Assembly: GCF_007971225.1 (NCBI RefSeq) | Contig: NZ_CP042435.1 | Span: 1,739,501 to 1,803,500 of the forward strand | From: Panacibacter ginsenosidivorans | GTDB taxonomy: Bacteria; Bacteroidota; Bacteroidia; Chitinophagales; Chitinophagaceae | Direction of reading: 5' to 3' | DNA length: 64,000 nt | Shown here: positions 1 to 64,000 of the stretch, piece by piece | Layout of the letters: every line of letters begins with the position of its first letter | How positions within the stretch are numbered: the stretch's first letter is position 1 | Program-made: the position numbers and the translations under genes | The notes under the pieces: generated by a model | Seen by the model: only the letters and a program-made list of their open reading frames with translations | What the model was told of the DNA's origin: nothing | Database searches by the model: none

Positions 1-2
1 AA

Positions 3-374
3 GATACAGTGTGGCACCTGGAAGAAAAATACTGGACTTATGTAAAGACCCAGGATCTGAAATCATATGCCACTTTATGGGATGATCAATTTATTGGTTA
101 CCCGTCTAACAACAAAATAGCTGGTAAAGATCATATCACCGATTGGATCACCGATATGTTTAAAGACAAGAGCAGGCATTTTGATTACCGGCTCGACCGC
201 AAAGTAGAAAATGTTTTTGGCGACATTGTAATTGTATTATATGATGTAACTGAAACATGGACGAATAATAAGAATGAAGTACTGGAAAAAACCACTTACA
301 AGATCACACACACATGGAAGAAAACCGATAATGGGTGGCTGATCATCGGCGGTATGGGCGCAAATAAAAAATAA
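3..374 (+). CDS. NTF2-like (SnoaL/DUF4440-type) protein, 5' end cut by the window
   Basis: The frame is open from the window edge, so the true start lies upstream; the GTG at position 9 is only the first possible start codon inside the window. The product begins with a helix rich in W/Y (EEKYWTYVKTQD) followed by an FIGYP stretch and ends with a strand-rich half (THTWKKTDNGWLIIGG). This pattern is typical of the NTF2-like fold, in which small proteins bind or isomerise hydrophobic ligands, but no catalytic residue can be assigned. The next gene starts 28 bases downstream on the same strand, so the two may be cotranscribed. Family call is moderate; function unknown. Confidence 0.7.
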   Translation, partial: DTVWHLEEKYWTYVKTQDLKSYATLWDDQFIGYPSNNKIAGKDHITDWITDMFKDKSRHFDYRLDRKVENVFGDIVIVLYDVTETWTNNKNEVLEKTTYKITHTWKKTDNGWLIIGGMGANKK

Positions 375-402
375 AAAAGGAAAACAATAAACGCTATTCG
401 CA

Positions 403-753
403 ATGGAATCAAATAAAGAGCAATGGCCCGAAGAACTGGATGCATTACTGGCAGCACCAAAACATCATAAGCTGTTATTTGAAAATGAAAAGGTACGTGT
501 TATAGATGCCTGCATTCCATCCGGAGAAACAACTGAATTACATACGCATAAATGGCCGGCCTCTTTATATGTGATCAGCTGGTCTGATTTTGTACGATAC
601 GACAGCGATGGCAATATTGTACTGGACTCAAAAAATCTCGCCAAATCGCCATCTACATCTTCTGCATTTTGGTCAGGGCCGCTGCCACCACATACGCTAT
701 GCAATACGGGCCTTCAAGATCTGCATATCATCAGTGTTGAAATAAAAACATAG
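403..753 (+). CDS. Small cupin-like protein, function unknown
   Basis: A 116-residue soluble protein without signal peptide. The middle carries a cupin-like stretch, CIPSGETTELHTHKWPASLY, with a His-x-His pair and a preceding Glu, followed by a second half ending in PPHTLCNTG, which would supply the last metal-binding His. That layout (HxH, then a later H) is the usual single-domain cupin arrangement. It starts 28 bases after the NTF2-like gene. The substrate cannot be inferred; small cupins serve as isomerases, dioxygenases or binding proteins. Alternative: a degenerate cupin with no metal. Confidence 0.7.
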   Translation: MESNKEQWPEELDALLAAPKHHKLLFENEKVRVIDACIPSGETTELHTHKWPASLYVISWSDFVRYDSDGNIVLDSKNLAKSPSTSSAFWSGPLPPHTLCNTGLQDLHIISVEIKT

Positions 754-934
754 TTAGCAACAGGGATTTACCACAGTTGGTTAATTCATTCGCTGACTAA
801 ATAATTACCGAAACAAAATTTACAGTAGTATTATAAACCGCTTAACTTTAGCAACCCTGCACAGTTGATTCGATCAAAGTAATTACATTGTCTGCTTAAT
901 CAGCATTCCAACTATTATTCTGAATTTACATTTT

Positions 935-2050
935 ATGTCGCTTACAACAACCAACACATCTGAACGTTTGTTCTCGCTTGATGCACTTCGCGGCTTCGAC
1001 ATGTTCTGGATCATGGGCGCCGAAGAAATTGTGCATACATTATTCAAAGCAACAGGCTCGCCTTTCTGGGGAGCTATCTCAAATGAATTAACCCATCCTG
1101 CATGGAACGGTTTTCATTTTTATGATCTTATCTTTCCATTGTTTCTTTTCATGGCTGGTGTGGCAACACCTTATTCTGTTGGCCGCGAACTGGAAAAAGG
1201 AAAAACAAAAAAACAGGTATTATGGCGCGTGGTAAAACGCGGACTGATACTTGTTTTGCTCGGCATTATTTACAACAATGGCCTTGAAATAAAGCCGCTT
1301 GCCGAGATCCGCTTTGGCAGTGTGTTAGGACGCATTGGCCTTGCTTACATGTTTGCCAACATTATTTATATCTACACAAAAGAAAGAGCGCAGGTCATTT
1401 GGTTCTTTTGTATCATTATAGGTTACTGGCTGTTGTTGAAATTTACATCTGCCCCAGGTTTTGCACCCGGTGACCTTACCATGGAAGGAAACTTTGCTTC
1501 TTATGTTGATCGCTTAATTCTGCCTGGCAAACTTTATCTTGGCATTCACGATCCCGAAGGATTAATGAGTACCATTCCCGCAATCAGTACGGGATTGCTG
1601 GGTATTATGACAGGAAACTTCCTGAAAAAAAATCCTGCAGCGCCTGCAAAGAAAGCATTGTATATGGCTATCACAGGCATTATTTTTATTGCCTTGGCAC
1701 ATTTGTGGGATCTTGATTTTCCCATCAATAAAAATCTATGGTCAAGTTCATTTGTGTTAAATGTGGGTGGTTACAGTTTAATATTACTGGCACTGTTTTA
1801 TTACATCATAGACGTACGCGGTTATAAAAAATGGGCTTTCTTTTTTAAGATCATTGGAATGAACTCGATATTGATTTACATGTCGGGCCAGTTTATTAAT
1901 TGGGAATACACAACCAACGCTCTTTTCCAATGGCTTGGCCAGTTGATCGGCGATCCATTTAATATTGTGGTAATGGCTATTTGTTATGTAATGGTAAAGT
2001 GGGTGTTCTTATATTTTATGTATCAGAAAAAAGTTTTCTTAAGAGTATAA
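935..2050 (+). CDS. DUF5009 / acyltransferase-like multi-pass membrane protein
   Basis: A 371-residue integral membrane protein with about ten hydrophobic segments. The N-terminus has SLDALRGFDMFWI, the hallmark RGFD motif of DUF5009 proteins and of the related heparan-alpha-glucosaminide N-acetyltransferase/YeiB group, followed by a conserved HPAWNGFHFYDLIFPLF loop. In this superfamily the membrane domain moves acyl groups onto sugars, so a role in modifying envelope or glycan sugars is likely, but the acceptor is unknown. The stop codon is followed at once by an arm of the interspersed repeat. The gap before the gene (754-934) holds no recognisable element. Confidence 0.85.
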   Translation: MSLTTTNTSERLFSLDALRGFDMFWIMGAEEIVHTLFKATGSPFWGAISNELTHPAWNGFHFYDLIFPLFLFMAGVATPYSVGRELEKGKTKKQVLWRVVKRGLILVLLGIIYNNGLEIKPLAEIRFGSVLGRIGLAYMFANIIYIYTKERAQVIWFFCIIIGYWLLLKFTSAPGFAPGDLTMEGNFASYVDRLILPGKLYLGIHDPEGLMSTIPAISTGLLGIMTGNFLKKNPAAPAKKALYMAITGIIFIALAHLWDLDFPINKNLWSSSFVLNVGGYSLILLALFYYIIDVRGYKKWAFFFKIIGMNSILIYMSGQFINWEYTTNALFQWLGQLIGDPFNIVVMAICYVMVKWVFLYFMYQKKVFLRV

Positions 2051-2240
2051 TTTTTTATGAGCCATGCTGTAGTAGTGCTATGAGGCTTTTCTTGCGTCGC
2101 ACACTTGTACAATCGGATAGCTATTAACAATTGGCTTTTAGCTAATAGCTAAAGGCTAAAAGCTTATTTAACAACAGAACGTACAAGTGAGTGACACAAC
2201 CAAAGCTTAATAGTAATTCAAAAACTAAGTACATAAAAAA
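2051..2240. repeat. Interspersed repeat, short pair (C arm left, T arm right)
   Basis: Left arm 2051-2110 starts TTTTTTATGAGCC directly after a stop codon and ends with the type C core (TTGCGTCGCACACTTGTAC). Right arm 2181-2240 is its inverted partner, starting with GTACAAGTGAGTGACACAAC (type T). The 70-base spacer holds a small inverted repeat, GGCTTTTAGC with GCTAAAAGC. The pair could fold into a long imperfect hairpin. Its outer right end merges with the following terminator stem. Confidence 0.9.
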
Positions 2241-2270
2241 CTCCGGCAATAATATTACCGGAGTTTTTTA
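2235..2270. terminator. Bidirectional intrinsic terminator
   Basis: A perfect 12-bp stem, AAAAAACTCCGG (2235-2246) with CCGGAGTTTTTT (2258-2269) and an 11-base loop, has T-runs on both sides. It sits between two convergent genes and can serve both the rightward DUF5009 gene and the leftward serine hydrolase gene. Confidence 0.85.
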
Positions 2271-2284
2271 TTAAAACGATTTTC

Positions 2285-4105
2285 TTATTTCTTTTTCTTC
2301 GTTGCTTTAAATGTTCCGTTTGGCTGAATCGATAACAATTCATTCACTTCTTTTTTATCATCACGATTAAACTGCACCGTAAAGCCTTTAAGGATCTTGA
2401 TAGAGAATTTGTCTTTATCTACAGGCACCAGCTCATACTCAGGCTGGCCGGGCACAAAAAGATACAAGGTCTTCTCTCCTTTCAGGTAAACTTTTATAGC
2501 AGTGCCGCTAAGATCATACTCGCCTTCGTATTGCTGTAATTCTTCTTTGGTAATTTCCTTTCCTTTAGGCGTTTTAGAAAATGCAATGGGTTTTAAACTG
2601 GGCTCAAAGTTTATATCAACAGATTCAATGTCGCCGGAAACATTCATATTGAATTGAAGTGGATCGCTGTTTTCACTGGTATCCAGGTTGCCCTCTTTAT
2701 CTTTTTCTACCGGCATAAAAATATCATACTGCAAATGTTTTAGCCACCAGGTATGCTTACCAGGTAAAGCAAACAAAGAATCATTTTTTAAAACCACTTC
2801 AAAAGTGCCATAGCCTTTGTTGGAATAAAGACCTTCATAATCTTTAAGTTCATGTGTTGGTTTGGTTTCTTTCTTTGCAGTTGTGGTCTTTGCTTTTTCC
2901 GCATCTTTAGCAGCAGCTTTAGCTTTCACAACAGCTGATCTCAGGTCTGTTTCCCAGTCAAAATATTTTAATCCCAGCATACGGTCCGCGATAAGATTTC
3001 TAACAATAGATGGCACAGAAGAACCATCCTGGTTGCATAATACAATAATGCCAATACTATCAGAAGGGAAGAATGAAGTACTGGCGGAAAATCCATCAAT
3101 GTTGCCACCATGCTCTACACGGTAATGACCTTTATAAGAAGACAGCATCCACCCAAAACCATAATTTGCCATATACAGATCAGGCTTTTCTTTAGAAGGC
3201 AACGCACCACTTATTACCATTTGTGAACTCATAGCCTGGTTTATATAAGAAGCAGGCAATAATTCTTTGCCATTATACTTGCCGCCGTTGATCCACGTGG
3301 TTACCCATTTGGCCATATCATTCACGCTGCTGTTAATGCTGCCTGCTGGTGCCATCGCATCTATATGATAGTAATCGAGCTTCTTAATTATACTGTCATT
3401 CTTTAAACCATAACCTACTGCAATATCACCATGCTTTTGCATTTCATCAATGGAAACAGTGGCGCTATCCATGCCCAGCGGCTTAAATATTTTTTCTTTG
3501 ATATTGTCTTCCCAGCTTTGCCCGGTAAGCTTTTCAGTAACCACACCCTGCAGGAAGAACATAAAATTATTATACTGCCATTTTTCACGCAGGCCGGCAG
3601 AAGGCTCCATATAGGCAATGCGTTGCATAATGCTGTCACGTGATTGCGTAGAAAAATAATACCAGGAGTAATCATGCCTTGGCAAACCCGTACGATGACA
3701 CATCATATCACGCAGCGTGATGTGATCATTCATTTCATCATTATAAAATTTCAGTTCGGGTAAATAGGCACGTACAGGTTTATCAATATCAACTTTGTCA
3801 TCTTTACTAAGCATGCCTATTAATGATGCTGTAAATGCTTTAGTGCAGGAACCAATGGCAAACAATGTATTCGCTGTTGCAGGAATTTTATTTTCAACAT
3901 CCCTGTAGCCAAAACCTTTTGCATAAACCACTTTATCTTTTTCAACTACCGCTACAGCAAAGCCAGCGGCCTTCCAGTCTTTCAGCACTCTTGCAAATGC
4001 GGTATCAAGACCTGCAAATCTTTTATCGTCTGTGGATTTTTGTTTTTGCGCAAATGCAGTTGTCGTAATGACAATTAAAAAAAACAGTGCGGTAATCTTT
4101 CTCAT
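2285..4105 (-). CDS. Secreted serine hydrolase of the beta-lactamase (S12) family
   Basis: An exported enzyme: MRKITALFFLIVITTTAFA is a clear signal peptide, which fixes the start at 4105 or, two codons earlier, at 4111; the open frame extends further upstream but over repeat-like sequence. The catalytic domain has the SxxK motif as GSCTK, a Y-x-N motif in WQYNNFMF, and a H-G-G motif in VEHGGNIDGF replacing KTG. These mark class C beta-lactamase/D-aminopeptidase/esterase relatives. The C-terminal 200 residues form strand-rich repeats ending in Lys-rich TKKKK, as in DUF3471-type tails. In this family the substrates are D-peptides or esters rather than necessarily beta-lactams. Monocistronic, ending at the shared terminator. 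Confidence 0.9.
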   Translation of the reverse strand: MRKITALFFLIVITTTAFAQKQKSTDDKRFAGLDTAFARVLKDWKAAGFAVAVVEKDKVVYAKGFGYRDVENKIPATANTLFAIGSCTKAFTASLIGMLSKDDKVDIDKPVRAYLPELKFYNDEMNDHITLRDMMCHRTGLPRHDYSWYYFSTQSRDSIMQRIAYMEPSAGLREKWQYNNFMFFLQGVVTEKLTGQSWEDNIKEKIFKPLGMDSATVSIDEMQKHGDIAVGYGLKNDSIIKKLDYYHIDAMAPAGSINSSVNDMAKWVTTWINGGKYNGKELLPASYINQAMSSQMVISGALPSKEKPDLYMANYGFGWMLSSYKGHYRVEHGGNIDGFSASTSFFPSDSIGIIVLCNQDGSSVPSIVRNLIADRMLGLKYFDWETDLRSAVVKAKAAAKDAEKAKTTTAKKETKPTHELKDYEGLYSNKGYGTFEVVLKNDSLFALPGKHTWWLKHLQYDIFMPVEKDKEGNLDTSENSDPLQFNMNVSGDIESVDINFEPSLKPIAFSKTPKGKEITKEELQQYEGEYDLSGTAIKVYLKGEKTLYLFVPGQPEYELVPVDKDKFSIKILKGFTVQFNRDDKKEVNELLSIQPNGTFKATKKKK

Positions 4106-4223
4106 GAGCATATTTTTTTGAATAAAAGTAGTTAGATGGTATATAGATGAAGATAGACAAACATTACAATCTTGTCTTTTATGAAAATGACCAAAGGCAA
4201 TAATTAATGAAAAGAAGTTTTGA

Positions 4224-4282
4224 AAGATTATGGGCCGTGCTGCAATACGGTTGGCATCGTTCCTTGCGTCGCACACTTGTAC
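4224..4282 (+). repeat. Interspersed repeat, single arm, type C, forward
   Basis: The arm begins near TTATGGGCCGTGC and ends with CTTGCGTCGCACACTTGTAC at 4263-4282. It lies between two leftward genes, after the stop of the cyclase-family gene and upstream of the serine hydrolase start. The next reverse arm is at 6959, three genes away. Confidence 0.85.
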
Positions 4283-4320
4283 TACAAAACTTTATGCGGC
4301 AATCAAAATACTATTACTGT

Positions 4321-5217
4321 TTATTTTGCTTTTGCAATTTTTGCCATGGCGCGTACCGGGAAAGTGCCCACTCCTTTGAACTTTGGCGGAATAGCGCTAA
4401 ACAAAAAACCTTCCTGTGGTAATAAATATAAATTACACAAATGCTCAACGATCAAAATCTCAGCGCCTAAAAGTGTAGTATGTACGGGACGGCTTTTACC
4501 GTTGGTGTTATCAATATTATGAGAGTCTATGCCCACTAATTTTACACTGCAATCCCTTAGATATTCTGCTGCATCTTTTGTTAAGTACGGATGATCAGTA
4601 TAATAATTATCTGTGTTCCAGTGTTCATCCCAACCTGTATTTATAAGAACAGCACGGTTTCTTACTTCATAATTCTTTAGATGATCTGCTGTTATTTCCA
4701 GTGTTTCTTTATAAGGTACACGAATAACAATACCTTCCAGGTCTGCAAAACTTTCTAATCCAATCTCTGAAAGGTCTTTGCCATTTTCAAACCTGTGAAA
4801 AGGACAATCAATATACGTTCCTGTATTAGAAACCATTTCAATTTTGCCTATTTGAAATTCAGTTCCTTCCTCATAAAATTTTTTTGAATCTTCCCTGCTC
4901 AGGTAATCGCAGATAATAGGCGCGGGCAATCCTTTATAGGTTATTAATCCGCTTTCTATTACATGACTGAGGTCTATAAAAACTTCGTTTTCAATTTTAA
5001 CATCAATGTGTTGTCGTTTATGCTTTTCATGCAGGATTTCTTTGTGCAGGATTTTCGTTTGGCCGACCATTAATAAATGCATATCAGCAACAATGTAATC
5101 AGCAAGTTCTTTATCAGAAATATCTTCTCCATTAATATCCAGTCGAAAATCTTCTCCTTTAATGCTTCCGCCATTGGTGAAATATATTTCAAAATCAAAC
5201 ATTACCCTTTTGTCCAT
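4321..5217 (-). CDS. Cyclase-family (kynurenine formamidase-like) hydrolase with an N-terminal extension
   Basis: Residues about 75-298 form a cyclase-family domain: IDLSHVIESGLITYKGLP near its start, the metal-site region SNTGTYIDCPFHRF, then LINTGWDEHWNT and VGIDSHNID. Family members are Zn- or Mn-dependent amidohydrolases such as arylformamidase. The usual HTGTHxDxPxH signature is altered to NTGTYIDCPFH, so the metal site differs from the textbook set. The first 70 residues (MFDFEIYFTNGG to about LLMVGQTKIL) are not part of the usual domain and look like a separate small alpha/beta module. It is followed 5 bases upstream by the lipoprotein gene, so both are probably in one transcript. Substrate unknown. 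Confidence 0.8.
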   Translation of the reverse strand: MDKRVMFDFEIYFTNGGSIKGEDFRLDINGEDISDKELADYIVADMHLLMVGQTKILHKEILHEKHKRQHIDVKIENEVFIDLSHVIESGLITYKGLPAPIICDYLSREDSKKFYEEGTEFQIGKIEMVSNTGTYIDCPFHRFENGKDLSEIGLESFADLEGIVIRVPYKETLEITADHLKNYEVRNRAVLINTGWDEHWNTDNYYTDHPYLTKDAAEYLRDCSVKLVGIDSHNIDNTNGKSRPVHTTLLGAEILIVEHLCNLYLLPQEGFLFSAIPPKFKGVGTFPVRAMAKIAKAK

Positions 5218-5222
5218 ACAGT

Positions 5223-6191
5223 TTACTTTTCTGTTTTCTTTTTAGAGGTGGGCTTGGCGTCTTTCTTTTTACGGTAAGTATCATTAAAGAAACATTTAAT
5301 ACCCCTGTGATTGCCGCAGTTGCCACGTTCCTTCACTATGATACTGCTTGTGGTAAACCTAAAGTCAATTTCGCATGGATCGCCGCTTTCCTGGAAATAA
5401 CCATGTGTTGCATCCTGCATGGTCATTATTCCTTTTAACTCGCCGGTACAGTCGCCATCATTTTTTTCGAAGTGAATAAAGAACTGGTATTTACTGGTGT
5501 TTCTTCCATCACGTATAGAAATATAATTCTTTTTATCCTGCACATAATCCCCGCTTAGTTTATTCAGCCTCGGAAACGTATCTATCGGGTTAATGACCTC
5601 GTTGATACGTTTAAGATCTTCATTACTGTCGTTCATTACTGCAATAAATGCTGCAGATCCATTATTATATGCATAACCATTACGCGTGTACATCAGCTCA
5701 TTCGTACTGCTGTATTTTTCCTTACTGATGATAAAGGTTGGCTCTGATGTAATGTTCACAGAATGTAGATATCCGTCCTTATCTCCCTGCTTTAACAATA
5801 CAAGCCCACTGAGATAACTTGATTTTTTATCAAGCAAAAAAGTAACCAGTGTAGCCTTTTTATTTTGCGTAAACTCGGTGAGCAGATAAGTTTCTTTTTC
5901 TGTTTCGATCTTTCCCACAGGCTTTATTTTACTCTTACTTACATTTTTGCCTAAGAGTGAAATAAGTGCAGAGTCAGGTATAAATCCAGAAAAGACGACA
6001 TAACTAATGTTGGTAGTATCAGCCAGTTTTACCATATTGGTATCCGCAATTTTATAAGGCAGCTTCAATGCAGGAAAAGCTGCCATGAAGTCCTTTGCAT
6101 CCACAGGATCACTACCCGCTAATGAAACTTTTTTTTCCTTACAGGAAAACAGCAGCAACGACGAAAAACAAATAACAATAAGCCTGAGCAT
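5223..6191 (-). CDS. Lipoprotein of unknown function
   Basis: The start at 6191 is the first ATG; a TTG two codons upstream is less likely. The N-terminus MLRLIVICFSSLLLFSCKEK is a lipoprotein signal with the lipobox Cys in LLFSC, so the mature protein of about 305 residues is anchored in a membrane facing the periplasm or outside. The rest is mixed alpha/beta with several late Cys (DGDCTGEL, GDPCEID, GNCGNHRGIKC) that could form disulfides, and a Lys-rich tail. No known family was recognised. It lies 5 bases from the cyclase gene and diverges from mntR, sharing its promoter region. Confidence 0.8.
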   Translation of the reverse strand: MLRLIVICFSSLLLFSCKEKKVSLAGSDPVDAKDFMAAFPALKLPYKIADTNMVKLADTTNISYVVFSGFIPDSALISLLGKNVSKSKIKPVGKIETEKETYLLTEFTQNKKATLVTFLLDKKSSYLSGLVLLKQGDKDGYLHSVNITSEPTFIISKEKYSSTNELMYTRNGYAYNNGSAAFIAVMNDSNEDLKRINEVINPIDTFPRLNKLSGDYVQDKKNYISIRDGRNTSKYQFFIHFEKNDGDCTGELKGIMTMQDATHGYFQESGDPCEIDFRFTTSSIIVKERGNCGNHRGIKCFFNDTYRKKKDAKPTSKKKTEK

Positions 6192-6244
6192 GGGCAATGT
6201 TTTGATAAAAATAAATTTTTAATGGTATATATAAGATAAGTTTT

Positions 6245-6260
6245 TTTAGATTTGTCTAAA
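6245..6260. promoter_or_regulatory. Putative MntR/DtxR-type operator over the -7 element
   Basis: TTTAGATTTGTCTAAA is a perfect 6-bp palindrome with a 4-base spacer. It resembles operators bound by dimers of the DtxR/MntR family. The 8-mer TAGATTTG at 6247-6254 inside it matches the Bacteroidetes -7 consensus TAnnTTTG, so a bound repressor would block the promoter. The start codon of mntR lies 12 bases downstream. No good -33 TTTG was found at the usual distance. Confidence 0.6.
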
Positions 6261-6271
6261 ATTATTTTTAC

Positions 6272-6937
6272 GTGCAGCCTAATTTTACAGCAACAGAAGA
6301 AAATTATATCAAGAATATTTATCACCTGCAGCAGGCAACTGGTTATACAACCACCAATGAACTTGCCGCTGCAATCAGGGCCAGGCCCGCATCTATTACT
6401 GATATGCTCAAAAAACTCAAGACAAAAAAGATTATTAACTATGAGCCTTATAAAGAATTTCAGCTAAGTACGCAGGGGAAAAAAATTGCATTAGGGATTA
6501 TAAGGAAACACAGGCTTTGGGAATTTTTCTTAGTAGAAAAATTGCAGTTTGGTTGGGACGAGGTGCATGAAGTGGCGGAAGAACTGGAACATATTACGAG
6601 CAAATTACTGATAGAAAAGCTAGATGCGTTTCTTGATCATCCACGTTTTGACCCACATGGAGATCCTATTCCTGACAGCAACGGCAAAATGAGTTTACAG
6701 CAACAGGTAAATTTATTATCTGTTGAATTTAATACACCTGCAGAAGTTACTTCCGTGGGTAATCAATCAACAGAATTACTGGAAGTGCTTAAACATAAGA
6801 ATATTCATATCGGTACTATGCTTGAAGTAAAAAAGAAATTCAGCTTTGATAATTCATTGGAACTAAAAATAAGAAATCAACCGGCGGTAACTATAAGCGA
6901 GCAACTGGCAAGGTCATTATTTGTAAAGCCTGTGTGA
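6272..6937 (+). CDS. mntR: DtxR/MntR-family metal-dependent transcriptional regulator
   Basis: Starts at a GTG (QPNFTATEENYIKNIYHLQ). Residues 1-65 form the winged helix (TTNELAAAIRARPASITDMLKKL), residues 70-140 the metal-binding dimerisation domain with GIIRKHRLWEFFLVEKL, E/H-rich VHEVAEELEHI and DHPRFDPHGDPIP, and the C-terminus is an SH3-like domain. These are the standard DtxR-family parts in order, and the length of 221 matches. The protein senses Mn or Fe and represses uptake genes when metal is plentiful. It is followed by an Nramp transporter, which makes manganese the most likely co-repressor. A palindrome over its own promoter suggests autorepression of the unit. Confidence 0.92.
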   Translation: MQPNFTATEENYIKNIYHLQQATGYTTTNELAAAIRARPASITDMLKKLKTKKIINYEPYKEFQLSTQGKKIALGIIRKHRLWEFFLVEKLQFGWDEVHEVAEELEHITSKLLIEKLDAFLDHPRFDPHGDPIPDSNGKMSLQQQVNLLSVEFNTPAEVTSVGNQSTELLEVLKHKNIHIGTMLEVKKKFSFDNSLELKIRNQPAVTISEQLARSLFVKPV

Positions 6938-6958
6938 TTGTTGATAAAAGTTAAGAAC

Positions 6959-7018
6959 GTACAAGTGAGTGACACAACAGGTGCTTAATAGTTATTCAAA
7001 AGCCGGTAACAAAAAAAT
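6959..7018 (-). repeat. Interspersed repeat, single arm, type T, reverse
   Basis: Starts with GTACAAGTGAGTGACACAAC and ends near CCGGTAACAAAAAAAT. It fills the gap between mntR and mntH, two genes that would be expected in one transcript. Confidence 0.9.
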
Positions 7019-7034
7019 AAAACAGCAAACAAAC

Positions 7035-8924
7035 ATGCTCGAAAGATTTCATAGTGATAACTCGTTAAGTGAAGTGCATGAAACGATTGATGCAACAAAA
7101 CACAGAAGTGGAATAAGAAAATTTCTGCCGTATTTGGGCCCGGCGTATCTCGTAAGTGTTGGTTACATGGACCCCGGCAATTGGGCTACAGATTTACAGG
7201 GCGGCGCTAAATTCGGCTATCAATTGATCTGGGTTTTACTGATGAGTAACCTTATGGCATTGCTGTTACAGAGTCTTAGTGCAAGGCTTGGTATTGTAAG
7301 GCGCCGTGATCTGGCACAGGCCAACCGCGAGGAATACCCACGCACCGTAAATTTCTGTTTGTATGTGCTGGCGGAACTTGCCATTGCTGCATGTGATCTT
7401 GCTGAGGTTTTAGGTATGGCTATTGGTATTCATCTATTAACAGGGCTTCCTATTCTTGGCGGCGTGTGTATTACCGTGCTGGATACTTTTTTACTATTGG
7501 TTTTGCAACGTTATGGTATGCGGAAAATGGAAGCATTTATTATTGCGCTGGTAGCTATTATCGGTTTATCATTTTTAATTGAATTGTTTTTTGCGCAACC
7601 ACATTTTGGCGATGTAGTAAAAGGTTTTGTGCCAACTTCATTAAACAGTGAGGCGCTTTATATTGCTGTTGGCATTATTGGCGCTACAGTAATGCCACAT
7701 AATCTTTACCTGCATTCTGCGCTGGTGCAAACACGCAAAATAAAAAATGACGAAGCCGGTATTAAACGAGCACTCAAGTTTAATTTATTTGATACCACCA
7801 TTGCATTAAATGCAGCATTCTTTGTAAATGCGGCTATTCTTATTTTAGCAGCATCCGTTTTTTTTACCAGCGGGAATACAAATGTTGCGAAGATTGAAGA
7901 TGCACATGCTTTATTAAAACCAATGCTTGGGGATCTAGCTCCAATACTTTTTGCTATTGCATTAATTGCTGCGGGGCAAAGCTCAACAGTTACGGGAACA
8001 TTGGCCGGGCAAATTGTTATGGAGGGTTACTTGCATTTGCGCATCAATCCGTGGATACGAAGATTGATCACAAGGCTGATCGCCATTATCCCTGCAGTAT
8101 TGGTAATTGTGATTTATGGCGATGACAAGCTTGATGCATTACTTGTGTTCAGCCAGGTTATATTAAGTCTTCAACTGGGCTTTGCGATCATTCCATTGAT
8201 ACATTTTGTAAGTGATAAAAAAACGATGGGGAAATTTGCGATCAAAACGTACACAAAAATATTATCATGGATCGTTGCAGGCATCCTTGTTTTCCTGAAT
8301 GTAAAATTGGTAGCGGATGCATCAGTAGATAAATTTCAGGAAGGTGGCCAACCCATTTTGAAAACAATTATTATCATTGGATGGTTGATCTTTGCATGGT
8401 TGTTCACAAGTATGACCTTACTTCCACTCTTACGCAGAAGAAAAGAAAAAGCAGATGCATCTGCAGCAATCAGCATGCATAGTACAGCAAAGCCGCTTAC
8501 TATAGCAAATATACCTGAGCCTCACAAAATAGCTGTGGCATTGGATTTTAGTGACAAAGATGAAAAGATCATTGCTTATGCTATAGCGCAAAGAAAACAT
8601 GAAGCCACTTATTTATTAATGCATATTGTAGAAACTGCTTCCGCAAAATACCTTGGTGATTCATCTGATGATTATGAAACAAGAAAAGATATGGAACGTC
8701 TCGAAGCTTATGCAATACAATTAAGAAATATGGGCTACAAAACAGAAATTCATCTTGGATACAACAGCAGGGTGCAGGAAATTGTACGCATTGTAAATGA
8801 GGCAAAAGCGGATATGTTAGTAATGGGTGCACACAAACACAGTGGGCTAAAAGATATTTTTTACGGTGCAACTGTTGACCAGGTAAGGCATAAACTTTCT
8901 ATTCCTGTCTTAATTGTTAACTAA
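7035..8924 (+). CDS. mntH: Nramp divalent metal transporter MntH with C-terminal universal stress domain
   Basis: The start MLERFHSDNS at 7035 is chosen because the upstream open frame runs over repeat sequence. Residues 1-480 hold an Nramp transporter of about 11-12 membrane segments with the metal-site motifs YMDPGNWATDL in the first helix and GATVMPHNLYLHS in the sixth, plus the family loop GQSSTVTGTLAGQIVMEG. Residues about 490-629 form a UspA domain (KIAVALDFSDKDEKIIAYA, ending VMGAHKHSGLKDIFYGATVDQVRHKLSIPVLIV), including the GxHxHxG-like nucleotide loop. The protein would import Mn2+ (or Fe2+) with protons across the inner membrane; the Usp part may sense ATP. Placed after mntR, with the next gene overlapping its stop codon. 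Confidence 0.93.
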   Translation: MLERFHSDNSLSEVHETIDATKHRSGIRKFLPYLGPAYLVSVGYMDPGNWATDLQGGAKFGYQLIWVLLMSNLMALLLQSLSARLGIVRRRDLAQANREEYPRTVNFCLYVLAELAIAACDLAEVLGMAIGIHLLTGLPILGGVCITVLDTFLLLVLQRYGMRKMEAFIIALVAIIGLSFLIELFFAQPHFGDVVKGFVPTSLNSEALYIAVGIIGATVMPHNLYLHSALVQTRKIKNDEAGIKRALKFNLFDTTIALNAAFFVNAAILILAASVFFTSGNTNVAKIEDAHALLKPMLGDLAPILFAIALIAAGQSSTVTGTLAGQIVMEGYLHLRINPWIRRLITRLIAIIPAVLVIVIYGDDKLDALLVFSQVILSLQLGFAIIPLIHFVSDKKTMGKFAIKTYTKILSWIVAGILVFLNVKLVADASVDKFQEGGQPILKTIIIIGWLIFAWLFTSMTLLPLLRRRKEKADASAAISMHSTAKPLTIANIPEPHKIAVALDFSDKDEKIIAYAIAQRKHEATYLLMHIVETASAKYLGDSSDDYETRKDMERLEAYAIQLRNMGYKTEIHLGYNSRVQEIVRIVNEAKADMLVMGAHKHSGLKDIFYGATVDQVRHKLSIPVLIVN

Positions 8925-9418
8925 TGATTGCAAAGGATACTTACATTATAAGAAAACTTGCCAAAGAAGATAACAAAGCAATTGCAGCTATCATACGTTC
9001 TGTACTTGCAGAGTTTAAAGCCAATAAGCCCGGCACTGTTTATTATGATCCTACAACAGATGATTTGTTTACACTTTTTCAAACACCGCGTTCTGCATAT
9101 TTTGTTGCAACAGTCAACAATGAAATTGTTGGTGGCAGCGGTGTGTATCCCACGCCCAATCTTCCGGAAGGTTGCTGCGAGCTGGTAAAAATTTATCTCT
9201 CTCCTGTTGCAAGAGGCAAGGGGATTGGCAAGGCATTGATGCAGCAATGTTTTAATGCAGCAAAAGAATTGGGTTACACCAGTATGTACCTTGAAACAAT
9301 GCCCGAGCTAAGTACTGCCGTTGGCATGTATGAGCAAATGGGCTTTACTTATCTGAAAGGACCACTGGGTAATTCAGGGCATTTTGGTTGTGATATATGG
9401 ATGATAAAAGAGTTATGA
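8924..9418 (+). CDS. GNAT-family N-acetyltransferase
   Basis: The ATG overlaps the stop of mntH (TAATGA), so it is translationally coupled. The 164-residue product has the GNAT core: ATVNNEIVGGSGVYP strand, ELVKIYLSPVARGKGIGKALM with the acetyl-CoA loop RGKGIG, then AAKELGYTSMYLETMPE and a C-terminal MGFTYLKGPLG. GNAT enzymes move acetyl groups from acetyl-CoA to amines. The acceptor cannot be read from sequence; the coupling to a metal importer is notable but does not identify it. Confidence 0.88.
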   Translation: MIAKDTYIIRKLAKEDNKAIAAIIRSVLAEFKANKPGTVYYDPTTDDLFTLFQTPRSAYFVATVNNEIVGGSGVYPTPNLPEGCCELVKIYLSPVARGKGIGKALMQQCFNAAKELGYTSMYLETMPELSTAVGMYEQMGFTYLKGPLGNSGHFGCDIWMIKEL

Positions 9419-9620
9419 TTCAGGCTGCAGAATATGCATGAAACCTTCGTTGCGTCGCACTCTTGTACGTTTAGTTCTTTATTAAAGAATTAAACAATAG
9501 TTTCAATTCGTGTAATTCGTGACTTAAAATTCGTGTCTCAATTGCTCATTTAATTTCCAACCGTACAAGTGAGTGACACAACAGGCGATGCCACAAAGAA
9601 CAAAGCTCGTCACAAAAAAT
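9413..9620. repeat. Interspersed repeat, short pair (C left, T right)
   Basis: Left arm 9413-9468 overlaps the stop codon of the GNAT gene and ends GTTGCGTCGCACTCTTGTAC. Right arm 9563-9620 begins GTACAAGTGAGTGACACAAC and reaches the stop codon of the next, convergent gene. The 94-base spacer contains three copies of an ATTCGTG word. Confidence 0.9.
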
Positions 9621-11182
9621 TATTCCACTACAGCTTTTACTTTCCTGCCTGTTTTAAATTTATCTCTTCTCACCTCTTCTACAGGCACATTTTGAATTTT
9701 ACTTTCGAGCCATGCAATAACATCGAGGTACATAAAGGAACGTGTTTCCAAAGGATTGCCTTCATAGCGCTGCAGTTTTTCTTTCAGCGATTTAAATGCA
9801 GGAATCATTTTATTGGGCGCCAATGAAAATGACTTGCGTAAGAACCGGAATATCTCTTCTTCTACCACACTTAGGTTTTTCATCTTTGCCATAAACCGGT
9901 ACACAGATTTGATAAGATATTCGAGCAGTTGATAATTACCCAGTTCATAATGAGCAATCAGGTGAAGCAGCCGTGCATAACATTGCAGGTCTGTACGCAG
10001 GTCAACTTTCCAGTTAATGATACGGTTTAAATAATCGATCGCCTTTTCATTATCGCCGCTGCCAAAATACAGGCAGGCAATTTTGTAATAGAACACAAGT
10101 ATTCTGTGCCTGTCCAATTGCAAATGATATTCCTGCAGTTTCTCTTCTATTTCAGGCACAAGCTCCAAACCCTTTGTAAAGGTGCCTTCCAAAAAGTGTT
10201 TATTAATTTTTGCGATGTTTAAATACACAAAAGTTTGAATCCGCACATTGGTGTTCATGTTGGCATTTTCAGAATGAGAAAATTTTTCAAACTGTGCCAG
10301 CGCTTCATTGAATTTTGTGTAGTTATTTGTATCAAAATGCGCACTTAATAAATTATGCATCGCTTTGATATATTGAACAGCTTCCACTTTTTTCATGTAT
10401 GGTTCCTGTTCAAAAATATCCACCCACTTTTGCGCATAACGATAATACATCAGCAAGTCCTGCAAAATAAATCCATACCAGCAATGGCTCTGGTATAAAT
10501 ACATCTTCTCATAAAAATGCATCCTTGATACACTACAGGGTGGAAGGTTTGCTTCAAAGAACATTTTTACTGCAGTCACATCTTTTTCATCCCTGGCATG
10601 CCCCATTTTTATATACCAACTATATAACTGCAGGGAAAGACTGGAGAGTTTGCTCATCAGGGAAAGTTGTGTATTTACTTCATCCACTTCATGGCTCAGT
10701 TGCTCAGCCCTGTTCTCTATGCTTCGGGTTATGTGCAATGCCTCAATTTTCTTTTCAAAGAACAGTACCTGCAACTGAAAAGTGACCTGGTTATTGGCTT
10801 TAGCGGTTTGCTTTATCTTATCAAGAATTTTTAAAGCCTGGTGATACAGGCCTTTATTATACAATATGCGGGCATAACCCATTTGTTCATTCAGGTATAT
10901 GTCTATGTTCTCATCATCCTTTGTTTGTCGCAGGCTCGCTAACAATTGTTTGTAAAGGCTTGCCTTCATATTAGATAGCTGTTGCTTCAGTATGCTCTTG
11001 TTGCGGCTAAGTAAAACCTTCTCATCATACTCATCCATCCTGTCCAAAGCATCAAAAAGCCGGATGATCTTCAGGTCTTCTCCACCTGAAGAACGCTTCA
11101 TATATAACTTAAATGATCGCTTTTCACCCTTATCCAGCGATTTTATTAATTGAAATAGTTCATCTGTACTCCTGTTAGGCAT
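9620..11182 (-). CDS. Large helical-repeat (TPR-like) protein of unknown function
   Basis: A 520-residue cytoplasmic protein without signal or membrane segments. It is almost entirely helical, with repeated pairs such as GYARILYNKGLYHQALKILD and LYFGSGDNEKAIDYLNRI, which resemble degenerate TPR units. The N-terminus ELFQLIKSLDKGEKRSFKLYM is a charged helical cap that I have no family name for. Such solenoids usually bind other proteins. Its start lies 200 bases from the divergent leuA, and its stop is shared with a repeat arm. Coding is certain from length and composition; role unknown. Confidence 0.8.
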   Translation of the reverse strand: MPNRSTDELFQLIKSLDKGEKRSFKLYMKRSSGGEDLKIIRLFDALDRMDEYDEKVLLSRNKSILKQQLSNMKASLYKQLLASLRQTKDDENIDIYLNEQMGYARILYNKGLYHQALKILDKIKQTAKANNQVTFQLQVLFFEKKIEALHITRSIENRAEQLSHEVDEVNTQLSLMSKLSSLSLQLYSWYIKMGHARDEKDVTAVKMFFEANLPPCSVSRMHFYEKMYLYQSHCWYGFILQDLLMYYRYAQKWVDIFEQEPYMKKVEAVQYIKAMHNLLSAHFDTNNYTKFNEALAQFEKFSHSENANMNTNVRIQTFVYLNIAKINKHFLEGTFTKGLELVPEIEEKLQEYHLQLDRHRILVFYYKIACLYFGSGDNEKAIDYLNRIINWKVDLRTDLQCYARLLHLIAHYELGNYQLLEYLIKSVYRFMAKMKNLSVVEEEIFRFLRKSFSLAPNKMIPAFKSLKEKLQRYEGNPLETRSFMYLDVIAWLESKIQNVPVEEVRRDKFKTGRKVKAVVE

Positions 11183-11295
11183 CGTAATTTCATTTTTATA
11201 AAACCCTTACTATCATTGCATTTTAACACAATTACAACTGTTTATCAACCGTAAAATAACAGCTATTTTGACTTCCCGGTGAAACTGGTCCATAC

Positions 11296-11303
11296 TATAT
11301 TTG
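11296..11303 (+). promoter_or_regulatory. Candidate -7 promoter element of leuA
   Basis: TATATTTG exactly matches the Bacteroidetes -7 consensus TAnnTTTG. The nearest upstream TTTG (11267-11270) lies 25 bases away instead of about 19, so the -33 assignment is weak. Transcription would start near 11310, at the base of the hairpin that follows. Confidence 0.4.
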
Positions 11304-11308
11304 TTCTT

Positions 11309-11357
11309 GCAGGCTGCTTAAATATAATGGCAGGCAATCCAAAATTAAGCAGTCTGC
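11309..11357 (+). promoter_or_regulatory. Hairpin in the leuA 5' leader
   Basis: GCAGGCTGCTTAA (11309-11321) pairs with TTAAGCAGTCTGC (11345-11357), 13 bp with one G-U pair, and is followed by ATTTTTC. It lies 26 bases before the leuA start. It could be a 5' stabilising stem-loop or a weak terminator; no leader peptide could be shown. Confidence 0.4.
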
Positions 11358-11382
11358 ATTTTTCATTTCTAAAATATCCAAA

Positions 11383-12552
11383 ATGCCGGGTAAAAAGATA
11401 GACATTTTCGACACTACTTTAAGAGACGGCGAGCAGGTTCCGGGTTGTAAATTAAATACAAAAGAAAAGATCGAGTTAGCAATTGCTTTGGAAGATCTTG
11501 GTGTAGACATTATTGAAGCAGGTTTCCCTGTTTCAAGTCCCGGTGATTTCAATTCCGTTCGTGAAATAACCAAAGTAATTAAAAAAGCAACAGTAGCGGG
11601 CCTAAGCCGTGCAGTGCAGAAAGATATTGAGGTTGCTGCTGATGCATTAAAATATGCAGTTCGTCCGCGCATCCACACGGGTATAGGTACTTCTGATTTT
11701 CATATTAAATCGAAATTCAATTCCAACAGGGAAGATATTTTAAAGCGCGCCATTCAATGTGTAAAATGGGCTAAGAATTTTGTGGACGATGTGGAGTTCT
11801 ACGCAGAAGATGCCGGTCGCACAGACAACGATTATCTCGCAAGAGTTGTTGAAGCAGTTATCGCCGCAGGCGCTACTGTTGTAAACATTCCTGATACAAC
11901 GGGCTACTGCTTACCTCACCAATACGGTGAGAAAATCGCTTATCTCGTGAACAATGTTCCAAACATTGATAAAGCTACGATTTCATGCCATTGCCACAAC
12001 GATCTTGGATTAGCTACTGCTAATTCGATCGCAGGAGTTATTGCCGGTGCAGGTCAAATAGAATGCACTATAAACGGGCTAGGCGAACGAGCCGGCAATA
12101 CATCTCTTGAAGAGGTTGTGATGGTGATGAAACAACATCATTCGCTTGGTTTGTACACCAACATCAAAACAGAAAAGCTCAATCCAATGAGCCGTCTTGT
12201 TAGTGATACAATGCGTATGCCGGTGCAGCCAAACAAAGCAATTGTGGGCAGCAATGCATTTGCACACAGCAGCGGTATTCACCAGGATGGTTTCTTAAAA
12301 GATTCTCAAACATACGAGATCATCACGCCGGAAGAAGTTGGTGCAGATGGTTCTAAGATCGTGTTGACTGCACGCAGCGGTCGCAGTGCGTTGGCACATC
12401 GTTTCCAGAAATTAGGTTACCAATATACACGCAACGATGTTGATGTTTTGTACCAGGAATTCTTACAGGTTGCAGACAGAAAGAAAGAAGTTGAAGATGA
12501 TGACTTGCACGAAATGGCGAAGCAATACAAGCAACATACGGTAGAAGTATAA
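11383..12552 (+). CDS. leuA: 2-isopropylmalate synthase, short form
   Basis: Condenses acetyl-CoA with 2-oxoisovalerate, the first committed step to leucine. The TIM barrel is complete: [13 protein letters not shown] near the N-terminus (metal Asp and catalytic Arg), [16 protein letters not shown] with the metal His pair, and [16 protein letters not shown], followed by [13 protein letters not shown]. The protein is 389 residues, so it stops after the accessory subdomains and lacks the C-terminal LeuA regulatory domain of the roughly 520-residue enzyme; direct feedback by leucine through that domain is therefore not possible. Homocitrate or citramalate synthase are alternatives within the family, but the neighbouring leuB and ilv genes favour LeuA. 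Confidence 0.9.
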
Positions 12553-12555
12553 AAT

Positions 12556-12710
12556 AATTATAAGCCCAACTGCAGACAAAGCGTTGGGCTTTTCTTGCGT
12601 CGCACACTTGTACGGTTTGTTCTTAGTTCAGCAGTTAACCCGAACGCACAAGTGAGTGACACAACAGGCGATGAGTAAAGAACAGAAAGCTTGCTAACAA
12701 AGAAAAAAGT
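12556..12710. repeat. Interspersed repeat, short pair (C left, T right)
   Basis: Left arm 12556-12613 ends CTTGCGTCGCACACTTGTAC and its outer half has become a terminator stem. Right arm 12646-12710 begins GCACAAGTGAGTGACACAAC. The spacer is only 32 bases. It separates leuA from the methyltransferase gene. Confidence 0.88.
12562..12596 (+). terminator. Intrinsic terminator after leuA, built within a repeat arm
   Basis: AAGCCCAAC (12562-12570) pairs with GTTGGGCTT (12583-12591), 9 bp, followed by TTTCTT. It should end most leuA transcripts before the three inserted genes and leuB. Confidence 0.7.
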
Positions 12711-12711
12711 A

Positions 12712-13398
12712 ATGGCATCAAACCTCAACATACAAAATGAATTCAAAGCTGTATCTGAAAAATACGATACGCAAAGAAAACATTTGATTCCATGCTTCAA
12801 CGATTTCTATAGCATACCACTGGAACTTTCTGAAGAAATTGAAGAAGTAAAAAATGTCTTGGATGTTGGTGCGGGCACAGGTTTAATGAGTGCATTCTTT
12901 TACGAAAAATACCCGGAAGCTTCTTTTACTTTGGTTGACCTATCAAATGATATGCTTGCAAAAGCAAAAGAGCGTTTTGAAAAACAAAATGAAAATTTTA
13001 CTTATTTAAGCGCGGATTTTTCAACTACAGATTTTGGCGAACAACAATACGATTTAGTGATCTCTGGTTTGGCAATTCATCATTTGGAACATTCTTTAAA
13101 ACAAGAGTTGTTTTCAAAGATTTATAAAGCATTGAAGCCGGGTGGTTGGTTCATAAATGCAGATCAGGTAGAAGGTGGAACCGAAGAAGCAGATTACATT
13201 TATCGTGACAACTGGAAAAAGAAAGTTGAGCAATCACCATTAACAGAAGATGCAAAGCAAAGTGCATATAAAAGAATTCAGTTAGACATAATGGCGCCAT
13301 TGAACGATCAGTTACATTGGTTAAAAGATGCAGGTTTTGAACAGGCAAATTGCTATTATCAATATTTCAATTTTGTAGTTTTTGCTGGCAGGAAATAA
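12712..13398 (+). CDS. Class I SAM-dependent methyltransferase
   Basis: The ATG at 12712 (MASNLNIQNEF) is preferred to a TTG seven codons upstream that lies in a repeat arm. The Rossmann core is typical: NVLDVGAGTGLMSAFF (SAM-binding GxGxG), FTLVDLSNDMLAKAKERF, FTYLSADFS, then YDLVISGLAIHHLEH and LKPGGWFINAD. About 228 residues, the usual size of a methyltransferase type 11/12 protein. The substrate is unknown. It is the first of three genes between leuA and leuB, and its stop codon touches the start of the ABC ATPase gene, which suggests joint expression. Confidence 0.88.
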   Translation: MASNLNIQNEFKAVSEKYDTQRKHLIPCFNDFYSIPLELSEEIEEVKNVLDVGAGTGLMSAFFYEKYPEASFTLVDLSNDMLAKAKERFEKQNENFTYLSADFSTTDFGEQQYDLVISGLAIHHLEHSLKQELFSKIYKALKPGGWFINADQVEGGTEEADYIYRDNWKKKVEQSPLTEDAKQSAYKRIQLDIMAPLNDQLHWLKDAGFEQANCYYQYFNFVVFAGRK

Positions 13399-14874
13399 AT
13401 GCAACAACCATCCATTATATTAAAAGATATAAGTGTAAAACTGCAAGGCAATACCTTGCTGGATGGCATTTCATTTTCTTTACAATCAAATCAGCATCTT
13501 GCTATCGCAGGCGCATCAGGAAGTGGCAAAACAACTTTAGCAAAAGTAATTTGTAGCAGAGCTTTTCATCATGGAATTGTTGAGTTTGCAAATAAGCGTT
13601 CTATCAATTTTGTTGAGCAACATTATCATTTCAAAACAAGATCTAATACCCAGGACTTTTATTACCAGCAGCGCTATAATAGTTTTGATAACAATGATGC
13701 ATTAACTATTGAAGAAGAATTGCAACTTGTTTCAACCGATGAAACGAAGATTGATTCGCTTTTATCAGAATTGCAATTGGAGCATAGAAGACAATCACCA
13801 TTATTGCATTTATCAAGTGGTGAGCATAAACGCTTTCAATTGATCAAGGCATTGCTTGCACATACAGATATTTTGATCTTGGACGAACCATTTGTTGGTC
13901 TTGATATTACAAGCAGAAAAAAACTCAATAATATCTTGTCAAATGTTGCAGCATCAGGCACACAGATCATCTGTATTACAGATATAAATGAAATTCCTGA
14001 CTGCATCACAGATATAGCCTACCTTGAGGAAGGAAAGCTGAAACAGTTTACAACGAAAGAAGTTTTTGAACTTTCAAAAGAAAATTTATTTGCAGATTAC
14101 CAGCCCGTATATTCATTCCCTGCTTTAACAAATAAAGAAGAAAAGCAATTTTCAAATGCCGTAAGAATGGAAAATGTTTCTATAGCTTATGGAGAGAAGA
14201 AAGTTTTAGATAATATCAATTGGACCGTTAAGCAAGGTGAGCGTTGGTTATTGAGAGGTCATAATGGTGCGGGAAAATCAACTCTACTCAGTTTAATATA
14301 TGGAGATAATCCACAAGCTTATGCTAATTCTATTTATCTTTTTGATAAAAGAAGAGGCAGCGGCGAAAGCATCTGGGATATCAAAAAAAATATTGGTTAT
14401 GTATCGCCCGAGTTGCAATGGTATTTTGATAGAAACACAACAGTCTACTATGCAATAGGTTCTGGATTTTATGACACAATTGGTTTGTTCAGAAAATTAA
14501 CGGCTGAACAACAAAACATAATTGAACAATGGTTGGATCTTTTGCGACTTTCTCATGTGACCCACAAGCCTCTCTCAACAATTTCAGCGAGTGAGCAACG
14601 ATTGACTTTGCTGTTAAGGGCTTTAGTAAAAGATCCGCCATTGCTTCTTTTGGATGAACCATGCCAGGGTTTGGATGAAAAACAAACAACTCACTTTGTT
14701 CAATTAATAGATGACCTTTGTATTCAGCTAAATAAAACACTTATTTATATAAGTCATTACGATAATGAAATTCCTTCATGCATAGATAAATGTCTGAACC
14801 TGGATTTGAAGGATGATAAGATTGACAGGAAATTTGTTAATACGGCAGTTAATGATTTAGTATGTCTGAATTAA
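13399..14874 (+). CDS. Tandem ABC ATPase (ModF/PhrA-like)
   Basis: Starts directly after the methyltransferase stop. Two ABC domains lie in one 491-residue chain. Domain 1: Walker A GASGSGKTTLAK, signature LSSGEHKR, Walker B ILILDEPFVGLD. Domain 2: Walker A GHNGAGKSTLLS, an altered signature ISASEQRL, Walker B LLLLDEPCQGLD, and the switch His in YISHYD. There are no membrane segments, and no permease gene is near. This architecture matches the ModF/PhrA-like group of Enterobacteria, whose exact role is poorly known, rather than a complete importer. The second signature (SAS instead of SGG) suggests an asymmetric ATPase. Confidence 0.87.
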   Translation: MQQPSIILKDISVKLQGNTLLDGISFSLQSNQHLAIAGASGSGKTTLAKVICSRAFHHGIVEFANKRSINFVEQHYHFKTRSNTQDFYYQQRYNSFDNNDALTIEEELQLVSTDETKIDSLLSELQLEHRRQSPLLHLSSGEHKRFQLIKALLAHTDILILDEPFVGLDITSRKKLNNILSNVAASGTQIICITDINEIPDCITDIAYLEEGKLKQFTTKEVFELSKENLFADYQPVYSFPALTNKEEKQFSNAVRMENVSIAYGEKKVLDNINWTVKQGERWLLRGHNGAGKSTLLSLIYGDNPQAYANSIYLFDKRRGSGESIWDIKKNIGYVSPELQWYFDRNTTVYYAIGSGFYDTIGLFRKLTAEQQNIIEQWLDLLRLSHVTHKPLSTISASEQRLTLLLRALVKDPPLLLLDEPCQGLDEKQTTHFVQLIDDLCIQLNKTLIYISHYDNEIPSCIDKCLNLDLKDDKIDRKFVNTAVNDLVCLN

Positions 14875-15269
14875 AATATAAAGACATAACTGAAAAAATA
14901 ATTGGAGCAGCTATGAAAGTGCATAACGAACTTGGCAATGGTTTTCAGGAAGTAATTTATCAAAGAGCGTTGGCAATTGAAATGCGATATGCTGATCTTT
15001 CGTTTGAAAGAGAACACAACATGAAAATTTATTATCGGAATGAAGAGATTGGTGAGAGAAGAGTTGATTTTTTTATTGAGCAAAAAATTATGGTTGAATT
15101 AAAAGCAATTGTGCAATTAGAAGATGTTCATTTGGCACAAGCAAAAAATTATTTAGAAGCATACAATATGGAAATTGGATTATTGATAAATTTTGGTAGT
15201 ACCAGTCTTCAATTTAAAAGATTGATCAATCAAAAATATCAATCATTCAATATTCCTGTAAATCCATAA
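14862..15269 (+). CDS. GxxExxY protein (PD-(D/E)xK-like fold)
   Basis: Overlaps the end of the ABC gene by 13 bases. The product has the naming motif GNGFQEVIY (G-x-x-E-x-x-Y) preceded by AAMKVHNELG, then a nuclease-like core: RVDFFIEQKIMVELKAI, with Asp and the Glu-x-Lys pair that define PD-(D/E)xK folds, and QAKNYLEAYNMEIGLLINFG. These small proteins are widespread and often scattered among unrelated genes; a nucleic-acid role is suspected from the fold but not proven. Length of 135 is normal for the family. The gene ends 24 bases before leuB. Confidence 0.88.
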   Translation: MSELKYKDITEKIIGAAMKVHNELGNGFQEVIYQRALAIEMRYADLSFEREHNMKIYYRNEEIGERRVDFFIEQKIMVELKAIVQLEDVHLAQAKNYLEAYNMEIGLLINFGSTSLQFKRLINQKYQSFNIPVNP

Positions 15270-15293
15270 ATCCTATAAATCCTGGTTCAGACA

Positions 15294-16409
15294 ATGAAAA
15301 AGAACATCACAGTTATTAATGGAGATGGCATCGGACCTGAAGTAACAGCACAATCAATCAAAGTACTGAATGCCATTGCTGATCGTTACGATCATGAATT
15401 CAATTATACTTATTGCCTGATGGGTGCTGATGCTATCGATAAAACAGGCAGCCCTCTTCCTGATGAAACTATTGCATCATGCTTAAACAGCGATGCTGTT
15501 TTGTTTGGTGCAATCGGTCATCCAAAATATGATAATGATCCAACTGCAAAAGTTCGTCCTGAACAAGGTTTGTTGAAATTGCGTAAAGCATTGCAGTTAT
15601 ACGCTAACATAAGACCTATTACAACTTACGCAGCATTGCAACATCTTTCCCCGCTTAAACCAAAACACCTGGAAGGTGTAGATTTTATTATATTCCGCGA
15701 GTTAACAGGCGGTATTTATTTCGGCAAAAAAGAATTAAGCGAAGATCAGAACACTGCACTTGATGAATGTATTTACACAAGCGATGAAGTTGTTCGTATT
15801 GCAAAACTTGCTTTTGAATTTGCAGGCAACCGTAAACGTAAACTTACTTTGGTTGATAAATCAAATGTATTAGAAACATCAAGATTGTGGAGAAGGGTTG
15901 TAAAAGAAATTGCACCACAATATCCAACTGTTGCGGTTGATTATATGTTTGTAGACAATGCTGCTATGCAGATCATTTTGAATCCAAAACAATTTGATGT
16001 AATTCTTACAGAGAATATGTTTGGAGATATTCTAAGCGATGAAGCAAGTGTATTAGCAGGCTCATTAGGTTTATCACCATCTGCTTCTGTTGGCACTGGC
16101 ACTGCAATGTTCGAACCTATTCATGGTTCTTATCCGCAGGCTGCAGGCAAAGACATTGCAAATCCGCTAGGGTCAATACTTTCAACTGCTATGATGCTTG
16201 AGTATATGCAGATGCATGAAGAAGCGGCTATAGTAAGAAGCGCAGTAGAATGGACCTTACAAAATCGTTTTGTAACAAAAGATATTGATCCGATCAACTT
16301 TTATTTTACTTCAACCATCGGAGATCTTGTTTCAGATTGTATCACTAATAAGATCACCGGCGAAGTAAATCAATCAAATATCGAGTTGAGAAAATCAACG
16401 ATCATATAA
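15294..16409 (+). CDS. leuB: 3-isopropylmalate dehydrogenase
   Basis: Oxidises and decarboxylates 3-isopropylmalate with NAD+ to 2-oxoisocaproate in leucine synthesis. A complete 371-residue protein: ITVINGDGIGPEVTAQ at the start, LLKLRKALQLYANIRP with substrate Arg residues, FRELTGGIYFG, the VDKSNVLETSRLWR helix, DNAAMQIILNP and the metal motif TENMFGDILSDEASVL, then the NAD site EPIHGSYPQAAGKDIANP. Leucine specificity rather than isocitrate is supported by FRELTGGIYFG. leuC and leuD, which make its substrate, are not in this window. Confidence 0.95.
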   Translation: MKKNITVINGDGIGPEVTAQSIKVLNAIADRYDHEFNYTYCLMGADAIDKTGSPLPDETIASCLNSDAVLFGAIGHPKYDNDPTAKVRPEQGLLKLRKALQLYANIRPITTYAALQHLSPLKPKHLEGVDFIIFRELTGGIYFGKKELSEDQNTALDECIYTSDEVVRIAKLAFEFAGNRKRKLTLVDKSNVLETSRLWRRVVKEIAPQYPTVAVDYMFVDNAAMQIILNPKQFDVILTENMFGDILSDEASVLAGSLGLSPSASVGTGTAMFEPIHGSYPQAAGKDIANPLGSILSTAMMLEYMQMHEEAAIVRSAVEWTLQNRFVTKDIDPINFYFTSTIGDLVSDCITNKITGEVNQSNIELRKSTII

Positions 16410-16435
16410 TTGTGATCTAAAAATCATTCTAGTTC

Positions 16436-16466
16436 TTTGTTTGTATTAATGGTGGGCGTATATTCG
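16436..16466 (+). promoter_or_regulatory. Bacteroidetes-type promoter of the ilv leader
   Basis: TTTG at 16436-16439, a 19-base spacer, then TATATTCG at 16459-16466 match the -33/-7 pattern TTTG-N19-TAnnTTTG with one mismatch. Transcription would begin near 16473, about 10 bases before the leader-peptide ATG. Confidence 0.65.
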
Positions 16467-16482
16467 CATCAAATCACACTTG

Positions 16483-16584
16483 ATGTACAGAAGCATTTTA
16501 AATATAAGCAACACTTTGGCACTCGTGCTACTTGTCGTTGTCGTTATTATTCCTGCTTCAGTCGGAGGTGGTTCTTACATGTAA
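16483..16584 (+). CDS. Branched-chain amino acid leader peptide (ilv attenuator)
   Basis: A 33-codon ORF too short for usual gene calling. It begins MYRSILNISN and continues LALVLLVVVVIIPASVGGG before SYM and a TAA. Twelve of thirteen residues in one stretch, apart from Ala, are Leu, Val or Ile, exactly the three amino acids made by the genes downstream. The composition closely resembles the enterobacterial IlvL leader (which also has a VVV-III-P run). The GGAGGTGG at codons 28-30 can pair with the left half of the terminator that follows. It lies between a good promoter and that terminator, ahead of ilvE. I infer that ribosome stalling at Leu/Val/Ile codons when these amino acids are scarce allows read-through. 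Confidence 0.85.
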   Translation: MYRSILNISNTLALVLLVVVVIIPASVGGGSYM

Positions 16585-16616
16585 AACAATAAACAATTTT
16601 TCATAGACCCGCCTCC
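16564..16616 (+). promoter_or_regulatory. Antiterminator pairing of the ilv attenuator
   Basis: GGAGGTGG (16564-16571, end of the leader ORF) can pair with CCGCCTCC (16609-16616) over 8 bp with one G-U. That pairing uses the left arm of the terminator, so the two structures exclude each other as in classic attenuators. No clear first (1:2) hairpin was identified. Confidence 0.6.
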
Positions 16617-16635
16617 CAAAGAGGTGGGTTTTTTG
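16607..16635 (+). terminator. Attenuator terminator upstream of ilvE
   Basis: ACCCGCCTC (16607-16615) pairs with GAGGTGGGT (16621-16629), a 9-bp stem with one G-U and a CCAAA loop, followed by TTTTTTGTTTT. It lies 23 bases after the leader-peptide stop and 106 bases before ilvE. Confidence 0.85.
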
Positions 16636-16644
16636 TTTTATATG

Positions 16645-16702
16645 TTTTTGTTTTCGGGCGACAGAATAAGCATTAAGCTTTCGTTGTGTCACTCACTTGT
16701 AC
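16645..16702 (+). repeat. Interspersed repeat, single arm, type T, forward
   Basis: Begins TTTTTGTTTTCGGGCG and ends GTTGTGTCACTCACTTGTAC at 16683-16702. It lies between the attenuator and the ilvE start codon and so is in the 5' leader of the ilv mRNA. Confidence 0.9.
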
Positions 16703-16740
16703 GTTTATAACATTATTCAACAAAGAAAAATACAACAACA

Positions 16741-17643
16741 ATGGCAAATTATTACAACAGTGAAACGGTGCTCTGGCTAAACGGAGAATTTGTAAAGGCT
16801 TCTGAGGCAAAGATGGACTTCTATAGCCAGTCTTTGCATTACGGTTATGCAGTGTTCGAAGGAATCCGTTCATATAAAACGGCAAGCGGCGAAACAAAAA
16901 TTTTCAAAGCAGAAGAACATTATGACCGTTTAAGAAATTCTGCTTTGTCGATGAATATGCCTTACACATGGAGCAATGAAGAATTGATTGAAGCTACTTA
17001 TGAAGTGCTCCGCAGAAATAATTTCCAGGATGCTTATATACGCCCTGTTGTATATGCACCAATGAATATGAGTTTTGTACAAAATGAAGTGTCATACATT
17101 TTTATTGAAGTGTGGGAAATGGCGCCATTCTTTGGAGACAAGCTTTTAAGAATAATGACCTCATCTTTTCAAAGACCAAATCCAAAAGCATTTAAGATCA
17201 CTGCAAAAGCAAGTGGTCATTATGTAAATTCTATTCTCGCAAGCCAGGAAGCAAAAACAAAAGGTTATGATGAAGCATTGCTTACGGATATGAATGGTTT
17301 TGCTGCAGAAGGTGTTGGTGCAAATTTCTTTTATGAAAAAGATGGAAAATTATTTACACCGGCAACAGGAAATATTCTTCCCGGCATAACAAGAGCAACA
17401 GTTTTAGAATTATGTAATGAGCTTGGCATCGAAGTAGAAGAAAAACAAATAACACTTGACGAGATAAATGAAGCTGATGCTGCATTTTTCTGCGGCACAG
17501 CAGCAGAAGTAATAGGTTGGGAAAGCTTCAACGATGTAAAATTTAAAAAGAACTGGAAAGAAACTGCGAGCAGAAAAATTCAACAAGCATATTTGGCAAG
17601 AGTTACAGAGGCAGAAGTTTTAACGGAAGTAATTGCTGAATAA
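16741..17643 (+). CDS. ilvE: Branched-chain amino acid aminotransferase
   Basis: A 300-residue class IV aminotransferase that interconverts branched 2-oxoacids and Ile, Val and Leu with glutamate. Seen: WLNGEFVKASEAKMDFYSQSLHYGYAVFEGIRSY at the start (the substrate-binding YG-VFEGIR), the PLP lysine region ITAKASGHYVNSILA, DEALLTDMNGFAAEGVGANFF, then FTPATGNILPGITRATVLEL (phosphate-binding turn GITR) and FFCGTAAEVIGWES. It is the first gene after the attenuator. A second class IV enzyme is encoded near 63 kb, but this one has the BCAT motifs and the operon context. Confidence 0.95.
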   Translation: MANYYNSETVLWLNGEFVKASEAKMDFYSQSLHYGYAVFEGIRSYKTASGETKIFKAEEHYDRLRNSALSMNMPYTWSNEELIEATYEVLRRNNFQDAYIRPVVYAPMNMSFVQNEVSYIFIEVWEMAPFFGDKLLRIMTSSFQRPNPKAFKITAKASGHYVNSILASQEAKTKGYDEALLTDMNGFAAEGVGANFFYEKDGKLFTPATGNILPGITRATVLELCNELGIEVEEKQITLDEINEADAAFFCGTAAEVIGWESFNDVKFKKNWKETASRKIQQAYLARVTEAEVLTEVIAE

Positions 17644-17653
17644 ATAACAAAGC

Positions 17654-17711
17654 GCACAAGAGTGCGACGCAACAAAAGCATCATAGTAGTAATAAAGACA
17701 GGCTCATAATA
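17654..17711 (-). repeat. Interspersed repeat, single arm, type C, reverse
   Basis: Begins GCACAAGAGTGCGACGCAAC 10 bases after the ilvE stop and ends near GGCTCATAATAAA, just before ilvD. With the forward arm at 16645 it encloses ilvE exactly. Confidence 0.9.
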
Positions 17712-17724
17712 AATAAAATATCAA

Positions 17725-19410
17725 ATGGCTGAACTGAATAAATACTCGAAGACGTTAACACAGGATGTTACACAACCTGGTGCACAGGCAATGTATTATG
17801 CAATTGGTTTTAAAGAAGAAGATTTTAAGAAAGCGCAGGTTGGCATTGCAAGTATGGGGTGGGATGGTAATCCTTGCAACATGCATTTGAATGATCTTGC
17901 CACTACTGTAAGAGCAAGTGTGAATGCCACAGAAGGCTTGCTGGGACTGCGTTTCTACACCATCGGCGTTAGCGATGGTATTAGTATGGGCACAGATGGT
18001 ATGCGTTATAGTTTGGTTAGTCGCGATGTAATTGCAGACAGCATTGAAACAAATGCAGGTGCTCAATATTATGATGGATTGGTTTGTATTCCGGGTTGTG
18101 ATAAAAATATGCCCGGCACTATTATGGCGATGGGAAGATTGAATCGCCCTTCAATTATGTTGTATGGTGGTACGATTGCGCCAGGTCATTATAAAGGAGA
18201 AGACTTAAATATTGTAAGTGCGTTTGAAGCATTGGGTCAAAAGATCGCAGGCAATTTAAGCGAAGCAGATTTTAAAGGGATTGTAATGAATTCTTGTCCC
18301 GGTGCAGGTGCCTGTGGTGGCATGTACACTGCAAACACAATGGCTTCTGCTATTGAAGCATTGGGCATGAGTCTGCCAAACTCATCATCCAATCCTGCTT
18401 TGAGTGAAGACAAACAAAAAGAATGTGCGTCAGTTGGTGCAGCGATAAAATTATTGTTGGAAAAAGATATCAAGCCAAAAGATATCATGACACGCAAAGC
18501 ATTTGAAAATGCAATTACCGTTATCATGGTGCTGGGCGGAAGTACCAATGCTGTATTGCATTTGATTGCAATGGCGAAAAGTGTTGATGTACCTTTAACA
18601 CAGGATGATTTCCAGGCGATCAGCAATAAAATTCCTGTGCTTGCAGACTTTAAACCAAGTGGCAAATATTTGATGGAAGATCTGCATCAACATGGTGGTG
18701 TACCTGCAGTAATGAAATATTTATTAAGCAAAGGTTTGTTGCATGGCGATTGTATAACTGTAACAGGCAAAACTGTTGCAGAGAATTTAAAAGAGGCTCC
18801 CGATCTTGATTTTGAAAAACAAAAAATAATCATGCCGTTGGAAACGCCGTTAAAGGCAACCGGGCATTTGCAAATATTATATGGCAATCTTGCAACGGGC
18901 GGCAGCGTTGCTAAGATCAGCGGTAAAGAAGGTGAACGTTTTGAAGGCACTGCACGTGTATTTGATGGCGAACATGATCTTATAAAAGGTATTCAATCTG
19001 GTCGTGTACATGCAGGTGATGTGGTGGTGATCAGGAACATCGGACCAAAAGGTGCACCAGGCATGCCTGAAATGCTGAAACCCACGGGAGCCATTATTGG
19101 CGCGGGTTTGGGCAAATCTGTTGCACTCATTACAGACGGCAGATTTAGCGGTGGCACGCATGGTTTTGTGGTTGGTCACATTACGCCTGAAGCGGTTGAA
19201 GGTGGCTTGATCGGTCTTGTTGAAGACAATGACATTATTGAAATTGATGCAACAAAAAATACATTGACATTAAAAGTTGCAGATGATGTTATTGCCGCAA
19301 GAAAAGCAGCATGGAAGAAACCTGCGCCGAAAGCAATAAAAGGAATTTTATATAAATATGCAAAGGTTGTAAAGACTGCAGCAGAAGGTTGTGTGACAGA
19401 TGAAGATTAA
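17725..19410 (+). CDS. ilvD: Dihydroxy-acid dehydratase
   Basis: Converts 2,3-dihydroxy-isovalerate and its methyl homologue to the matching 2-oxoacids, the third step of Ile/Val synthesis. The 561-residue protein has the iron-sulfur cysteines in [12 protein letters not shown] and [19 protein letters not shown], an early [13 protein letters not shown] loop, [13 protein letters not shown], and the C-terminal barrel with [22 protein letters not shown]. It is full length. The gene lies between ilvE and two unrelated genes, and its 3' end runs directly into a repeat arm. Confidence 0.96.
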
Positions 19411-19466
19411 TTTTTGAGCCAGGCAATTGAATAAGCATTAAACATAGTTGCGTCGCACCCTTGTAC
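19409..19466 (+). repeat. Interspersed repeat, single arm, type C, forward
   Basis: Begins at the ilvD stop with AATTTTTGAGCCAGGC and ends GTTGCGTCGCACCCTTGTAC. With the reverse arm at 20579 it encloses the ORF6N and DinB genes, and their cores could pair over 18 of 20 positions. Confidence 0.9.
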
Positions 19467-19492
19467 TGAAGAATATAAAGCAACAAATAAAC

Positions 19493-20050
19493 ATGCAGAT
19501 CATACAAAGCATACAAAACAGAATTTATGAACTACGTGGAGAAAGAGTTATGATCGACAGAGATTTAGCTGCTTTGTATGAAATTGAAACAAAATCTTTA
19601 AATCTCGCTGTAAAGCGAAATTTAAAACGTTTTCCTAAAGATTTCATGTTTCAGCTTACAAAAGAAGAATGGGATAGTTTGAGGTTTCAAATTGAAACCT
19701 TAGAAAAGCAACAATATCCTTTGAGGTTGCAAAATGAAACCTCAAAAAGAGGCGGTACAAGATATTTACCCTATGCCTTTACCGAACAAGGTGTTGCAAT
19801 GCTAAGTGGTATTCTAAACAGCGACAAAGCCATCAACATGAACATTGCTATTATGAGGGCTTTTGTTGAAATAAGAAGAATACTATTAAAAGAAAATGAT
19901 GTAAAAGAACAAATGAAAGAAATAAAAGAAAGATTAGGCGAACATGATGTACAACTGAACCAGATTTACGACGCGATGGAAAACTTATTAGATGAAAAAG
20001 CAGCGCAGCGCAAATGGGGAGAAAGAGAAAGGATTGGTTTTAAAAAATAG
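19493..20050 (+). CDS. ORF6N domain protein
   Basis: The ATG at 19493 (MQIIQSIQNRIYELRGERV) follows a repeat arm. Residues 5-90 form an ORF6N domain: ERVMIDRDLAALYEIETKSLNLAVKRNLKRFP and FMFQLTKEEWDSLRFQ, then TRYLPYAFTEQGVAMLSGIL and AINMNIAIMRAFVEIRR. The C-terminal half is a charged coiled-coil. The domain is known from phage antirepressors and KilA-N-type DNA-binding proteins, and such genes are often mobile. It is foreign to the branched-chain pathway and lies between ilvD and ilvB, probably as an insertion. Confidence 0.92.
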   Translation: MQIIQSIQNRIYELRGERVMIDRDLAALYEIETKSLNLAVKRNLKRFPKDFMFQLTKEEWDSLRFQIETLEKQQYPLRLQNETSKRGGTRYLPYAFTEQGVAMLSGILNSDKAINMNIAIMRAFVEIRRILLKENDVKEQMKEIKERLGEHDVQLNQIYDAMENLLDEKAAQRKWGERERIGFKK

Positions 20051-20055
20051 AAATA

Positions 20056-20547
20056 ATGACTAAAGATTATTTTAAAGAAGCAGCAGGATATAATTTATGG
20101 GCAAATACCATTGTTTGTGGCTGGCTTGAACAAATTAATGACGAGCAATGGAACCGTGAGATCATCAGCAGCTTCAACAGCATACAGGAAACTGTATTGC
20201 ATGTTATCAGCGCAGAAAATGCATGGTTACAGAGATTTAAAAAAGAACCTGTAGAATGGCTGCAATCAACATATAAAGGATCAAAAGAAGATCATATTAA
20301 ACTCTGGAAAGAAACATCAACAGAATTGAAAGCATTCATTGATGCATTTGATGAAAATGAACTTGATACAAATCTCGATTTCAAAAGATTGAACGGTGAT
20401 GCCTACTCAATGCCTTTTTATCAATTGTTTGCACACGTCGTCAACCATGCAACATATCATCGGGGACAGTTGGTGACTATGTTGCGGCAGGCAGGATTCT
20501 CAGGTGTTGGATCAACTGACTTATTGGGAGTCTATAGGAAAAAGTAA
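20056..20547 (+). CDS. DinB-family metal-binding protein
   Basis: A 163-residue four-helix protein that starts 5 bases after the ORF6N gene. It has the three His typical of DinB/YfiT folds: QETVLHVISAENAWLQR in the first half and HVVNHATYHRGQLVTMLRQAG near the end, with AAGYNLWANTIVCGWL at the N-terminus. Family members bind a metal and some are thiol transferases; the reaction here is unknown. Together with ORF6N it interrupts the ilv cluster. Confidence 0.9.
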   Translation: MTKDYFKEAAGYNLWANTIVCGWLEQINDEQWNREIISSFNSIQETVLHVISAENAWLQRFKKEPVEWLQSTYKGSKEDHIKLWKETSTELKAFIDAFDENELDTNLDFKRLNGDAYSMPFYQLFAHVVNHATYHRGQLVTMLRQAGFSGVGSTDLLGVYRKK

Positions 20548-20578
20548 ATGTTCGATTATTGTTGAATAAAAATAGTAA

Positions 20579-20638
20579 GCACAAGAGTGCGACGCAACGG
20601 AAGTTTAATTGATATTCTTTCGCTGGGTTCATAAAAAT
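20579..20638 (-). repeat. Interspersed repeat, single arm, type C, reverse
   Basis: Begins GCACAAGAGTGCGACGCAAC and ends near GGGTTCATAAAAAT, immediately before ilvB. Confidence 0.9.
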
Positions 20639-20650
20639 AAAAATTGTGTT

Positions 20651-22393
20651 ATGCAAACACTTGAATTAGTAAAAGAAAAACCGTCGTGGGCGGATAAGAA
20701 AAATACTTCTATCTCAGGCTCACAGGCAGTATTGGAAGCATTAATAGCAGAGAATGTGCATACAGTTTTTGGCTATCCTGGTGGTGCTATTATGCCTATC
20801 TATGATGCTCTTTTTGATTATGAAGATAAGTTGAAACATATATTGGTTCGTCATGAACAGGGTGGCATACATGCAGCGCAGGGTTATGCAAGAACGTCTG
20901 GCGAAGTTGGTGTTGTATTTGCAACAAGCGGACCCGGTGCAACAAATCTTGTAACAGGCTTGGCTGATGCACAGATAGACAGCACACCTGTTGTAGCAAT
21001 TACGGGGCAGGTGTTTGCGCACTTACTTGGTACAGATGCATTCCAGGAAACTGATGTGATAAATATTACAACGCCTGTTACAAAATGGAACTACCAGGTT
21101 ACTGATGCAACAGAAATTCCTGCTGTGCTTGCAAAAGCATTTTATATAGCACGCAGCGGAAGACCCGGCCCTGTTTTGATCGATATTACCAAGAATGCGC
21201 AGATACAAAAATTTGATTACAATGGCTACGAGCCATGCAATCATATTCGCAGTTACCGCCCAACACCAATCATTCGCAAAGAGTATGTAGAAGAAGCTGC
21301 AAAGCTCATCAACGCTGCAGAAAAACCATTTGTAGTTTTTGGACAGGGTGTAATTCTTGGTGGGGCAGAAAAAGAATTCAAAACATTTATTGAGAAAACA
21401 GGTATACCTGCAGCATGGACCATACTTGGTTTGAGTGCGTTGGAAACAGATCATCCGCTAAATGTGGGAATGCTCGGTATGCATGGCAATTACGGACCAA
21501 ATGTATTAACGAATGAATGCGATGTATTGATCGCAATTGGTATGCGCTTCGATGATCGAGTTACAGGTCGCTTAGATAAATATGCAAAACAGGCAAAAGT
21601 TATTCATCTTGATATTGATCCTGCGGAAATCGATAAAAATGTAAAAGCAACTGTGCCTGTTTGGGGCGATTGCAAAGAAACATTGCCCATGCTTACGGCA
21701 CTTGTTGAAAAGAAAGAACACAATGCATGGCTGCAACGTTTTAAAGATATGATGAAGGAAGAACAGATGCTTGTGATTGATCATGAAATGCACCCTGCGT
21801 CAGATGAAATGAGTATGGCTGAAGTAATTGATGCATTGAACGATCTTACAAAAGGCGATGCAGTAATTGTTACAGATGTTGGTCAGCACCAGATGGTGGC
21901 TTGCCGCTACGCAAAATTTATTAAGAGTAAAAGCAATGTAACGAGTGGCGGTCTCGGCACGATGGGTTTTGCTTTGCCTGCTGCCATTGGCGCAAAGTAT
22001 GGCGCACCTGATCGCACTGTTGTTGCCATTATTGGTGATGGCGGTTTTCAAATGACATTGCAGGAACTTGGCACCATTATGCAATTTGGTGCGGCTGTAA
22101 AAATTATTATTCTCAACAATAATTTTCTTGGCATGGTGCGTCAGTGGCAGGAACTTTTCCATTCAAGGAGATATTCTTTTGTAGATATTCAGAGCCCCGA
22201 TTTTGTTACCATTGCAAAAGGATACGGTGTTGCAGGACAATCAGTGAATGACAGAAAAGATCTGAAAGCAGCGTTGAAAGAAATGCTTGAGCACAATGGT
22301 GCTTATCTGCTGGAAGTAATGGTGGGCAAAGAAAACAACGTGTTCCCAATGGTGCCGCAGGGCTGCAGTGTTGCGGAAATAAGATTGAAATAA
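20651..22393 (+). CDS. ilvB: Acetolactate synthase large subunit
   Basis: The ATG at 20651 (MQTLELVKEKPSW) is preferred over an upstream one in repeat sequence. The 580-residue enzyme condenses pyruvate with pyruvate or 2-oxobutyrate using TPP and FAD. Seen: VFGYPGGAIMPIYDAL, HEQGGIHAAQGYARTSGEVGV with the activating Glu, TSGPGATNLVTGLADA, GMLGMHG, and the TPP motif GDGGFQMTLQELGTI ending LNNNFLGMVRQWQELF. The regulatory subunit follows 116 bases downstream, with a repeat arm in the gap. Confidence 0.96.
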   Translation: MQTLELVKEKPSWADKKNTSISGSQAVLEALIAENVHTVFGYPGGAIMPIYDALFDYEDKLKHILVRHEQGGIHAAQGYARTSGEVGVVFATSGPGATNLVTGLADAQIDSTPVVAITGQVFAHLLGTDAFQETDVINITTPVTKWNYQVTDATEIPAVLAKAFYIARSGRPGPVLIDITKNAQIQKFDYNGYEPCNHIRSYRPTPIIRKEYVEEAAKLINAAEKPFVVFGQGVILGGAEKEFKTFIEKTGIPAAWTILGLSALETDHPLNVGMLGMHGNYGPNVLTNECDVLIAIGMRFDDRVTGRLDKYAKQAKVIHLDIDPAEIDKNVKATVPVWGDCKETLPMLTALVEKKEHNAWLQRFKDMMKEEQMLVIDHEMHPASDEMSMAEVIDALNDLTKGDAVIVTDVGQHQMVACRYAKFIKSKSNVTSGGLGTMGFALPAAIGAKYGAPDRTVVAIIGDGGFQMTLQELGTIMQFGAAVKIIILNNNFLGMVRQWQELFHSRRYSFVDIQSPDFVTIAKGYGVAGQSVNDRKDLKAALKEMLEHNGAYLLEVMVGKENNVFPMVPQGCSVAEIRLK

Positions 22394-22449
22394 TTATGAG
22401 CCGTGCAACATAACAAGCATTAAACTTCCGTTGCGTCGCACGCTTGTAC
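22391..22449 (+). repeat. Interspersed repeat, single arm, type C, forward
   Basis: Starts at the ilvB stop with TAATTATGAGCCGTGC and ends GTTGCGTCGCACGCTTGTAC. With the reverse arm at 23206 it encloses ilvN; their cores match at 19 of 20 positions. Confidence 0.9.
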
Positions 22450-22509
22450 TGAAACAATAAACTCAACAAAAAGCTGGCAGCTAAAAGCGAATAGCCAAAC
22501 GCTAAAACA

Positions 22510-23097
22510 ATGAAACAGGAATATACCATAACAGTTTATACAGAGAACCAGATTGGTTTACTCAATCGTATAGCGATCATATTTACGCGTCGTAAAATAA
22601 ATATAGACAGCCTCAACACTTCTCCTTCGGAAGTGGATAGCGTTCATCGTTTCACCATCGTCATTAACGAAACAGAAGACGTGGTACGCAAACTTTGCCG
22701 CCAGATAGAAAAGCAGGTTGAAGTGTTGAAAGCATACTACAATACCAACGAAGAAATTGTATGGCAGGAACTTGCTATGTACAAAGTACCTACAGATGTT
22801 ATTGCAGAGAAAGTAAAAGTGGAAAGATTATTACGCCAGTACGGTGCTAATGCAGTTGTGATCCGTCATGATTATACAGTATTCGAAACTTCCGGTCACC
22901 GCGAAGAAATAGACAGCTTAATGAAAGCGCTTGAACCCTACGGCTTAATTGAATTCGTACGCAGTGCAAGAGTTGCTATCATTAAGAACAGTGCGGGTTT
23001 CCACGAAAAACTGAAAGAGTTTGAAGCTAAAGATGCGGGTGAAAAAGTAATCGAAAATGTGTTTCTGGGCAAACAGGAAGAAGTGTTTACGATGTAA
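22510..23097 (+). CDS. ilvN: Acetolactate synthase small (regulatory) subunit
   Basis: A 195-residue partner of IlvB. The N-terminal ACT domain is clear: YTITVYTENQIGLLNRIAIIFTRRKINIDSLNTSPSE, followed by VHRFTIVINETEDVVRKLCRQIEKQVEVLKA. The second half matches the small-subunit C-terminal domain (LAMYKVPT, GANAVVIRHDYTVFETSGHREEIDSLMKAL). In this family valine binds between ACT domains and inhibits the holoenzyme. The gap to ilvC is 225 bases and contains a repeat arm. Confidence 0.95.
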   Translation: MKQEYTITVYTENQIGLLNRIAIIFTRRKINIDSLNTSPSEVDSVHRFTIVINETEDVVRKLCRQIEKQVEVLKAYYNTNEEIVWQELAMYKVPTDVIAEKVKVERLLRQYGANAVVIRHDYTVFETSGHREEIDSLMKALEPYGLIEFVRSARVAIIKNSAGFHEKLKEFEAKDAGEKVIENVFLGKQEEVFTM

Positions 23098-23205
23098 ATT
23101 GCAAGAACCCTGATTGGGGTATGTTAAATGATTTTGAGGATTTAAATACATCTATTTAATAATCCTCCGGATCATCCCAAATTCCTGTTCAGACAAGATC
23201 AGAAA

Positions 23206-23262
23206 GTACAAGAGTGCGACGCAACAAATGTTTAATAGTAGCAAAAAAGTTTAGTACATAAA
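23206..23262 (-). repeat. Interspersed repeat, single arm, type C, reverse
   Basis: Begins GTACAAGAGTGCGACGCAAC and ends near GTACATAAAACAAAAA, in the ilvN-ilvC gap. Confidence 0.9.
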
Positions 23263-23278
23263 ACAAAAAGAGCAACCA

Positions 23279-23315
23279 AAAATTTTCAAATTTTCAAATC
23301 ATCAAATTTTCAAAT
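23279..23315 (+). repeat. Short AT-rich tandem repeat before ilvC
   Basis: Four tandem 8- to 9-base units of the type AAATTTTC (one variant AAATCATC) lie immediately upstream of the ilvC start codon. The tract would keep the initiation region unstructured. Confidence 0.6.
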
Positions 23316-23322
23316 TAAAAAG

Positions 23323-24372
23323 ATGGCAAAGTTAAATTTCGGCGGAGTGGAAGAAAACGTAGTAACACGTGAAGAATTTCCACTTGCAAAAGCGCAGGAA
23401 GTTTTAAAGAATGAAACAATAGCAGTAATTGGTTATGGCGTGCAGGGACCAGGTCAGGCACTGAACCAGCGTGATAACGGCATTAACGTGATTGTTGGTC
23501 AGCGTAAGAATTCAAAGACATGGGACAAAGCAGTTGCAGATGGTTTTGTGCCGGGCGAAACATTGTTTGAAATTGAAGAAGCATTGCAACGCGGAACAAT
23601 TATTTGTTACCTGTTGAGTGATGCTGCACAAATTGAATTGTGGCCCACAGTTAAAAAACACTTGACTGCGGGTAAAGCATTATATTTTTCTCATGGATTT
23701 GGTATAACATTTAAAGAGCAAACAGGAATTATTCCTCCTGCAGATGTTGATGTGTTTCTGGTTGCGCCAAAAGGTTCAGGTACATCTTTGCGCAGAATGT
23801 TTTTACAAGGTCGTGGTTTGAATAGCTCTTATGCCATCTTCCAGGATGCAACAGGCAAAGCAAAAGAGCGTGTAATTGCGCTGGGTATTGCGGTAGGAAG
23901 TGGTTATTTATTTGAAACAGATTTCAAAAAAGAAGTGTACAGCGATCTTACGGGTGAGCGCGGCACATTGATGGGTTGCATACAAGGCGTATTTGCTGCG
24001 CAATACCAGGTGTTACGCGAAAGAGGTCATTCACCTTCTGAAGCGTTCAACGAAACTGTTGAAGAACTTACCCAAAGCTTAATGCCACTCGTTGCAGAAA
24101 ATGGAATGGACTGGATGTATGCAAACTGTTCCACAACTGCACAGCGTGGTGCGCTTGACTGGTGGAAAAAATTCCGCGATGCTACATTGCCTGTGTTCAA
24201 TGAATTGTACACCAGCGTTGCAACCGGCAAAGAATCTCAACGCTCGATCGACAGCAACAGCAAACCAGATTATCGCGTAAAGCTGGAAGAAGAATTGAAG
24301 GAACTACGCGAAAGCGAAATGTGGCAGGCAGGTAAAACTGTTCGCTCGCTTCGTCCGGAAAATCAGAAATAA
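23323..24372 (+). CDS. ilvC: Ketol-acid reductoisomerase, class I
   Basis: Rearranges and reduces acetolactate and acetohydroxybutyrate with NADPH and Mg2+. The 349-residue protein starts MAKLNFGGVEENVVT, has the NADPH site VIGYGVQGPGQALNQRDNG with VGQRKNSKTW, then FSHGFGITF, VAPKGSGTSLRRMF, and the knotted C-terminal domain with SDLTGERGTLMGCIQGVF and the Glu-rich FNETVEELTQSLMPLV. Length fits the short class I form. It is the last gene of the ilvE-ilvC run and is followed by a repeat arm and a terminator. Confidence 0.96.
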   Translation: MAKLNFGGVEENVVTREEFPLAKAQEVLKNETIAVIGYGVQGPGQALNQRDNGINVIVGQRKNSKTWDKAVADGFVPGETLFEIEEALQRGTIICYLLSDAAQIELWPTVKKHLTAGKALYFSHGFGITFKEQTGIIPPADVDVFLVAPKGSGTSLRRMFLQGRGLNSSYAIFQDATGKAKERVIALGIAVGSGYLFETDFKKEVYSDLTGERGTLMGCIQGVFAAQYQVLRERGHSPSEAFNETVEELTQSLMPLVAENGMDWMYANCSTTAQRGALDWWKKFRDATLPVFNELYTSVATGKESQRSIDSNSKPDYRVKLEEELKELRESEMWQAGKTVRSLRPENQK

Positions 24373-24430
24373 TTTTTTGTACCAGGCATTTGTGCATGCA
24401 TTGAACTTTCGTTGCGTCGCACCCTTGTAC
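24371..24430 (+). repeat. Interspersed repeat, single arm, type C, forward
   Basis: Begins at the ilvC stop with AATTTTTTGTACCAGGC and ends GTTGCGTCGCACCCTTGTAC, just upstream of the terminator. Confidence 0.9.
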
Positions 24431-24459
24431 TGCAACAAATTATTTAACAGTTTATAGCA

Positions 24460-24496
24460 AAGGCGCAAAGCATAAAGATCTTTGCGCCTTCTTTTT
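24460..24496 (+). terminator. Intrinsic terminator after ilvC
   Basis: AAGGCGCAAAG (24460-24470) pairs perfectly with CTTTGCGCCTT (24480-24490), 11 bp, followed by CTTTTT. It should end the ilv transcript before the methyltransferase gene. Confidence 0.85.
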
Positions 24497-24508
24497 AAAA
24501 ATATTTTC

Positions 24509-25087
24509 ATGAACGATCAGCAAATTGTACTTCCAAAAAATTACACTGCAATAAAAGAAGAATCCGAAAAAATAAATTTCAATATGTCTTCTGATCTGCA
24601 GACAGGAAGTATATTAAGCACACTTGTTACATCAAAACCAAACGGGAAATTTTTAGAGCTTGGTACAGGAACAGGGCTTTCACTTGCGTGGATCGTTGAT
24701 GCTATGGATGAAAATTCAAAAGTTATTTCAATTGATACCAATGAAGCCTATCAGGTTATTGCAAAAAAGCATTTTGATGCAGATGATCGGGTAATAATTA
24801 TGTGTGAAGATGGAATTACATGGATAAAAAATAATCAACAGGAAAAGTTCGATCTCATTTTTGCAGATGCTTGGCCAGGAAAATACGAAGCATTTGAAGA
24901 AACATTAGCTTTAGTAAAACGCGGTGGTTTTTATATTATAGATGATATGTTGCCACAACCAAATTGGCCCGCAGGGCATGAAGAAAATGTAGAAAGACTT
25001 ATCAGTGAGCTGGAAGCAAAAAAAGGTATACGATTAACAAAAATGAATTGGTCAACCGGCCTTATCATAGTTGCTAAAATAAATTGA
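24509..25087 (+). CDS. Class I SAM-dependent (O-)methyltransferase
   Basis: Starts at MNDQQIVLPKNYTAI; an upstream in-frame start would lie inside the terminator. The 192-residue protein has a SAM-binding core FLELGTGTGLSLAWIVDAM, the acidic strand VISIDTNEAYQVI, and FDLIFADAWPGKYEAFEETLALVKRGGFYIIDDML, which matches small O-methyltransferases that act on catechols, caffeoyl-CoA or rRNA. The substrate is unknown. The ilvA start follows 3 bases after its stop, so the two are probably expressed together even though the functions seem unrelated. Confidence 0.87.
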   Translation: MNDQQIVLPKNYTAIKEESEKINFNMSSDLQTGSILSTLVTSKPNGKFLELGTGTGLSLAWIVDAMDENSKVISIDTNEAYQVIAKKHFDADDRVIIMCEDGITWIKNNQQEKFDLIFADAWPGKYEAFEETLALVKRGGFYIIDDMLPQPNWPAGHEENVERLISELEAKKGIRLTKMNWSTGLIIVAKIN

Positions 25088-25090
25088 GCA

Positions 25091-26347
25091 ATGAAAGAAA
25101 CCAGCAATACAATTATTGTTATAGATAGCAAGGCTGCCGCAGAAAGGTTGAAAGATGTTGTTATTAAAACACCACTGCAATACAATCAAAATCTATCCCG
25201 TAAATACAATGCAAATATTTATTTAAAAAGAGAAGATCAGCAGATCGTACGCTCCTATAAACTACGTGGTGCTTATAATATGATCAGTACTTTAGTTCAG
25301 GAGCAATTATACAGAGGCGTTGTTTGTGCAAGTGCAGGTAATCATGCACAAGGTTTTGCATATAGCTGTAGAAAAATGAATATAAAAGGAGTTGTATTCA
25401 TGCCTGTAATAACCCCAAAACAAAAGATTACACAAACAAAAATGTTTGGTGAAGAGAATATAGAGATAAAACTTATCGGCGATACCTTTGACGATTGTGC
25501 AATTGCTGCAAAAAAATATACAGAAGAAAATGGTATGACTTTCATTCCTCCTTTTGATGATTATAAGATCATTGAAGGTCAGGGAACTGTTGCAGTTGAA
25601 ATTCTTGAAGAATTACAAGACATAGACTATGTATTCGTTCCGGTTGGTGGTGGCGGTTTAAGTGCGGGTGTGGGAACTTATTTCAAAATACACTCGCTAC
25701 AAACAAAACTTATAGGTCTTGAACCGGAAGGAGCACCAAGTATGCTTGCCGCATTCAAAGCTGGTCATCCTGTTACCCTTGATGAAATAGACCGCTTTGT
25801 AGATGGTGCTGCAGTAAAGCGTGCCGGGGATTTAACTTACAATATTTGTAAAGATGTATTAGACGACATGCATCTTGTGCCCGAAGGAAAAATTTGTACT
25901 GCCATTCTTCAACTATATAATCAGGATGCAATTGTTGCAGAACCTGCAGGAGCTATGTCCATCGCTGCTTTAGATGATTATGCCTGGAAAATAAAAGGCA
26001 AAACAGTTGTGTGTATTGTCAGCGGTGGCAACAATGATATTGATCGCATGCCGGAAATAAAAGAGCGCTCTTTACAGTATGAAGGATTGAAACACTATTT
26101 CCTGATACGCTTTGCACAACGGCCCGGTGCACTAAAAGAATTTGTAAATAATGTACTTGGTGCTACAGATGATATAACCCGTTTTGAATTTATGCAAAAG
26201 ACAAACAAAGAAAGCGGACCTGCATTAGTTGGAATAGAATTGCGATCAAGACACGATTATGAAGAGCTGATGAATAAAATGCAGCAATATAATATTGATT
26301 ATACCGAACTGAATAAAGATGATACACTCTTTAGTTATCTCGTGTAA
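25091..26347 (+). CDS. ilvA: Threonine deaminase with C-terminal ACT-like domain
   Basis: Deaminates threonine to 2-oxobutyrate, the entry step to isoleucine. The PLP fold is clear: KTPLQYNQNLSRKYNANIYLKREDQQIVRSYKLRGAYNMIS with the Schiff-base Lys in SYKLRGA, then VCASAGNHAQGFAYSC, FVPVGGGGLSAGVGTYFK and CIVSGGNNDIDR. Residues about 340-418 form a single ACT-like domain (KHYFLIRFAQRPGALKEFV) where isoleucine may bind. The 418-residue length matches the TIGR02079-type short enzyme. It lies outside the terminated ilvE-ilvC unit. Confidence 0.94.
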   Translation: MKETSNTIIVIDSKAAAERLKDVVIKTPLQYNQNLSRKYNANIYLKREDQQIVRSYKLRGAYNMISTLVQEQLYRGVVCASAGNHAQGFAYSCRKMNIKGVVFMPVITPKQKITQTKMFGEENIEIKLIGDTFDDCAIAAKKYTEENGMTFIPPFDDYKIIEGQGTVAVEILEELQDIDYVFVPVGGGGLSAGVGTYFKIHSLQTKLIGLEPEGAPSMLAAFKAGHPVTLDEIDRFVDGAAVKRAGDLTYNICKDVLDDMHLVPEGKICTAILQLYNQDAIVAEPAGAMSIAALDDYAWKIKGKTVVCIVSGGNNDIDRMPEIKERSLQYEGLKHYFLIRFAQRPGALKEFVNNVLGATDDITRFEFMQKTNKESGPALVGIELRSRHDYEELMNKMQQYNIDYTELNKDDTLFSYLV

Positions 26348-26483
26348 TTTATAAAGCATTTTTACCTGTTAAAAACATCATAAGTTCTACAGGCTTTACA
26401 ACATAATCAACCGCATAGAGATTAAAACCCTGCACTGTCTTATAGCGCTGGCTGTTCGTGAAATGCTGCGCTAAGATTTTTTA

Positions 26484-26540
26484 GTACAAGTGTGCGACGC
26501 AAGAGACGATGATGGCAGCATTACAGGCCGGCAAAAAAAA
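26484..26540 (-). repeat. Interspersed repeat, single arm, type C, reverse
   Basis: Begins GTACAAGTGTGCGACGCAAG and ends near GGCCGGCAAAAAAAAT, between ilvA and the convergent DUF2752 gene. The rest of 26348-26483 shows nothing recognisable. Confidence 0.88.
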
Positions 26541-26546
26541 TAGCTT

Positions 26547-26963
26547 TTACAAAGGAGCCAATAATGTAAATGGATAAAAAGGAATATTTCTTACAACCGC
26601 AAAAACTAAAACAATTATCAATACAATTTTAGCGGCTAAAGAAGTGTAGAATATTTTTTGCAGTTTTTTCCGGGAATTGAACTTATTGTAAAAGAAAACA
26701 AAGAGTGCGTATAGTAAAAAAGGCAGGAATATAACAGCCAACAAATTATCGTGCATGGCAGTAAGAACATCGCCGTGCAATAACGCCACCATTGCTCTTT
26801 GCGAACCACAACCGGGACAATGCAAACCGGTAGTAAGGTAAAAAATGCATTTAGGAAAATATTGCTGGTAAGCTGGATATACAAAAAAATACAGCAGCGA
26901 TAAAGCCACCGCTGCTGCGATAACAAGACTTACATAATTTGATATTACTCTTACAATATACAT
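26547..26963 (-). CDS. DUF2752 membrane protein
   Basis: The start MYIVRVISNYV is preferred because the upstream frame runs back into the end of the neighbouring gene. The 138-residue protein has three hydrophobic segments and the DUF2752 signature HCPGCGSQRAMVALLHGD, with a C-P-x-C-G motif at the edge of the second segment that could bind a metal or form a disulfide. Function is unknown in the family. The CD225-type gene lies 2 bases upstream, a pairing often seen in this phylum. Confidence 0.85.
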   Translation of the reverse strand: MYIVRVISNYVSLVIAAAVALSLLYFFVYPAYQQYFPKCIFYLTTGLHCPGCGSQRAMVALLHGDVLTAMHDNLLAVIFLPFLLYALFVFFYNKFNSRKKLQKIFYTSLAAKIVLIIVLVFAVVRNIPFYPFTLLAPL

Positions 26964-26965
26964 TT

Positions 26966-27277
26966 TTACATATCGTGCCTTATGCCAAGAAATGCCATGC
27001 CACCCCAAAACATTACCCACAAGATTGACAATATCGCCTGTACGATGCCGATGATGAAAGCAACTTTAGTCCATTTTGCAGCTTCTTTTGAAGCTTGCTC
27101 TGCGCCGGCATAATCACCTGCCGCAAATTTAGAATTTACCTGGGAAGCGAAGACTATACCTGCAATGCCAAAGGGTAAGCAACAAAAAATAGTTACGAGA
27201 ATAGATTCCACAAGCCAGTTCTTTGGAGGATTTACAGGTTGCTGCTGATAGTACGGTTGCTGTGAAAAATTTTCCAT
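26966..27277 (-). CDS. CD225/dispanin-family small membrane protein
   Basis: The start MENFSQQPYYQQQP at 27277 is chosen over an upstream one because the Pro/Gln/Tyr-rich head is typical of the family. Residues 18-103 carry NWLVESILVTIFCCLPFGIAGIVFASQVNSKFAAGDYAGAEQAS, the CD225 core with its membrane loop and CC pair, then a second membrane segment. Members sit in membranes and have been linked to membrane fluidity and fusion in eukaryotes; bacterial roles are unknown. Cotranscribed with the DUF2752 gene. Confidence 0.88.
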   Translation of the reverse strand: MENFSQQPYYQQQPVNPPKNWLVESILVTIFCCLPFGIAGIVFASQVNSKFAAGDYAGAEQASKEAAKWTKVAFIIGIVQAILSILWVMFWGGMAFLGIRHDM

Positions 27278-27332
27278 AGTAGTTTGTTTTGGGTTTAAAT
27301 AACAGGGTAATATAAAAGTTTTTTTCAACAAC

Positions 27333-27369
27333 AAAAAAATGCCACAAAAAAAATTCGTGGCATTTTTTT
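27333..27369 (-). terminator. Intrinsic terminator after proS
   Basis: A perfect 13-bp stem, AAAAAAATGCCAC (27333-27345) with GTGGCATTTTTTT (27357-27369), has T-runs on both strands. It lies 16 bases after the leftward proS stop. Confidence 0.85.
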
Positions 27370-27385
27370 ATTTCATACCTGCGAA

Positions 27386-28861
27386 TTAATACGCCCTCGC
27401 AAATAAAACTCTTTGGGTTGATGCATTACCTGTAAGGATACATTTGCCATCTTCCATTTTATTCTCCAAAGGAATACAACGTATGGTTGCTTTGGTAAGC
27501 TCCTTTATCTTTTCTTCTGTTGCTGCAGTACCATCCCAATGCGCTGCAACAAAACCGCCTTTCTCATCAAGCAGTTTTACAAACTCATCCCAGTTGTCTG
27601 CATTTGTTATATGAGCCTGCTGATAAGCCTTTGCTTTGTCATAAATGTTTTGCTGAATATCTTCCAGCAATTTATTTACATGTGCAGCAATTCCATTCAA
27701 TGAGACCGTTTGCTTTTCTTTTGTATCTCTTCTTGCAACTTCAACAACATTATTCTCTAAATCTCTTGCACCAATGGCAATACGCACAGGAACACCTTTC
27801 TTCTCATATTCTGCAAATTTCCAGCCCGGTCTTGCATTGTCTGAATTATCATACTTAACAGATATGCCCAGGCCTTTCAATTCTTTTACTATTGGAGCAA
27901 CTTTTTCAGAGATCATGGACAATTGTTCTTCCCCTTTAAAGATTGGAACAATCACTACCTGCAACGGAGCAATTCTTGGTGGTAGTACCAAACCTTCATC
28001 ATCACTATGCGCCATAACGAGTGCACCGATCAGACGGGTACTTACACCCCAGCTTGTAGCCCATACATAATCAAGTTTGTTTTCTTTATCACTGAATTTT
28101 ACATCGAACGCCTTAGCAAAATTCTGACCTAAAAAATGCGATGTACCAGCCTGTAATGCTTTTCCATCCTGCATCAATGCTTCTATACAATAGGTATCTT
28201 CTGCACCCGCAAAACGTTCGCTTTCTGTTTTTACTCCTTTCACTACAGGTAATGCCATATATTCTTCTGCAAACGTTGCATAGATATTCAGCATTTGAAT
28301 TGTCTCATCAACCGCTTCCTGTTTGGTAGCGTGTGCCGTATGACCTTCCTGCCACAGAAATTCTGCTGTGCGTAAGAATAATCTCGTGCGCATTTCCCAA
28401 CGCACCACATTTGCCCATTGATTAATGAGCAGTGGGAGATCACGATAACTTTGAATCCATGTTTTATATGTATTCCAGATAATGGTTTCAGAAGTTGGGC
28501 GAACAATTAATTCTTCTTCCAGCTTTGCATCAGGATCTACCACTACTCCTCCGCCATCAGGATCGTTCTTTAAACGATAATGTGTAACCACGGCACATTC
28601 TTTTGCAAAACCTTCTACATGCGCAGCTTCTTTGCTTAAAAAACTTTTTGGTATAAATAATGGAAAGTATGCATTCACATGTCCGGTATCTTTAAACATT
28701 CTGTCGAGCGTATCACGCATTTTTTCCCACAGTGCAAAACCATGCGGTTTTATAACCATGCAACCACGTACAGCACTGTAATCTGCAAGGTCTGATTTTA
28801 AAACAACATCGTTGTACCATTGCGAGTAATCCTGCGCTCTTGTTGTAATTTCTTTTGCCAT
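27386..28861 (-). CDS. proS: Prolyl-tRNA synthetase, short (archaeal/eukaryotic-like) type
   Basis: Charges tRNA-Pro with proline. The 491-residue class II enzyme has motif 2 and neighbours in [33 protein letters not shown] and the [16 protein letters not shown] segment, motif 3 region in [31 protein letters not shown], and an anticodon-binding domain with [13 protein letters not shown]. It lacks the inserted editing domain of the roughly 570-residue bacterial type and ends with the extra C-terminal domain of the archaeal-like type (FARAY at the terminus). Single-gene unit. Confidence 0.95.
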
Positions 28862-29197
28862 TATCTTCCTTTATGATTGTTTAAAGTTTAATTTTTATGT
28901 GACTGGCGTCAAATCCGTTATTCATCGCCTGTTGTGTCACTCACTTGTACATTCTTAATATCTGTCGACAGCCGACCGAAGAAAAAAGCGTACAAGTGTG
29001 CGACGCAACTAAAGCGTTATGCTTTTTCTTCAGCCGGGCAACAAAACTACTTCTAATCCACAACAAACACCTGTTCGTTTTTAGTGTAACCTTAACATTG
29101 CAAAGCCAACATCATAAACAAACAAGCGTAATTTTAATAGAGGAAAAAGCGCGGCAAAAGTAATAACTTCACCTATTATTTCTATAAAACCTGTTAT
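28862..29197. other. Gene-free gap between divergent proS and a lipoprotein gene
   Basis: The 336-base divergent gap contains one short pair of the interspersed repeat (28891-29046) and otherwise only AT-rich sequence in which promoters for both sides must lie. No tRNA-like, T-box-like or other RNA structure was recognised. Confidence 0.6.
28891..29046. repeat. Interspersed repeat, short pair (T left, C right)
   Basis: Left arm 28891-28950 ends GTTGTGTCACTCACTTGTAC; right arm 28990-29046 begins GTACAAGTGTGCGACGCAAC and ends near AGCCGGGCAACAAAACT. The spacer is 39 bases. Arm types are in the opposite order to most pairs. Confidence 0.9.
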
Positions 29198-29854
29198 ATG
29201 AAAAGTTTTATACTCCTAGGTATAGCTGTTGTACTGCTCTTAAGTGGTTGTGCTGCTTATAAAGCCAGCCGTACGCCCGATGATGTATATTATTCTCCGG
29301 CAAAGACAGCAGTGGATCGTGTTGACGAAGACAGGTATGAAGATTATTCTTCTAACAGTGATGACAATTACCTGCGCATGAAAGTGCGTAACCGCTACCA
29401 GTGGAACGGTATAGATGATTATAGTTACTGGAATGACAGTCGTTATGATTTTGGCTATAGTTGTTTCCCTTCCCGTGAGGTGATGATAAACCCTTATTAT
29501 GGTGTAAGCGTTTGGAACCCTTATTATCTAAGACCATGGGGTGCCTGGTATAACCCGGTCTATACTGTTGTTTATTATAAAACGCCAAAAGCCTATTACG
29601 GAAATACTTCTAAAAGCAATCTTTCTGCATACAGAAATACCAACTATTACAATCCAAACAGGCAAAGCTTTGGCAGCTTGTTAAAAAGTGCATTTAGTAC
29701 CAACAATTATAACAACAGCAATAACAATTTTAACAGCACTAACCCGACCAGATCATTTAGTACAGGTACTACGCCAAGCGGTAGTGCAGGTGGGCGCAGT
29801 GGCGGCTTTAACAGCAGCGGAAGCAGTTCATCAAGCCCAAGACCTCCAAGATAA
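29198..29854 (+). CDS. Lipoprotein with Tyr/Asn-rich body and Ser/Gly-rich tail
   Basis: MKSFILLGIAVVLLLSGCAAYKAS is a lipoprotein signal with the lipobox Cys in LSGC. The mature 200 residues are low-complexity: Tyr- and Asp-rich (DRYEDYSSNSDDNYLRM), Trp/Tyr/Pro-rich (WNPYYLRPWGAWYNPVY), then Asn-rich and finally Ser/Gly/Pro-rich. Such proteins are common surface or periplasmic lipoproteins in this family of bacteria, with no known activity. The FadL-like gene starts 83 bases downstream on the same strand and may be cotranscribed. Confidence 0.8.
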   Translation: MKSFILLGIAVVLLLSGCAAYKASRTPDDVYYSPAKTAVDRVDEDRYEDYSSNSDDNYLRMKVRNRYQWNGIDDYSYWNDSRYDFGYSCFPSREVMINPYYGVSVWNPYYLRPWGAWYNPVYTVVYYKTPKAYYGNTSKSNLSAYRNTNYYNPNRQSFGSLLKSAFSTNNYNNSNNNFNSTNPTRSFSTGTTPSGSAGGRSGGFNSSGSSSSSPRPPR

Positions 29855-29937
29855 CACTCAAATTTTGAGATTCAATAAATCAACAGAGAACATCCGTTTG
29901 TGGTGTTACAGATAATGCTGTATCATAACCCGACAAC

Positions 29938-31476
29938 ATGAAAAAAATTTCTTTTCTTCTTTTAGTTACTATTTGTTTGTCGAAAATAATAGTTGCCCAG
30001 CAACCTGATGATGCATTACGTTTTGGCTGGTTTACGCCAAATGGTACTGCAAGAAATATTGCCATTGGCGGGGCAATGGCTTCGTTGGGTGGTGATATAT
30101 CAACCAATCATATTAATCCTGCGGGCCTTGGCCTGTTTAAAACAAGAGAGTTTGTATTTTCTCCGGGTATTAATCTCAACAATAACAAGATCAATTTTCT
30201 CGACAGTCAAAGCAAGGAAACAAGAAATGCATTTGCCTATGGCACAAGCGGCGTTATTTTTGGTATGCCCAGCCGTTATAAAGGAGCTATTGTAAGTACG
30301 GCTTTTTCTATTTCACTAACACAACTGGCCACTTACAATAATCACACACATTATAAGGGATATAACAACTACAGCTCTTATTCAGAAAAATACCTCGAAG
30401 AATTGGTAAGAGATGGCGCAAATGATTATGCCGCTGCAAGCAATTACATTTTTGGATCCTCACTCGCGTACAGAACCTATCTTGTAGATACTGTAAATAC
30501 AAACGGACAACTTACCGGTTTTAAAAGCCTGGTACCTATTGCAAGCGGCGTTGCTCAGGAGAGAGATGAAGACACAAAAGGTGGTCTTCACGAAGTTTCC
30601 CTGTCTTTTGCAAGTAATGTGCAGGACAGGTTATACCTTGGCATTAGCCTGAATGTTCCTATAATGTATTACACACGGGACCTTAGTTTTAGTGAAACCG
30701 ATATAAGCGGTAACACCAACAATAATTTTTCTTTCTTTAATTACAAAGAACATTATGAAACAAGCGGGGCAGGTGTAAATGCAAAACTTGGTCTTATTTA
30801 TAAAAGCAGTAACAGTTTCAGGCTGGGCTTTGCTTTTCACACACCTTCTATAATGGTACTTACCGATAAGATAAGATCAGAAATGACCACTAACACAGAA
30901 GCATATGCAGGCGAACGAAAAGTTACCAGCGATGAATTAAACAGTGGTAATGCCGGCGAAGTAAGTTACCAGGTTACTACACCTTACCGTGCTATCGGCA
31001 GCATTAGTTTTGTACTGAACCCTGTAGAAGAAACAAAAAAGCAAAGAGGTTTTATAACTGCAGATCTTGAATATGTAAATTATCGTGGTGTGCGTTATTC
31101 TGTTTCATCAGATAATTCCGGCGACCAGTCAGGTATTGATTATTATAAAGCGCTTAATGATGTGATAAAAGATTATTATAAGGGAAACATCAATGTGCGC
31201 GTGGGTGGAGAATTAAAATTTGATCCGTGGGCTATAAGACTTGGTGGCGCTTATTATGGCAGCCCTTACGCAGACAAAACGCTAAAAGCTAACCGTATCA
31301 TGGCTTCCGGTGGTATAGGCTATCGCAACCGTGGCTTCTTTATTGATCTTACACTATCAGAAACCCTTAATAAAGATGTGAACTTTCCATACCGTTTAAA
31401 TGATAAAGCAAACGTTTTTGCAGAAACGAAAAACAATCGTGCAAATATTCTTGCCACTATTGGCTTTAAATTTTAA
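29938..31476 (+). CDS. OmpP1/FadL-like outer membrane protein
   Basis: A 512-residue exported protein: MKKISFLLLVTICLSKIIVAQQ is a signal peptide. The mature start ALRFGWFTPNGTARNIAIGGAMASLGGDISTNHINPAGLG is the typical N-terminal hatch region of FadL-type barrels in Bacteroidetes (NPAGL motif). The rest is alternating strands with aromatic girdles, e.g. YLGISLNVPIMYYTRDL and FRLGFAFHTPS, and it ends in a Phe (ATIGFKF), the usual sorting signal for barrels. Such proteins pass hydrophobic molecules across the outer membrane. The ligand is unknown. Confidence 0.85.
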   Translation: MKKISFLLLVTICLSKIIVAQQPDDALRFGWFTPNGTARNIAIGGAMASLGGDISTNHINPAGLGLFKTREFVFSPGINLNNNKINFLDSQSKETRNAFAYGTSGVIFGMPSRYKGAIVSTAFSISLTQLATYNNHTHYKGYNNYSSYSEKYLEELVRDGANDYAAASNYIFGSSLAYRTYLVDTVNTNGQLTGFKSLVPIASGVAQERDEDTKGGLHEVSLSFASNVQDRLYLGISLNVPIMYYTRDLSFSETDISGNTNNNFSFFNYKEHYETSGAGVNAKLGLIYKSSNSFRLGFAFHTPSIMVLTDKIRSEMTTNTEAYAGERKVTSDELNSGNAGEVSYQVTTPYRAIGSISFVLNPVEETKKQRGFITADLEYVNYRGVRYSVSSDNSGDQSGIDYYKALNDVIKDYYKGNINVRVGGELKFDPWAIRLGGAYYGSPYADKTLKANRIMASGGIGYRNRGFFIDLTLSETLNKDVNFPYRLNDKANVFAETKNNRANILATIGFKF

Positions 31477-31479
31477 AAA

Positions 31480-31539
31480 TATTTTGAGCCGGGCTTTTGT
31501 ATTCCATAGTGTATCACCTGTTGCGTCGCACGCTTGTAC
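31480..31539 (+). repeat. Interspersed repeat, single arm, type C, forward
   Basis: Begins 3 bases after the FadL-like stop with TATTTTGAGCCGGGC and ends GTTGCGTCGCACGCTTGTAC. With the reverse arm at 33322 it encloses the SDR and TIM-barrel genes. Confidence 0.9.
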
Positions 31540-31557
31540 TTTTAAATCATTTTGCAA

Positions 31558-32325
31558 CTAATACGGCGATGGGCTAACACTCGTCCAGCCACCATCAATT
31601 ACCAAACTTTGACCCGTGATATGTTTTGCATTATCCGACACCATGAATAAGGCGGCATCAGCAATATCTTTTGTTGTAGCGGGTTTGCCAAGCGGTGTAA
31701 TACGCTTCCATGTTGCTTCATAATCTTTATCATGCAACGTCCTTTCTGTAAGTGTTGCGCCCGGTGCAATTGCATTTACAGTTATACTGTAAGGAGATAA
31801 TTCTATCACTAGATTCTTTGCCAGCATTTCCAGGCCTGCTTTTGTAATGGCATAAGCTGCTAAATTTTTATGCGCCTGATGACCTACAACAGAACTCATA
31901 AATAATATACTTCCTCCTGTTTGTTGCGTCTTCATTTGCCTGGCTGCCGCTTGTGCCAGGAAGAAACTGCCACCAAGATTTAACTGCATTACTTTGTAAA
32001 AAGAGTCAGGTGTGTATTCAAAAAAGTCGGCAAAGAGCGTAATGCCAGCATTGGCTATAACAATATCCAGCTTACCAAATTCATTTATGGCAGTATCTAC
32101 CATTTGCTGTATAAATTTCACATCACCGGCATCGCCATGCAGGGCAATGCAATTGCCCGTTTCTGTCTTTATTTTTACCGCAGCTTCAGCAGTTAATGCT
32201 TCATCTATATCATTCAATAATACAGATGCGCCCTGGAATGCAAGTTGCCTGCATATCTCAAAACCTATCCCCTGGCCTGCGCCGGTAACTATGGCAACCT
32301 TTCCTCTAAATAATGTTGAAGGCAT
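31558..32325 (-). CDS. SDR-family oxidoreductase
   Basis: A classical short-chain dehydrogenase of 255 residues. Seen: the cofactor site VAIVTGAGQGIGFEICRQLA, the acidic residue DIDEAL after the second strand (suggests NAD preference), NAGITLF, the catalytic Ser in ILFMSSVVGHQ and the Tyr/Lys pair AAYAITKAGLEML, then VNAIAPGATLTERT and the C-terminal ITGQSLVIDGGWTSVS. It oxidises or reduces an alcohol/ketone; sugar or hydroxyacid substrates are likely from the neighbouring TIM-barrel enzyme, which lies 32 bases upstream on the same strand. Specific substrate unknown. Confidence 0.9.
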   Translation of the reverse strand: MPSTLFRGKVAIVTGAGQGIGFEICRQLAFQGASVLLNDIDEALTAEAAVKIKTETGNCIALHGDAGDVKFIQQMVDTAINEFGKLDIVIANAGITLFADFFEYTPDSFYKVMQLNLGGSFFLAQAAARQMKTQQTGGSILFMSSVVGHQAHKNLAAYAITKAGLEMLAKNLVIELSPYSITVNAIAPGATLTERTLHDKDYEATWKRITPLGKPATTKDIADAALFMVSDNAKHITGQSLVIDGGWTSVSPSPY

Positions 32326-32357
32326 AATTGAGTTTTATGTAAAGCAATCGTGTTAAT

Positions 32358-33275
32358 TTATTTCCCAAAATGTTGTTGCATGGCCTTGCTGTAATCTGCA
32401 AAAGCAAGTTCCGGCGCCTCAATTTCCGGGTGCCACAATTTCTCCCATTCAAAACTGTAGTAACCTTTATATCCACCTTTATGCAACAAATCTATTGCCT
32501 CGAAGATGGGTACTTCACCTTTACCCAGGAATTTATAATTTATTTTACCATCAACAGTAAGGCTGTCTTTAATATGTGTATGATGGATATATTTTTTTAA
32601 TTGCGGGTATACATTTGAAGGAGACTCTTTTGTTGCATTCCACATATTCGCAACATCCCAAACAAGACCAACATGTTTACCTGCAGCAGGGGTAATAACC
32701 TTTACAATATCTTCCGTTTTTGTAAGATCACCATGCGTTTCCATAAGTACAGTTACATTACTGTTCTTTGCATAATCACCAAGTGTAAGTAGTCCTTGTG
32801 TTATCAATTCCAGGGTTTCATTTTTATCCTGTTCTTTAGGTAAATTGTTTGGAAAAACCCTTACGTAAGGACAACCCAATTCATTAGCGAGATCAATGAA
32901 TTTTTTTCCATCGTCAAGATTTTTTTGTCTTTCTTTCTCTTCTTTATAATGCATGGTTGCAGATGAGCCAAGACAAACAAAAGCAAGCCCTTTATCTTTT
33001 AGTTTTTGTTTTGATGCGGCAATATTTTCTTTAGTACTAAACTCATTGCATTTGGTAAGATCCAACTCTTTCCTAATGCCGCGTATTTCAATGCCATTAT
33101 AATTATTGGCAGCCGCAAAATTTATTATCTCATCAAAACTCCAGTCCGGACAGCCCAATGTAGAAAAAGAAAGTAATGGCGTTTGCTTTTTAAAGCTCAT
33201 CAAAGGGCCTGCAAATGCAGCGCCGGCAATACTTGCAGCGGTTCCTATAAATTTCCTTCTTGAATATGGTCTCAT
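32358..33275 (-). CDS. Exported sugar phosphate isomerase/epimerase-type TIM barrel
   Basis: The N-terminus MRPYSRRKFIGTAASIAGAAFAGP has a twin-arginine signal (SRRKFIG), so the folded protein is exported by Tat, probably with its metal already bound. The body matches the xylose-isomerase-like/AP-endonuclease-2 barrel: FSTLGCPDWSFDEIINFAAANNYNGIEIRG, VLMETHGDL, GLVWDVANMW, HHTHIKDS and YYSFEWEKLWHPEI, which supply metal-binding Glu, Asp and His. Members isomerise or epimerise sugars and polyols. Probably cotranscribed with the SDR gene downstream. Confidence 0.9.
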   Translation of the reverse strand: MRPYSRRKFIGTAASIAGAAFAGPLMSFKKQTPLLSFSTLGCPDWSFDEIINFAAANNYNGIEIRGIRKELDLTKCNEFSTKENIAASKQKLKDKGLAFVCLGSSATMHYKEEKERQKNLDDGKKFIDLANELGCPYVRVFPNNLPKEQDKNETLELITQGLLTLGDYAKNSNVTVLMETHGDLTKTEDIVKVITPAAGKHVGLVWDVANMWNATKESPSNVYPQLKKYIHHTHIKDSLTVDGKINYKFLGKGEVPIFEAIDLLHKGGYKGYYSFEWEKLWHPEIEAPELAFADYSKAMQQHFGK

Positions 33276-33321
33276 GGCAAATTATTTGGTGGTTATTTCA
33301 TTGCTGCATAAAGATAAGGAT

Positions 33322-33380
33322 GTACAAGAGTGCGACGCAACGAAAGTTTAATAGTTATTCTACAATCCGGTTCATAAAAA
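33322..33380 (-). repeat. Interspersed repeat, single arm, type C, reverse
   Basis: Begins GTACAAGAGTGCGACGCAAC and ends ATCCGGTTCATAAAAA. It is one of the best preserved arms and lies in the divergent gap between the TIM-barrel and amylase genes. Confidence 0.92.
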
Positions 33381-33457
33381 CTTTAAAGAATTAAACTTAT
33401 TATCATTTAAAACTATTGATTCTTTATCTTGTAAGGCAATAAAATTATTTGTTGAGT

Positions 33458-34729
33458 ATGGCAGACTTATTTAACCGCGTGGATTGGATGTATGGCAGCA
33501 ATATTTATGAAGTGAACATAAGACAGTATACACCTGAAGGAACTTTTGCGGCATTTGCAAAACACTTACCAAGATTACAGGATATGGGTGTGAAAATTTT
33601 ATGGTTAATGCCGGTAACACCAATTAGTTTGGAAAAAAGACAAGGCACACTGGGCAGTTATTATGCATGCAGCAGTTATACTGCTATCAATCGTGAATAT
33701 GGCACGCTTGATGATTTTAAAAATCTTGTGCATGCAGCACATAATGCAGGCATGAAATTGATTATTGATTGGGTGGCAAATCATACGGGATGGGATCATC
33801 ATTGGACAAAAGAGCATCCTGAATGGTATTTGCATGATGAGCTTGGAAGATTCTACGATCCTAATGGATGGGAAGATGTAATTGATCTTGATTACAAAAA
33901 TAATGACATGCGCAATGCTTTAATTGATGCAATGCGTTATTGGGTTACTGAATGTGATATTGATGGTTTTCGCTGCGATATGGCGCATCTTGTGCCGCTT
34001 GATTTTTGGGTTGATGCAAGATTGCAATGCGATGCACTGAAACAATTGTTCTGGCTTGCAGAATGCGATGTAATGGAGTATCACAAAGTGTTTGATGTTA
34101 CTTATGCATGGGAGTGGATGCGCATTACAGAAGAGATAGTGAAGAAAAGTTTACCGCTGCAAACAAAAAGAGATGTGCTGCTTAAATATTCTCAATACCC
34201 AAAAGGCGCCAACAAATTATTTTTCACCTCAAATCATGATGAGAATAGCTGGAACGGTACAGAGTATGAAAAGTATGGTGCTGCGGCTAAAGCAATGGCT
34301 GTGTTTACCGTTACATGGCCGGGAACTCCTTTGGTCTATAGCGGGCAGGAATTGCCCAATCATAAACGTTTAAAATTTTTCGAAAAAGATTGTATAGAAT
34401 GGCAACCCAAAATTTTACTGCATGATTTTTATAAAAAATTATTTCATCTCTTGTATGTAAATGCTGCTTTACACAATCATGCTCAATTGTTCACTTTACA
34501 AACAGGTGTTGATGACAAAGTACTTGCTTATTTGCTTGTTAACAATGAATCAAAAGTATTTGTAATACTCAATCTTTCTCCCAATGATAAAGTGATATGT
34601 AATATAAAACATGATCTTCTTTTTGGAGATTATTACAATCTTTTTTCCGGCATACAACATACCATAAACAATACAGAAAAATTTGAATTGCAGGCATGGG
34701 AGTATATGGTGTATGCCACAACTATTTAA
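33458..34729 (+). CDS. GH13 alpha-amylase-family glycosidase
   Basis: The ATG at 33458 (MADLFNRVDWMYGSNIYEVNIRQ) is preferred over two upstream TTG codons. No signal peptide is visible, so it acts in the cytoplasm. The four GH13 regions are present: LIIDWVANHTG, GFRCDMAHLVP (nucleophile Asp), FWLAECDVMEYH (acid/base Glu) and FTSNHDENSW (transition-state Asp). The 423-residue length and a short C-terminal strand domain fit a small maltodextrin-degrading enzyme. Likely acts on imported or storage alpha-glucans. rpiA follows after a repeat arm. Confidence 0.92.
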   Translation: MADLFNRVDWMYGSNIYEVNIRQYTPEGTFAAFAKHLPRLQDMGVKILWLMPVTPISLEKRQGTLGSYYACSSYTAINREYGTLDDFKNLVHAAHNAGMKLIIDWVANHTGWDHHWTKEHPEWYLHDELGRFYDPNGWEDVIDLDYKNNDMRNALIDAMRYWVTECDIDGFRCDMAHLVPLDFWVDARLQCDALKQLFWLAECDVMEYHKVFDVTYAWEWMRITEEIVKKSLPLQTKRDVLLKYSQYPKGANKLFFTSNHDENSWNGTEYEKYGAAAKAMAVFTVTWPGTPLVYSGQELPNHKRLKFFEKDCIEWQPKILLHDFYKKLFHLLYVNAALHNHAQLFTLQTGVDDKVLAYLLVNNESKVFVILNLSPNDKVICNIKHDLLFGDYYNLFSGIQHTINNTEKFELQAWEYMVYATTI

Positions 34730-34787
34730 TTTTTTGAACCAAGCAATTGAATAAGCATCAGGCTTTCGTTGCGTCGCACACTTGTAC
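34728..34787 (+). repeat. Interspersed repeat, single arm, type C, forward
   Basis: Overlaps the amylase stop (AATTTTTTGAACC) and ends GTTGCGTCGCACACTTGTAC. It is the one forward arm not followed by a reverse arm; the next copy, at 37932, is also forward. Confidence 0.9.
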
Positions 34788-34818
34788 TGCAACAAATATT
34801 TTTATAAACCAAAATAAA

Positions 34819-35505
34819 ATGAGCGATCAAAATATTGCCAAAAAAAAGGCCGGTGAATATGCCGCCACATTAATAGAGCCTGGAATGACGATTGGCATTG
34901 GCACAGGCTCTACCGTATATTTTTTTATACAGGCATTGGCAAAGAAAATACAGGAAGGATTAATTATAAAGGGAGTTCCTACTTCAAAACAAACCCAGGA
35001 ACTGGCCACGGAATTAAATATTCCTTTAGTTGATTTGAATAATGTTGACCAACTTGATATTACTGTTGATGGCGCTGATGAAATTGATCCGCAACTGCAA
35101 TTGATAAAAGGCGGTGGCGGCGCATTACTGCAGGAAAAAATTGTAGCAGCCGCCTCAAAAAGAATGATCGTTATAGCAGATGAAAGCAAATACGTGCAAA
35201 CACTTGGTAAATTTCCTTTACCTGTAGAAGTAATTGATTTTGGCTGGAAGCACACGATGAAACATCTACAGCAACTGGGTTGTGAAAGAATCGTACTCAG
35301 GAAAAAGGATGATAAAATATTTGTCTCAGATCATGGACATTATATACTTGATTGCTATTTTCAGCAAATAAAAGATGCCGCACAATTGCACCACCAGATA
35401 AACAATATTGCGGGTGTTGCAGAAAATGGCTTATTTATAAATATAGCAACCAGTGCTGTTATTGCATATAAGGATGGCAGTATAAAAGAAATAAACAAAA
35501 GCTGA
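34819..35505 (+). CDS. rpiA: Ribose-5-phosphate isomerase A
   Basis: Interconverts ribose-5-phosphate and ribulose-5-phosphate. The ATG at 34819 (MSDQNIAKKKAGEYAA) is chosen because the longer frame runs back into a repeat arm. The 228-residue protein has IGIGTGSTVYFFIQAL (phosphate loop), TSKQTQELA, TVDGADEIDPQLQLIKGGGGALLQEKIVAAASKRMIVIADESKYV with the catalytic DGADE and KGGGGA loops, and FPLPVEVIDFGW. Full length. It converges with the FAD oxidoreductase gene with only 2 bases between stops. Confidence 0.95.
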   Translation: MSDQNIAKKKAGEYAATLIEPGMTIGIGTGSTVYFFIQALAKKIQEGLIIKGVPTSKQTQELATELNIPLVDLNNVDQLDITVDGADEIDPQLQLIKGGGGALLQEKIVAAASKRMIVIADESKYVQTLGKFPLPVEVIDFGWKHTMKHLQQLGCERIVLRKKDDKIFVSDHGHYILDCYFQQIKDAAQLHHQINNIAGVAENGLFINIATSAVIAYKDGSIKEINKS

Positions 35506-35507
35506 TT

Positions 35508-36632
35508 TTAAATAGCAGTAACCACTTCTTCTGCCAACCCAAAACTTAATGTCATTCCATTGCCACCAAGTCCATTTACAATGGTTACACCATTTTCAGG
35601 AGAATGAATAAACTCAACTTCCCCATTGGTACGTTTGGGATAAATGCCATGCCAGCTCTGGATTATGCTCCAGTCTTTGAACACAGCAAATTTTTGCATA
35701 TAATCAATGATCAGTTTATTGATAAATACTTTATCAAAAGGATCAAATACCAATCCATATTCATGGCTATCCCCTATTGTCAATTCACCTTCCGCATTTT
35801 GAGACACCATTACATGAATTCCCCATTTGATATAATCAGGCATAGTTGTTTCATAATATTCTTTCAATGCAGGTAATGATGCTGCTGATTGAAAACCTTT
35901 GTAATGGATAAGAGATAAGCCACCGCATAATGATGGGCCGATGCGCCAGCCACCAGGCTGCATGATCAAACGCATCATCTGCAATTTGCTTTTCGTAAAA
36001 TAATTCGCAGCAAATACTTCAGGATATAAAGTTTCAAGATCAGGACCGCTGCAGACATAAATAAGGTCAGCCTGCCATGTTTGTTTGCCTGATTTTACTG
36101 AAGGATAATTGATCTCATTTATTGCTGTATTAAAATAAAAAACAATTCCATACTTCTCTGTTATATAAGCAGGTAATTTTTCAATAGCCACTCTTGATTC
36201 AACGATCATCTCATCTTCATTCCATAAAGCGCCTTTTAATTCGAAAGGATTTACTGCTTCACTTTTTTGCAATGCCTGATTAGCAGTGATTGCAGCAATT
36301 GGTCTGTGTGCTTTCTCGGCTTCTGCTATTTCCTGCAGCACTTTCCATTCAAGATCGTTATAAGCAAGATGCAAACTGCCTACTTCATTGTGCCACAAAC
36401 CCGCTTCGGTGCAAACCTTTTTCCAGATTGCTTTTGAACGTAATGCTCTTTCATACAATTTACCAACAGGCTGACCGATGGGCCACACCATACCAAAATT
36501 TCTTACCGATGCACCAACTGCTTTTTCGTTTCTTTCAAAGACAGTTACAGCAAACCCATTTTCAGCAAGGCTTCTTGCCATGGCAAGACCAACAATACCG
36601 GCACCAATTACAATCGCATTTTTCTTAGCCAT
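35508..36632 (-). CDS. FAD-dependent oxidoreductase, TIGR03364 (phosphonate-associated) type
   Basis: A DadA/glycine-oxidase-fold flavoprotein of 374 residues: AIVIGAGIVGLAMARSLAENGFAVTVFERN is the FAD dinucleotide site, followed by the family's ASVRNFGMVWPIGQPVG, an active-site region ending GGWRIGPSLCGG, and the C-terminal IVNGLGGNGMTLSFGLA that closes the FAD site. The wording RNFGMVWPIGQ and the neighbouring phosphonatase genes identify the TIGR03364 group, members of which oxidise aminoethylphosphonate or its N-alkyl forms toward phosphonoacetaldehyde. It is the last gene of the leftward locus and overlaps the upstream MFS gene by 8 bases. Confidence 0.85.
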   Translation of the reverse strand: MAKKNAIVIGAGIVGLAMARSLAENGFAVTVFERNEKAVGASVRNFGMVWPIGQPVGKLYERALRSKAIWKKVCTEAGLWHNEVGSLHLAYNDLEWKVLQEIAEAEKAHRPIAAITANQALQKSEAVNPFELKGALWNEDEMIVESRVAIEKLPAYITEKYGIVFYFNTAINEINYPSVKSGKQTWQADLIYVCSGPDLETLYPEVFAANYFTKSKLQMMRLIMQPGGWRIGPSLCGGLSLIHYKGFQSAASLPALKEYYETTMPDYIKWGIHVMVSQNAEGELTIGDSHEYGLVFDPFDKVFINKLIIDYMQKFAVFKDWSIIQSWHGIYPKRTNGEVEFIHSPENGVTIVNGLGGNGMTLSFGLAEEVVTAI

Positions 36633-37929
36633 AAAAAGTAGGAGCTATTGATTGAACAGATAAAAATTTTCGTTTAAAATAAATAGCAGCAACTGCTGTT
36701 CCGGCAATGCCAACAACAGAAATAAATATTACTGCATGCGTAAAAAAACTTGTCCAGGAAAGTTGCACACCGATAAATTCTTTTGCAAACAAGATCGCCA
36801 CACTCCCTAAATAACCAAACGCATCTGCTATATACATCAGGAAACCAATATTACTTTTCATTCTGTATGTAGCAATCATACGTTCAAAATACAAAGCATT
36901 GAATGGAACATAACTCAGGTATAATCCTGTCCCAATCATTGTCATCCATGTAATGGGACCTACATAATGACCCATAAACAAAAAAGTAAATAATAATGCT
37001 AAAGCATAACCACCAATAACGAGGTAATGGTTGATCATAAAAGCTTTAAAATTATTCTTCACTAATATCAGCAGGCTCATGCATAACAATACGATCAGCG
37101 AAACAGGTATTTCTGTAATAGTAAAAATAGAAGCATTATTACCATATCCTAATTCAGTGTAGAGTTCATTTGCAAAATTATCCCTGAAGTCCCTGAGTAT
37201 TGTTAATAGAACATAAGTGATAACAATGGTAACTATACCCGGCATAAACATTGTAAGAAAAGCTTTGCGTTCTTCTTTAGTCATAGGAGGCCTCACACTT
37301 CGCAGTGCAATATCTTTTTCCGTTGGTGGTGGCACATGATTCAAAAGCCATACAAACAAAAGCATGGGCAAAACAAATAATCCACCCGTTATAAAAGGCA
37401 TCCACATCTCAGTTATATGCCAATCAAGTAAAATAGATTTACCTACTGTTTTTACAACACCGGAAGAAAATATAAAACTAATAGATAATACTGCACCCAT
37501 AAATTCCGTGGCTCTTCTTCCTTCAAGAAAACTAAATACAAGGCCCCATACCATACCTAATGGAAAACCATTAAGCAAAAGAAAAATAATATTATATGGC
37601 GCAGGAACTATTGCAAATAGTAATAAAGACATCCATGCCGTAATAATAAGTTTGATAATAGTTACAGCCCGCTTCTCCCCTGTCATGGATGAAATAAAAC
37701 GAATGCCATAAAATTTACTCAGCATATAACCAATAACCTGTGCAGTAACCAGCCAAACTTTATAATCAATATTCAAATATTCTATCCCGCTAAAACCAGC
37801 AGCAGTAAAGGGTTTGCGAAAAGCATACATACAGAAGTACACACAAAAAGAAACAAGCGCTGCATAGCCAGATAGTGCCCATACAGGGGCTTTCTCTAAT
37901 TTCCTTTTAAGTGGTTGCGATATAAACAT
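36625..37929 (-). CDS. DUF5690 / MFS transporter of the phosphonate locus
   Basis: A 434-residue inner-membrane protein with about 12 hydrophobic segments and a charged middle loop (PPPTEKDIALRSVRPPMTKEERKAF) dividing two halves, the layout of the major facilitator superfamily. Landmarks are FCMYAFRKPFTAAGFSG near the first segment and SYVPFNALYFERMIATYRMKSNIGFLMYIADAFGYLG late in the protein, which I associate with DUF5690. The first half resembles organophosphate:phosphate antiporters (YAFRKP). The gene overlaps the FAD oxidoreductase gene, so I infer that it imports the phosphonate substrate into the cytoplasm. Confidence 0.82.
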   Translation of the reverse strand: MFISQPLKRKLEKAPVWALSGYAALVSFCVYFCMYAFRKPFTAAGFSGIEYLNIDYKVWLVTAQVIGYMLSKFYGIRFISSMTGEKRAVTIIKLIITAWMSLLLFAIVPAPYNIIFLLLNGFPLGMVWGLVFSFLEGRRATEFMGAVLSISFIFSSGVVKTVGKSILLDWHITEMWMPFITGGLFVLPMLLFVWLLNHVPPPTEKDIALRSVRPPMTKEERKAFLTMFMPGIVTIVITYVLLTILRDFRDNFANELYTELGYGNNASIFTITEIPVSLIVLLCMSLLILVKNNFKAFMINHYLVIGGYALALLFTFLFMGHYVGPITWMTMIGTGLYLSYVPFNALYFERMIATYRMKSNIGFLMYIADAFGYLGSVAILFAKEFIGVQLSWTSFFTHAVIFISVVGIAGTAVAAIYFKRKFLSVQSIAPTFYG

Positions 37930-37931
37930 CT

Positions 37932-38152
37932 ATTATATGTACTTAGCGGTGGAATTACTATTTAGCTTTTGTTGCGTCGCACGCTTGTACACAAGCAAAA
38001 GTTTCAGCGGTTTACGAGTTAAAATGTTCACGAGTTCTCTGCATTTGAACAACGGGTAAACTTGTAAACATTGCTCAATAAAGTTCCGAACGATGAAGTG
38101 ATTGCGACGCAACAACCGGTGCCATGAAAACCGAAAGCCTGTAACAAAATTA
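37932..38152. repeat. Interspersed repeat, short pair with shared core spacer
   Basis: Left arm 37932-37990 ends GTTGCGTCGCACGCTTGTAC (type C). Right arm 38091-38152 is decayed at its inner end (GAAGTGATTGCGACGCAAC). The 100-base spacer includes TTCACGAGTTCT, GAACAACG and GTAAACTTGTAAAC, which reappear in the same order in the spacer of the 61-kb pair. It lies between the phosphonatase and MFS genes. Confidence 0.85.
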
Positions 38153-38842
38153 TTTTTCAATGATCCCTATCAACTCTTTCAAATCATCAATAATAAAATC
38201 GGGGTGATAAGGTAATAATGCTTCTCCTGTAAAAGCACCTGTTGTTATTCCTATTGAATATAAACAACCTGCATTCTTTCCTTCATTCACATCTACTTCA
38301 GTATCTCCGATTTTAATAACATGTTTTGGATCTGCTACGCCTGCAGCCTGCATCATTTTTTGAATCATGTATGGCTGTGGTCTGCCTGCTGGCACTTCGT
38401 TACTGCAAACTACATAATCAATTTTACCATCTTTTAGCCAACGCAATCTTTCGATAATAACATTGGTGATGTGCGTAGAGAACCCTGTATCAAGACCAAC
38501 CTTTATATCATGCGCTTTTAGCCAGGCAAATATTTCTTCTGCATGTGGCAATGGTTCTAACTGTGGTGCATTATAATAATATTGTACCATCAGTTCAATA
38601 AACCGGTCATGAATAATATTGATGTATTCTGCTGTAATGCCCGCCACATCTGATTCGTATTCTTCCAGCATCATTCTTATTGCCTCAGGTTTTTTATACC
38701 CCATCAGCGGATAGATTTTTTCATGTGGAATATCATAACCTCTTTCTTTCATCGCATCATGAAATGCCGCAGCAATCTCACCATTGTCTCTTACGGTAGT
38801 GCCTGCAATGTCAAATACTACAAGCTGAATATTTTTATACAT
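38150..38842 (-). CDS. phnX: PhnX-like phosphonoacetaldehyde hydrolase (phosphonatase)
   Basis: A HAD-superfamily enzyme of 230 residues that cleaves the C-P bond of phosphonoacetaldehyde to acetaldehyde and phosphate. The nucleophile is Asp11 in FDIAGTTV; Ala at the DxA position is the phosphonatase hallmark, where most HAD phosphatases have Asp. Lys51 in LMGYKKPEAI lies where PhnX has its Schiff-base Lys. Later motifs LDTGFSTHI, AGRPQPYMI and IKIGDTEVDVNEGKNAG are the usual HAD loops. The wording fits the PhnX-like TIGR03351 group. Its ATG overlaps the stop of the PhnZ-like gene by one base, so the two are coupled. Confidence 0.88.
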   Translation of the reverse strand: MYKNIQLVVFDIAGTTVRDNGEIAAAFHDAMKERGYDIPHEKIYPLMGYKKPEAIRMMLEEYESDVAGITAEYINIIHDRFIELMVQYYYNAPQLEPLPHAEEIFAWLKAHDIKVGLDTGFSTHITNVIIERLRWLKDGKIDYVVCSNEVPAGRPQPYMIQKMMQAAGVADPKHVIKIGDTEVDVNEGKNAGCLYSIGITTGAFTGEALLPYHPDFIIDDLKELIGIIEK

Positions 38843-39414
38843 TAACTTCTTTCTTTTAAATATTCATGAATCAAATGACGGAAATGATTGAGTGGCAGCA
38901 TGATCATTTCATGATTCTTTGCACATTCATCCCATAAACGCACTTTAATAATATCATCAAAATAAGGATGTTGTTTAAACAAAATAATTTCTGTTTCACT
39001 CATGGGGCCGCCCTGCCACATATTCAATGTTTGCAAACTCGCTTCTGATAATTTATCCTTATAGGAGGGATCTGTTGCAACAAGATAACGTTTTGCATCA
39101 ACATGTTTTTCTACCATTGCGCAAACACGCTCCGCAAAACCTTTACGACGTAAGTATTCTCCACCAAGCCCTTCGTGATTTACCACACCATATCCACCCA
39201 TTGCATCTGTGTTTTGTTCATGACGTAATAAATGGCCAACGTCATGCAAGAATGCGCCTAATATCAATTCCATATCACCACATTCTTCCATTGCCTGCAT
39301 GGCACATTGTATCATGTGTGATGTTTGCGATACGGGTTCACCATCATAATCTTCGTTACCGTAATTCTCAAAAAGGTGCATAATCTCATTCGTAACCATA
39401 TCTGCTTTACTCAT
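38842..39414 (-). CDS. phnZ: PhnZ-like HD-domain di-iron oxygenase
   Basis: The start MSKADMVTNEIMHL at 39414 gives 190 residues, the size of PhnZ. PhnZ uses a mixed-valent di-iron site and O2 to cleave (R)-1-hydroxy-2-aminoethylphosphonate to glycine and phosphate. All its key residues are visible at nearly the same positions: Tyr23 and Glu26 (YDGEPVS), His33, His57-Asp58 (FLHDVGH), His80 (VNHEGLGG), His104 and Lys108 (EKHVDAKRYL) and Asp162. The wording fits the TIGR03276 phosphonate-operon HD family. No gene for PhnY, the hydroxylase that makes PhnZ's substrate, is present here. Coupled to the phosphonatase gene. Confidence 0.88.
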   Translation of the reverse strand: MSKADMVTNEIMHLFENYGNEDYDGEPVSQTSHMIQCAMQAMEECGDMELILGAFLHDVGHLLRHEQNTDAMGGYGVVNHEGLGGEYLRRKGFAERVCAMVEKHVDAKRYLVATDPSYKDKLSEASLQTLNMWQGGPMSETEIILFKQHPYFDDIIKVRLWDECAKNHEMIMLPLNHFRHLIHEYLKERS

Positions 39415-39421
39415 GTAACAA

Positions 39422-40495
39422 TTATTTAAGTATAGTACCAATAGGCTGCATTACTGGATGCGCAGGTGTAAAATTAAGCCCAAGCAATGCTGCAATGCTT
39501 GTTGCAATTTGTCTTTGGTATAACAGCTCCGTGTTAGTTGCTTCGCCGGTTGGCTTTGTATCAGGGCCCATCGCTGCAATCCATATCTGGCCTGCATCTG
39601 CTATGTCTTTACCATGAGAGGTCCATTGTTCTTTTATAGCATCACCCCGACCATGATCACAGGTAACAATCAATGTTGTTTTGTTTTTATATTCAGGCAT
39701 TGACTGCAAAGTATTCCAAAGATCAGCAATCATGGCATCTTCTGCATGTGCACTTTTCAAATATTGATCATACATACCCGAGTGTGCAAAATCATCCGTT
39801 TCATCGAAAGCAACATACAGCACTTTTGGTTTGTTTTCTTTGAGATATGTTTTTGCTGCGAGGTAAGTATTGACATCCAAACGAACATCAATCGGCTTGG
39901 CTGAAAGAAATTGCAGATCATTCAACAACTGAAAAGAAGGCGATGAAAAATTAAATGTGTCCACACCTGCATTTACATAAATATTACTGCGCCATTTATT
40001 GAGTATGTATGGAAAACAATCCCAGGTTGCAAATGCTGCAACCTTGCCTGTATAACCTTTTTGTTTGTTGATAAACTCCAACACATTTTCATTCTTATTT
40101 GGAATCTTATCGTTGGAATTTACAGCCGTATCAGGATAGCCTGTAAAAATTTCATTGTAGCCGGGATATGAGAATTTATAGGGATTTGCATTGTTTACTT
40201 CACTGCCTTTTGTGCGGTTGCCATACAGTTGACCATGCTGTGCAACAGTGTTCCAAAGAAATGGAAACAGTTTTGCGCGACGTTCATTTATATCATTACT
40301 CCAGAAATTTTTTGTTATCTGCCCGGAATCGCTGGTAAATTTTTTGTTGACGATGATAGCAGAATCAACCCCTTTAAACACTTCCTGCCAGCGCATACCA
40401 TCGAGAGTAACGATGACCACATTTTCTGTTTTATGCTGGGCAAAAGAATGCAGCACGATAACAATAAAAAATACTATTGAAAATATTTTCTTCAT
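39422..40495 (-). CDS. Secreted alkaline-phosphatase-superfamily hydrolase
   Basis: MKKIFSIVFFIVIVLHSFAQ is a signal peptide, so the 357-residue protein acts in the periplasm or outside. It has the metal sites of the alkaline phosphatase/NPP superfamily: VVIVTLDGMRW (Asp), DETDDFAHSG (Asp and His), VTCDHGRGD (Asp-His) and SHGKD (His). The nucleophile position is Ser in FSYPGYNEIFTG, where NPP and phosphonoacetate hydrolase have Thr. Only 7 bases separate it from the PhnZ-like gene, which places it in the phosphonate operon. I infer that it releases a phosphonate from an ester or trims it before uptake; direct C-P cleavage is possible but unproven. Confidence 0.82.
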   Translation of the reverse strand: MKKIFSIVFFIVIVLHSFAQHKTENVVIVTLDGMRWQEVFKGVDSAIIVNKKFTSDSGQITKNFWSNDINERRAKLFPFLWNTVAQHGQLYGNRTKGSEVNNANPYKFSYPGYNEIFTGYPDTAVNSNDKIPNKNENVLEFINKQKGYTGKVAAFATWDCFPYILNKWRSNIYVNAGVDTFNFSSPSFQLLNDLQFLSAKPIDVRLDVNTYLAAKTYLKENKPKVLYVAFDETDDFAHSGMYDQYLKSAHAEDAMIADLWNTLQSMPEYKNKTTLIVTCDHGRGDAIKEQWTSHGKDIADAGQIWIAAMGPDTKPTGEATNTELLYQRQIATSIAALLGLNFTPAHPVMQPIGTILK

Positions 40496-40505
40496 TTGTG
40501 TCAGT

Positions 40506-40695
40506 TATTTTTTTGAGCCAAACTTTTTTTTATTACTCATCGTTCCTTGCGTCGCACTCCTGTACTGAAGATCAGGTTTCAGCTAAATACAGTTGCAACT
40601 GAATGCTGATGCCTGATAGTCCATACCTATCTGAACGTACAAGTGAGTGACACAACCAAAGCTTAATATTTTTACTAAAGCCGGGAACATAAAAA
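40506..40695. repeat. Interspersed repeat, short pair (C left, T right)
   Basis: Left arm 40506-40565 ends CTTGCGTCGCACTCCTGTAC, right arm 40637-40695 begins GTACAAGTGAGTGACACAAC and ends AAGCCGGGAACATAAAAA. The spacer is 71 bases. It separates susD from the hydrolase gene of the same operon. Confidence 0.9.
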
Positions 40696-40718
40696 CAAAA
40701 CGAAAGTTAATGAAAAGA

Positions 40719-40740
40719 GGCAAAGCCTTTCGGCTTTGCC
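40719..40740 (-). terminator. Stem-loop after the SusD gene
   Basis: On the minus strand GGCAAAGCC-GAAA-GGCTTTGCC, a perfect 9-bp stem with a stable GAAA loop, is followed by TCTTTTC. The T-run is weak, so it may only reduce expression of the downstream enzymes relative to SusC/SusD. Confidence 0.65.
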
Positions 40741-40761
40741 ATGGTTTAAGTGGACATTCAA

Positions 40762-42354
40762 TTATTTTATCAGCCACATCTGCGCATTGATATCATCATT
40801 GCCACCATATTGGTTTTGTAATGCGCTTTCGTAATTAGTGGCATTTGAAGTTCGCTCATCATAAGGATATTGAAAACGTAATGCGATCCTCGAACTATTG
40901 CCTGTACCGGGGCCTGTTGTAAAGGTTGGCACACCTGTTCTGCGCCATGCATAATATGATTCCAAACCTGAGTGGCGAAACAATGCCAGGTATCGTTGCT
41001 GCAGAATCTGTTTCAAACCTGTTTCTCCTGAAGCATATTTAATTAAAGGCTGCGCATAATAATTATCAAAATTTACGCTGACAGTATAAGTGCTGTATTT
41101 AACATCTGCACCACCCGGGCTGCCTGATTCATAAACATGTGTTGTCATATCGCCGTTTTCAGGAATATCATAAAAAGCCATAGAAGCTTTGATACCAGCT
41201 TTATAATAATCTTCTGCACCGCCTAATTTCCCCGAACTGATCCAGCCGCGGTTAATTGCTTCTGCTATATTGAAACACATTTCAGCGTAACCAATTTGCA
41301 CAGATGGTTCTGCAGTATAGGTTTGATAATAACGCCAGCGATTTAACTGGGAATATTGCCCATTGCCTGCTTTATTAAACATGATACCCAGATCCTCACC
41401 AGGATTAGCACCAACAAATGCATCGAAGCTTGTTGGGCTGGTACCCGCATCTACCAATGCTGTAGCGGGTTCTGAAACAATAAATACCCTGGGGTCTTTA
41501 AATGCAGTCAGCAAGCCAAGATAGGTTGAAGACATATTATATCGCAACCCATCAAAACCATAGCTATCGGGACTGTTGGGATAGTCATTCGTAGGATGTG
41601 TATAAATAAACTGCAGGTTATCTTCTGCACTTTCCATTACAGGATACTTAACAGGATCGCCTGTGATAGCTGCAAATTGAGATTTTATATTAAGATCTGC
41701 GTCATCTGCTTTTTTGCTTAATTCGATCAATAAACGCAACCGAAAGGTATTTACTGTTTTTTGCCATTTGGAAAGATCATTACCAAAATAAATATCACCC
41801 GATATAGATTCGCCTGCTTCAATTAAAGAGGCCAATTCTGTATTGGCGCTATCAAGCCATGCAAATGATTGCTTAAAAACATCTTTCTGCGCATCGTAAG
41901 AAGGAGTTAAATTGTCAAGGCCCTGCAATGCCTGTGTCATAGGTATATCACCCATTTCAAGACTCATCTTTGTAAAGAAGTAAGCTTTGAAAAATTTTGC
42001 CATTGCACTATATGGATTGACAGTTGCAAGACCTGCATTCTGCGCTTCCTGTTCCATTTTGATCACATTCTTTAAAGTGGCATAATAATCTGCACCAGAT
42101 TCAAAATCGTAGCGGTTATTTCCATAATAATCATAGTTGATGCAATAATATTGGCTCCAGCGTTCATACATGCCGGCAGGCCCATCATAAAGGTCATTTA
42201 ATATGCCATTCATTAATAAAGAAGAGGGCACCGAAGTTGGTTTATTGGGGTTTTGATATAACTCATCAAAACTTTTTTTACAACTGGTCATTAACGTTGC
42301 TGCCATTACAGCTACAACCAGTATGCCTGAATATTTTTTCATTTGTTTGTTCAT
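40762..42354 (-). CDS. SusD/RagB-family outer membrane lipoprotein
   Basis: A 530-residue lipoprotein: MKKYSGILVVAVMAATLMTSCKKS has the lipobox Cys in MTSC; the ATG four codons earlier is used as start, the later one is equally possible. DELYQNPNKPTSVPSSLLMNGIL and the helical TPR-like body fit the SusD-like group with NKP near the lipid anchor. SusD proteins lie over the SusC barrel like a lid and bind the ligand outside the cell. The gene follows SusC, 160 bases downstream, with a repeat pair in the gap. Ligand inferred to be a phosphonate or phosphonate-bearing molecule from the downstream genes. Confidence 0.92.
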   Translation of the reverse strand: MNKQMKKYSGILVVAVMAATLMTSCKKSFDELYQNPNKPTSVPSSLLMNGILNDLYDGPAGMYERWSQYYCINYDYYGNNRYDFESGADYYATLKNVIKMEQEAQNAGLATVNPYSAMAKFFKAYFFTKMSLEMGDIPMTQALQGLDNLTPSYDAQKDVFKQSFAWLDSANTELASLIEAGESISGDIYFGNDLSKWQKTVNTFRLRLLIELSKKADDADLNIKSQFAAITGDPVKYPVMESAEDNLQFIYTHPTNDYPNSPDSYGFDGLRYNMSSTYLGLLTAFKDPRVFIVSEPATALVDAGTSPTSFDAFVGANPGEDLGIMFNKAGNGQYSQLNRWRYYQTYTAEPSVQIGYAEMCFNIAEAINRGWISSGKLGGAEDYYKAGIKASMAFYDIPENGDMTTHVYESGSPGGADVKYSTYTVSVNFDNYYAQPLIKYASGETGLKQILQQRYLALFRHSGLESYYAWRRTGVPTFTTGPGTGNSSRIALRFQYPYDERTSNATNYESALQNQYGGNDDINAQMWLIK

Positions 42355-42373
42355 TTTATAAATGAATCGAAGT

Positions 42374-42519
42374 TTATTTTTTGTTTACCGGCTCTTGTTT
42401 TACATAGCATCTTTGTTGTGTCACTCACTTGTACTTACTGCACAGTGTTGATCTTAACGCTGAAGTGTGCGACGCAACAGGAGCTTAATGCCTGTTCATT
42501 AGCCCGGCCCATATTAAAA
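42374..42519. repeat. Interspersed repeat, short pair (T left, C right)
   Basis: Left arm 42374-42434 ends GTTGTGTCACTCACTTGTAC. Right arm 42461-42519 begins CTGAAGTGTGCGACGCAAC (its first bases are decayed), has GCCCGGCCCATATTAAAA at its outer end and overlaps the SusC stop codon. The spacer is about 27 bases, the shortest seen. Confidence 0.88.
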
Positions 42520-45500
42520 CACCACATTGATATTTAAACCATATCTGCGTGTAGTGGGAGATTGTAAACCCGTACCGCCAGTGCTATAATTATACTGGTC
42601 AAGGTCTACATCTTTAAAACGTTTATCTGCGTAGAAATACAGCAGGTTGCGGCCAATTAATGAAACACTTAATTTGTTGATAAAACTTCTTTGTATCCAC
42701 TGTTGCGGGAAGTTATAAGTAATAGTTACCTCACGCAGTTTTGCATAAGATTTGCTCATTAGGTTCGCTTCAGATACATTGTAATACTTACTTATGTAAT
42801 CCTGTACCAATGTAACCTGCGTGTTAGGCGCAAATTGAAGATCCTTATAATTTAATATTTCGCCTGTTTCTGAATTGTAGTTGATAGCAACTCCATTACT
42901 TACAGCAACCCCATCACCAACATAAATACCCGGGTAAGAAGCATCCCCTGCATGTCCATCATCAGAAAGCCTTGCTTCACCGAATGCACCTTGTACTGTT
43001 TCAATATTTCTGCCACCACGCATTGTTTTGTTGTGCATATAATCTGTGGTAACACCACCTACACTACCATCAAATTGAAAACCGATAGAAAGATTTTTCC
43101 AGCTAATATTGTTATAGATGCTCCACTGAAAATCCGCATTTAAGTACCCGAGGAATTGAGACACAGGATTTACCAATGGTTTGCCAGCTGCATCAAATAC
43201 TATTTTGCCGTCTGTTGTTTTTACAAATGCACTGCTGTAAAATGCGTCCACACGGTCACCTGCATGGAAGAAGGTATTATAGGTTGCTTGTCCTGGTGGT
43301 AATTCATCATACTTATCCTGAAAAGTGCTCCAGTTGACAAGCACATTCCAGTTAATACCACTCTTTGTTTTGATGGGTGTACCGGATAATGATAATTCAT
43401 AACCTGTTTTCTTGGTCTTTAAAGCATTCAGGTAATAATAATTATAACCCGTTGCAGATGAAATAGGGTTCTGAAGAATTCTTGGTCCATCAATATATTG
43501 AAAACCTGTTGCTGAAAAACCTAAACGGTTTTTCAGGAATTTAACATCTATACCAGCTTCATAACTTACGCGGTTAAAGGTTTTGATATTAGGGTCGTAA
43601 AGGTTTCCTGAATAATAGGCAGCGGTTTGATTATTGTACGGCTTACTGGTATTATATAATGCAACGAGGGAATAATCTGGTCCGCCGTAAGGAGACAAAT
43701 AATTGTTGCCATAATCCAGTGGATAATCATACAATGAGTTTCCTGATGGGCTTGTTCCAAAAGCGGTAATAGAATTAAACGGAGCAGTACCAACGGTTGA
43801 TGAAGTGGCATCGCCATGTACGGCCGCATAAGAAGCTCTTACTTTTAAGAAAGAAATTACATCCGGCATCTTTACGTAATCTGAAATAACTGATGACGCA
43901 GAAATACTTGGATAGAAATAGCTGTTATTTCCTTTAGGTAATGCCGATGATTTATCAACACGACCTGTAACGGAGATTGTTGCATATTTACCAAGGGATG
44001 CATCTAAAGAATAGTATGCACTATACACACGCATATCAGCATTAAAACTGCTTGCCTGTATTGGATTCAACGAATTACTAAAACTGTATACATTGGGGAT
44101 ATTAAGATAATCAGTAGATGTCCAGCTAGAATTATAATTAAACAATCTTGCATTACCTCCTACCAGGCCTGAAAGATTCAGGAATTTTGCGACAGTATAA
44201 TTATAGTTTAACTGGATATCAGAGTTGCTTTCAAAAAGATTTCGCCTATCTTCCCTGTAATCGCCCATGTTTCCTTCACGACCGTATGGGTGAGCAGAAA
44301 AAGGCATTTTTTCTGTTCTCAACAAATCATAAGTTGATATTTGGGTACGCAGGTTTACATTTAAATGATCGTCAATTTTGTAATTACCCGATACATAGCC
44401 ATAAATATCACTTTTGTAATGTCCGCGAAGCCATTCATTCACCATAAACCATGGATTATGATAACGCTGGTATTCCGCGAATACAGATTGTGTACCCACT
44501 TTCCCGGTTTGCCATTCACCGCGAATATCCGGTGCATTCACATCCCAGTCCGCACCAGTCCATACAGCAACATTATATAATAAACTGTTAGGGCCATAAT
44601 CCACATCAGGATAGTTTGGCGTGTACTGCCTGTTGAAATTAAGATTGGCATCTATCTTTAATCGTTTACTTACATTGTATGATCCAAACATGTTGAAGTT
44701 GGTAATATTCAACTCCATATTTGGAATCATGCTCTGCTGGTAGGAATGTGACAAAGAAAAACGAAGACTATAATTATCTCCTGTTGCGTTTAAAGCAATG
44801 TTATTCGTTGTCTGAAAACCTGTTCTTAAAAAATTTCCCAGGTTATTCTTGCCACGTGCAATCCATGGTGTAGGCTCTATATTACCCGTCCACGTCAATC
44901 CTCCGGGGTAAGTAGTGGTATAAGTTGTATTAGGATCGTATTTGCCATCGTACTGCGGAAGAAGACGTCCATCAAAACGTGGACCCCACACATCATAGTC
45001 ATTATCAAATAAACCACCACCTTTACCATTTCCAAAAGCGTATAACTGGTTTTCACCAGGACCGTATTCATCCTGCAATCTTGGAAAAGCAAGAAACCCC
45101 TGGTCAATCGAATTTGTTGAATTCAATTCAACCGTAAATCCCTTTGTTTTTAATCCTTTCTTGGTTGTGATAAGTATAGCGCCATATTGTGCACGGCTAC
45201 CATATAATGCAGCTGCAGCGGGGCCTTTTAGTACAGTATATGATTCAATATCGTCAGGGCTTATATTCCATGTGTCTGAACTAATGGGCACCCCATCTAC
45301 AACATATAAAGAAAGCTCATTGCCACGTAAAATAACGGTTGGCTTTCTTAACAATTCTGCGGAAGCACCAACTGATAACCCGGCAACCTTACCAGTTAAA
45401 CCGGTTATTGGATTTTGATCTCTGGCTTTAATAAGATCTTCTCCTTTTACTTCCTGTATAGAATAACCCAAACGTTTAATTTCTTTCTTTACACCTAAAG

Positions 45501-45843
45501 CTGTTACCACAACATCTGTAAGCTGGTTTTCGTTTGAAATTATTTCAATACTCAAAAAAGCATCGTCATTTACTGTAATTTTTTTTGTTTGATAACCTAC
45601 ATAAGAAACAGAAAGCTGGTCATTCTTATTTGCTGCAATAGAAAAATTACCTTCCGTATCCGTAAGCACAGATTTTTTTGTTGTAGTGTTTTCAACAGTT
45701 GCAGATGCGACAGGCTTTTTGGCTGCTGCATCTGTAATATGGCCTTTCAACTGCATGCTCTGTGCATGAACATGCAGCAATAAAAAAAGAGACAAACATC
45801 CAATAATCCATCTCTTTTGTACCTGGTTAAAATGCTGCTTCAT
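42514..45843 (-). CDS. SusC/RagA-family TonB-dependent receptor
   Basis: A 1109-residue outer membrane transporter. MKQHFNQVQKRWIIGCLSLFLLLHVHAQ is the signal peptide; residues about 30-110 form the carboxypeptidase-D-like domain (LKGHITDAAAKKPVASATVENTTTKKSVLTD); then the plug (VVVTALGVKKEIKRLGYSIQEVKGEDLIKA, the usual SusC start of the plug, and YVVDGVPISS), and a large barrel ending LNINVVF with a terminal Phe. With SusD it forms a TonB-driven importer. It is the first structural gene after the XRE-cupin regulator, upstream of phosphonate enzymes, so a phosphonate compound is the most likely cargo. Confidence 0.94.
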   Translation of the reverse strand: MKQHFNQVQKRWIIGCLSLFLLLHVHAQSMQLKGHITDAAAKKPVASATVENTTTKKSVLTDTEGNFSIAANKNDQLSVSYVGYQTKKITVNDDAFLSIEIISNENQLTDVVVTALGVKKEIKRLGYSIQEVKGEDLIKARDQNPITGLTGKVAGLSVGASAELLRKPTVILRGNELSLYVVDGVPISSDTWNISPDDIESYTVLKGPAAAALYGSRAQYGAILITTKKGLKTKGFTVELNSTNSIDQGFLAFPRLQDEYGPGENQLYAFGNGKGGGLFDNDYDVWGPRFDGRLLPQYDGKYDPNTTYTTTYPGGLTWTGNIEPTPWIARGKNNLGNFLRTGFQTTNNIALNATGDNYSLRFSLSHSYQQSMIPNMELNITNFNMFGSYNVSKRLKIDANLNFNRQYTPNYPDVDYGPNSLLYNVAVWTGADWDVNAPDIRGEWQTGKVGTQSVFAEYQRYHNPWFMVNEWLRGHYKSDIYGYVSGNYKIDDHLNVNLRTQISTYDLLRTEKMPFSAHPYGREGNMGDYREDRRNLFESNSDIQLNYNYTVAKFLNLSGLVGGNARLFNYNSSWTSTDYLNIPNVYSFSNSLNPIQASSFNADMRVYSAYYSLDASLGKYATISVTGRVDKSSALPKGNNSYFYPSISASSVISDYVKMPDVISFLKVRASYAAVHGDATSSTVGTAPFNSITAFGTSPSGNSLYDYPLDYGNNYLSPYGGPDYSLVALYNTSKPYNNQTAAYYSGNLYDPNIKTFNRVSYEAGIDVKFLKNRLGFSATGFQYIDGPRILQNPISSATGYNYYYLNALKTKKTGYELSLSGTPIKTKSGINWNVLVNWSTFQDKYDELPPGQATYNTFFHAGDRVDAFYSSAFVKTTDGKIVFDAAGKPLVNPVSQFLGYLNADFQWSIYNNISWKNLSIGFQFDGSVGGVTTDYMHNKTMRGGRNIETVQGAFGEARLSDDGHAGDASYPGIYVGDGVAVSNGVAINYNSETGEILNYKDLQFAPNTQVTLVQDYISKYYNVSEANLMSKSYAKLREVTITYNFPQQWIQRSFINKLSVSLIGRNLLYFYADKRFKDVDLDQYNYSTGGTGLQSPTTRRYGLNINVVF

Positions 45844-46191
45844 AACGTTAATTTGGTTATTGATGCGGCAAAACTACCTGTGTATGCATACTGTTTCCCA
45901 AGAAAGTTGGTTAACAAATAGTAAAGCAATTGTAAACTTTTTGTGCGTTAACAATTACTTAATGTGCAGTAATACTAAACTTTAAAATTGTTTCGTAAAA
46001 TAAAGAGAAAAGATTTTTTTAGCCGGCAATAATCTTTATGGCATCGGTTGTTGTGTCACTCTCTTGTACGTTCGGAACGTTAATGATCAATTGTAAATGG
46101 TGAATAAGAAATTGCTGTTATTCACCACTCAATTGCACGGGTGCACACCGGAACAAAAGCTAAACCGCTATTCAGCAGACGGGCACATAAA
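45844..46191. other. Regulatory gap upstream of the SusC gene
   Basis: This 348-base gap between the regulator stop and the SusC start must hold the SusC promoter. It contains one decayed pair of the interspersed repeat (46014-46193). Near 45930 there is AT-rich sequence with TTAACAA words, but no promoter could be assigned with confidence. Confidence 0.5.
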
Positions 46192-46193
46192 TT
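46014..46193. repeat. Interspersed repeat, short pair, right arm decayed
   Basis: Left arm 46014-46069 has TTTTTTTAGCCGGCAAT and ends GTTGTGTCACTCTCTTGTAC (type T). Right arm 46135-46193 is decayed at the core (GCACGGGTGCACACCGG) but keeps the outer half (CTATTCAGCAGACGGGCACA) and overlaps the stop of the regulator gene. Spacer about 65 bases. Confidence 0.75.
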
Positions 46194-46764
46194 ATTCTTC
46201 ATCAAAAAAATATATAACCAACATTTCATAAGGCTCATTGCTCAAACATTTTGTGTGGTGCTGTTTGCGGGCATTATAATAAAAAGAATCACCTGTTTCA
46301 AGTATATATTTTTTACCGTCGATTGTGTATTGCATTTTACCCTTGATCATATAGTCAAATTCATGAGCCTGTGTAGACACATACCCTTTACGTGCATCTT
46401 TTTCCTGACGGTATAAAACAACATCTACCAGTTTGCCATGTAGTTTGAAAGATGTTATACGATAATAAAATGAGCCCTTAGTATATTCCTTTTCGATAGA
46501 CTGTTGTGCCGAGGCTTTTATAATAAGCGGCTCATTGGGTTCTGTGGTATCAAGCTTATCAAAAAAATCATTCAGGTCTACATGCAATGATTTAATGATA
46601 CTAAGTAATACAGTCAAAGAAGGAACAGTGCGGTTGTTTTCTATTTGAGATATAAGGCCTTTTGTTACTCCCACCTCTTCGGCCAGTTGCTGCAAGGTTA
46701 TTTTCTTGCCTTTTCTTTTTTCTTTTATACGGTTACTTATTTGAAGAATAAGGTCGTTACTCAT
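46192..46764 (-). CDS. XRE-family regulator with C-terminal cupin domain
   Basis: A 190-residue regulator. Residues 7-65 form an XRE helix-turn-helix (ISNRIKEKRKGKKITLQQLAEEVGVTKGLISQIENNRTVPSLTVLLSI). Residues about 110-188 form a cupin: QAHEFDYMIKGKMQYTIDGKKYILETGDSFYYNARKQHHTKCLS, with the ligand-sensing barrel His residues. This design is common in regulators that sense small molecules, such as those of amino acid or polyamine use. It lies upstream of SusC on the same strand and is the natural candidate to control the phosphonate locus. Confidence 0.9.
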   Translation of the reverse strand: MSNDLILQISNRIKEKRKGKKITLQQLAEEVGVTKGLISQIENNRTVPSLTVLLSIIKSLHVDLNDFFDKLDTTEPNEPLIIKASAQQSIEKEYTKGSFYYRITSFKLHGKLVDVVLYRQEKDARKGYVSTQAHEFDYMIKGKMQYTIDGKKYILETGDSFYYNARKQHHTKCLSNEPYEMLVIYFFDEE

Positions 46765-46882
46765 GAGAAATTTTTTGGATATTCATTAGAGGAACAAGAT
46801 AAATAAAATCCATCGTACTATTTGAAACGAAAATAATTCCCATTCCCAGGCAGGCAGGTTATTAAATCGTTAATCAAAAATG

Positions 46883-46906
46883 AAGGCCTCCCTAAAGGGA
46901 GGCCTT
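46883..46906 (-). terminator. Intrinsic terminator after the ECF sigma factor gene
   Basis: A perfect 10-bp stem AAGGCCTCCC (46883-46892) with GGGAGGCCTT (46897-46906) and a 4-base loop is followed on the minus strand by CATTTTTG. It lies about 95 bases after the leftward sigma-factor stop. The gap between it and the regulator start (46765-46882) shows nothing else. Confidence 0.8.
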
Positions 46907-47000
46907 ACGTTAGACATAGGCTGTCATTCTGAAATACTTATATGCTATGACAAGCGGTGGTGCATATTCGCACTACAGAATGACAATAAGATACCTATTA

Positions 47001-47582
47001 TTATAAGCTTACTTGTTTTTCGAGCATCATCTTGCGCAGGTTTATTAATCCATAACGCATTCTGCCGAGTGCAGTATTAATGCTGCAGTTGGTAACTGCT
47101 GCTATATCTTTAAAACTCATATCACCAAAATGGCGCAGTACAATTACTTCGCGTTGTTCTTCTGGTAATGCAGAAAGCATTTGATGCATGCGATCATAAC
47201 CTTGTTTCTTAATGATCTTTTGCTCCGCATTTTCGTTTACTACTACAATAACATCGAATACATCTTTGTTATCGCCGGTAACAATAGTTGGCGTACGTTT
47301 AACCTTGCGGAAATAATCTACACAAAGGTTGTGCGCAATACGCATGGCCCAAGGAAGAAACTTACCTTCTTCATTGTAACGTTTGCTGCGCAATGTATCA
47401 ATGATGCGTAAAAAAGTTTCCTGGAAGAGATCCTCTGCCAGAAATTTGTCTTTCACAATAAACTGAATTGAACTGAACAATTTGTCCTTATAGCGGTTGA
47501 TAAGGGCTTCAAGGGCATAGGAATTGCCATCTTGAAAAGATAGTACCAGTTCGGTGTCGGTGAATTCGTTAAACTTTCTCAT
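47001..47582 (-). CDS. RNA polymerase sigma factor, ECF (sigma-70 family)
   Basis: Start at MRKFNEFTDTELVLSFQDGN (47582); upstream codons belong to the leader. The 193-residue protein has region 2 (ALINRYKDKLFSSIQFIVKDKFLAEDLFQETFLRIIDTL, with PWAMRIAHNLCVDYFRK) and region 4 (LSALPEEQREVIVLRHFGDMSFKDIAAVTNCSINTALGRMRYGLINLRK). These are the two core ECF domains. No anti-sigma gene is adjacent, so control is probably by another signal. It lies between the phosphonate regulator and a divergent uvrA-type gene; a link to either is not evident. The upstream gap 47583-47807 holds no recognised element. Confidence 0.92.
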   Translation of the reverse strand: MRKFNEFTDTELVLSFQDGNSYALEALINRYKDKLFSSIQFIVKDKFLAEDLFQETFLRIIDTLRSKRYNEEGKFLPWAMRIAHNLCVDYFRKVKRTPTIVTGDNKDVFDVIVVVNENAEQKIIKKQGYDRMHQMLSALPEEQREVIVLRHFGDMSFKDIAAVTNCSINTALGRMRYGLINLRKMMLEKQVSL

Positions 47583-47807
47583 AATAAATATGCTTTTGGA
47601 TTTCAAGCATGCCGCTTAAAGTACGTTTGTTTCGGTTTTTCTTGGACAGTAAGTGGCGATGAGTATAAATTTGACAATAGGCGGATGAGATTGTGTGGTT
47701 TTGTGAAGATATATAGAATATTGATTTTAATTGTATGCAATTTGTAAAAAATTTGTGAATTACTATAATTAAATAGTGCTTTGATATATTAAATTCAAAT
47801 AAAATTT

Positions 47808-50639
47808 ATGTCTGATAGAATTATAGCAAAGAAACCGGCGAAAGTGAAAATGCATAAACATAGCAAATCGGCAAACGATATTTTTATTAAAGGTGCAAGG
47901 GTACATAACCTTAAGGATATTTCTGTCTCATTCCCCAGAAATAAATTTATAGTTGTTACTGGTGTTTCGGGTAGTGGTAAATCATCACTTACTATAGATA
48001 CTTTATTTGCAGAAGGCCAGCGAAGATACGCTGAAAGCCTTAGTGCTTATGCAAGGCAGTTTATGAGCCGTATGGTAAAGCCTGATGTTGATTATATAAA
48101 AGGTCTATGCCCGGCTATTGCTATTGAGCAAAAAGTTATTACAAGGACACCACGAAGCACGGTTGGAAGTATGACAGAAATATATGATTATCTGCGCCTG
48201 CTTTATGCACGTGCTGGCAGAACTATTTCTCCGGTTAGTGGCAGGGAAGTTAAGAAAGATGATGTTGCCGATGTACTTAAGGCTATCAAATTATTATTGG
48301 TTGGTTCAAAAGTAATTATACTTGTTGCTTTTAAACAGCACGCCAAAAGAGAAATAAGGGAAGACCTGAATATTCTTATACAAAAAGGTTTCTCACGCCT
48401 ATTCATCAATGACCAGGCTGTTAAAATTGAAGAACTACTGGAACTAAATGACAAAGCACTTAATGAAAAAGTAAATACAAAAAAATTACAACCCTATATT
48501 TTAATTGACCGTATAGTAACCAGGAACTTTGATGAAGACGACCTGCACCGCATTTCTGATTCTATTGGTACAGCATTTTATGAAGGCGAAGGTGAGATGT
48601 ATGTACAGGTAAATGGTGTTGAGTTACTACACTTCAGTAATAAGTTTGAACTCGATGGAATACAATTCGAAGAGCCTGTACCTAATTTATTTTCTTTTAA
48701 TAATCCTTTTGGTGCCTGCCCCACCTGCGAGGGCTTTAGCCAGGTGCTGGGTATAGATGAAGACCTGGTAATACCAGACAGAAGACTGAGTGTGTACGAT
48801 TCCGGAGTTGCTCCATGGAAGGGTGAAAAGCTTGGATGGTGGAGAGAGCAATTTGTAAAGGGCGCCAAATCCATTGACTTCCCCATTCATAAACCTATTG
48901 CCGATCTTACCCCTGCACAATACGAGCTTTTATGGAACGGCAAAGGAAATGTTTATGGTATTCATGCTTTTTTTAAAGAAGTGGAGCAAAATCTTTATAA
49001 GGTACAATACAGGGTTTTGCTCAGCCGCTATCGGGGTCGTACCAATTGCCCGGATTGCCATGGCTTTCGTTTACGCAAAGAAGCGCTCTATGTAAAAGTA
49101 GGCGGCAAACATATTGGTGAATTGTGCCAGATGCAAACCAAAGACCTAAAGCAATGGTTCAATAAATTACAGTTAAACGATCATGACAAACAGATTGCTA
49201 AAAGAATATTGATAGAACTACATCAGCGTTTGCAAACATTGATCGATGTTGGTCTTGGTTATCTCACCTTAAACCGTTTGGCCAATTCCTTAAGCGGTGG
49301 TGAAAGTCAACGCATACAACTAACGCGCAGTCTTGGAAGTAACCTCACTAACTCCTTATATATATTAGATGAGCCTTCTATTGGGTTGCATTCAAGAGAT
49401 ACAGAAAGGCTCATCAATGTATTAAAACAATTACGTGATGCTGGCAACACGGTTGTAGTAGTGGAACATGATGAAATGATGATGCGTGAAGCAGACCATA
49501 TTATAGATATGGGGCCACTCGCCTCTCATCTGGGTGGCGAAGTAATTGCAGCAGGCAATTATAATGAGATCATCAGTAATCCCGAAAGTCTTACCGGTAA
49601 ATATCTCAAAGGTGAGCTGCAGGTAAGCATTCCAAAAGTGAGCAGGAAATATTTACGTTACCTGCGTGTTGAAAATGCAAGGCATAACAATTTAAAAGAT
49701 ATCACAGTTGAATTTCCATTAAATATGCTTTGCGTGGTTAGCGGCGTTAGCGGCAGTGGTAAAACAACATTGGTAAAACAAATTTTATACCCGGCACTTA
49801 AAAAAATAAAAGGTGAGTTTGCAGACAAAGTTGGTTTTCACAAAGCACTTACCGGCGATGTTGATTACATTACGCAGGTAGAACTCGTTGATCAAAATCC
49901 CATTGGTAAATCATCCCGCAGCAATCCTGTTACTTATATAAAAGCATACGACCAGATACGCGACCTCTATGCCAATCAACCGCTTTCCAGAATTCGTGGT
50001 TTTCAGCCCAAACATTTTTCTTTCAATGTAGATGGTGGCCGATGCGATACTTGTAAAGGAGAAGGTGAACAGGTGGTTGAAATGCAGTTTCTTGCAGATG
50101 TGCACCTCACCTGCGAAGTATGTGGTGGAAAAAAATTCAAAGAAGAAGTTTTAGAAGTCCAGTACAAAAACAAAAGCATTTTTGATGTGCTGGAACTAAG
50201 CGTTGATGAATCCATAGAATTCTTCAAAGAAGAAAAAACATTGACAAAAGCATTACAGCCATTGCAGGATGTTGGTCTTGGTTATGTAAAGCTTGGCCAG
50301 AGCAGCGATACGCTTAGCGGCGGCGAGGCACAGCGTGTAAAGCTGGCATCTTTTCTTGGCAAAGGCAAAGCAAGCGGCAATGTGCTGTTCATTTTCGATG
50401 AGCCAACAACAGGACTGCACTTTCACGACATCAATAAGCTCCTTACTTCCTTCAATGCGCTGATAGAGCAGGGTCATTCCATCATCGTTATAGAACACAA
50501 CACAGATGTTATAAAGAATGCAGATTGGGTAATTGATCTTGGTCCTGAAGCCGGAGATGCAGGTGGCAATCTTGTGTTTGCCGGCAAGCCCGCCGATCTT
50601 AAGAAAGTAAAAGAAAGCTATACGGCAAAATTCCTGTAA
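47808..50639 (+). CDS. uvrA: UvrA-family excinuclease ATPase with a reduced first zinc module
   Basis: A 943-residue UvrA with two ABC modules: Walker A GVSGSGKSSL and GVSGSGKTTL, signatures LSGGESQRIQL and LSGGEAQRVKL, Walker B LYILDEPSIGLH and FIFDEPTTGLH. The UvrB-binding region seems present (about residues 130-240). The C-terminal zinc finger is intact (CDTCKGEGEQ ... LTCEVCGGKKF). In the N-terminal half only the second Cys pair GACPTCEG is seen; the CPxCG that normally precedes FSFNNPFG is absent, and another usual CPxC further upstream reads SPVSGRE. It recognises DNA damage in repair in canonical form; the changes suggest a specialised paralogue. Confidence 0.9.
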   Translation: MSDRIIAKKPAKVKMHKHSKSANDIFIKGARVHNLKDISVSFPRNKFIVVTGVSGSGKSSLTIDTLFAEGQRRYAESLSAYARQFMSRMVKPDVDYIKGLCPAIAIEQKVITRTPRSTVGSMTEIYDYLRLLYARAGRTISPVSGREVKKDDVADVLKAIKLLLVGSKVIILVAFKQHAKREIREDLNILIQKGFSRLFINDQAVKIEELLELNDKALNEKVNTKKLQPYILIDRIVTRNFDEDDLHRISDSIGTAFYEGEGEMYVQVNGVELLHFSNKFELDGIQFEEPVPNLFSFNNPFGACPTCEGFSQVLGIDEDLVIPDRRLSVYDSGVAPWKGEKLGWWREQFVKGAKSIDFPIHKPIADLTPAQYELLWNGKGNVYGIHAFFKEVEQNLYKVQYRVLLSRYRGRTNCPDCHGFRLRKEALYVKVGGKHIGELCQMQTKDLKQWFNKLQLNDHDKQIAKRILIELHQRLQTLIDVGLGYLTLNRLANSLSGGESQRIQLTRSLGSNLTNSLYILDEPSIGLHSRDTERLINVLKQLRDAGNTVVVVEHDEMMMREADHIIDMGPLASHLGGEVIAAGNYNEIISNPESLTGKYLKGELQVSIPKVSRKYLRYLRVENARHNNLKDITVEFPLNMLCVVSGVSGSGKTTLVKQILYPALKKIKGEFADKVGFHKALTGDVDYITQVELVDQNPIGKSSRSNPVTYIKAYDQIRDLYANQPLSRIRGFQPKHFSFNVDGGRCDTCKGEGEQVVEMQFLADVHLTCEVCGGKKFKEEVLEVQYKNKSIFDVLELSVDESIEFFKEEKTLTKALQPLQDVGLGYVKLGQSSDTLSGGEAQRVKLASFLGKGKASGNVLFIFDEPTTGLHFHDINKLLTSFNALIEQGHSIIVIEHNTDVIKNADWVIDLGPEAGDAGGNLVFAGKPADLKKVKESYTAKFL

Positions 50640-50669
50640 CAGTTAAAGAGTATTTATAAAGTAAAAAAC

Positions 50670-50729
50670 ATTTTTATGAACCCGTCTGCAGAACCTCTAT
50701 GATGCTTCTGTTGCGTCGCACTCTTGTAC
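50670..50729 (+). repeat. Interspersed repeat, single arm, type C, forward
   Basis: Begins TTTTTATGAACCCG and ends GTTGCGTCGCACTCTTGTAC at 50710-50729, in the gap after uvrA. The next reverse arm is at 53502, beyond a cluster of small genes. Confidence 0.9.
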
Positions 50730-50798
50730 TGTAACAATGCTATTATCAAAAAAGATCAAACAACTTTTAATTTTGAAATTGTACAACATTCAACCGAA

Positions 50799-51326
50799 AT
50801 GAAAAAAGCTTTTATAATTATCTCAATCATTTTTTCAATCCTGCCACATAAAATTTTTTGCCAGGATACCATTAACTGGCGGCCTTCTTACAAATTAACA
50901 TGGCAGGATTTCAGGGCCAAACCAGACGAAGCTTCCGAATTTGGCGCGTTAAGCGATTGCAGTATATCATACAGCTTTATTTACAAAGACGATTCACTCT
51001 CTTTTAAGATCGCATCATTATTTACAAGGTCAAAATCTTGGTTAAAATTCAGAGATGATACTATATTACTTAAACATGAACAAGGCCATTTTGATATAAA
51101 CGAATTGTTTACAAGAAAACTAAAGAAAGCATTCAAAGCTTATTCGTTTAACCCTGTAAGCGTTAATAAAGACCTCGAAGCAATTTTCAATAAAGTATGG
51201 GAAGAGAAGAAAGCATTTGATGCACGCTACGATAAAGAAACAGATCACTCTATAAATAAAGCCAAACAACTTGAATGGAGTGAAATGATCGCAACGGAAC
51301 TTAATGATCTGAATGAATTCAAATAA
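50799..51326 (+). CDS. Secreted DUF922-like putative metalloprotease
   Basis: The start at 50799 gives MKKAFIIISIIFSILPHKIFCQ, a signal peptide; the longer frame runs into a repeat. The mature protein (about 155 residues) has WRPSYKLTWQDFRAKPD, the usual N-terminus of DUF922-type proteins, and the motif LKHEQGHFDINELF, a HExxH-like site (HEQGH) that could bind zinc. The C-terminus is helical and charged. Predicted to act in the periplasm; substrate unknown. Confidence 0.82.
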   Translation: MKKAFIIISIIFSILPHKIFCQDTINWRPSYKLTWQDFRAKPDEASEFGALSDCSISYSFIYKDDSLSFKIASLFTRSKSWLKFRDDTILLKHEQGHFDINELFTRKLKKAFKAYSFNPVSVNKDLEAIFNKVWEEKKAFDARYDKETDHSINKAKQLEWSEMIATELNDLNEFK

Positions 51327-51426
51327 TCTGGCACTGTGCCACCCTCCAATCGAAATAATATAACTCAATAATTTCGGTCTGTGCGGAGAAAACCGATAGA
51401 AAAAAAAATTACAAAAATAAATAACC

Positions 51427-51496
51427 AAACTGCAAAAAGAACTGGAAGATGTAAAGAAAGAAAGGGATCTGCTGAAAGAGATTGTGATGAAGTGAG
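51427..51496 (+). pseudogene. Remnant of a transposase-like (IS3 OrfA type) C-terminus
   Basis: One frame reads KLQKELEDVKKERDLLKEIVMK before a stop, the leucine-zipper end typical of IS3-family OrfA proteins. In the same frame a stop lies three codons upstream, and no DNA-binding part or OrfB follows. It is at best a decayed scrap of an insertion sequence. Chance resemblance of a Lys/Glu-rich helix cannot be excluded. Confidence 0.35.
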
Positions 51497-51564
51497 GGGA
51501 GGAAAATTTGGCGTTGCGTAGAATATCTTAAATCTTTGTGAGTATATAAATAAGAAACAGAACA

Positions 51565-51957
51565 ATGAAAACAACCCTTTTAATTTCCCTTTGCTCAATT
51601 ATTATTAGTTGTAGTTCAAGTAAATCTTTTTATAAATAATATTCAGGCGGTTTAACGTATTGGAATTATTCCATTACGTTAAATTCCGACAGTAGTTTTA
51701 GCACTTTATTTCATAGCCATTTAAAGTCTGATACTGCCACAGGCATTTACTCAATCTTCGGGGATACTATTTTTTTTAAATACAGATACAACAAGGATGA
51801 TTCAATACAAGCAAAACCCTTGATAGAACATTCAAAGGCAACATGGAATAGTGCATTGCTATTTGCTAAATCAAATTATAGAGATACAATTGCCATTTTA
51901 GAAAAGAAGCAGTTGTTGTACATGGGCTCTAAATTAAAACCAAAACATTCCGACTAA
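51565..51957 (+). pseudogene. Lipoprotein gene interrupted by one in-frame stop
   Basis: MKTTLLISLCSIIISCSSSKSFYK is a normal lipoprotein signal with lipobox IISC, followed by a TAA at 51637-51639. The same frame then stays open for 105 codons to a TAA at 51955: YSGGLTYWNYSITLNSDSSF at its start, GIYSIFGDTIFFKYRYN, and WNSALLFAKSNYRDTIAIL. This body has the strand pattern of a small secreted lipoprotein domain. The simplest reading is a recent nonsense change in a gene of about 130 codons. It lies in a patch of decayed sequence beside the transposase remnant. Confidence 0.65.
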
Positions 51958-51972
51958 ACATTCTCGTCCGCC

Positions 51973-51995
51973 ATGGTTCGTGTCACACGAACCAT
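51973..51995. terminator. Perfect 10-bp palindrome, possible terminator
   Basis: ATGGTTCGTG (51973-51982) pairs perfectly with CACGAACCAT (51986-51995) around a 3-base loop and is followed by TTCTACGTTT. The T-run is poor, so it may instead be a protein-binding site or a scar of a mobile element. Confidence 0.4.
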
Positions 51996-52076
51996 TTCTA
52001 CGTTTGGCATTGCGTTTAATAATATTAATCTTTGCGTTAGCTACAAGCATTTTGCAGCACCCTAAAATTTTAAACG

Positions 52077-52562
52077 ATGACTTATAAAACTTCTTTAGAT
52101 AAGACTGCTATAATTATAACAATTGCTGTAACTGTTTTATTTGCCTTTATTATAATCGGGCAATTCGCAATCATCAAGGATGAAGGAAGTGCCATTCCAA
52201 TTTACACAACAACAGCCTGCCTGCTTATTTATTTTTTGGCATTTGCATTCACGCCTGTTAATTATATTGTTACTACTGAAGAAATTATCGTTCGCAGACC
52301 ACTTTCGAATGTTCATATAAAAAGAGCCGACATTAAAAGCGTAGAATTAATTGATAAGAATAAAATTGCAGGTTCATTGCGCACATTTGGCAACGGCGGG
52401 CTATTTGGATATTATGGAAACTTTGCAAATTTTTCTTTAGGCCGTATGACGTGGTATGCAACCCGCCGTGATAAACCTGTTTTAGTCACAACCACAGCCA
52501 ACAAAAAAATTATCCTCACACCAGATGAACCAGAGAAATTCGTAAAAGAATTTAGTGAATAG
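52077..52562 (+). CDS. Membrane protein with bacterial PH-like domain
   Basis: A 161-residue protein with two N-terminal hydrophobic segments (AIIITIAVTVLFAFIIIG and a second ending in YFLAFAF) followed by a strand-rich domain: NYIVTTEEIIVRRPLSNVHIKRADIKSVELID, GLFGYYGNFANFSLGRMTWYATRRDKPVLVTT and KIILTPDEPEKFVKEF. This is the pattern of bPH (YdbS/DUF304-like) membrane proteins. Function unknown. It is the first intact gene after the decayed patch. Confidence 0.82.
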   Translation: MTYKTSLDKTAIIITIAVTVLFAFIIIGQFAIIKDEGSAIPIYTTTACLLIYFLAFAFTPVNYIVTTEEIIVRRPLSNVHIKRADIKSVELIDKNKIAGSLRTFGNGGLFGYYGNFANFSLGRMTWYATRRDKPVLVTTTANKKIILTPDEPEKFVKEFSE

Positions 52563-52659
52563 TGTTTCTATTGCTTTGTCTTCCCCACCAACCGAAAATA
52601 ATTACTACAACAAAATGTACCTTCAATAAAAACATCACTTCACCAATAACTGCAATACT

Positions 52660-53082
52660 ATGAGACAGAAACTAAATTTAATAACGCTTGGCGTTGATGA
52701 TTTTGAAAAGTCATTGCACTTTTATGAAAAAGGGTTTGGCTGGAAAAAATCTGAAAAAAGCATCGACGATCTTGCATTATTTCCTTTAGGCGGAATAACA
52801 CTTGCATTATACCCCAGGAAAGAACTTGCCGCAGATGTAACAGTAGAATACCAGCCAACAACATTTTCAGGCTTAACGCTTGCCTATAACACCAAATCAG
52901 AAAAAGAGGTAGATGAGGTTTTGGCAAAAGTTGAAACACTTGGTGCAACAATTATTAAACCTGCACAAAAAGTATTCTGGGGCGGTTATAGTGGTTACTT
53001 TAAAGACCTTGATGGTTATGTAATTGAAGTTGCACATAATCCTTTTTGGGAGCTTGATGAAAACGATAATCTGAAATTATAA
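52660..53082 (+). CDS. VOC-family (glyoxalase/bleomycin resistance-like) protein
   Basis: A 140-residue protein with two beta-alpha-beta-beta-beta modules: LNLITLGVDDFEKSLHFYEKGFGWKKS at the N-terminus and TLAYNTKSEKEVDEVLAKVETLGATIIKPAQKVFWGGYSGYFKDLDGYVIEVAHNP in the second half, where FxDLDGYxIEVAHNP is the family ending with the metal-site Glu. VOC proteins include glyoxalases, dioxygenases and drug-binding proteins; the substrate is unknown. The next gene starts 10 bases downstream. Confidence 0.9.
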   Translation: MRQKLNLITLGVDDFEKSLHFYEKGFGWKKSEKSIDDLALFPLGGITLALYPRKELAADVTVEYQPTTFSGLTLAYNTKSEKEVDEVLAKVETLGATIIKPAQKVFWGGYSGYFKDLDGYVIEVAHNPFWELDENDNLKL

Positions 53083-53092
53083 AATCAACAGC

Positions 53093-53422
53093 ATGTGGCA
53101 CACAGATACATTATGGTTTGAGATAGCCATCGTTAGCATTATATATGCAGCGGGCAATATTCTCTTTGGCCAGTTTGAAGAACAAACACCCAAATGGCGC
53201 AGGATAGGTAAATACATTCTTACGCTGGTTATTGTAATTGCACTCTCCGTTTACTTTGGAAGAACTGTTGCTATGCTTGTGCTGTCTGCTTTCATAATTC
53301 CTTTCCTGTACATTCATGCGTATTACCTACCAAAGAAAAAAGGCATACACGGTTTTACAGGAGAGCCAAAATCAAAATACTATGACTTCAGGGGATGGGA
53401 TAAAAATATTTTTGACAAGTAG
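53093..53422 (+). CDS. Small membrane protein of unknown function
   Basis: A 109-residue protein with three hydrophobic segments (LWFEIAIVSIIYAAGNILFG, YILTLVIVIALSVYFG, AMLVLSAFIIPFLYIHAY) and a charged C-terminus with FTGEPKSKYYDFRGWD. No family recognised. It lies 10 bases from the VOC gene and is probably cotranscribed with it. Confidence 0.75.
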   Translation: MWHTDTLWFEIAIVSIIYAAGNILFGQFEEQTPKWRRIGKYILTLVIVIALSVYFGRTVAMLVLSAFIIPFLYIHAYYLPKKKGIHGFTGEPKSKYYDFRGWDKNIFDK

Positions 53423-53501
53423 AAATAAGAAAGGAAGTCTTTTTTGAATTTACTTTTAATCTTTAATTGTTTACTAAAAAAAGTTCATCCATTTTCCGAA
53501 C

Positions 53502-53560
53502 GCACAAGTGAGTGACACAACGAAGATGCCATGAAACCTTAAGCCGGTAAACAAAAAATA
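53502..53560 (-). repeat. Interspersed repeat, single arm, type T, reverse
   Basis: Begins GCACAAGTGAGTGACACAAC and ends AAGCCGGTAAACAAAAAAT, next to a bidirectional terminator. Confidence 0.9.
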
Positions 53561-53568
53561 ACAACAAT

Positions 53569-53600
53569 AAAAAACGGTCTGAAATATCAAACCGTTTTTT
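53569..53600. terminator. Bidirectional intrinsic terminator
   Basis: AAAAAACGGT (53569-53578) pairs perfectly with ACCGTTTTTT (53591-53600). It lies between the convergent small membrane protein gene and the gene at 53620-54144. Confidence 0.8.
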
Positions 53601-53619
53601 ATAAAATGTCTTTATGTAT

Positions 53620-54144
53620 TTACACTCTTATTGCTGTTGCCGTTGTGTTTAAAATATTTGTATTGATAACTTCTGCTTTTACCGGCAATTGTAAATACCA
53701 GCATACACCCGCAAGCAGGAAATTAAAATAATCATCAGGCAGGTTATTAATGCCCGTTGTATAACTGTCAAGCTTTATAGTAAGCTGCGCAGGCGCATCA
53801 GGGATTCTGTATATAGACAAAAATTTTGTGGCTACAAAATCTAAATTGTAATAAAATGAATTGCCATACAATTGTACGCAGCCATAATTATTATAGGTAG
53901 CCTGCGGATCTATAAGACCAACATCGAAACCATATTCATTTTTGAAAACATGTTTAGGCATGCGCTTGCCTTCTGTGTAAACCATGAATACTCTTCTTGT
54001 GCCATTGCTTTCTAATCTTGCTGTATGCAGGGGCACATCGTAATGCATGGAGAAAATTGTTTCCGTGCCACTGAGCAGTTCAACATTTAATTGTCTTCTT
54101 CCCTTGATAGGAAACGTTTCATGATTCTGGAGTAGTAAATTCAT
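53620..54144 (-). CDS. Hypothetical protein
   Basis: A 174-residue protein without signal peptide or membrane segment, rich in strands (RQLNVELLSGTETIFSMHYDVPLHTARLES, RVFMVYTEGKRMPKHVF, LTIKLDSYTTGINNLPDDYFNFLLAGVCWYLQLPV). The pattern would fit a beta-sandwich or a lipocalin-like fold, but no family was recognised. Single gene; the divergent gap 54145-54421 to the glycosyltransferase gene shows only AT-rich sequence, including TATAATATTTG near 54396 that partly fits a -7 element. Confidence 0.7.
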   Translation of the reverse strand: MNLLLQNHETFPIKGRRQLNVELLSGTETIFSMHYDVPLHTARLESNGTRRVFMVYTEGKRMPKHVFKNEYGFDVGLIDPQATYNNYGCVQLYGNSFYYNLDFVATKFLSIYRIPDAPAQLTIKLDSYTTGINNLPDDYFNFLLAGVCWYLQLPVKAEVINTNILNTTATAIRV

Positions 54145-54421
54145 GGTGCGTATTTTAGTAAAACTAACATCCCGAAATGGTACTTGACCGAATTAATGAA
54201 ATGGTAATAATAAGATAACAATGCCGCCACAATCTTTAGCAGTAATGAAATTAACCATAAAATTTTTGAAGCCAAAAGCGCATTGTCCACATAATAAAAT
54301 GGTGATTGTTAATTACTTTATGAACATACGATTGTTAGGTTGGTACTACTACGAGTTGTTACACTTAATTTGCAGAGGATTTTAAAACAGATATAATATT
54401 TGTATAAAGAAATAGCACAAA

Positions 54422-56083
54422 ATGCGTGCATCTATTCAACGTTTTTTTCCTTTATTGGTACTGGTGGGTGTTGCACTTAATGCAACAGGATTATTCAATG
54501 ATGTGCTTGAACCCGATGGCACATTGTATGCTACCATTGCCAAGCATATGGCTTTGAGCAATGACTGGATAAATCTTATAGGTGATAACCACGACTGGCT
54601 TGATAAACCACATTTTCCTTTCTGGATAACTGCGTTTAGTTATAAAATTTTTGGCATAAATTCTTTTGCATACAAGTTCCCGGCATTTTTATTCTGGTTG
54701 TTTGGTATACGATTTACTTATCTGCTTGCAAAAGAATTATATAATATAACAGTGGCGCAGGTTTCTGTACTGGTTTATGTAATAGCATTACATTCTGTAC
54801 TTGCCAATTTTGATGTAAGGGCAGAGCCTTACCTTACCACACTTACAATCGGCAGCATATATTATATGTATAAAGTATACAGGGAAAAGAAATTTTCTTA
54901 TATACTGCTTGCTGCATTGCTTGCCGCCTGTGCCGTAATGACAAAAGGCATTTTTGCGTTACTTACTATTGGTGGTGGTTTTGTTATGTACTGGATAGTA
55001 AACAAGGAATGGAAAGAGTTTATTAATTATCGCTGGTATGTTTTAGTATTATTGATACTTGTATTTATACTTCCCGAATTGTATTGCCTGTATATGCAGT
55101 TTGATCTGCACCCGGAAAAAGTTGTGTTTGGAACAACGGGTATTTCGGGTATAAAATTCTTTTTCTGGGATAGCCAGTTTGGAAGGTTCTTTAACACCGG
55201 GCCAATACAAGGCAGCGGTGATATAAGTTTTTTCCTGCACACCACATTATGGGCTTTTCTTCCTTGGTCGGTTGTGTTTTATATTGCGGTTGTAAGATTA
55301 TTCCGCAGGAATAACAGGCTTACCAATAAAGCACAGTGGATCATCTTTGCCAGCGCCGGTTTAACATTTATATTATTCTCGTTTTCTAAATTTCAATTGC
55401 CGCATTATATTATTATACTGTTTCCACAGTTTTCTATAATGGCGGCAGATTATCTTGTAAGATTGTTTGAAGGTAGTTCTGCAAAGGCGCAGAAAGCAAT
55501 ATTTATTTTACAGACTGTGATCCTGGTTATTGTGGCCGCAGCAGTTGTATTTCTTTGCATCTATGTACAGTTGCCATTGCAGGCACTAATTATTTTTTTA
55601 ACCGCATTTATTTTAACCGCCTCGCTTATCTTATTCCGGAAGGTTTCTTTCATAAATATTTGTTTCAGAAGTTTTGCTTTTGCTTTGATCCTCTACCCAT
55701 TTCTGAATTTTATTTTTTACCCGTACATAATGCAATACGAAAGCGGGATGGTGGCAGCAAGATGGCTGAATGAGCACAATTATAAAACGCCTGCCGCCAT
55801 GTATAAGGAATTCATGCATTCATTTGAATTTTATGCGGCAGGTGAACCAGCCTGGCTTTATAATAATGATGATGTAAAAAACTTTGCTGCTGCGCACCAG
55901 CCTTGTGTTATTTATGCTGCAAAAGAAAGCGTTGACAGTCTGCAGCAGGCTGGCCTCAAAATAAAAGTGCTGCATAATTTTGAATATTACCGGATAAGTA
56001 TGCTTACAGGCGAGTTCCTGAATCCTGCGACAAGAACAGCAGTAACGAGAAAAACAGTATTGTTACAAGTAATGCCTGAGTAA
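54422..56083 (+). CDS. GT39-type (ArnT/PMT-like) glycosyltransferase
   Basis: A 553-residue inner-membrane protein with about 11 hydrophobic segments. The first periplasmic loop has DVLEPDGTLYATIAKHMALSNDWINLIGDNHDWLDKPHFPFWI, where the acidic EPD after the first helix is the usual catalytic position of ArnT-like enzymes and the DKPHFPFWI is typical of the family. The C-terminal soluble part (about residue 440 on) is periplasmic. Such enzymes move a sugar from a polyprenyl-phosphate carrier to lipid A or protein. The GtrA-type gene follows, which fits a lipid-linked sugar system. Confidence 0.88.
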   Translation: MRASIQRFFPLLVLVGVALNATGLFNDVLEPDGTLYATIAKHMALSNDWINLIGDNHDWLDKPHFPFWITAFSYKIFGINSFAYKFPAFLFWLFGIRFTYLLAKELYNITVAQVSVLVYVIALHSVLANFDVRAEPYLTTLTIGSIYYMYKVYREKKFSYILLAALLAACAVMTKGIFALLTIGGGFVMYWIVNKEWKEFINYRWYVLVLLILVFILPELYCLYMQFDLHPEKVVFGTTGISGIKFFFWDSQFGRFFNTGPIQGSGDISFFLHTTLWAFLPWSVVFYIAVVRLFRRNNRLTNKAQWIIFASAGLTFILFSFSKFQLPHYIIILFPQFSIMAADYLVRLFEGSSAKAQKAIFILQTVILVIVAAAVVFLCIYVQLPLQALIIFLTAFILTASLILFRKVSFINICFRSFAFALILYPFLNFIFYPYIMQYESGMVAARWLNEHNYKTPAAMYKEFMHSFEFYAAGEPAWLYNNDDVKNFAAAHQPCVIYAAKESVDSLQQAGLKIKVLHNFEYYRISMLTGEFLNPATRTAVTRKTVLLQVMPE

Positions 56084-56131
56084 ATTTGAAATAAGTAATT
56101 ATGGTTGTGCTAGCTGTATAATGGACAAAGC

Positions 56132-56154
56132 GTACAAGTGAAACCGTCTTGTAC
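56132..56154. repeat. Minimal derivative of the repeat core
   Basis: GTACAAG (56132-56138) and CTTGTAC (56148-56154) face each other over 9 bases, with no outer arms. The order is opposite to that in the normal pairs, so this could be two core ends brought together by deletion, or chance. Confidence 0.4.
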
Positions 56155-56214
56155 TGGAAGAAGCCAGACAAGAAAAACTATATAGCAGCAATACAGCTGG
56201 CCAAAAAAAATTGC

Positions 56215-56604
56215 ATGAATGAATTTAACCTGGAGAATTTTTATAAACTGATAAGGTTTGGTATTACCGGTCTTATTGGTATGGTGGTAGATTTTAGCAC
56301 TACCTGGCTTGTGCGTGAAAAATTAAAATGGAACCAATATGTTGCTAACTCTTGTGGATTTACACTGGCTGTTATCAATAATTATCTGATTAACCGCTAC
56401 TGGACCTTTCACAGCAATCAAAACTGGCTACCGGAATTTGGAAAATTTTTACTATTTAGCCTAATAGGGTTACTGCTAAATAATAGCCTGCTTTATTTTT
56501 TTCATGAAAAACTTAAAGTGCGGTTTTATTATGCCAAAGCAATGGCCATAGGTTGTGTATTTATCTGGAACTTTTTCTCCAATTGGCTGTACAATTTTCA
56601 CTAA
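56215..56604 (+). CDS. GtrA-family membrane protein
   Basis: The start MNEFNLENFYKLIRFG at 56215 is preferred to an upstream frame in repeat-derived sequence. The 129-residue protein has four hydrophobic segments with the family landmarks KLIRFGITGLIGMVVDF, VANSCGFTLAVINNYLINRYWTF and CVFIWNFFSNWLYNF. GtrA proteins are thought to flip or position undecaprenyl-phosphate-sugar. It pairs well with the GT39 enzyme 131 bases upstream. Confidence 0.9.
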   Translation: MNEFNLENFYKLIRFGITGLIGMVVDFSTTWLVREKLKWNQYVANSCGFTLAVINNYLINRYWTFHSNQNWLPEFGKFLLFSLIGLLLNNSLLYFFHEKLKVRFYYAKAMAIGCVFIWNFFSNWLYNFH

Positions 56605-56649
56605 GATTTCCGTATTTATGTAAATTTCTCTGTTGAGGCTTAATGGAAT

Positions 56650-56687
56650 GTGAAAAATCACTTGCCCAAAGTGAAAAATCACCTTGC
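56650..56687. repeat. Direct repeat of a small palindromic word
   Basis: GTGAAAAATCACTTGC (56650-56665) is repeated as GTGAAAAATCACCTTGC (56671-56687); each contains GTGA facing TCAC. Two more versions lie at 57069-57081 (CGTGAAAAACACG) and 57092-57104 (inverted, GTGATTTTTCCAC). They may be binding sites of one regulator. Confidence 0.45.
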
Positions 56688-56726
56688 ATATCAACCGGAA
56701 TTGTATTAATATCGTATCTTAAGAGT

Positions 56727-56936
56727 ATGATCAGTAAAACACCATTTATGAATACGTTAACCGACAAATACACCGAAAAAAAACACTTACTAACCGTGGC
56801 TCCGGATTATATACCGAAAGCTGAAAAAATATCTAAAAAGCAATACATACGGTTTACAAATATTACCAGCGATGATCTCGCACCGGAACTCCTGGAAGCT
56901 CATATTATAGCGTTAATGCGCAACGGGTTGAGCTAA
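56727..56936 (+). CDS. Small hypothetical protein
   Basis: A 69-residue frame starting MISKTPFMNTLTDKYTEKKH and ending LLEAHIIALMRNGLS; it is soluble, charged and without recognised family. The upstream extension of the open frame crosses the direct repeats and looks noncoding. It is the only plausible gene between GtrA and the AAA ATPase. Coding status is uncertain: composition is acceptable but it is short and isolated. Confidence 0.4.
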   Translation: MISKTPFMNTLTDKYTEKKHLLTVAPDYIPKAEKISKKQYIRFTNITSDDLAPELLEAHIIALMRNGLS

Positions 56937-57205
56937 ACTCAAAAAATAATTTACAGGTTTTACACTTGTTTAATTAGCAGGTGCGGCATTACATGGATTT
57001 GGAAAATCTTATGTTCTGATAAAATAATATTGGTTAAAACAATAATTAGTGTTTCTCACATTTTTTTTCGTGAAAAACACGGGTTTGTCCTGTGATTTTT
57101 CCACGTAATCTTGTAGTGGAAACCAGCGCAAAACCTTTTACTCAAATTATCGAAAGTTTCAACCTTAATCCATAGCCGTTATTAACGGTTTTAGGAGAAT
57201 TTTTT
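56937..57205. other. Intergenic region without recognised gene
   Basis: AT-rich sequence with the two inverted GTGAAAAA-type words near 57069-57104. No ORF with coding character, RNA structure or mobile element was seen. Confidence 0.5.
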
Positions 57206-57235
57206 AAAAGAACCGGTACAATTGCCGGTTCTTTT
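57206..57235. terminator. Bidirectional intrinsic terminator
   Basis: AAAAGAACCGG (57206-57216) pairs perfectly with CCGGTTCTTTT (57225-57235) around an 8-base loop. It isolates the region on its left from the AAA ATPase gene. Confidence 0.8.
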
Positions 57236-57246
57236 GCATTCGGGAA

Positions 57247-57306
57247 ATTTTTTGGATACCGGCAATAGTTTTCTATAGCATCTTCGTTGCGTCGCAAGCA
57301 CTTCGC
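57247..57306 (+). repeat. Interspersed repeat, single arm, type C, forward, core decayed
   Basis: The outer half TTTTTTGGATACCGGC is well kept and the core starts GTTGCGTCGCA, but the end reads AGCACTTCGC in place of CTCTTGTAC. The reverse arm at 58837 would complete a pair around the AAA ATPase gene. Confidence 0.75.
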
Positions 57307-57435
57307 CTGCATTACTAATGGCACCAAGACAAGCGTGGTATAAATTTTATCCGAAGCATTTCTTAAAGCTTTGCTGTTTTTATATTTCATTTCTTATTCT
57401 TTTGTACTTTGCCAACTTAACCGGAAGTATAACAT

Positions 57436-58761
57436 ATGAACAAAATTATAGAGCAGTTAAAACAGGCCGTAAACATTTCTCCCGATAATATTCCTTTGCG
57501 TTTACACCTGGCAGAAATGATGTTGCAGCAAAATCTTCTATCCGAAGCATCTGAGCAGTTTTCTGAAATATTAAAGAGAGAACACAGCAATACAAAAGCG
57601 CTAGGCGGATTGGCAGATATTTATTTCAAACAAAATAAATATTCTGCGGCTATTATTTTATTTGAGCAACTACAACAGCAGCACGCCTTAAACTTCGAGA
57701 ACAAAATAAAACTGGTTCGTTGCCTGTTGAAAGAAAATTCAATAACACAAGCTAAAGAAATTTATGCGCAGGCATTAACAGAACAACCAAATTTCCGTGA
57801 CGCAGAAATTGATTCCGTTTTAAGAATGACTGGTATTGAGACCGGGATGGATGCAGAAGAGTTATTAGAAGAACTAGCAACATCAGGTAAATATTTTATG
57901 GAGAAGCCTTCTGTAAAATTTGCTGATGTTGGTGGCATGCAAAAAATAAAAAGTGAGATCTCATTAAAGATCATTCAGCCTTTAAAAAATCCTGATCTCT
58001 ATAAAGCCTTTGGGAAAAAAATAGGCGGTGGTATTTTGATGTATGGTCCGCCGGGTTGTGGTAAAACATTTCTCGCCAAAGCAACTGCCGGTGAAATTGA
58101 TGCTAAGTTTATAACACTTGGCCTGCATGATATTCTTGATATGTGGATGGGAAATAGTGAAAAGAATTTGCATGAAGTTTTCCAGGCAGCAAGAAAAAAT
58201 ACTCCCTGTGTTTTATTTATTGATGAAGTAGATGCATTAGGTGCAAGCAGAAGCGATATGCGCACAAGCGCTATGCGACAGATCATTAATCAATTTCTTG
58301 CCGAGTTGGATGGTGTAAAAGATAGCAACGAAGGTGTATTGATATTAGCAGCCACCAATGCACCATGGAGTGTTGACAGTGCTTTTAGAAGACCGGGCAG
58401 ATTTGATCGTGTAATATTTGTGGCACCACCTGATGAAGAAAGCAGGAAAGAAATTCTTGACTCGTTGATTAAAGATAAACCGACAGAAAAAATAGATACA
58501 AAAGATATCGCCAAACTTACACCGGGTTACTCCGGTGCTGATCTTAAAGCTTTAATTGATATTGCTGTTGAAAGCAAACTGGAAGAATCTTTAGCAAAAG
58601 GTTCATTGCAGGCTGTAACACAAAAAGACATTACCAAAGCAATTAAAGTACATAAGCCGACAACAGCAGAATGGTTCAGCACTGCACGCAACTATGCGTT
58701 GTATGCAAATGAAACTGGTTTGTATGATGATATTTTGCAGTATTTAAATTTGAAGAAGTAA
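57436..58761 (+). CDS. TPR-AAA+ ATPase
   Basis: A 441-residue cytoplasmic ATPase. Residues 1-130 form TPR-like helical pairs (LRLHLAEMMLQQNLLSEASEQFSEIL, ALGGLADIYFKQNKYSAAIILFEQL). Residues 150-400 form a classical AAA module of the FtsH/p97 class: VKFADVGGMQKIKSEI, Walker A GPPGCGKTFLAKA, Walker B VLFIDEVDALG, sensor 1 ILAATNAPW, the arginine finger region FRRPGRFDRVIFV, and PGYSGADLKALIDIA. No protease domain is attached. The TPRs probably recruit substrates for remodelling. It is followed by a TPR membrane protein, separated by a repeat arm. Confidence 0.9.
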   Translation: MNKIIEQLKQAVNISPDNIPLRLHLAEMMLQQNLLSEASEQFSEILKREHSNTKALGGLADIYFKQNKYSAAIILFEQLQQQHALNFENKIKLVRCLLKENSITQAKEIYAQALTEQPNFRDAEIDSVLRMTGIETGMDAEELLEELATSGKYFMEKPSVKFADVGGMQKIKSEISLKIIQPLKNPDLYKAFGKKIGGGILMYGPPGCGKTFLAKATAGEIDAKFITLGLHDILDMWMGNSEKNLHEVFQAARKNTPCVLFIDEVDALGASRSDMRTSAMRQIINQFLAELDGVKDSNEGVLILAATNAPWSVDSAFRRPGRFDRVIFVAPPDEESRKEILDSLIKDKPTEKIDTKDIAKLTPGYSGADLKALIDIAVESKLEESLAKGSLQAVTQKDITKAIKVHKPTTAEWFSTARNYALYANETGLYDDILQYLNLKK

Positions 58762-58836
58762 GACACGAATTAGAGAGAACTAACTGCGCGAATAACGCGA
58801 ATTGTATGGATCCAAATGTTGCATAGAGAATGAACT

Positions 58837-58896
58837 GTACAAGAGTGCGACGCAACAGAAGCTTAATAGATGTAATATAGTTGGGAACAAAAATAA
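58837..58896 (-). repeat. Interspersed repeat, single arm, type C, reverse
   Basis: Begins GTACAAGAGTGCGACGCAAC and ends TATAGTTGGGAACAAAAATA, between the AAA ATPase and the TPR membrane protein. Confidence 0.9.
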
Positions 58897-58926
58897 AATA
58901 AACATTTCGGGGAACTGCCATCAATC

Positions 58927-60192
58927 ATGAGTGAATTAAACCGCCATCAACATATTGAAAGGGCAAGATTGTTATTAAGTCAGCGCAGGTATAAAGATGC
59001 CGAAACGCAGGCTGGCATAGTATTACAGCAGGACCCTAATGATGCAGATGCATTACAGATCATTGGTCACTGCAGGCTCGATAACAAGCAATATGATGAA
59101 GCATTAAAAATATTTCAGCAATGTATTGGGCACCAACCCGATGATGATTATGTACTTTACCTGATTGCATTTTGTTATTATCGTAAGCATGAAATTGATG
59201 CTGCGCAAAAATATCTTGAACAGGCCATCGCAATATTTCCATACAATGCAGGTTACTTCTCCTTACTATCAAATATTCATGCGACTGAAAGAAGATATGC
59301 AGATGCTTTGTATGCGGCCAACCAGGGTTTGCAAATAAATGCGGAAGATATTGGTTGCTTAAATGCACGCAGTGCTGCATTGTTTCGGTTGAATAAAAAA
59401 GAAGAAGCTTATGAAACGATCAACGAGTCATTGCAGGTAAATCCCGAAGATGATTATACGCATACCAATTATGGCTGGCATTATTTAGAGAAAGGCAAAC
59501 ACAAACAGGCATATGAACATTTTAGTGAAGCATTGCGTATTAATCCGAACAACAATGCTGCAAAAGAAGGTTACAAAGCATCGCTAAAATCTAAGCTTCC
59601 TTTTTATAGATGGATCTTGCAATATAGTTTGTGGATGAACCATCAGAATCGCACCATGCGCATTGTAATGATCTTTGGATTATGGGGAGTAGTACGTGCA
59701 TTAACATGGGCAGGCAAGGATGCTCCTGTGTGGTGGAAATATGTTACAGTGGGCATTGTATTTATCTACCTTGCATTTGTAATGTTATCGTGGTTAGGTA
59801 ATTCGCTGGCAAATTTATTTTTACTTACATCAAAACATGGAAGGCTTGCATTAACAGATAGTGAAAAAAGTAGTGCAAAAGCTGTAGGCATTGTGTTAGT
59901 TGCAGGCATACTATCAATAGCATGTGGTATATGGCTCGATAAAAAATTCCTGTATATGGGATTATTTATCGGCTCACTTTCTATACCACTTAGCTTTATT
60001 GATTTTCCCATCAAATGGTTCAAAGGAGAGGGCAGGCAGGTTACCGCACATATTATGATATTGCTTTGTATTATCACGTGCATTATGCTGTTCATTAATG
60101 ACCAGTCAGCAATGTTTGCCGGCATTATTTATTTCATCTTTTTTGTTGGTTATATGTGGAGCGGTTCTATAACCGCGTTACGAAGAAGATAA
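58927..60192 (+). CDS. TPR protein with C-terminal membrane domain
   Basis: A 421-residue protein. Residues 5-225 are about six TPR units (RARLLLSQRRYKDAETQAGIVLQQDPNDADALQIIGHC, then repeats such as YALYAANQGLQINAEDIGCLNARSAALFRLNKKEEAYETI shortened here). Residues 235-421 contain five or six membrane segments with no catalytic motif. A TPR-plus-membrane protein after a TPR-AAA ATPase suggests a membrane docking partner, but this is inference. The deoC gene starts 26 bases after its stop. Confidence 0.82.
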   Translation: MSELNRHQHIERARLLLSQRRYKDAETQAGIVLQQDPNDADALQIIGHCRLDNKQYDEALKIFQQCIGHQPDDDYVLYLIAFCYYRKHEIDAAQKYLEQAIAIFPYNAGYFSLLSNIHATERRYADALYAANQGLQINAEDIGCLNARSAALFRLNKKEEAYETINESLQVNPEDDYTHTNYGWHYLEKGKHKQAYEHFSEALRINPNNNAAKEGYKASLKSKLPFYRWILQYSLWMNHQNRTMRIVMIFGLWGVVRALTWAGKDAPVWWKYVTVGIVFIYLAFVMLSWLGNSLANLFLLTSKHGRLALTDSEKSSAKAVGIVLVAGILSIACGIWLDKKFLYMGLFIGSLSIPLSFIDFPIKWFKGEGRQVTAHIMILLCIITCIMLFINDQSAMFAGIIYFIFFVGYMWSGSITALRRR

Positions 60193-60218
60193 ATTTCATA
60201 TTATAAATTCTAATAAAA

Positions 60219-60980
60219 ATGGATCCTGTAACAGAGCTTGCCAAAATGATCGATCATTCATTGCTGCATCCAACGATGACAGATGAAGATCTTAAACAAG
60301 GTTGTGCACTTGCCAAAGCATACAACGTAGCAACAGTTTGTATAAAACCTTATGCAATCAAAGAAGCATTGGAATGGCTGAAAGGCAGTGATGTTATGGT
60401 CTGCGCTGTCATTGGTTTTCCGCAGGGCAACAGTACCATTGATGTAAAAGTTTTTGAAACGGAACAGGCATGTAAAGATGGTGCACATGAAATTGATATG
60501 GTGGTAAACATCGGTAAAGTGTTGGGTGAAGATTGGGATTATGTTGAAAAAGAAATTGCTGCAATTGTTGCTGTTACAAAAAAATATAAAGCTGCATTAA
60601 AAGTAATTTTTGAAAATGATTACTTACCAAAAGATGAATATAAAATAAAGCTCTGCGAAATATGCAGCAAACTGCAGGTGGAGTTTGTGAAAACATCTAC
60701 AGGTTACGGTTTTGTAAAAGGTACTGATGGAAAATATTCTTATGAAGGCGCCACAGAACATGATCTTATTTTAATGCGCAAACATTCTACACCGGAAGTG
60801 CAGATAAAAGCCGCTGGCGGTGTGCGTACATTAGATGATCTGCTAAAAGTAAAAGCACTGGGCGTTACGCGTATTGGTGCTACGGCAACTGCAACAATTC
60901 TTGAAGATGCAAAGAAAAGATTTGGTGTAGCGAATGCTTCTCCCTCTTTTACAGATACAAATACAAAAGATGGTTATTAA
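60219..60980 (+). CDS. deoC: Deoxyribose-phosphate aldolase
   Basis: Splits 2-deoxyribose-5-phosphate into acetaldehyde and glyceraldehyde-3-phosphate, the last step of deoxynucleoside breakdown. The 253-residue TIM barrel has IDHSLLHPTMTDEDL, VCAVIGFPQGNSTIDVKVFE, EIDMVVNIGKVLG, the Schiff-base Lys in VEFVKTSTGYGFVKG, and VQIKAAGGVRTLDDLLK with the second Lys. The C-terminal tail is a little extended. It follows the TPR membrane protein by 26 bases. Interestingly, acetaldehyde is also a product of the PhnX reaction, though the loci are far apart. Confidence 0.95.
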   Translation: MDPVTELAKMIDHSLLHPTMTDEDLKQGCALAKAYNVATVCIKPYAIKEALEWLKGSDVMVCAVIGFPQGNSTIDVKVFETEQACKDGAHEIDMVVNIGKVLGEDWDYVEKEIAAIVAVTKKYKAALKVIFENDYLPKDEYKIKLCEICSKLQVEFVKTSTGYGFVKGTDGKYSYEGATEHDLILMRKHSTPEVQIKAAGGVRTLDDLLKVKALGVTRIGATATATILEDAKKRFGVANASPSFTDTNTKDGY

Positions 60981-61218
60981 TTTTTTGGAGCCGGGCAGAA
61001 AAACATATATGATGCATTAGTTGCGTCGCACACTTGTGCTGGAGAAAAATTTTCAACAGTTTACAGGTTTGTATGTTCACGAGTTCTTTGGATTTTGAAC
61101 AACGCGTAAACTTGTAAACTTCGTGAACGCGTAAACCTATGTTCAATAAATTTCTAAACGTACAAGTGAGTGACACAACAACTGATGCTATGAAAATATA
61201 CAGCCCGCAACCAAATCA
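60980..61218. repeat. Interspersed repeat, short pair (C left, T right) with shared core spacer
   Basis: Left arm 60980-61039 starts at the deoC stop and ends GTTGCGTCGCACACTTGTGC. Right arm 61160-61218 begins GTACAAGTGAGTGACACAAC. The 120-base spacer contains TTCACGAGTTCT, TTGAACAACG and GTAAACTTGTAAAC in the same order as the spacer at 37991-38090, plus an extra segment with CGTGAACGCGTAAACC. Confidence 0.9.
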
Positions 61219-61261
61219 TTCCTCATTTTGAAATACATTTACGACCACAAAAAATTACATC

Positions 61262-62179
61262 ATGTTTGATCTTGGATTCGTAAGCGCCATACTTGCTGAT
61301 AATAGTTTTGAAGAAGTGGTTGACTTTGCTGCAATCAACGATTTTAAATGCGTGGAGATGATGTGCTGGCCCAAAGGAAAAGCAGAAAGGCGTTATGCAG
61401 GTGTAACACATATTGATGTAAATGCACTTACAAAAAATGATGTAGCATATATAAAAGATTATTTGCAACAGAAGAATATTTATATTTCTGGATTGGGATA
61501 TTATCCAAATCCTTTAGTGGCAGATACAGCACAGGCAAAGGTTTTTCTTGATCATATAAAAAAGATCATAAAGGCTGCAACACTATTAAATATTCCTGTG
61601 GTAAATACTTTTATTGGGAGAGATCACACAAAAAGCATTGATGATAATTTTAAAGTATTTCTGAAACGCTGGCCTGCGATAATAAAATTTGCAGAAGATA
61701 ACGGCATTAACATAGGCATTGAAAATTGCCCGATGTATTTTACAAAAGATGAATGGCCGGGTGGTAAGAATCTTGCTATCAGTCCGGCAATCTGGGCAAG
61801 AATGTTTGAAGCCCTTCCATCTAAAAATTTTGGATTGAATTATGATCCATCGCACATGATCTGGCAACAGATGGATCCAATACAACCAATATATGATTTT
61901 AAAGACCGCATGCATCATATACATTTAAAAGATGCAAAGCTGTATAAAAACAAATTAGATAAAGTTGGTATCATGGCGCATCCTTTGGAATATCATTCAC
62001 CAAAACTGCCGGGTCTTGGCGATGTAAAATGGAATAATTTTTTTACTGCATTAACTGATATAAGATATAAAGGACCTGTGTGTATTGAAGTGGAAGACAA
62101 AGCCTTTGAGGGTTCAGCAGCAAGTATTGAAAAAGCAATTTTAACTGCAAGAAATTATCTTACACAATTTATAGCTTAG
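61262..62179 (+). CDS. Sugar phosphate isomerase/epimerase-type TIM barrel
   Basis: A 305-residue cytoplasmic protein of the xylose-isomerase-like/AP-endonuclease-2 superfamily: [82 protein letters not shown] and [14 protein letters not shown]. The metal ligands Glu, Asp, His and Glu are in the usual places. In contrast to the Tat-exported relative at 32 kb, no signal is present. Substrate unknown. The sulfotransferase-like gene starts 2 bases after its stop, making a three-gene unit with the aminotransferase. Confidence 0.9.
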
Positions 62180-62181
62180 CA

Positions 62182-62904
62182 ATGGATACAACACGCATTT
62201 GTTTATGGAGTAGTCCGAGAAATATTTCTACTGCGATGATGTATTCCTTTGCACAAAGGCCCGACACTATTGTGTTTGATGAACCTTTGTATGCGCATTA
62301 CCTGCGTGCAACAGGTGTCGTACATCCAGGGCAGAAAGAAATATTACAGTCACAGGAAAATGATGGCAACAAAGTAGTGAATGAGTTAATGCTTGGTTCT
62401 TTTGATAAGTCTGTTGCTTTCTTTAAACAGATGACACATCATCTTGTGGAGTTAGATGAAAAATTTCTATCTCGGATGAAAAATATACTTTTTATTCGTG
62501 ATCCAAAACAGATTATAAGCTCGTATGCGCAGGTAAGACCGGATGTGAATATGCAGGATATTGGTATAGAAAAACAATGGCATTTGTTTGAACAACTCAC
62601 TACAAACAACCAGAATTGTGTTGTGCTTGACTCTAATGAAATTCTAAAAGCACCGAAAAAAGTATTGGCTGAGTTATGTCAGGCTATTGATATTCCGTTT
62701 TACAACGAAATGTTGCATTGGCCGACAGGCCCAAAATCAGAAGACGGCGTTTGGGCAAAATACTGGTATGATAATGTACACAAGTCAACGGGCTTCGAAA
62801 AACAGGCAACAAGCAGTCGCACACTACCTGGATATTTAGAATCACTTTACAACGAAAGCAAAAAATATTACGATCAATTATTTCAACATTCTATAAAAGC
62901 ATAA
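62182..62904 (+). CDS. P-loop sulfotransferase-like protein
   Basis: A 240-residue protein with a sulfotransferase-like P-loop at the N-terminus: ICLWSSPRNISTAMMYSFAQRPD, where SSPRNISTAM matches the PAPS-binding SxPRxxST loop, then VFDEPLYAHYL and ILFIRDPKQIISSYAQV, matching the second PAPS-site strand (RDPxxxxxSY). It probably binds a phosphorylated nucleotide; the acceptor is unknown. In plants and algae a domain of this kind is fused to a class IV aminotransferase (proteins named branched-chain aminotransferase-like). Here the aminotransferase gene follows after 2 bases. Confidence 0.85.
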   Translation: MDTTRICLWSSPRNISTAMMYSFAQRPDTIVFDEPLYAHYLRATGVVHPGQKEILQSQENDGNKVVNELMLGSFDKSVAFFKQMTHHLVELDEKFLSRMKNILFIRDPKQIISSYAQVRPDVNMQDIGIEKQWHLFEQLTTNNQNCVVLDSNEILKAPKKVLAELCQAIDIPFYNEMLHWPTGPKSEDGVWAKYWYDNVHKSTGFEKQATSSRTLPGYLESLYNESKKYYDQLFQHSIKA

Positions 62905-62906
62905 TC

Positions 62907-63809
62907 ATGCAACAACCATACAATCCAAAGAATGAGAACATACAAGTCTTTGTAAAAGATAAATTGTATCACCGCAGTGAAGCCAAGGTTTCTGTATTTG
63001 ATAGTTCAGTGCAGGGCGGAGATGCGGTTTGGGAAGGTTTGCGCGTATATGACGGAAAAATATTTCATCTCGATAAACATCTGGATCGGTTACATGCATC
63101 AGCTAAAACATTGGCTTTTGCTGATATTCCCACAAAAGCATTTATTAAAGACGCCATTAAGCAAACATTGAAAGCAAACGATATGTACACAAATACACAT
63201 ATTCGTTTGACATTAACAAGAGGTGAGAAAGTAACCTCCGGTATGGATCCAAGACTTAATCAAAAAGGGTCCTGTTTGATCGTATTGGCAGAATTTAAAC
63301 CACCCGTTTTTGATAATGCCAAAGGTATCAGGCTTATTACTTCGCATGTCCGCCGCAATTCTCCTATGCACCTTGATTCAAAGATTCATCACAACAATTT
63401 GATCAATAATATTCTTGCAAAAATAGAAGCCAATTATTGTGGTGCAGATGCAGGCCTTATGCTTGATAATCTTGGTTTTGTTTCCGAAACAAATGACTGC
63501 AATATCTTTATGGTAAAAAATGGCAGACTGCTTACGCCTCATGCAGATGCTTGTCTCACAGGCATTACACGAGAAACAACTATTCAACTTGCACACGAAT
63601 TAAATATACCATGTATAGAAAGAAATATTTCTGTAAGTGAATTTTATAATGCAGATGAAGTATTTATTACAGGCACAATGGGCGAACTTACACCTGTATA
63701 TGAAATTGATGGAAGAACAATTGAAAACAAATCAAATTCAGCAATAAGAAATAGTTTGTATACTGCTTTTAAAAAAATAACAGCAACTGAAGGAGAGCCA
63801 ATAGAGTAA
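62907..63809 (+). CDS. Class IV aminotransferase (BCAT/D-amino acid aminotransferase-like)
   Basis: A 300-residue fold-type IV PLP enzyme: VFVKDKLYHRSEAKVSVFDSSVQGGDAVWEGLRVY, HLDRLHASAKTLAF, MHLDSKIHHNNLINNILAKIEA with the likely PLP Lys in DSKIHHNNL, GLMLDNLGFVSETNDCNIFMVKNGRLLTP and CLTGITRETTIQLA (phosphate turn). The substrate-pocket YG-VFEGIR of ilvE is replaced by GDAVWEGLR, so the substrate differs from that of the ilvE product. Gene order and plant fusions link it to the preceding sulfotransferase-like protein; the amino acid involved is unknown. Confidence 0.88.
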   Translation: MQQPYNPKNENIQVFVKDKLYHRSEAKVSVFDSSVQGGDAVWEGLRVYDGKIFHLDKHLDRLHASAKTLAFADIPTKAFIKDAIKQTLKANDMYTNTHIRLTLTRGEKVTSGMDPRLNQKGSCLIVLAEFKPPVFDNAKGIRLITSHVRRNSPMHLDSKIHHNNLINNILAKIEANYCGADAGLMLDNLGFVSETNDCNIFMVKNGRLLTPHADACLTGITRETTIQLAHELNIPCIERNISVSEFYNADEVFITGTMGELTPVYEIDGRTIENKSNSAIRNSLYTAFKKITATEGEPIE

Positions 63810-63847
63810 TTCAGTTAACTTATTACAATGTTAATAATATAAGAATA

Positions 63848-64000
63848 TTATAACTCGGTTTTCAATAAGCTTTTGCATTCGTTTAGCAGTTTCTCTTTAT
63901 TCACCGCAACAGTTCCCACTTCTTCACAGACCTGACCGCCAGCTACATTTGCTACCTGGGCAGCAAGTGTGATATCTTTTGTAGCTGCATAGACTAATGA
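63848..64000 (-). CDS. PfkB-family (RfaE-like) sugar kinase, C-terminal fragment cut by the window
   Basis: The minus-strand frame is open from the window edge to a TAA at 63848-63850 and reads SLVYAATKDITLAAQVANVA, then GGQVCEEVGTVAVNKEKL and a helical end. This matches the last part of PfkB/ribokinase-like sugar kinases, most closely the RfaE/HldE heptose kinase type, where AAxxANxAAGxxVxKxGTxxV is typical. The rest of the gene lies outside. The kinase call is supported by the pattern of only 50 residues. Confidence 0.6.
   Translation of the reverse strand, partial: SLVYAATKDITLAAQVANVAGGQVCEEVGTVAVNKEKLLNECKSLLKTEL

Follow-up and report, generated by a model that had tools for sequence, protein, structure and literature searches.

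What would a SusC/SusD importer bring into the cell when the genes beside it are predicted to act on phosphonates? We addressed this for a locus of Panacibacter ginsenosidivorans in a window of 64,000 nt (NZ_CP042435.1, 1,739,501-1,803,500; positions below are those of the window), in which genes for an XRE-cupin regulator, SusC, SusD, a hydrolase, PhnZ-like and PhnX-like enzymes, a DUF5690 carrier and a PbfD-type (TIGR03364) oxidase were all found on the minus strand where the original prediction had placed them (Table 1). We consider it likely that these eight genes form an aminophosphonate utilisation locus, built after the pattern of a polysaccharide utilisation locus and working by the steps proposed below, and feeding on phosphonate-bearing molecules probably resembles the way these bacteria use polysaccharides.

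Table 1 Features of the locus, with positions in the 64,000-nt window
Feature	Position	Strand	Basis
XRE-cupin regulator (HTH_3 + Cupin_2)	46192..46764	-	Pfam
SusC-like TonB-dependent outer-membrane transporter	42514..45843	-	TIGR04056, TIGR04057, CarbopepD_reg_2, Plug
SusD-like surface lipoprotein (SusD-like_2)	40762..42354	-	PF12771, lipobox LMTSC
Terminator-like hairpin in the susD-hydrolase gap	40719..40740	-	GGCAAAGCC-GAAA-GGCTTTGCC then TCTTTT
Secreted alkaline-phosphatase-superfamily hydrolase (NPP/PafA type)	39422..40495	-	PF01663
PhnZ-like HD-domain di-iron oxygenase, ATG start 39414	38842..39414	-	TIGR03276
PhnX/phosphonatase-like HAD hydrolase	38150..38842	-	TIGR03351, TIGR01422
DUF5690 major-facilitator-type inner-membrane carrier (predicted)	36625..37929	-	PF18943
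PbfD-type FAD-dependent aminophosphonate oxidase (predicted)	35508..36632	-	TIGR03364

The locus had been described as one leftward run with overlaps or gaps of under 10 bases among several of the enzymes. The tight spacing was evident, with a 7-base gap between the hydrolase and PhnZ-like genes, a 1-base overlap between the PhnZ-like and PhnX-like genes and an 8-base overlap between the DUF5690 and FAD oxidase genes. The run kept to a single strand, but it was interrupted by four gaps of 348, 159, 266 and 220 bases and by a perfect 9-bp terminator-like hairpin downstream of susD. Copies of an intergenic repeat lay in all four of these gaps, and together these features suggest that the locus is probably transcribed as more than one unit. 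A motif common to the four gaps was rejected as an operator of the regulator, because it belongs to this genome-wide repeat (1596 exact copies) and is not specific to the locus. Another hairpin resembling an intrinsic terminator was located ahead of the XRE-cupin gene (46906-46883), and promoter-like sites in the locus were not enriched (49 versus 44.5 in shuffled sequence).

The FAD enzyme matched TIGR03364 with 409.8 bits, over the cut-off of 285.1. Characterised members of this family oxidise 2-aminoethylphosphonate (AEP) and N-methyl-AEP, and oxidation of either compound to phosphonoacetaldehyde is known only for PbfD1 and PbfD2 (PMC10590968). The PhnX-like protein scored 182.6 bits against TIGR03351 (trusted cut-off 218.9) and about 126-128 bits against TIGR01422 (cut-off 220), with PhnX (1rql) as its best match among solved structures, and it retains the Asp12 nucleophile, the DxAGT motif (AGT) and the cap-domain Schiff-base Lys53, which is kept in 110 of 111 family members. 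The PhnZ-like protein scored 198.1 bits against TIGR03276 (trusted cut-off 214.6), and its best solved match was PhnZ (4mlm, E 4.7e-43). All 11 catalytic and substrate residues that were checked were present, and the metal ligands H34, H58, D59, H80, H104 and D161, as well as Y24, E27 and K108, were found in at least 89 of 90 members. Thus, the catalytic residues of both predicted enzymes are intact, and their names are used at the level of homology only because their scores fall under the NCBIfam trusted cut-offs. The combination of a TIGR03364 oxidase with PhnX, often without PhnW, is the already known phosphonatase route for AEP and N-methyl-AEP, described in a paper that covers the catabolic enzymes and whose text makes no mention of SusC or TonB (PMC10590968). 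The PhnZ-like enzyme recalls the oxidative PhnYZ pathway, but no PhnY was identified in the locus.

The original prediction had also stated that no ABC phosphonate importer (PhnCDE) is present. This holds for PhnD (TIGR01098), the one component searched for, which was not found in the whole genome. PhnW and phosphonate biosynthesis were likewise considered and rejected for this genome, with no match over the cut-off for PhnW or for PEP mutase.

SusC matched TIGR04056 in full length, over residues 31-1109, with 436 bits (cut-off 368), and the SusC signature TIGR04057 with 50 bits (cut-off 46), and it also carries CarbopepD_reg_2 and Plug domains. SusD matched PF12771 with 209 bits over residues 36-497, which is most of the chain, and its lipobox was read off the translation.

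The hydrolase had a PF01663 match of 34 bits. A search with the single sequence found no sequence-level relatives and a profile search found weak matches only. Its AlphaFold model (pLDDT 90) has the alkaline-phosphatase-superfamily fold, aligning in VIA-align with PafA (Z 29.0 over 295 residues at 3.0 A) and Xac NPP (Z 25.5 over 258 residues at 2.8 A), and the metal-ligand residues D32, D234, H238, D280, H281 and H294 are invariant. Where NPP and PafA have a Thr nucleophile, the matching motif here reads FSYPGYNE with an invariant Ser109, which by motif comparison would be the probable nucleophile. That the enzyme is a diesterase is a guess, because sulfatases and phosphomonoesterases have the same fold.

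The DUF5690 protein (PF18943, 564 bits) had no sequence-level relatives among solved structures with either of two alignments, and a literature search found no paper on the family. The top fold matches of its model (pLDDT 90) were to SLC37A4/G6PT, although MFS folds are all similar to each other. Its R38-K39 pair and R246 are invariant (R38 and R246 were scored over 46 sequences) and lie in register with R45-K46 in the first and R269 in the seventh transmembrane helix of GlpT, R45 and R269 being the phosphate-binding arginines, in an hhalign alignment with a probability of only 13%. AepP, a known AEP permease, is related to GlpT, and both belong with the organophosphate:phosphate antiporters (PMC8316502). 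DUF5690 shares with them the MFS fold and gene neighbours encoding AEP enzymes, but it is a separate family. We propose that it is an aminophosphonate permease, which would give the family its first testable function.

In order to determine whether the importer travels with the enzymes, loci were sampled from three starting points, PbfD, DUF5690 and SusD, and each locus was scored for partner genes. The outcome that would have refuted the original prediction, SusCD failing to travel with the enzymes, did not arise from any of the three starts. SusC and SusD were both present in 33 of 67 loci found through PbfD, versus 0 of 40 random regions (Fisher p 4e-9), and in 40 of 68 found through DUF5690. 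The SusD start yielded 18 readable loci, all from close relatives (458 bits or more), which contained the NPP-like hydrolase (17/18), PhnZ (14/18) and DUF5690 (14/18), and all but one of which kept at least one phosphonate catabolic gene. DUF5690 itself occurred in 56 of 59 genomes with a PbfD over the TIGR03364 cut-off, compared to 27 of 190 without PbfD, and it was also found away from phosphonate loci, for example in Dyella and Rhodanobacter. From all three starts the module of SusCD, hydrolase, DUF5690 and phosphonate enzymes, often with the XRE-cupin gene, spanned many genera in several Bacteroidota orders (Chitinophagales, Sphingobacteriales and Cytophagales). Isolates that carry all of it include Cnuella takakiae RG1-1 and Mucilaginibacter lappiensis ATCC BAA-1855.

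In two relatives (L253 and L254) the same SusCD, hydrolase, PhnZ and DUF5690 were accompanied by PhnW-PhnY-PhnA in place of PbfD-PhnX. The scores in L253 were 496 bits for PhnA (cut-off 408), 665 for phosphonoacetaldehyde dehydrogenase (636) and 485 for PhnW (401). This swap of pathway suggests that AEP-type compounds are the likely nutrient. Small phosphonates are evidently usable without SusCD, as none was detected in about half of the PbfD loci. A secreted diesterase-like enzyme (PF01663, PF04185 or GDPD type) was present in 25 of 33 PbfD loci with SusCD, compared to 5 of 28 without, which lends indirect support to the predicted "ester or conjugate" as the cargo.

From the observed gene content, co-conservation, pathway swapping and catalytic residues we infer the substrate, step locations, direction of transport and regulation. 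SusD and the SusC channel would take up a molecule carrying AEP, N-methyl-AEP or 1-hydroxy-AEP, most likely through an ester bond to a moiety resembling a lipid, glycerol or glycan. The NPP/PafA-type hydrolase would cut the ester in the periplasm, and DUF5690, as a GlpT/SLC37-like facilitator, would bring the freed aminophosphonate through the inner membrane into the cytoplasm. There, PbfD would convert AEP or N-methyl-AEP to phosphonoacetaldehyde, PhnX would split this into acetaldehyde and phosphate, and PhnZ would convert (R)-1-hydroxy-AEP to glycine and phosphate, needing a ready-made 1-hydroxy substrate because no PhnY dioxygenase was identified in the locus. This resembles the starch Sus of classical polysaccharide utilisation loci, where SusC, SusD and a secreted hydrolase feed an inner-membrane carrier, except that the enzymes here are predicted to be phosphonate-directed and no glycoside hydrolase was recognised. 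A narrower form, possible but doubtful, is that Bacteroidota have a distinct class of locus for using complex phosphonates such as phosphonolipids or phosphonoglycans, in which SusCD binds the conjugate, the hydrolase releases the aminophosphonate with a serine nucleophile and DUF5690 is an unrecognised family of aminophosphonate:phosphate antiporters. Such an antiporter could let the cell export the phosphate made from phosphonates.

It is unlikely that SusCD and the hydrolase instead scavenge ordinary phosphodiesters, such as lipid head groups or nucleic-acid pieces, with the phosphonate enzymes added downstream to deal with the part that is aminophosphonate, in line with the PUS idea (PMC8115612). 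One genome (G021) has the SusC-SusD-hydrolase trio by itself, without DUF5690, a PhnZ-like match or a PbfD over the cut-off, and its HAD proteins are only distant (best TIGR01422 43.5 bits, versus about 126-128 for the PhnX-like protein here). The nearest fold to the hydrolase is that of PafA, an alkaline phosphatase, and low phosphate triggers PUS loci in Flavobacterium. Against this, all but one of the SusD-first loci have a phosphonate catabolic gene, no cytoplasmic organophosphate enzyme recurred in the module loci, and the swapped catabolic route is another AEP route. Within the preferred reading of an esterified aminophosphonate, it is quite unlikely that the carrier is specifically a glycan whose sugar part is bound by SusCD as in an ordinary PUL; glycans are the usual SusCD ligands and natural phosphonoglycans exist (PMC8316502), but among the recurrent unassigned neighbours examined, the possible additions to the system were phosphoesterases of the PF04185 and GDPD types plus a TonB receptor, and no glycoside hydrolase was recognised among the neighbours that had been annotated. 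Import of free aminophosphonate at very low concentration, with the hydrolase acting on some other target, is very unlikely, for while small aminophosphonates are the substrates of all the cytoplasmic enzymes and TonB-dependent receptors also take up scarce small ligands, SusD-type caps are known mainly with oligomers and the secreted diesterase-like enzymes follow SusCD.

The implication that such use of SusCD is unprecedented was too strong, as PusCD complexes beside "phosphonate-degrading enzymes" have been reported in Flavobacterium (PMC8115612). Those clusters also place a SusCD-like complex next to secreted phosphoesterases, but they were defined by induction on phosphate depletion and differ among themselves, whereas the module here is one defined set that recurs across three orders. 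What is new is the defined module, its breadth, the pathway swapping and the proposed role of DUF5690. Transporters for free AEP are known, and the module would supply a mechanism for obtaining phosphonates that are still part of a lipid or glycan. It would also put a defined phosphonate nutrient beside the glycans and peptides that SusCD systems import, and models of environmental Bacteroidota would gain a further source of phosphorus.

The XRE-cupin gene recurred in 34 of 68 DUF5690 loci, compared to 0 of 40 control regions. The regulator is likely to be ligand-responsive, and it would probably sense an amine or phosphonate.

The window sits within a single 5.53-Mb contig of a Bacteroidota genome, and the nearest named relatives at the locus are Chitinophagaceae. 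Gene positions and family profiles matched the earlier list of eight consecutive minus-strand genes, which are bounded by an rpiA-like gene and an ECF sigma factor gene, the terminator-like hairpin of the latter standing between it and the XRE-cupin gene. The original prediction described one run, which holds for a co-directional cluster but probably not for a single transcript. Packing is close within hydrolase-phnZ-phnX and within DUF5690-FAD, but because the remaining intergenic gaps are 348, 159, 266, and 220 bases and a terminator-like hairpin lies 3' of susD, the cluster probably gives rise to several transcripts.

Positions of features in the window and, where a locus is named, in homologous loci of other genomes
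Feature	Position	Remark
rpiA-like gene	34747-35505	tail-to-tail with locus; bounds one end
ECF sigma factor gene	47001-47606	upstream boundary
GTACAAGNGNGYGACRCAA repeat, example sites	2092-2110, 9450-9468, 37972-37990, 42416-42434, 61160-61178	
L253	3682-8941	swapped catabolic half
L254	3403-10085	swapped catabolic half
L117	8441-11317	DUF5690 tandem pair

SusC and SusD occurred together in 33 of 67 loci (each at least 15 kb) located through the FAD enzyme, a PbfD-type aminophosphonate oxidase, versus 0 of 40 other 20-kb regions drawn from the same genome set (Fisher p 4e-9, merely indicative since related genomes are not independent). The SusD HMM was built from these loci, so the 0/40 may underestimate the background, for which SusC alone (5/40 control regions) is the fairer figure. 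Searches beginning with DUF5690 (SusC and SusD in 40/68 loci, from genera that include Flavisolibacter, Filimonas, Cnuella, Mucilaginibacter, Pedobacter, Fulvivirga, and Roseivirga) and with SusD concurred that SusCD is part of the system, as had been proposed. Twenty SusD match regions were fetched, and the 18 with at least 15 kb contained the hydrolase in 17, PhnZ in 14, and DUF5690 in 14. The sole locus without the hydrolase (L242) begins at a contig end and has PhnA-like, aldehyde-dehydrogenase-like, and FAD-enzyme genes. Gene order differs among lineages, for example with divergent halves in Mucilaginibacter, while the gene set is retained, a pattern that favours a functional link over an inherited neighbourhood.

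L253 and L254 carry the same SusCD, hydrolase, PhnZ, and DUF5690, but in place of PbfD-PhnX they have genes of the PhnA, PhnY, and PhnW types alongside another FAD enzyme; all three Phn proteins of L253 score above family cut-offs. This is a natural swapping of the catabolic half, and since one importer serves two different 2-aminoethylphosphonate (AEP) pathways, it points to AEP and close derivatives as the imported cargo. Among PbfD loci, a secreted diesterase-like enzyme from one of three families is encoded in 25/33 with SusCD versus 5/28 without it, and DUF5690 shows the same trend (33/33 versus 12/28), a sign that the imported compound may be an ester.

The FAD enzyme scored clearly above its family cut-off. 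The PhnX-like and PhnZ-like proteins scored below theirs, although the catalytic residues examined are kept (Asp12, DxAGT, and Schiff-base Lys53 in the former; metal ligands, Tyr24, Glu27, and Lys108 in the latter), so these are divergent enzymes whose names imply candidate substrates only. The predicted hydrolase model (pLDDT 90) was closest to PafA (Z 29.0, 295 residues, 3.0 A), followed by NPPs and, close behind, ENPP6, ENPP7, a phosphonate monoester hydrolase, and sulfatases, matches that would be compatible with either mono- or diesterase activity. Its metal ligands and Ser109 are invariant in an alignment of 24 sequences (Ser109 in 24/24), and the Ser109 motif is presumably that carrying the Thr nucleophile in NPPs.

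Alternatively, SusCD and the hydrolase may scavenge phosphate from ordinary phosphodiesters (PMC8115612), which predicts a SusC-SusD-hydrolase trio useful alone. One genome (G021, locus L238) retains this trio but lacks DUF5690, any PhnZ-like match, and a PbfD scoring above cut-off, and its HAD proteins are only distant ones. Another genome of that genus (G232) has the full set (L106), and the G021 trio is either a remnant or useful by itself.

The predicted DUF5690 model has an MFS fold (pLDDT 90) and best matched SLC37A4, the glucose-6-phosphate transporter, with many MFS families scoring almost as high and GlpT further down the list. Invariant R38-K39 and R246 aligned in hhalign with GlpT R45-K46 and R269, at low overall probability. 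A carrier role is plausible, because the proven AEP permease AepP is GlpT-related (PMC8316502). Proteins about 50% identical occur in the Gammaproteobacteria Dyella and Rhodanobacter beside unrelated genes, which counts against the proposed reading; the other genes of the locus were not found nearby in these ten loci (L152, L155, L157, L158, L161, L164, L165, L172, L180, and L183), and in L152 and L157 DUF5690 adjoins TetR-like and MFS-transporter-like genes. This looks like inter-phylum transfer with another use. In L117, two tandem DUF5690 genes have as neighbours an FAD enzyme gene and genes for PhnA-like, PhnW-like, and aldehyde-dehydrogenase-like proteins.

SusCD beside phosphonate-degrading enzymes has already been reported: Flavobacterium has SusCD-like complexes (PusCD) that phosphate depletion induces, and their genes cluster with those of phosphoesterases and of such enzymes (PMC8115612). 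A search of non-subscription papers found no description of a SusD protein in aminoethylphosphonate use, and no paper naming DUF5690.

A short repeat, GTACAAGNGNGYGACRCAA, has 31 copies in the window versus 0.06 by chance (up to 2 mismatches), mostly alternating in strand, with 0 copies within ATG ORFs of at least 150 aa, which span 82% of the window. The whole genome holds 1596 exact copies versus 0 for the reversed pattern. Two sub-forms occur (GAGTGACACAA and AGTGCGACGCAA). Loci L074 and L213 of congeners, as well as L115, are likewise dense in the repeat.
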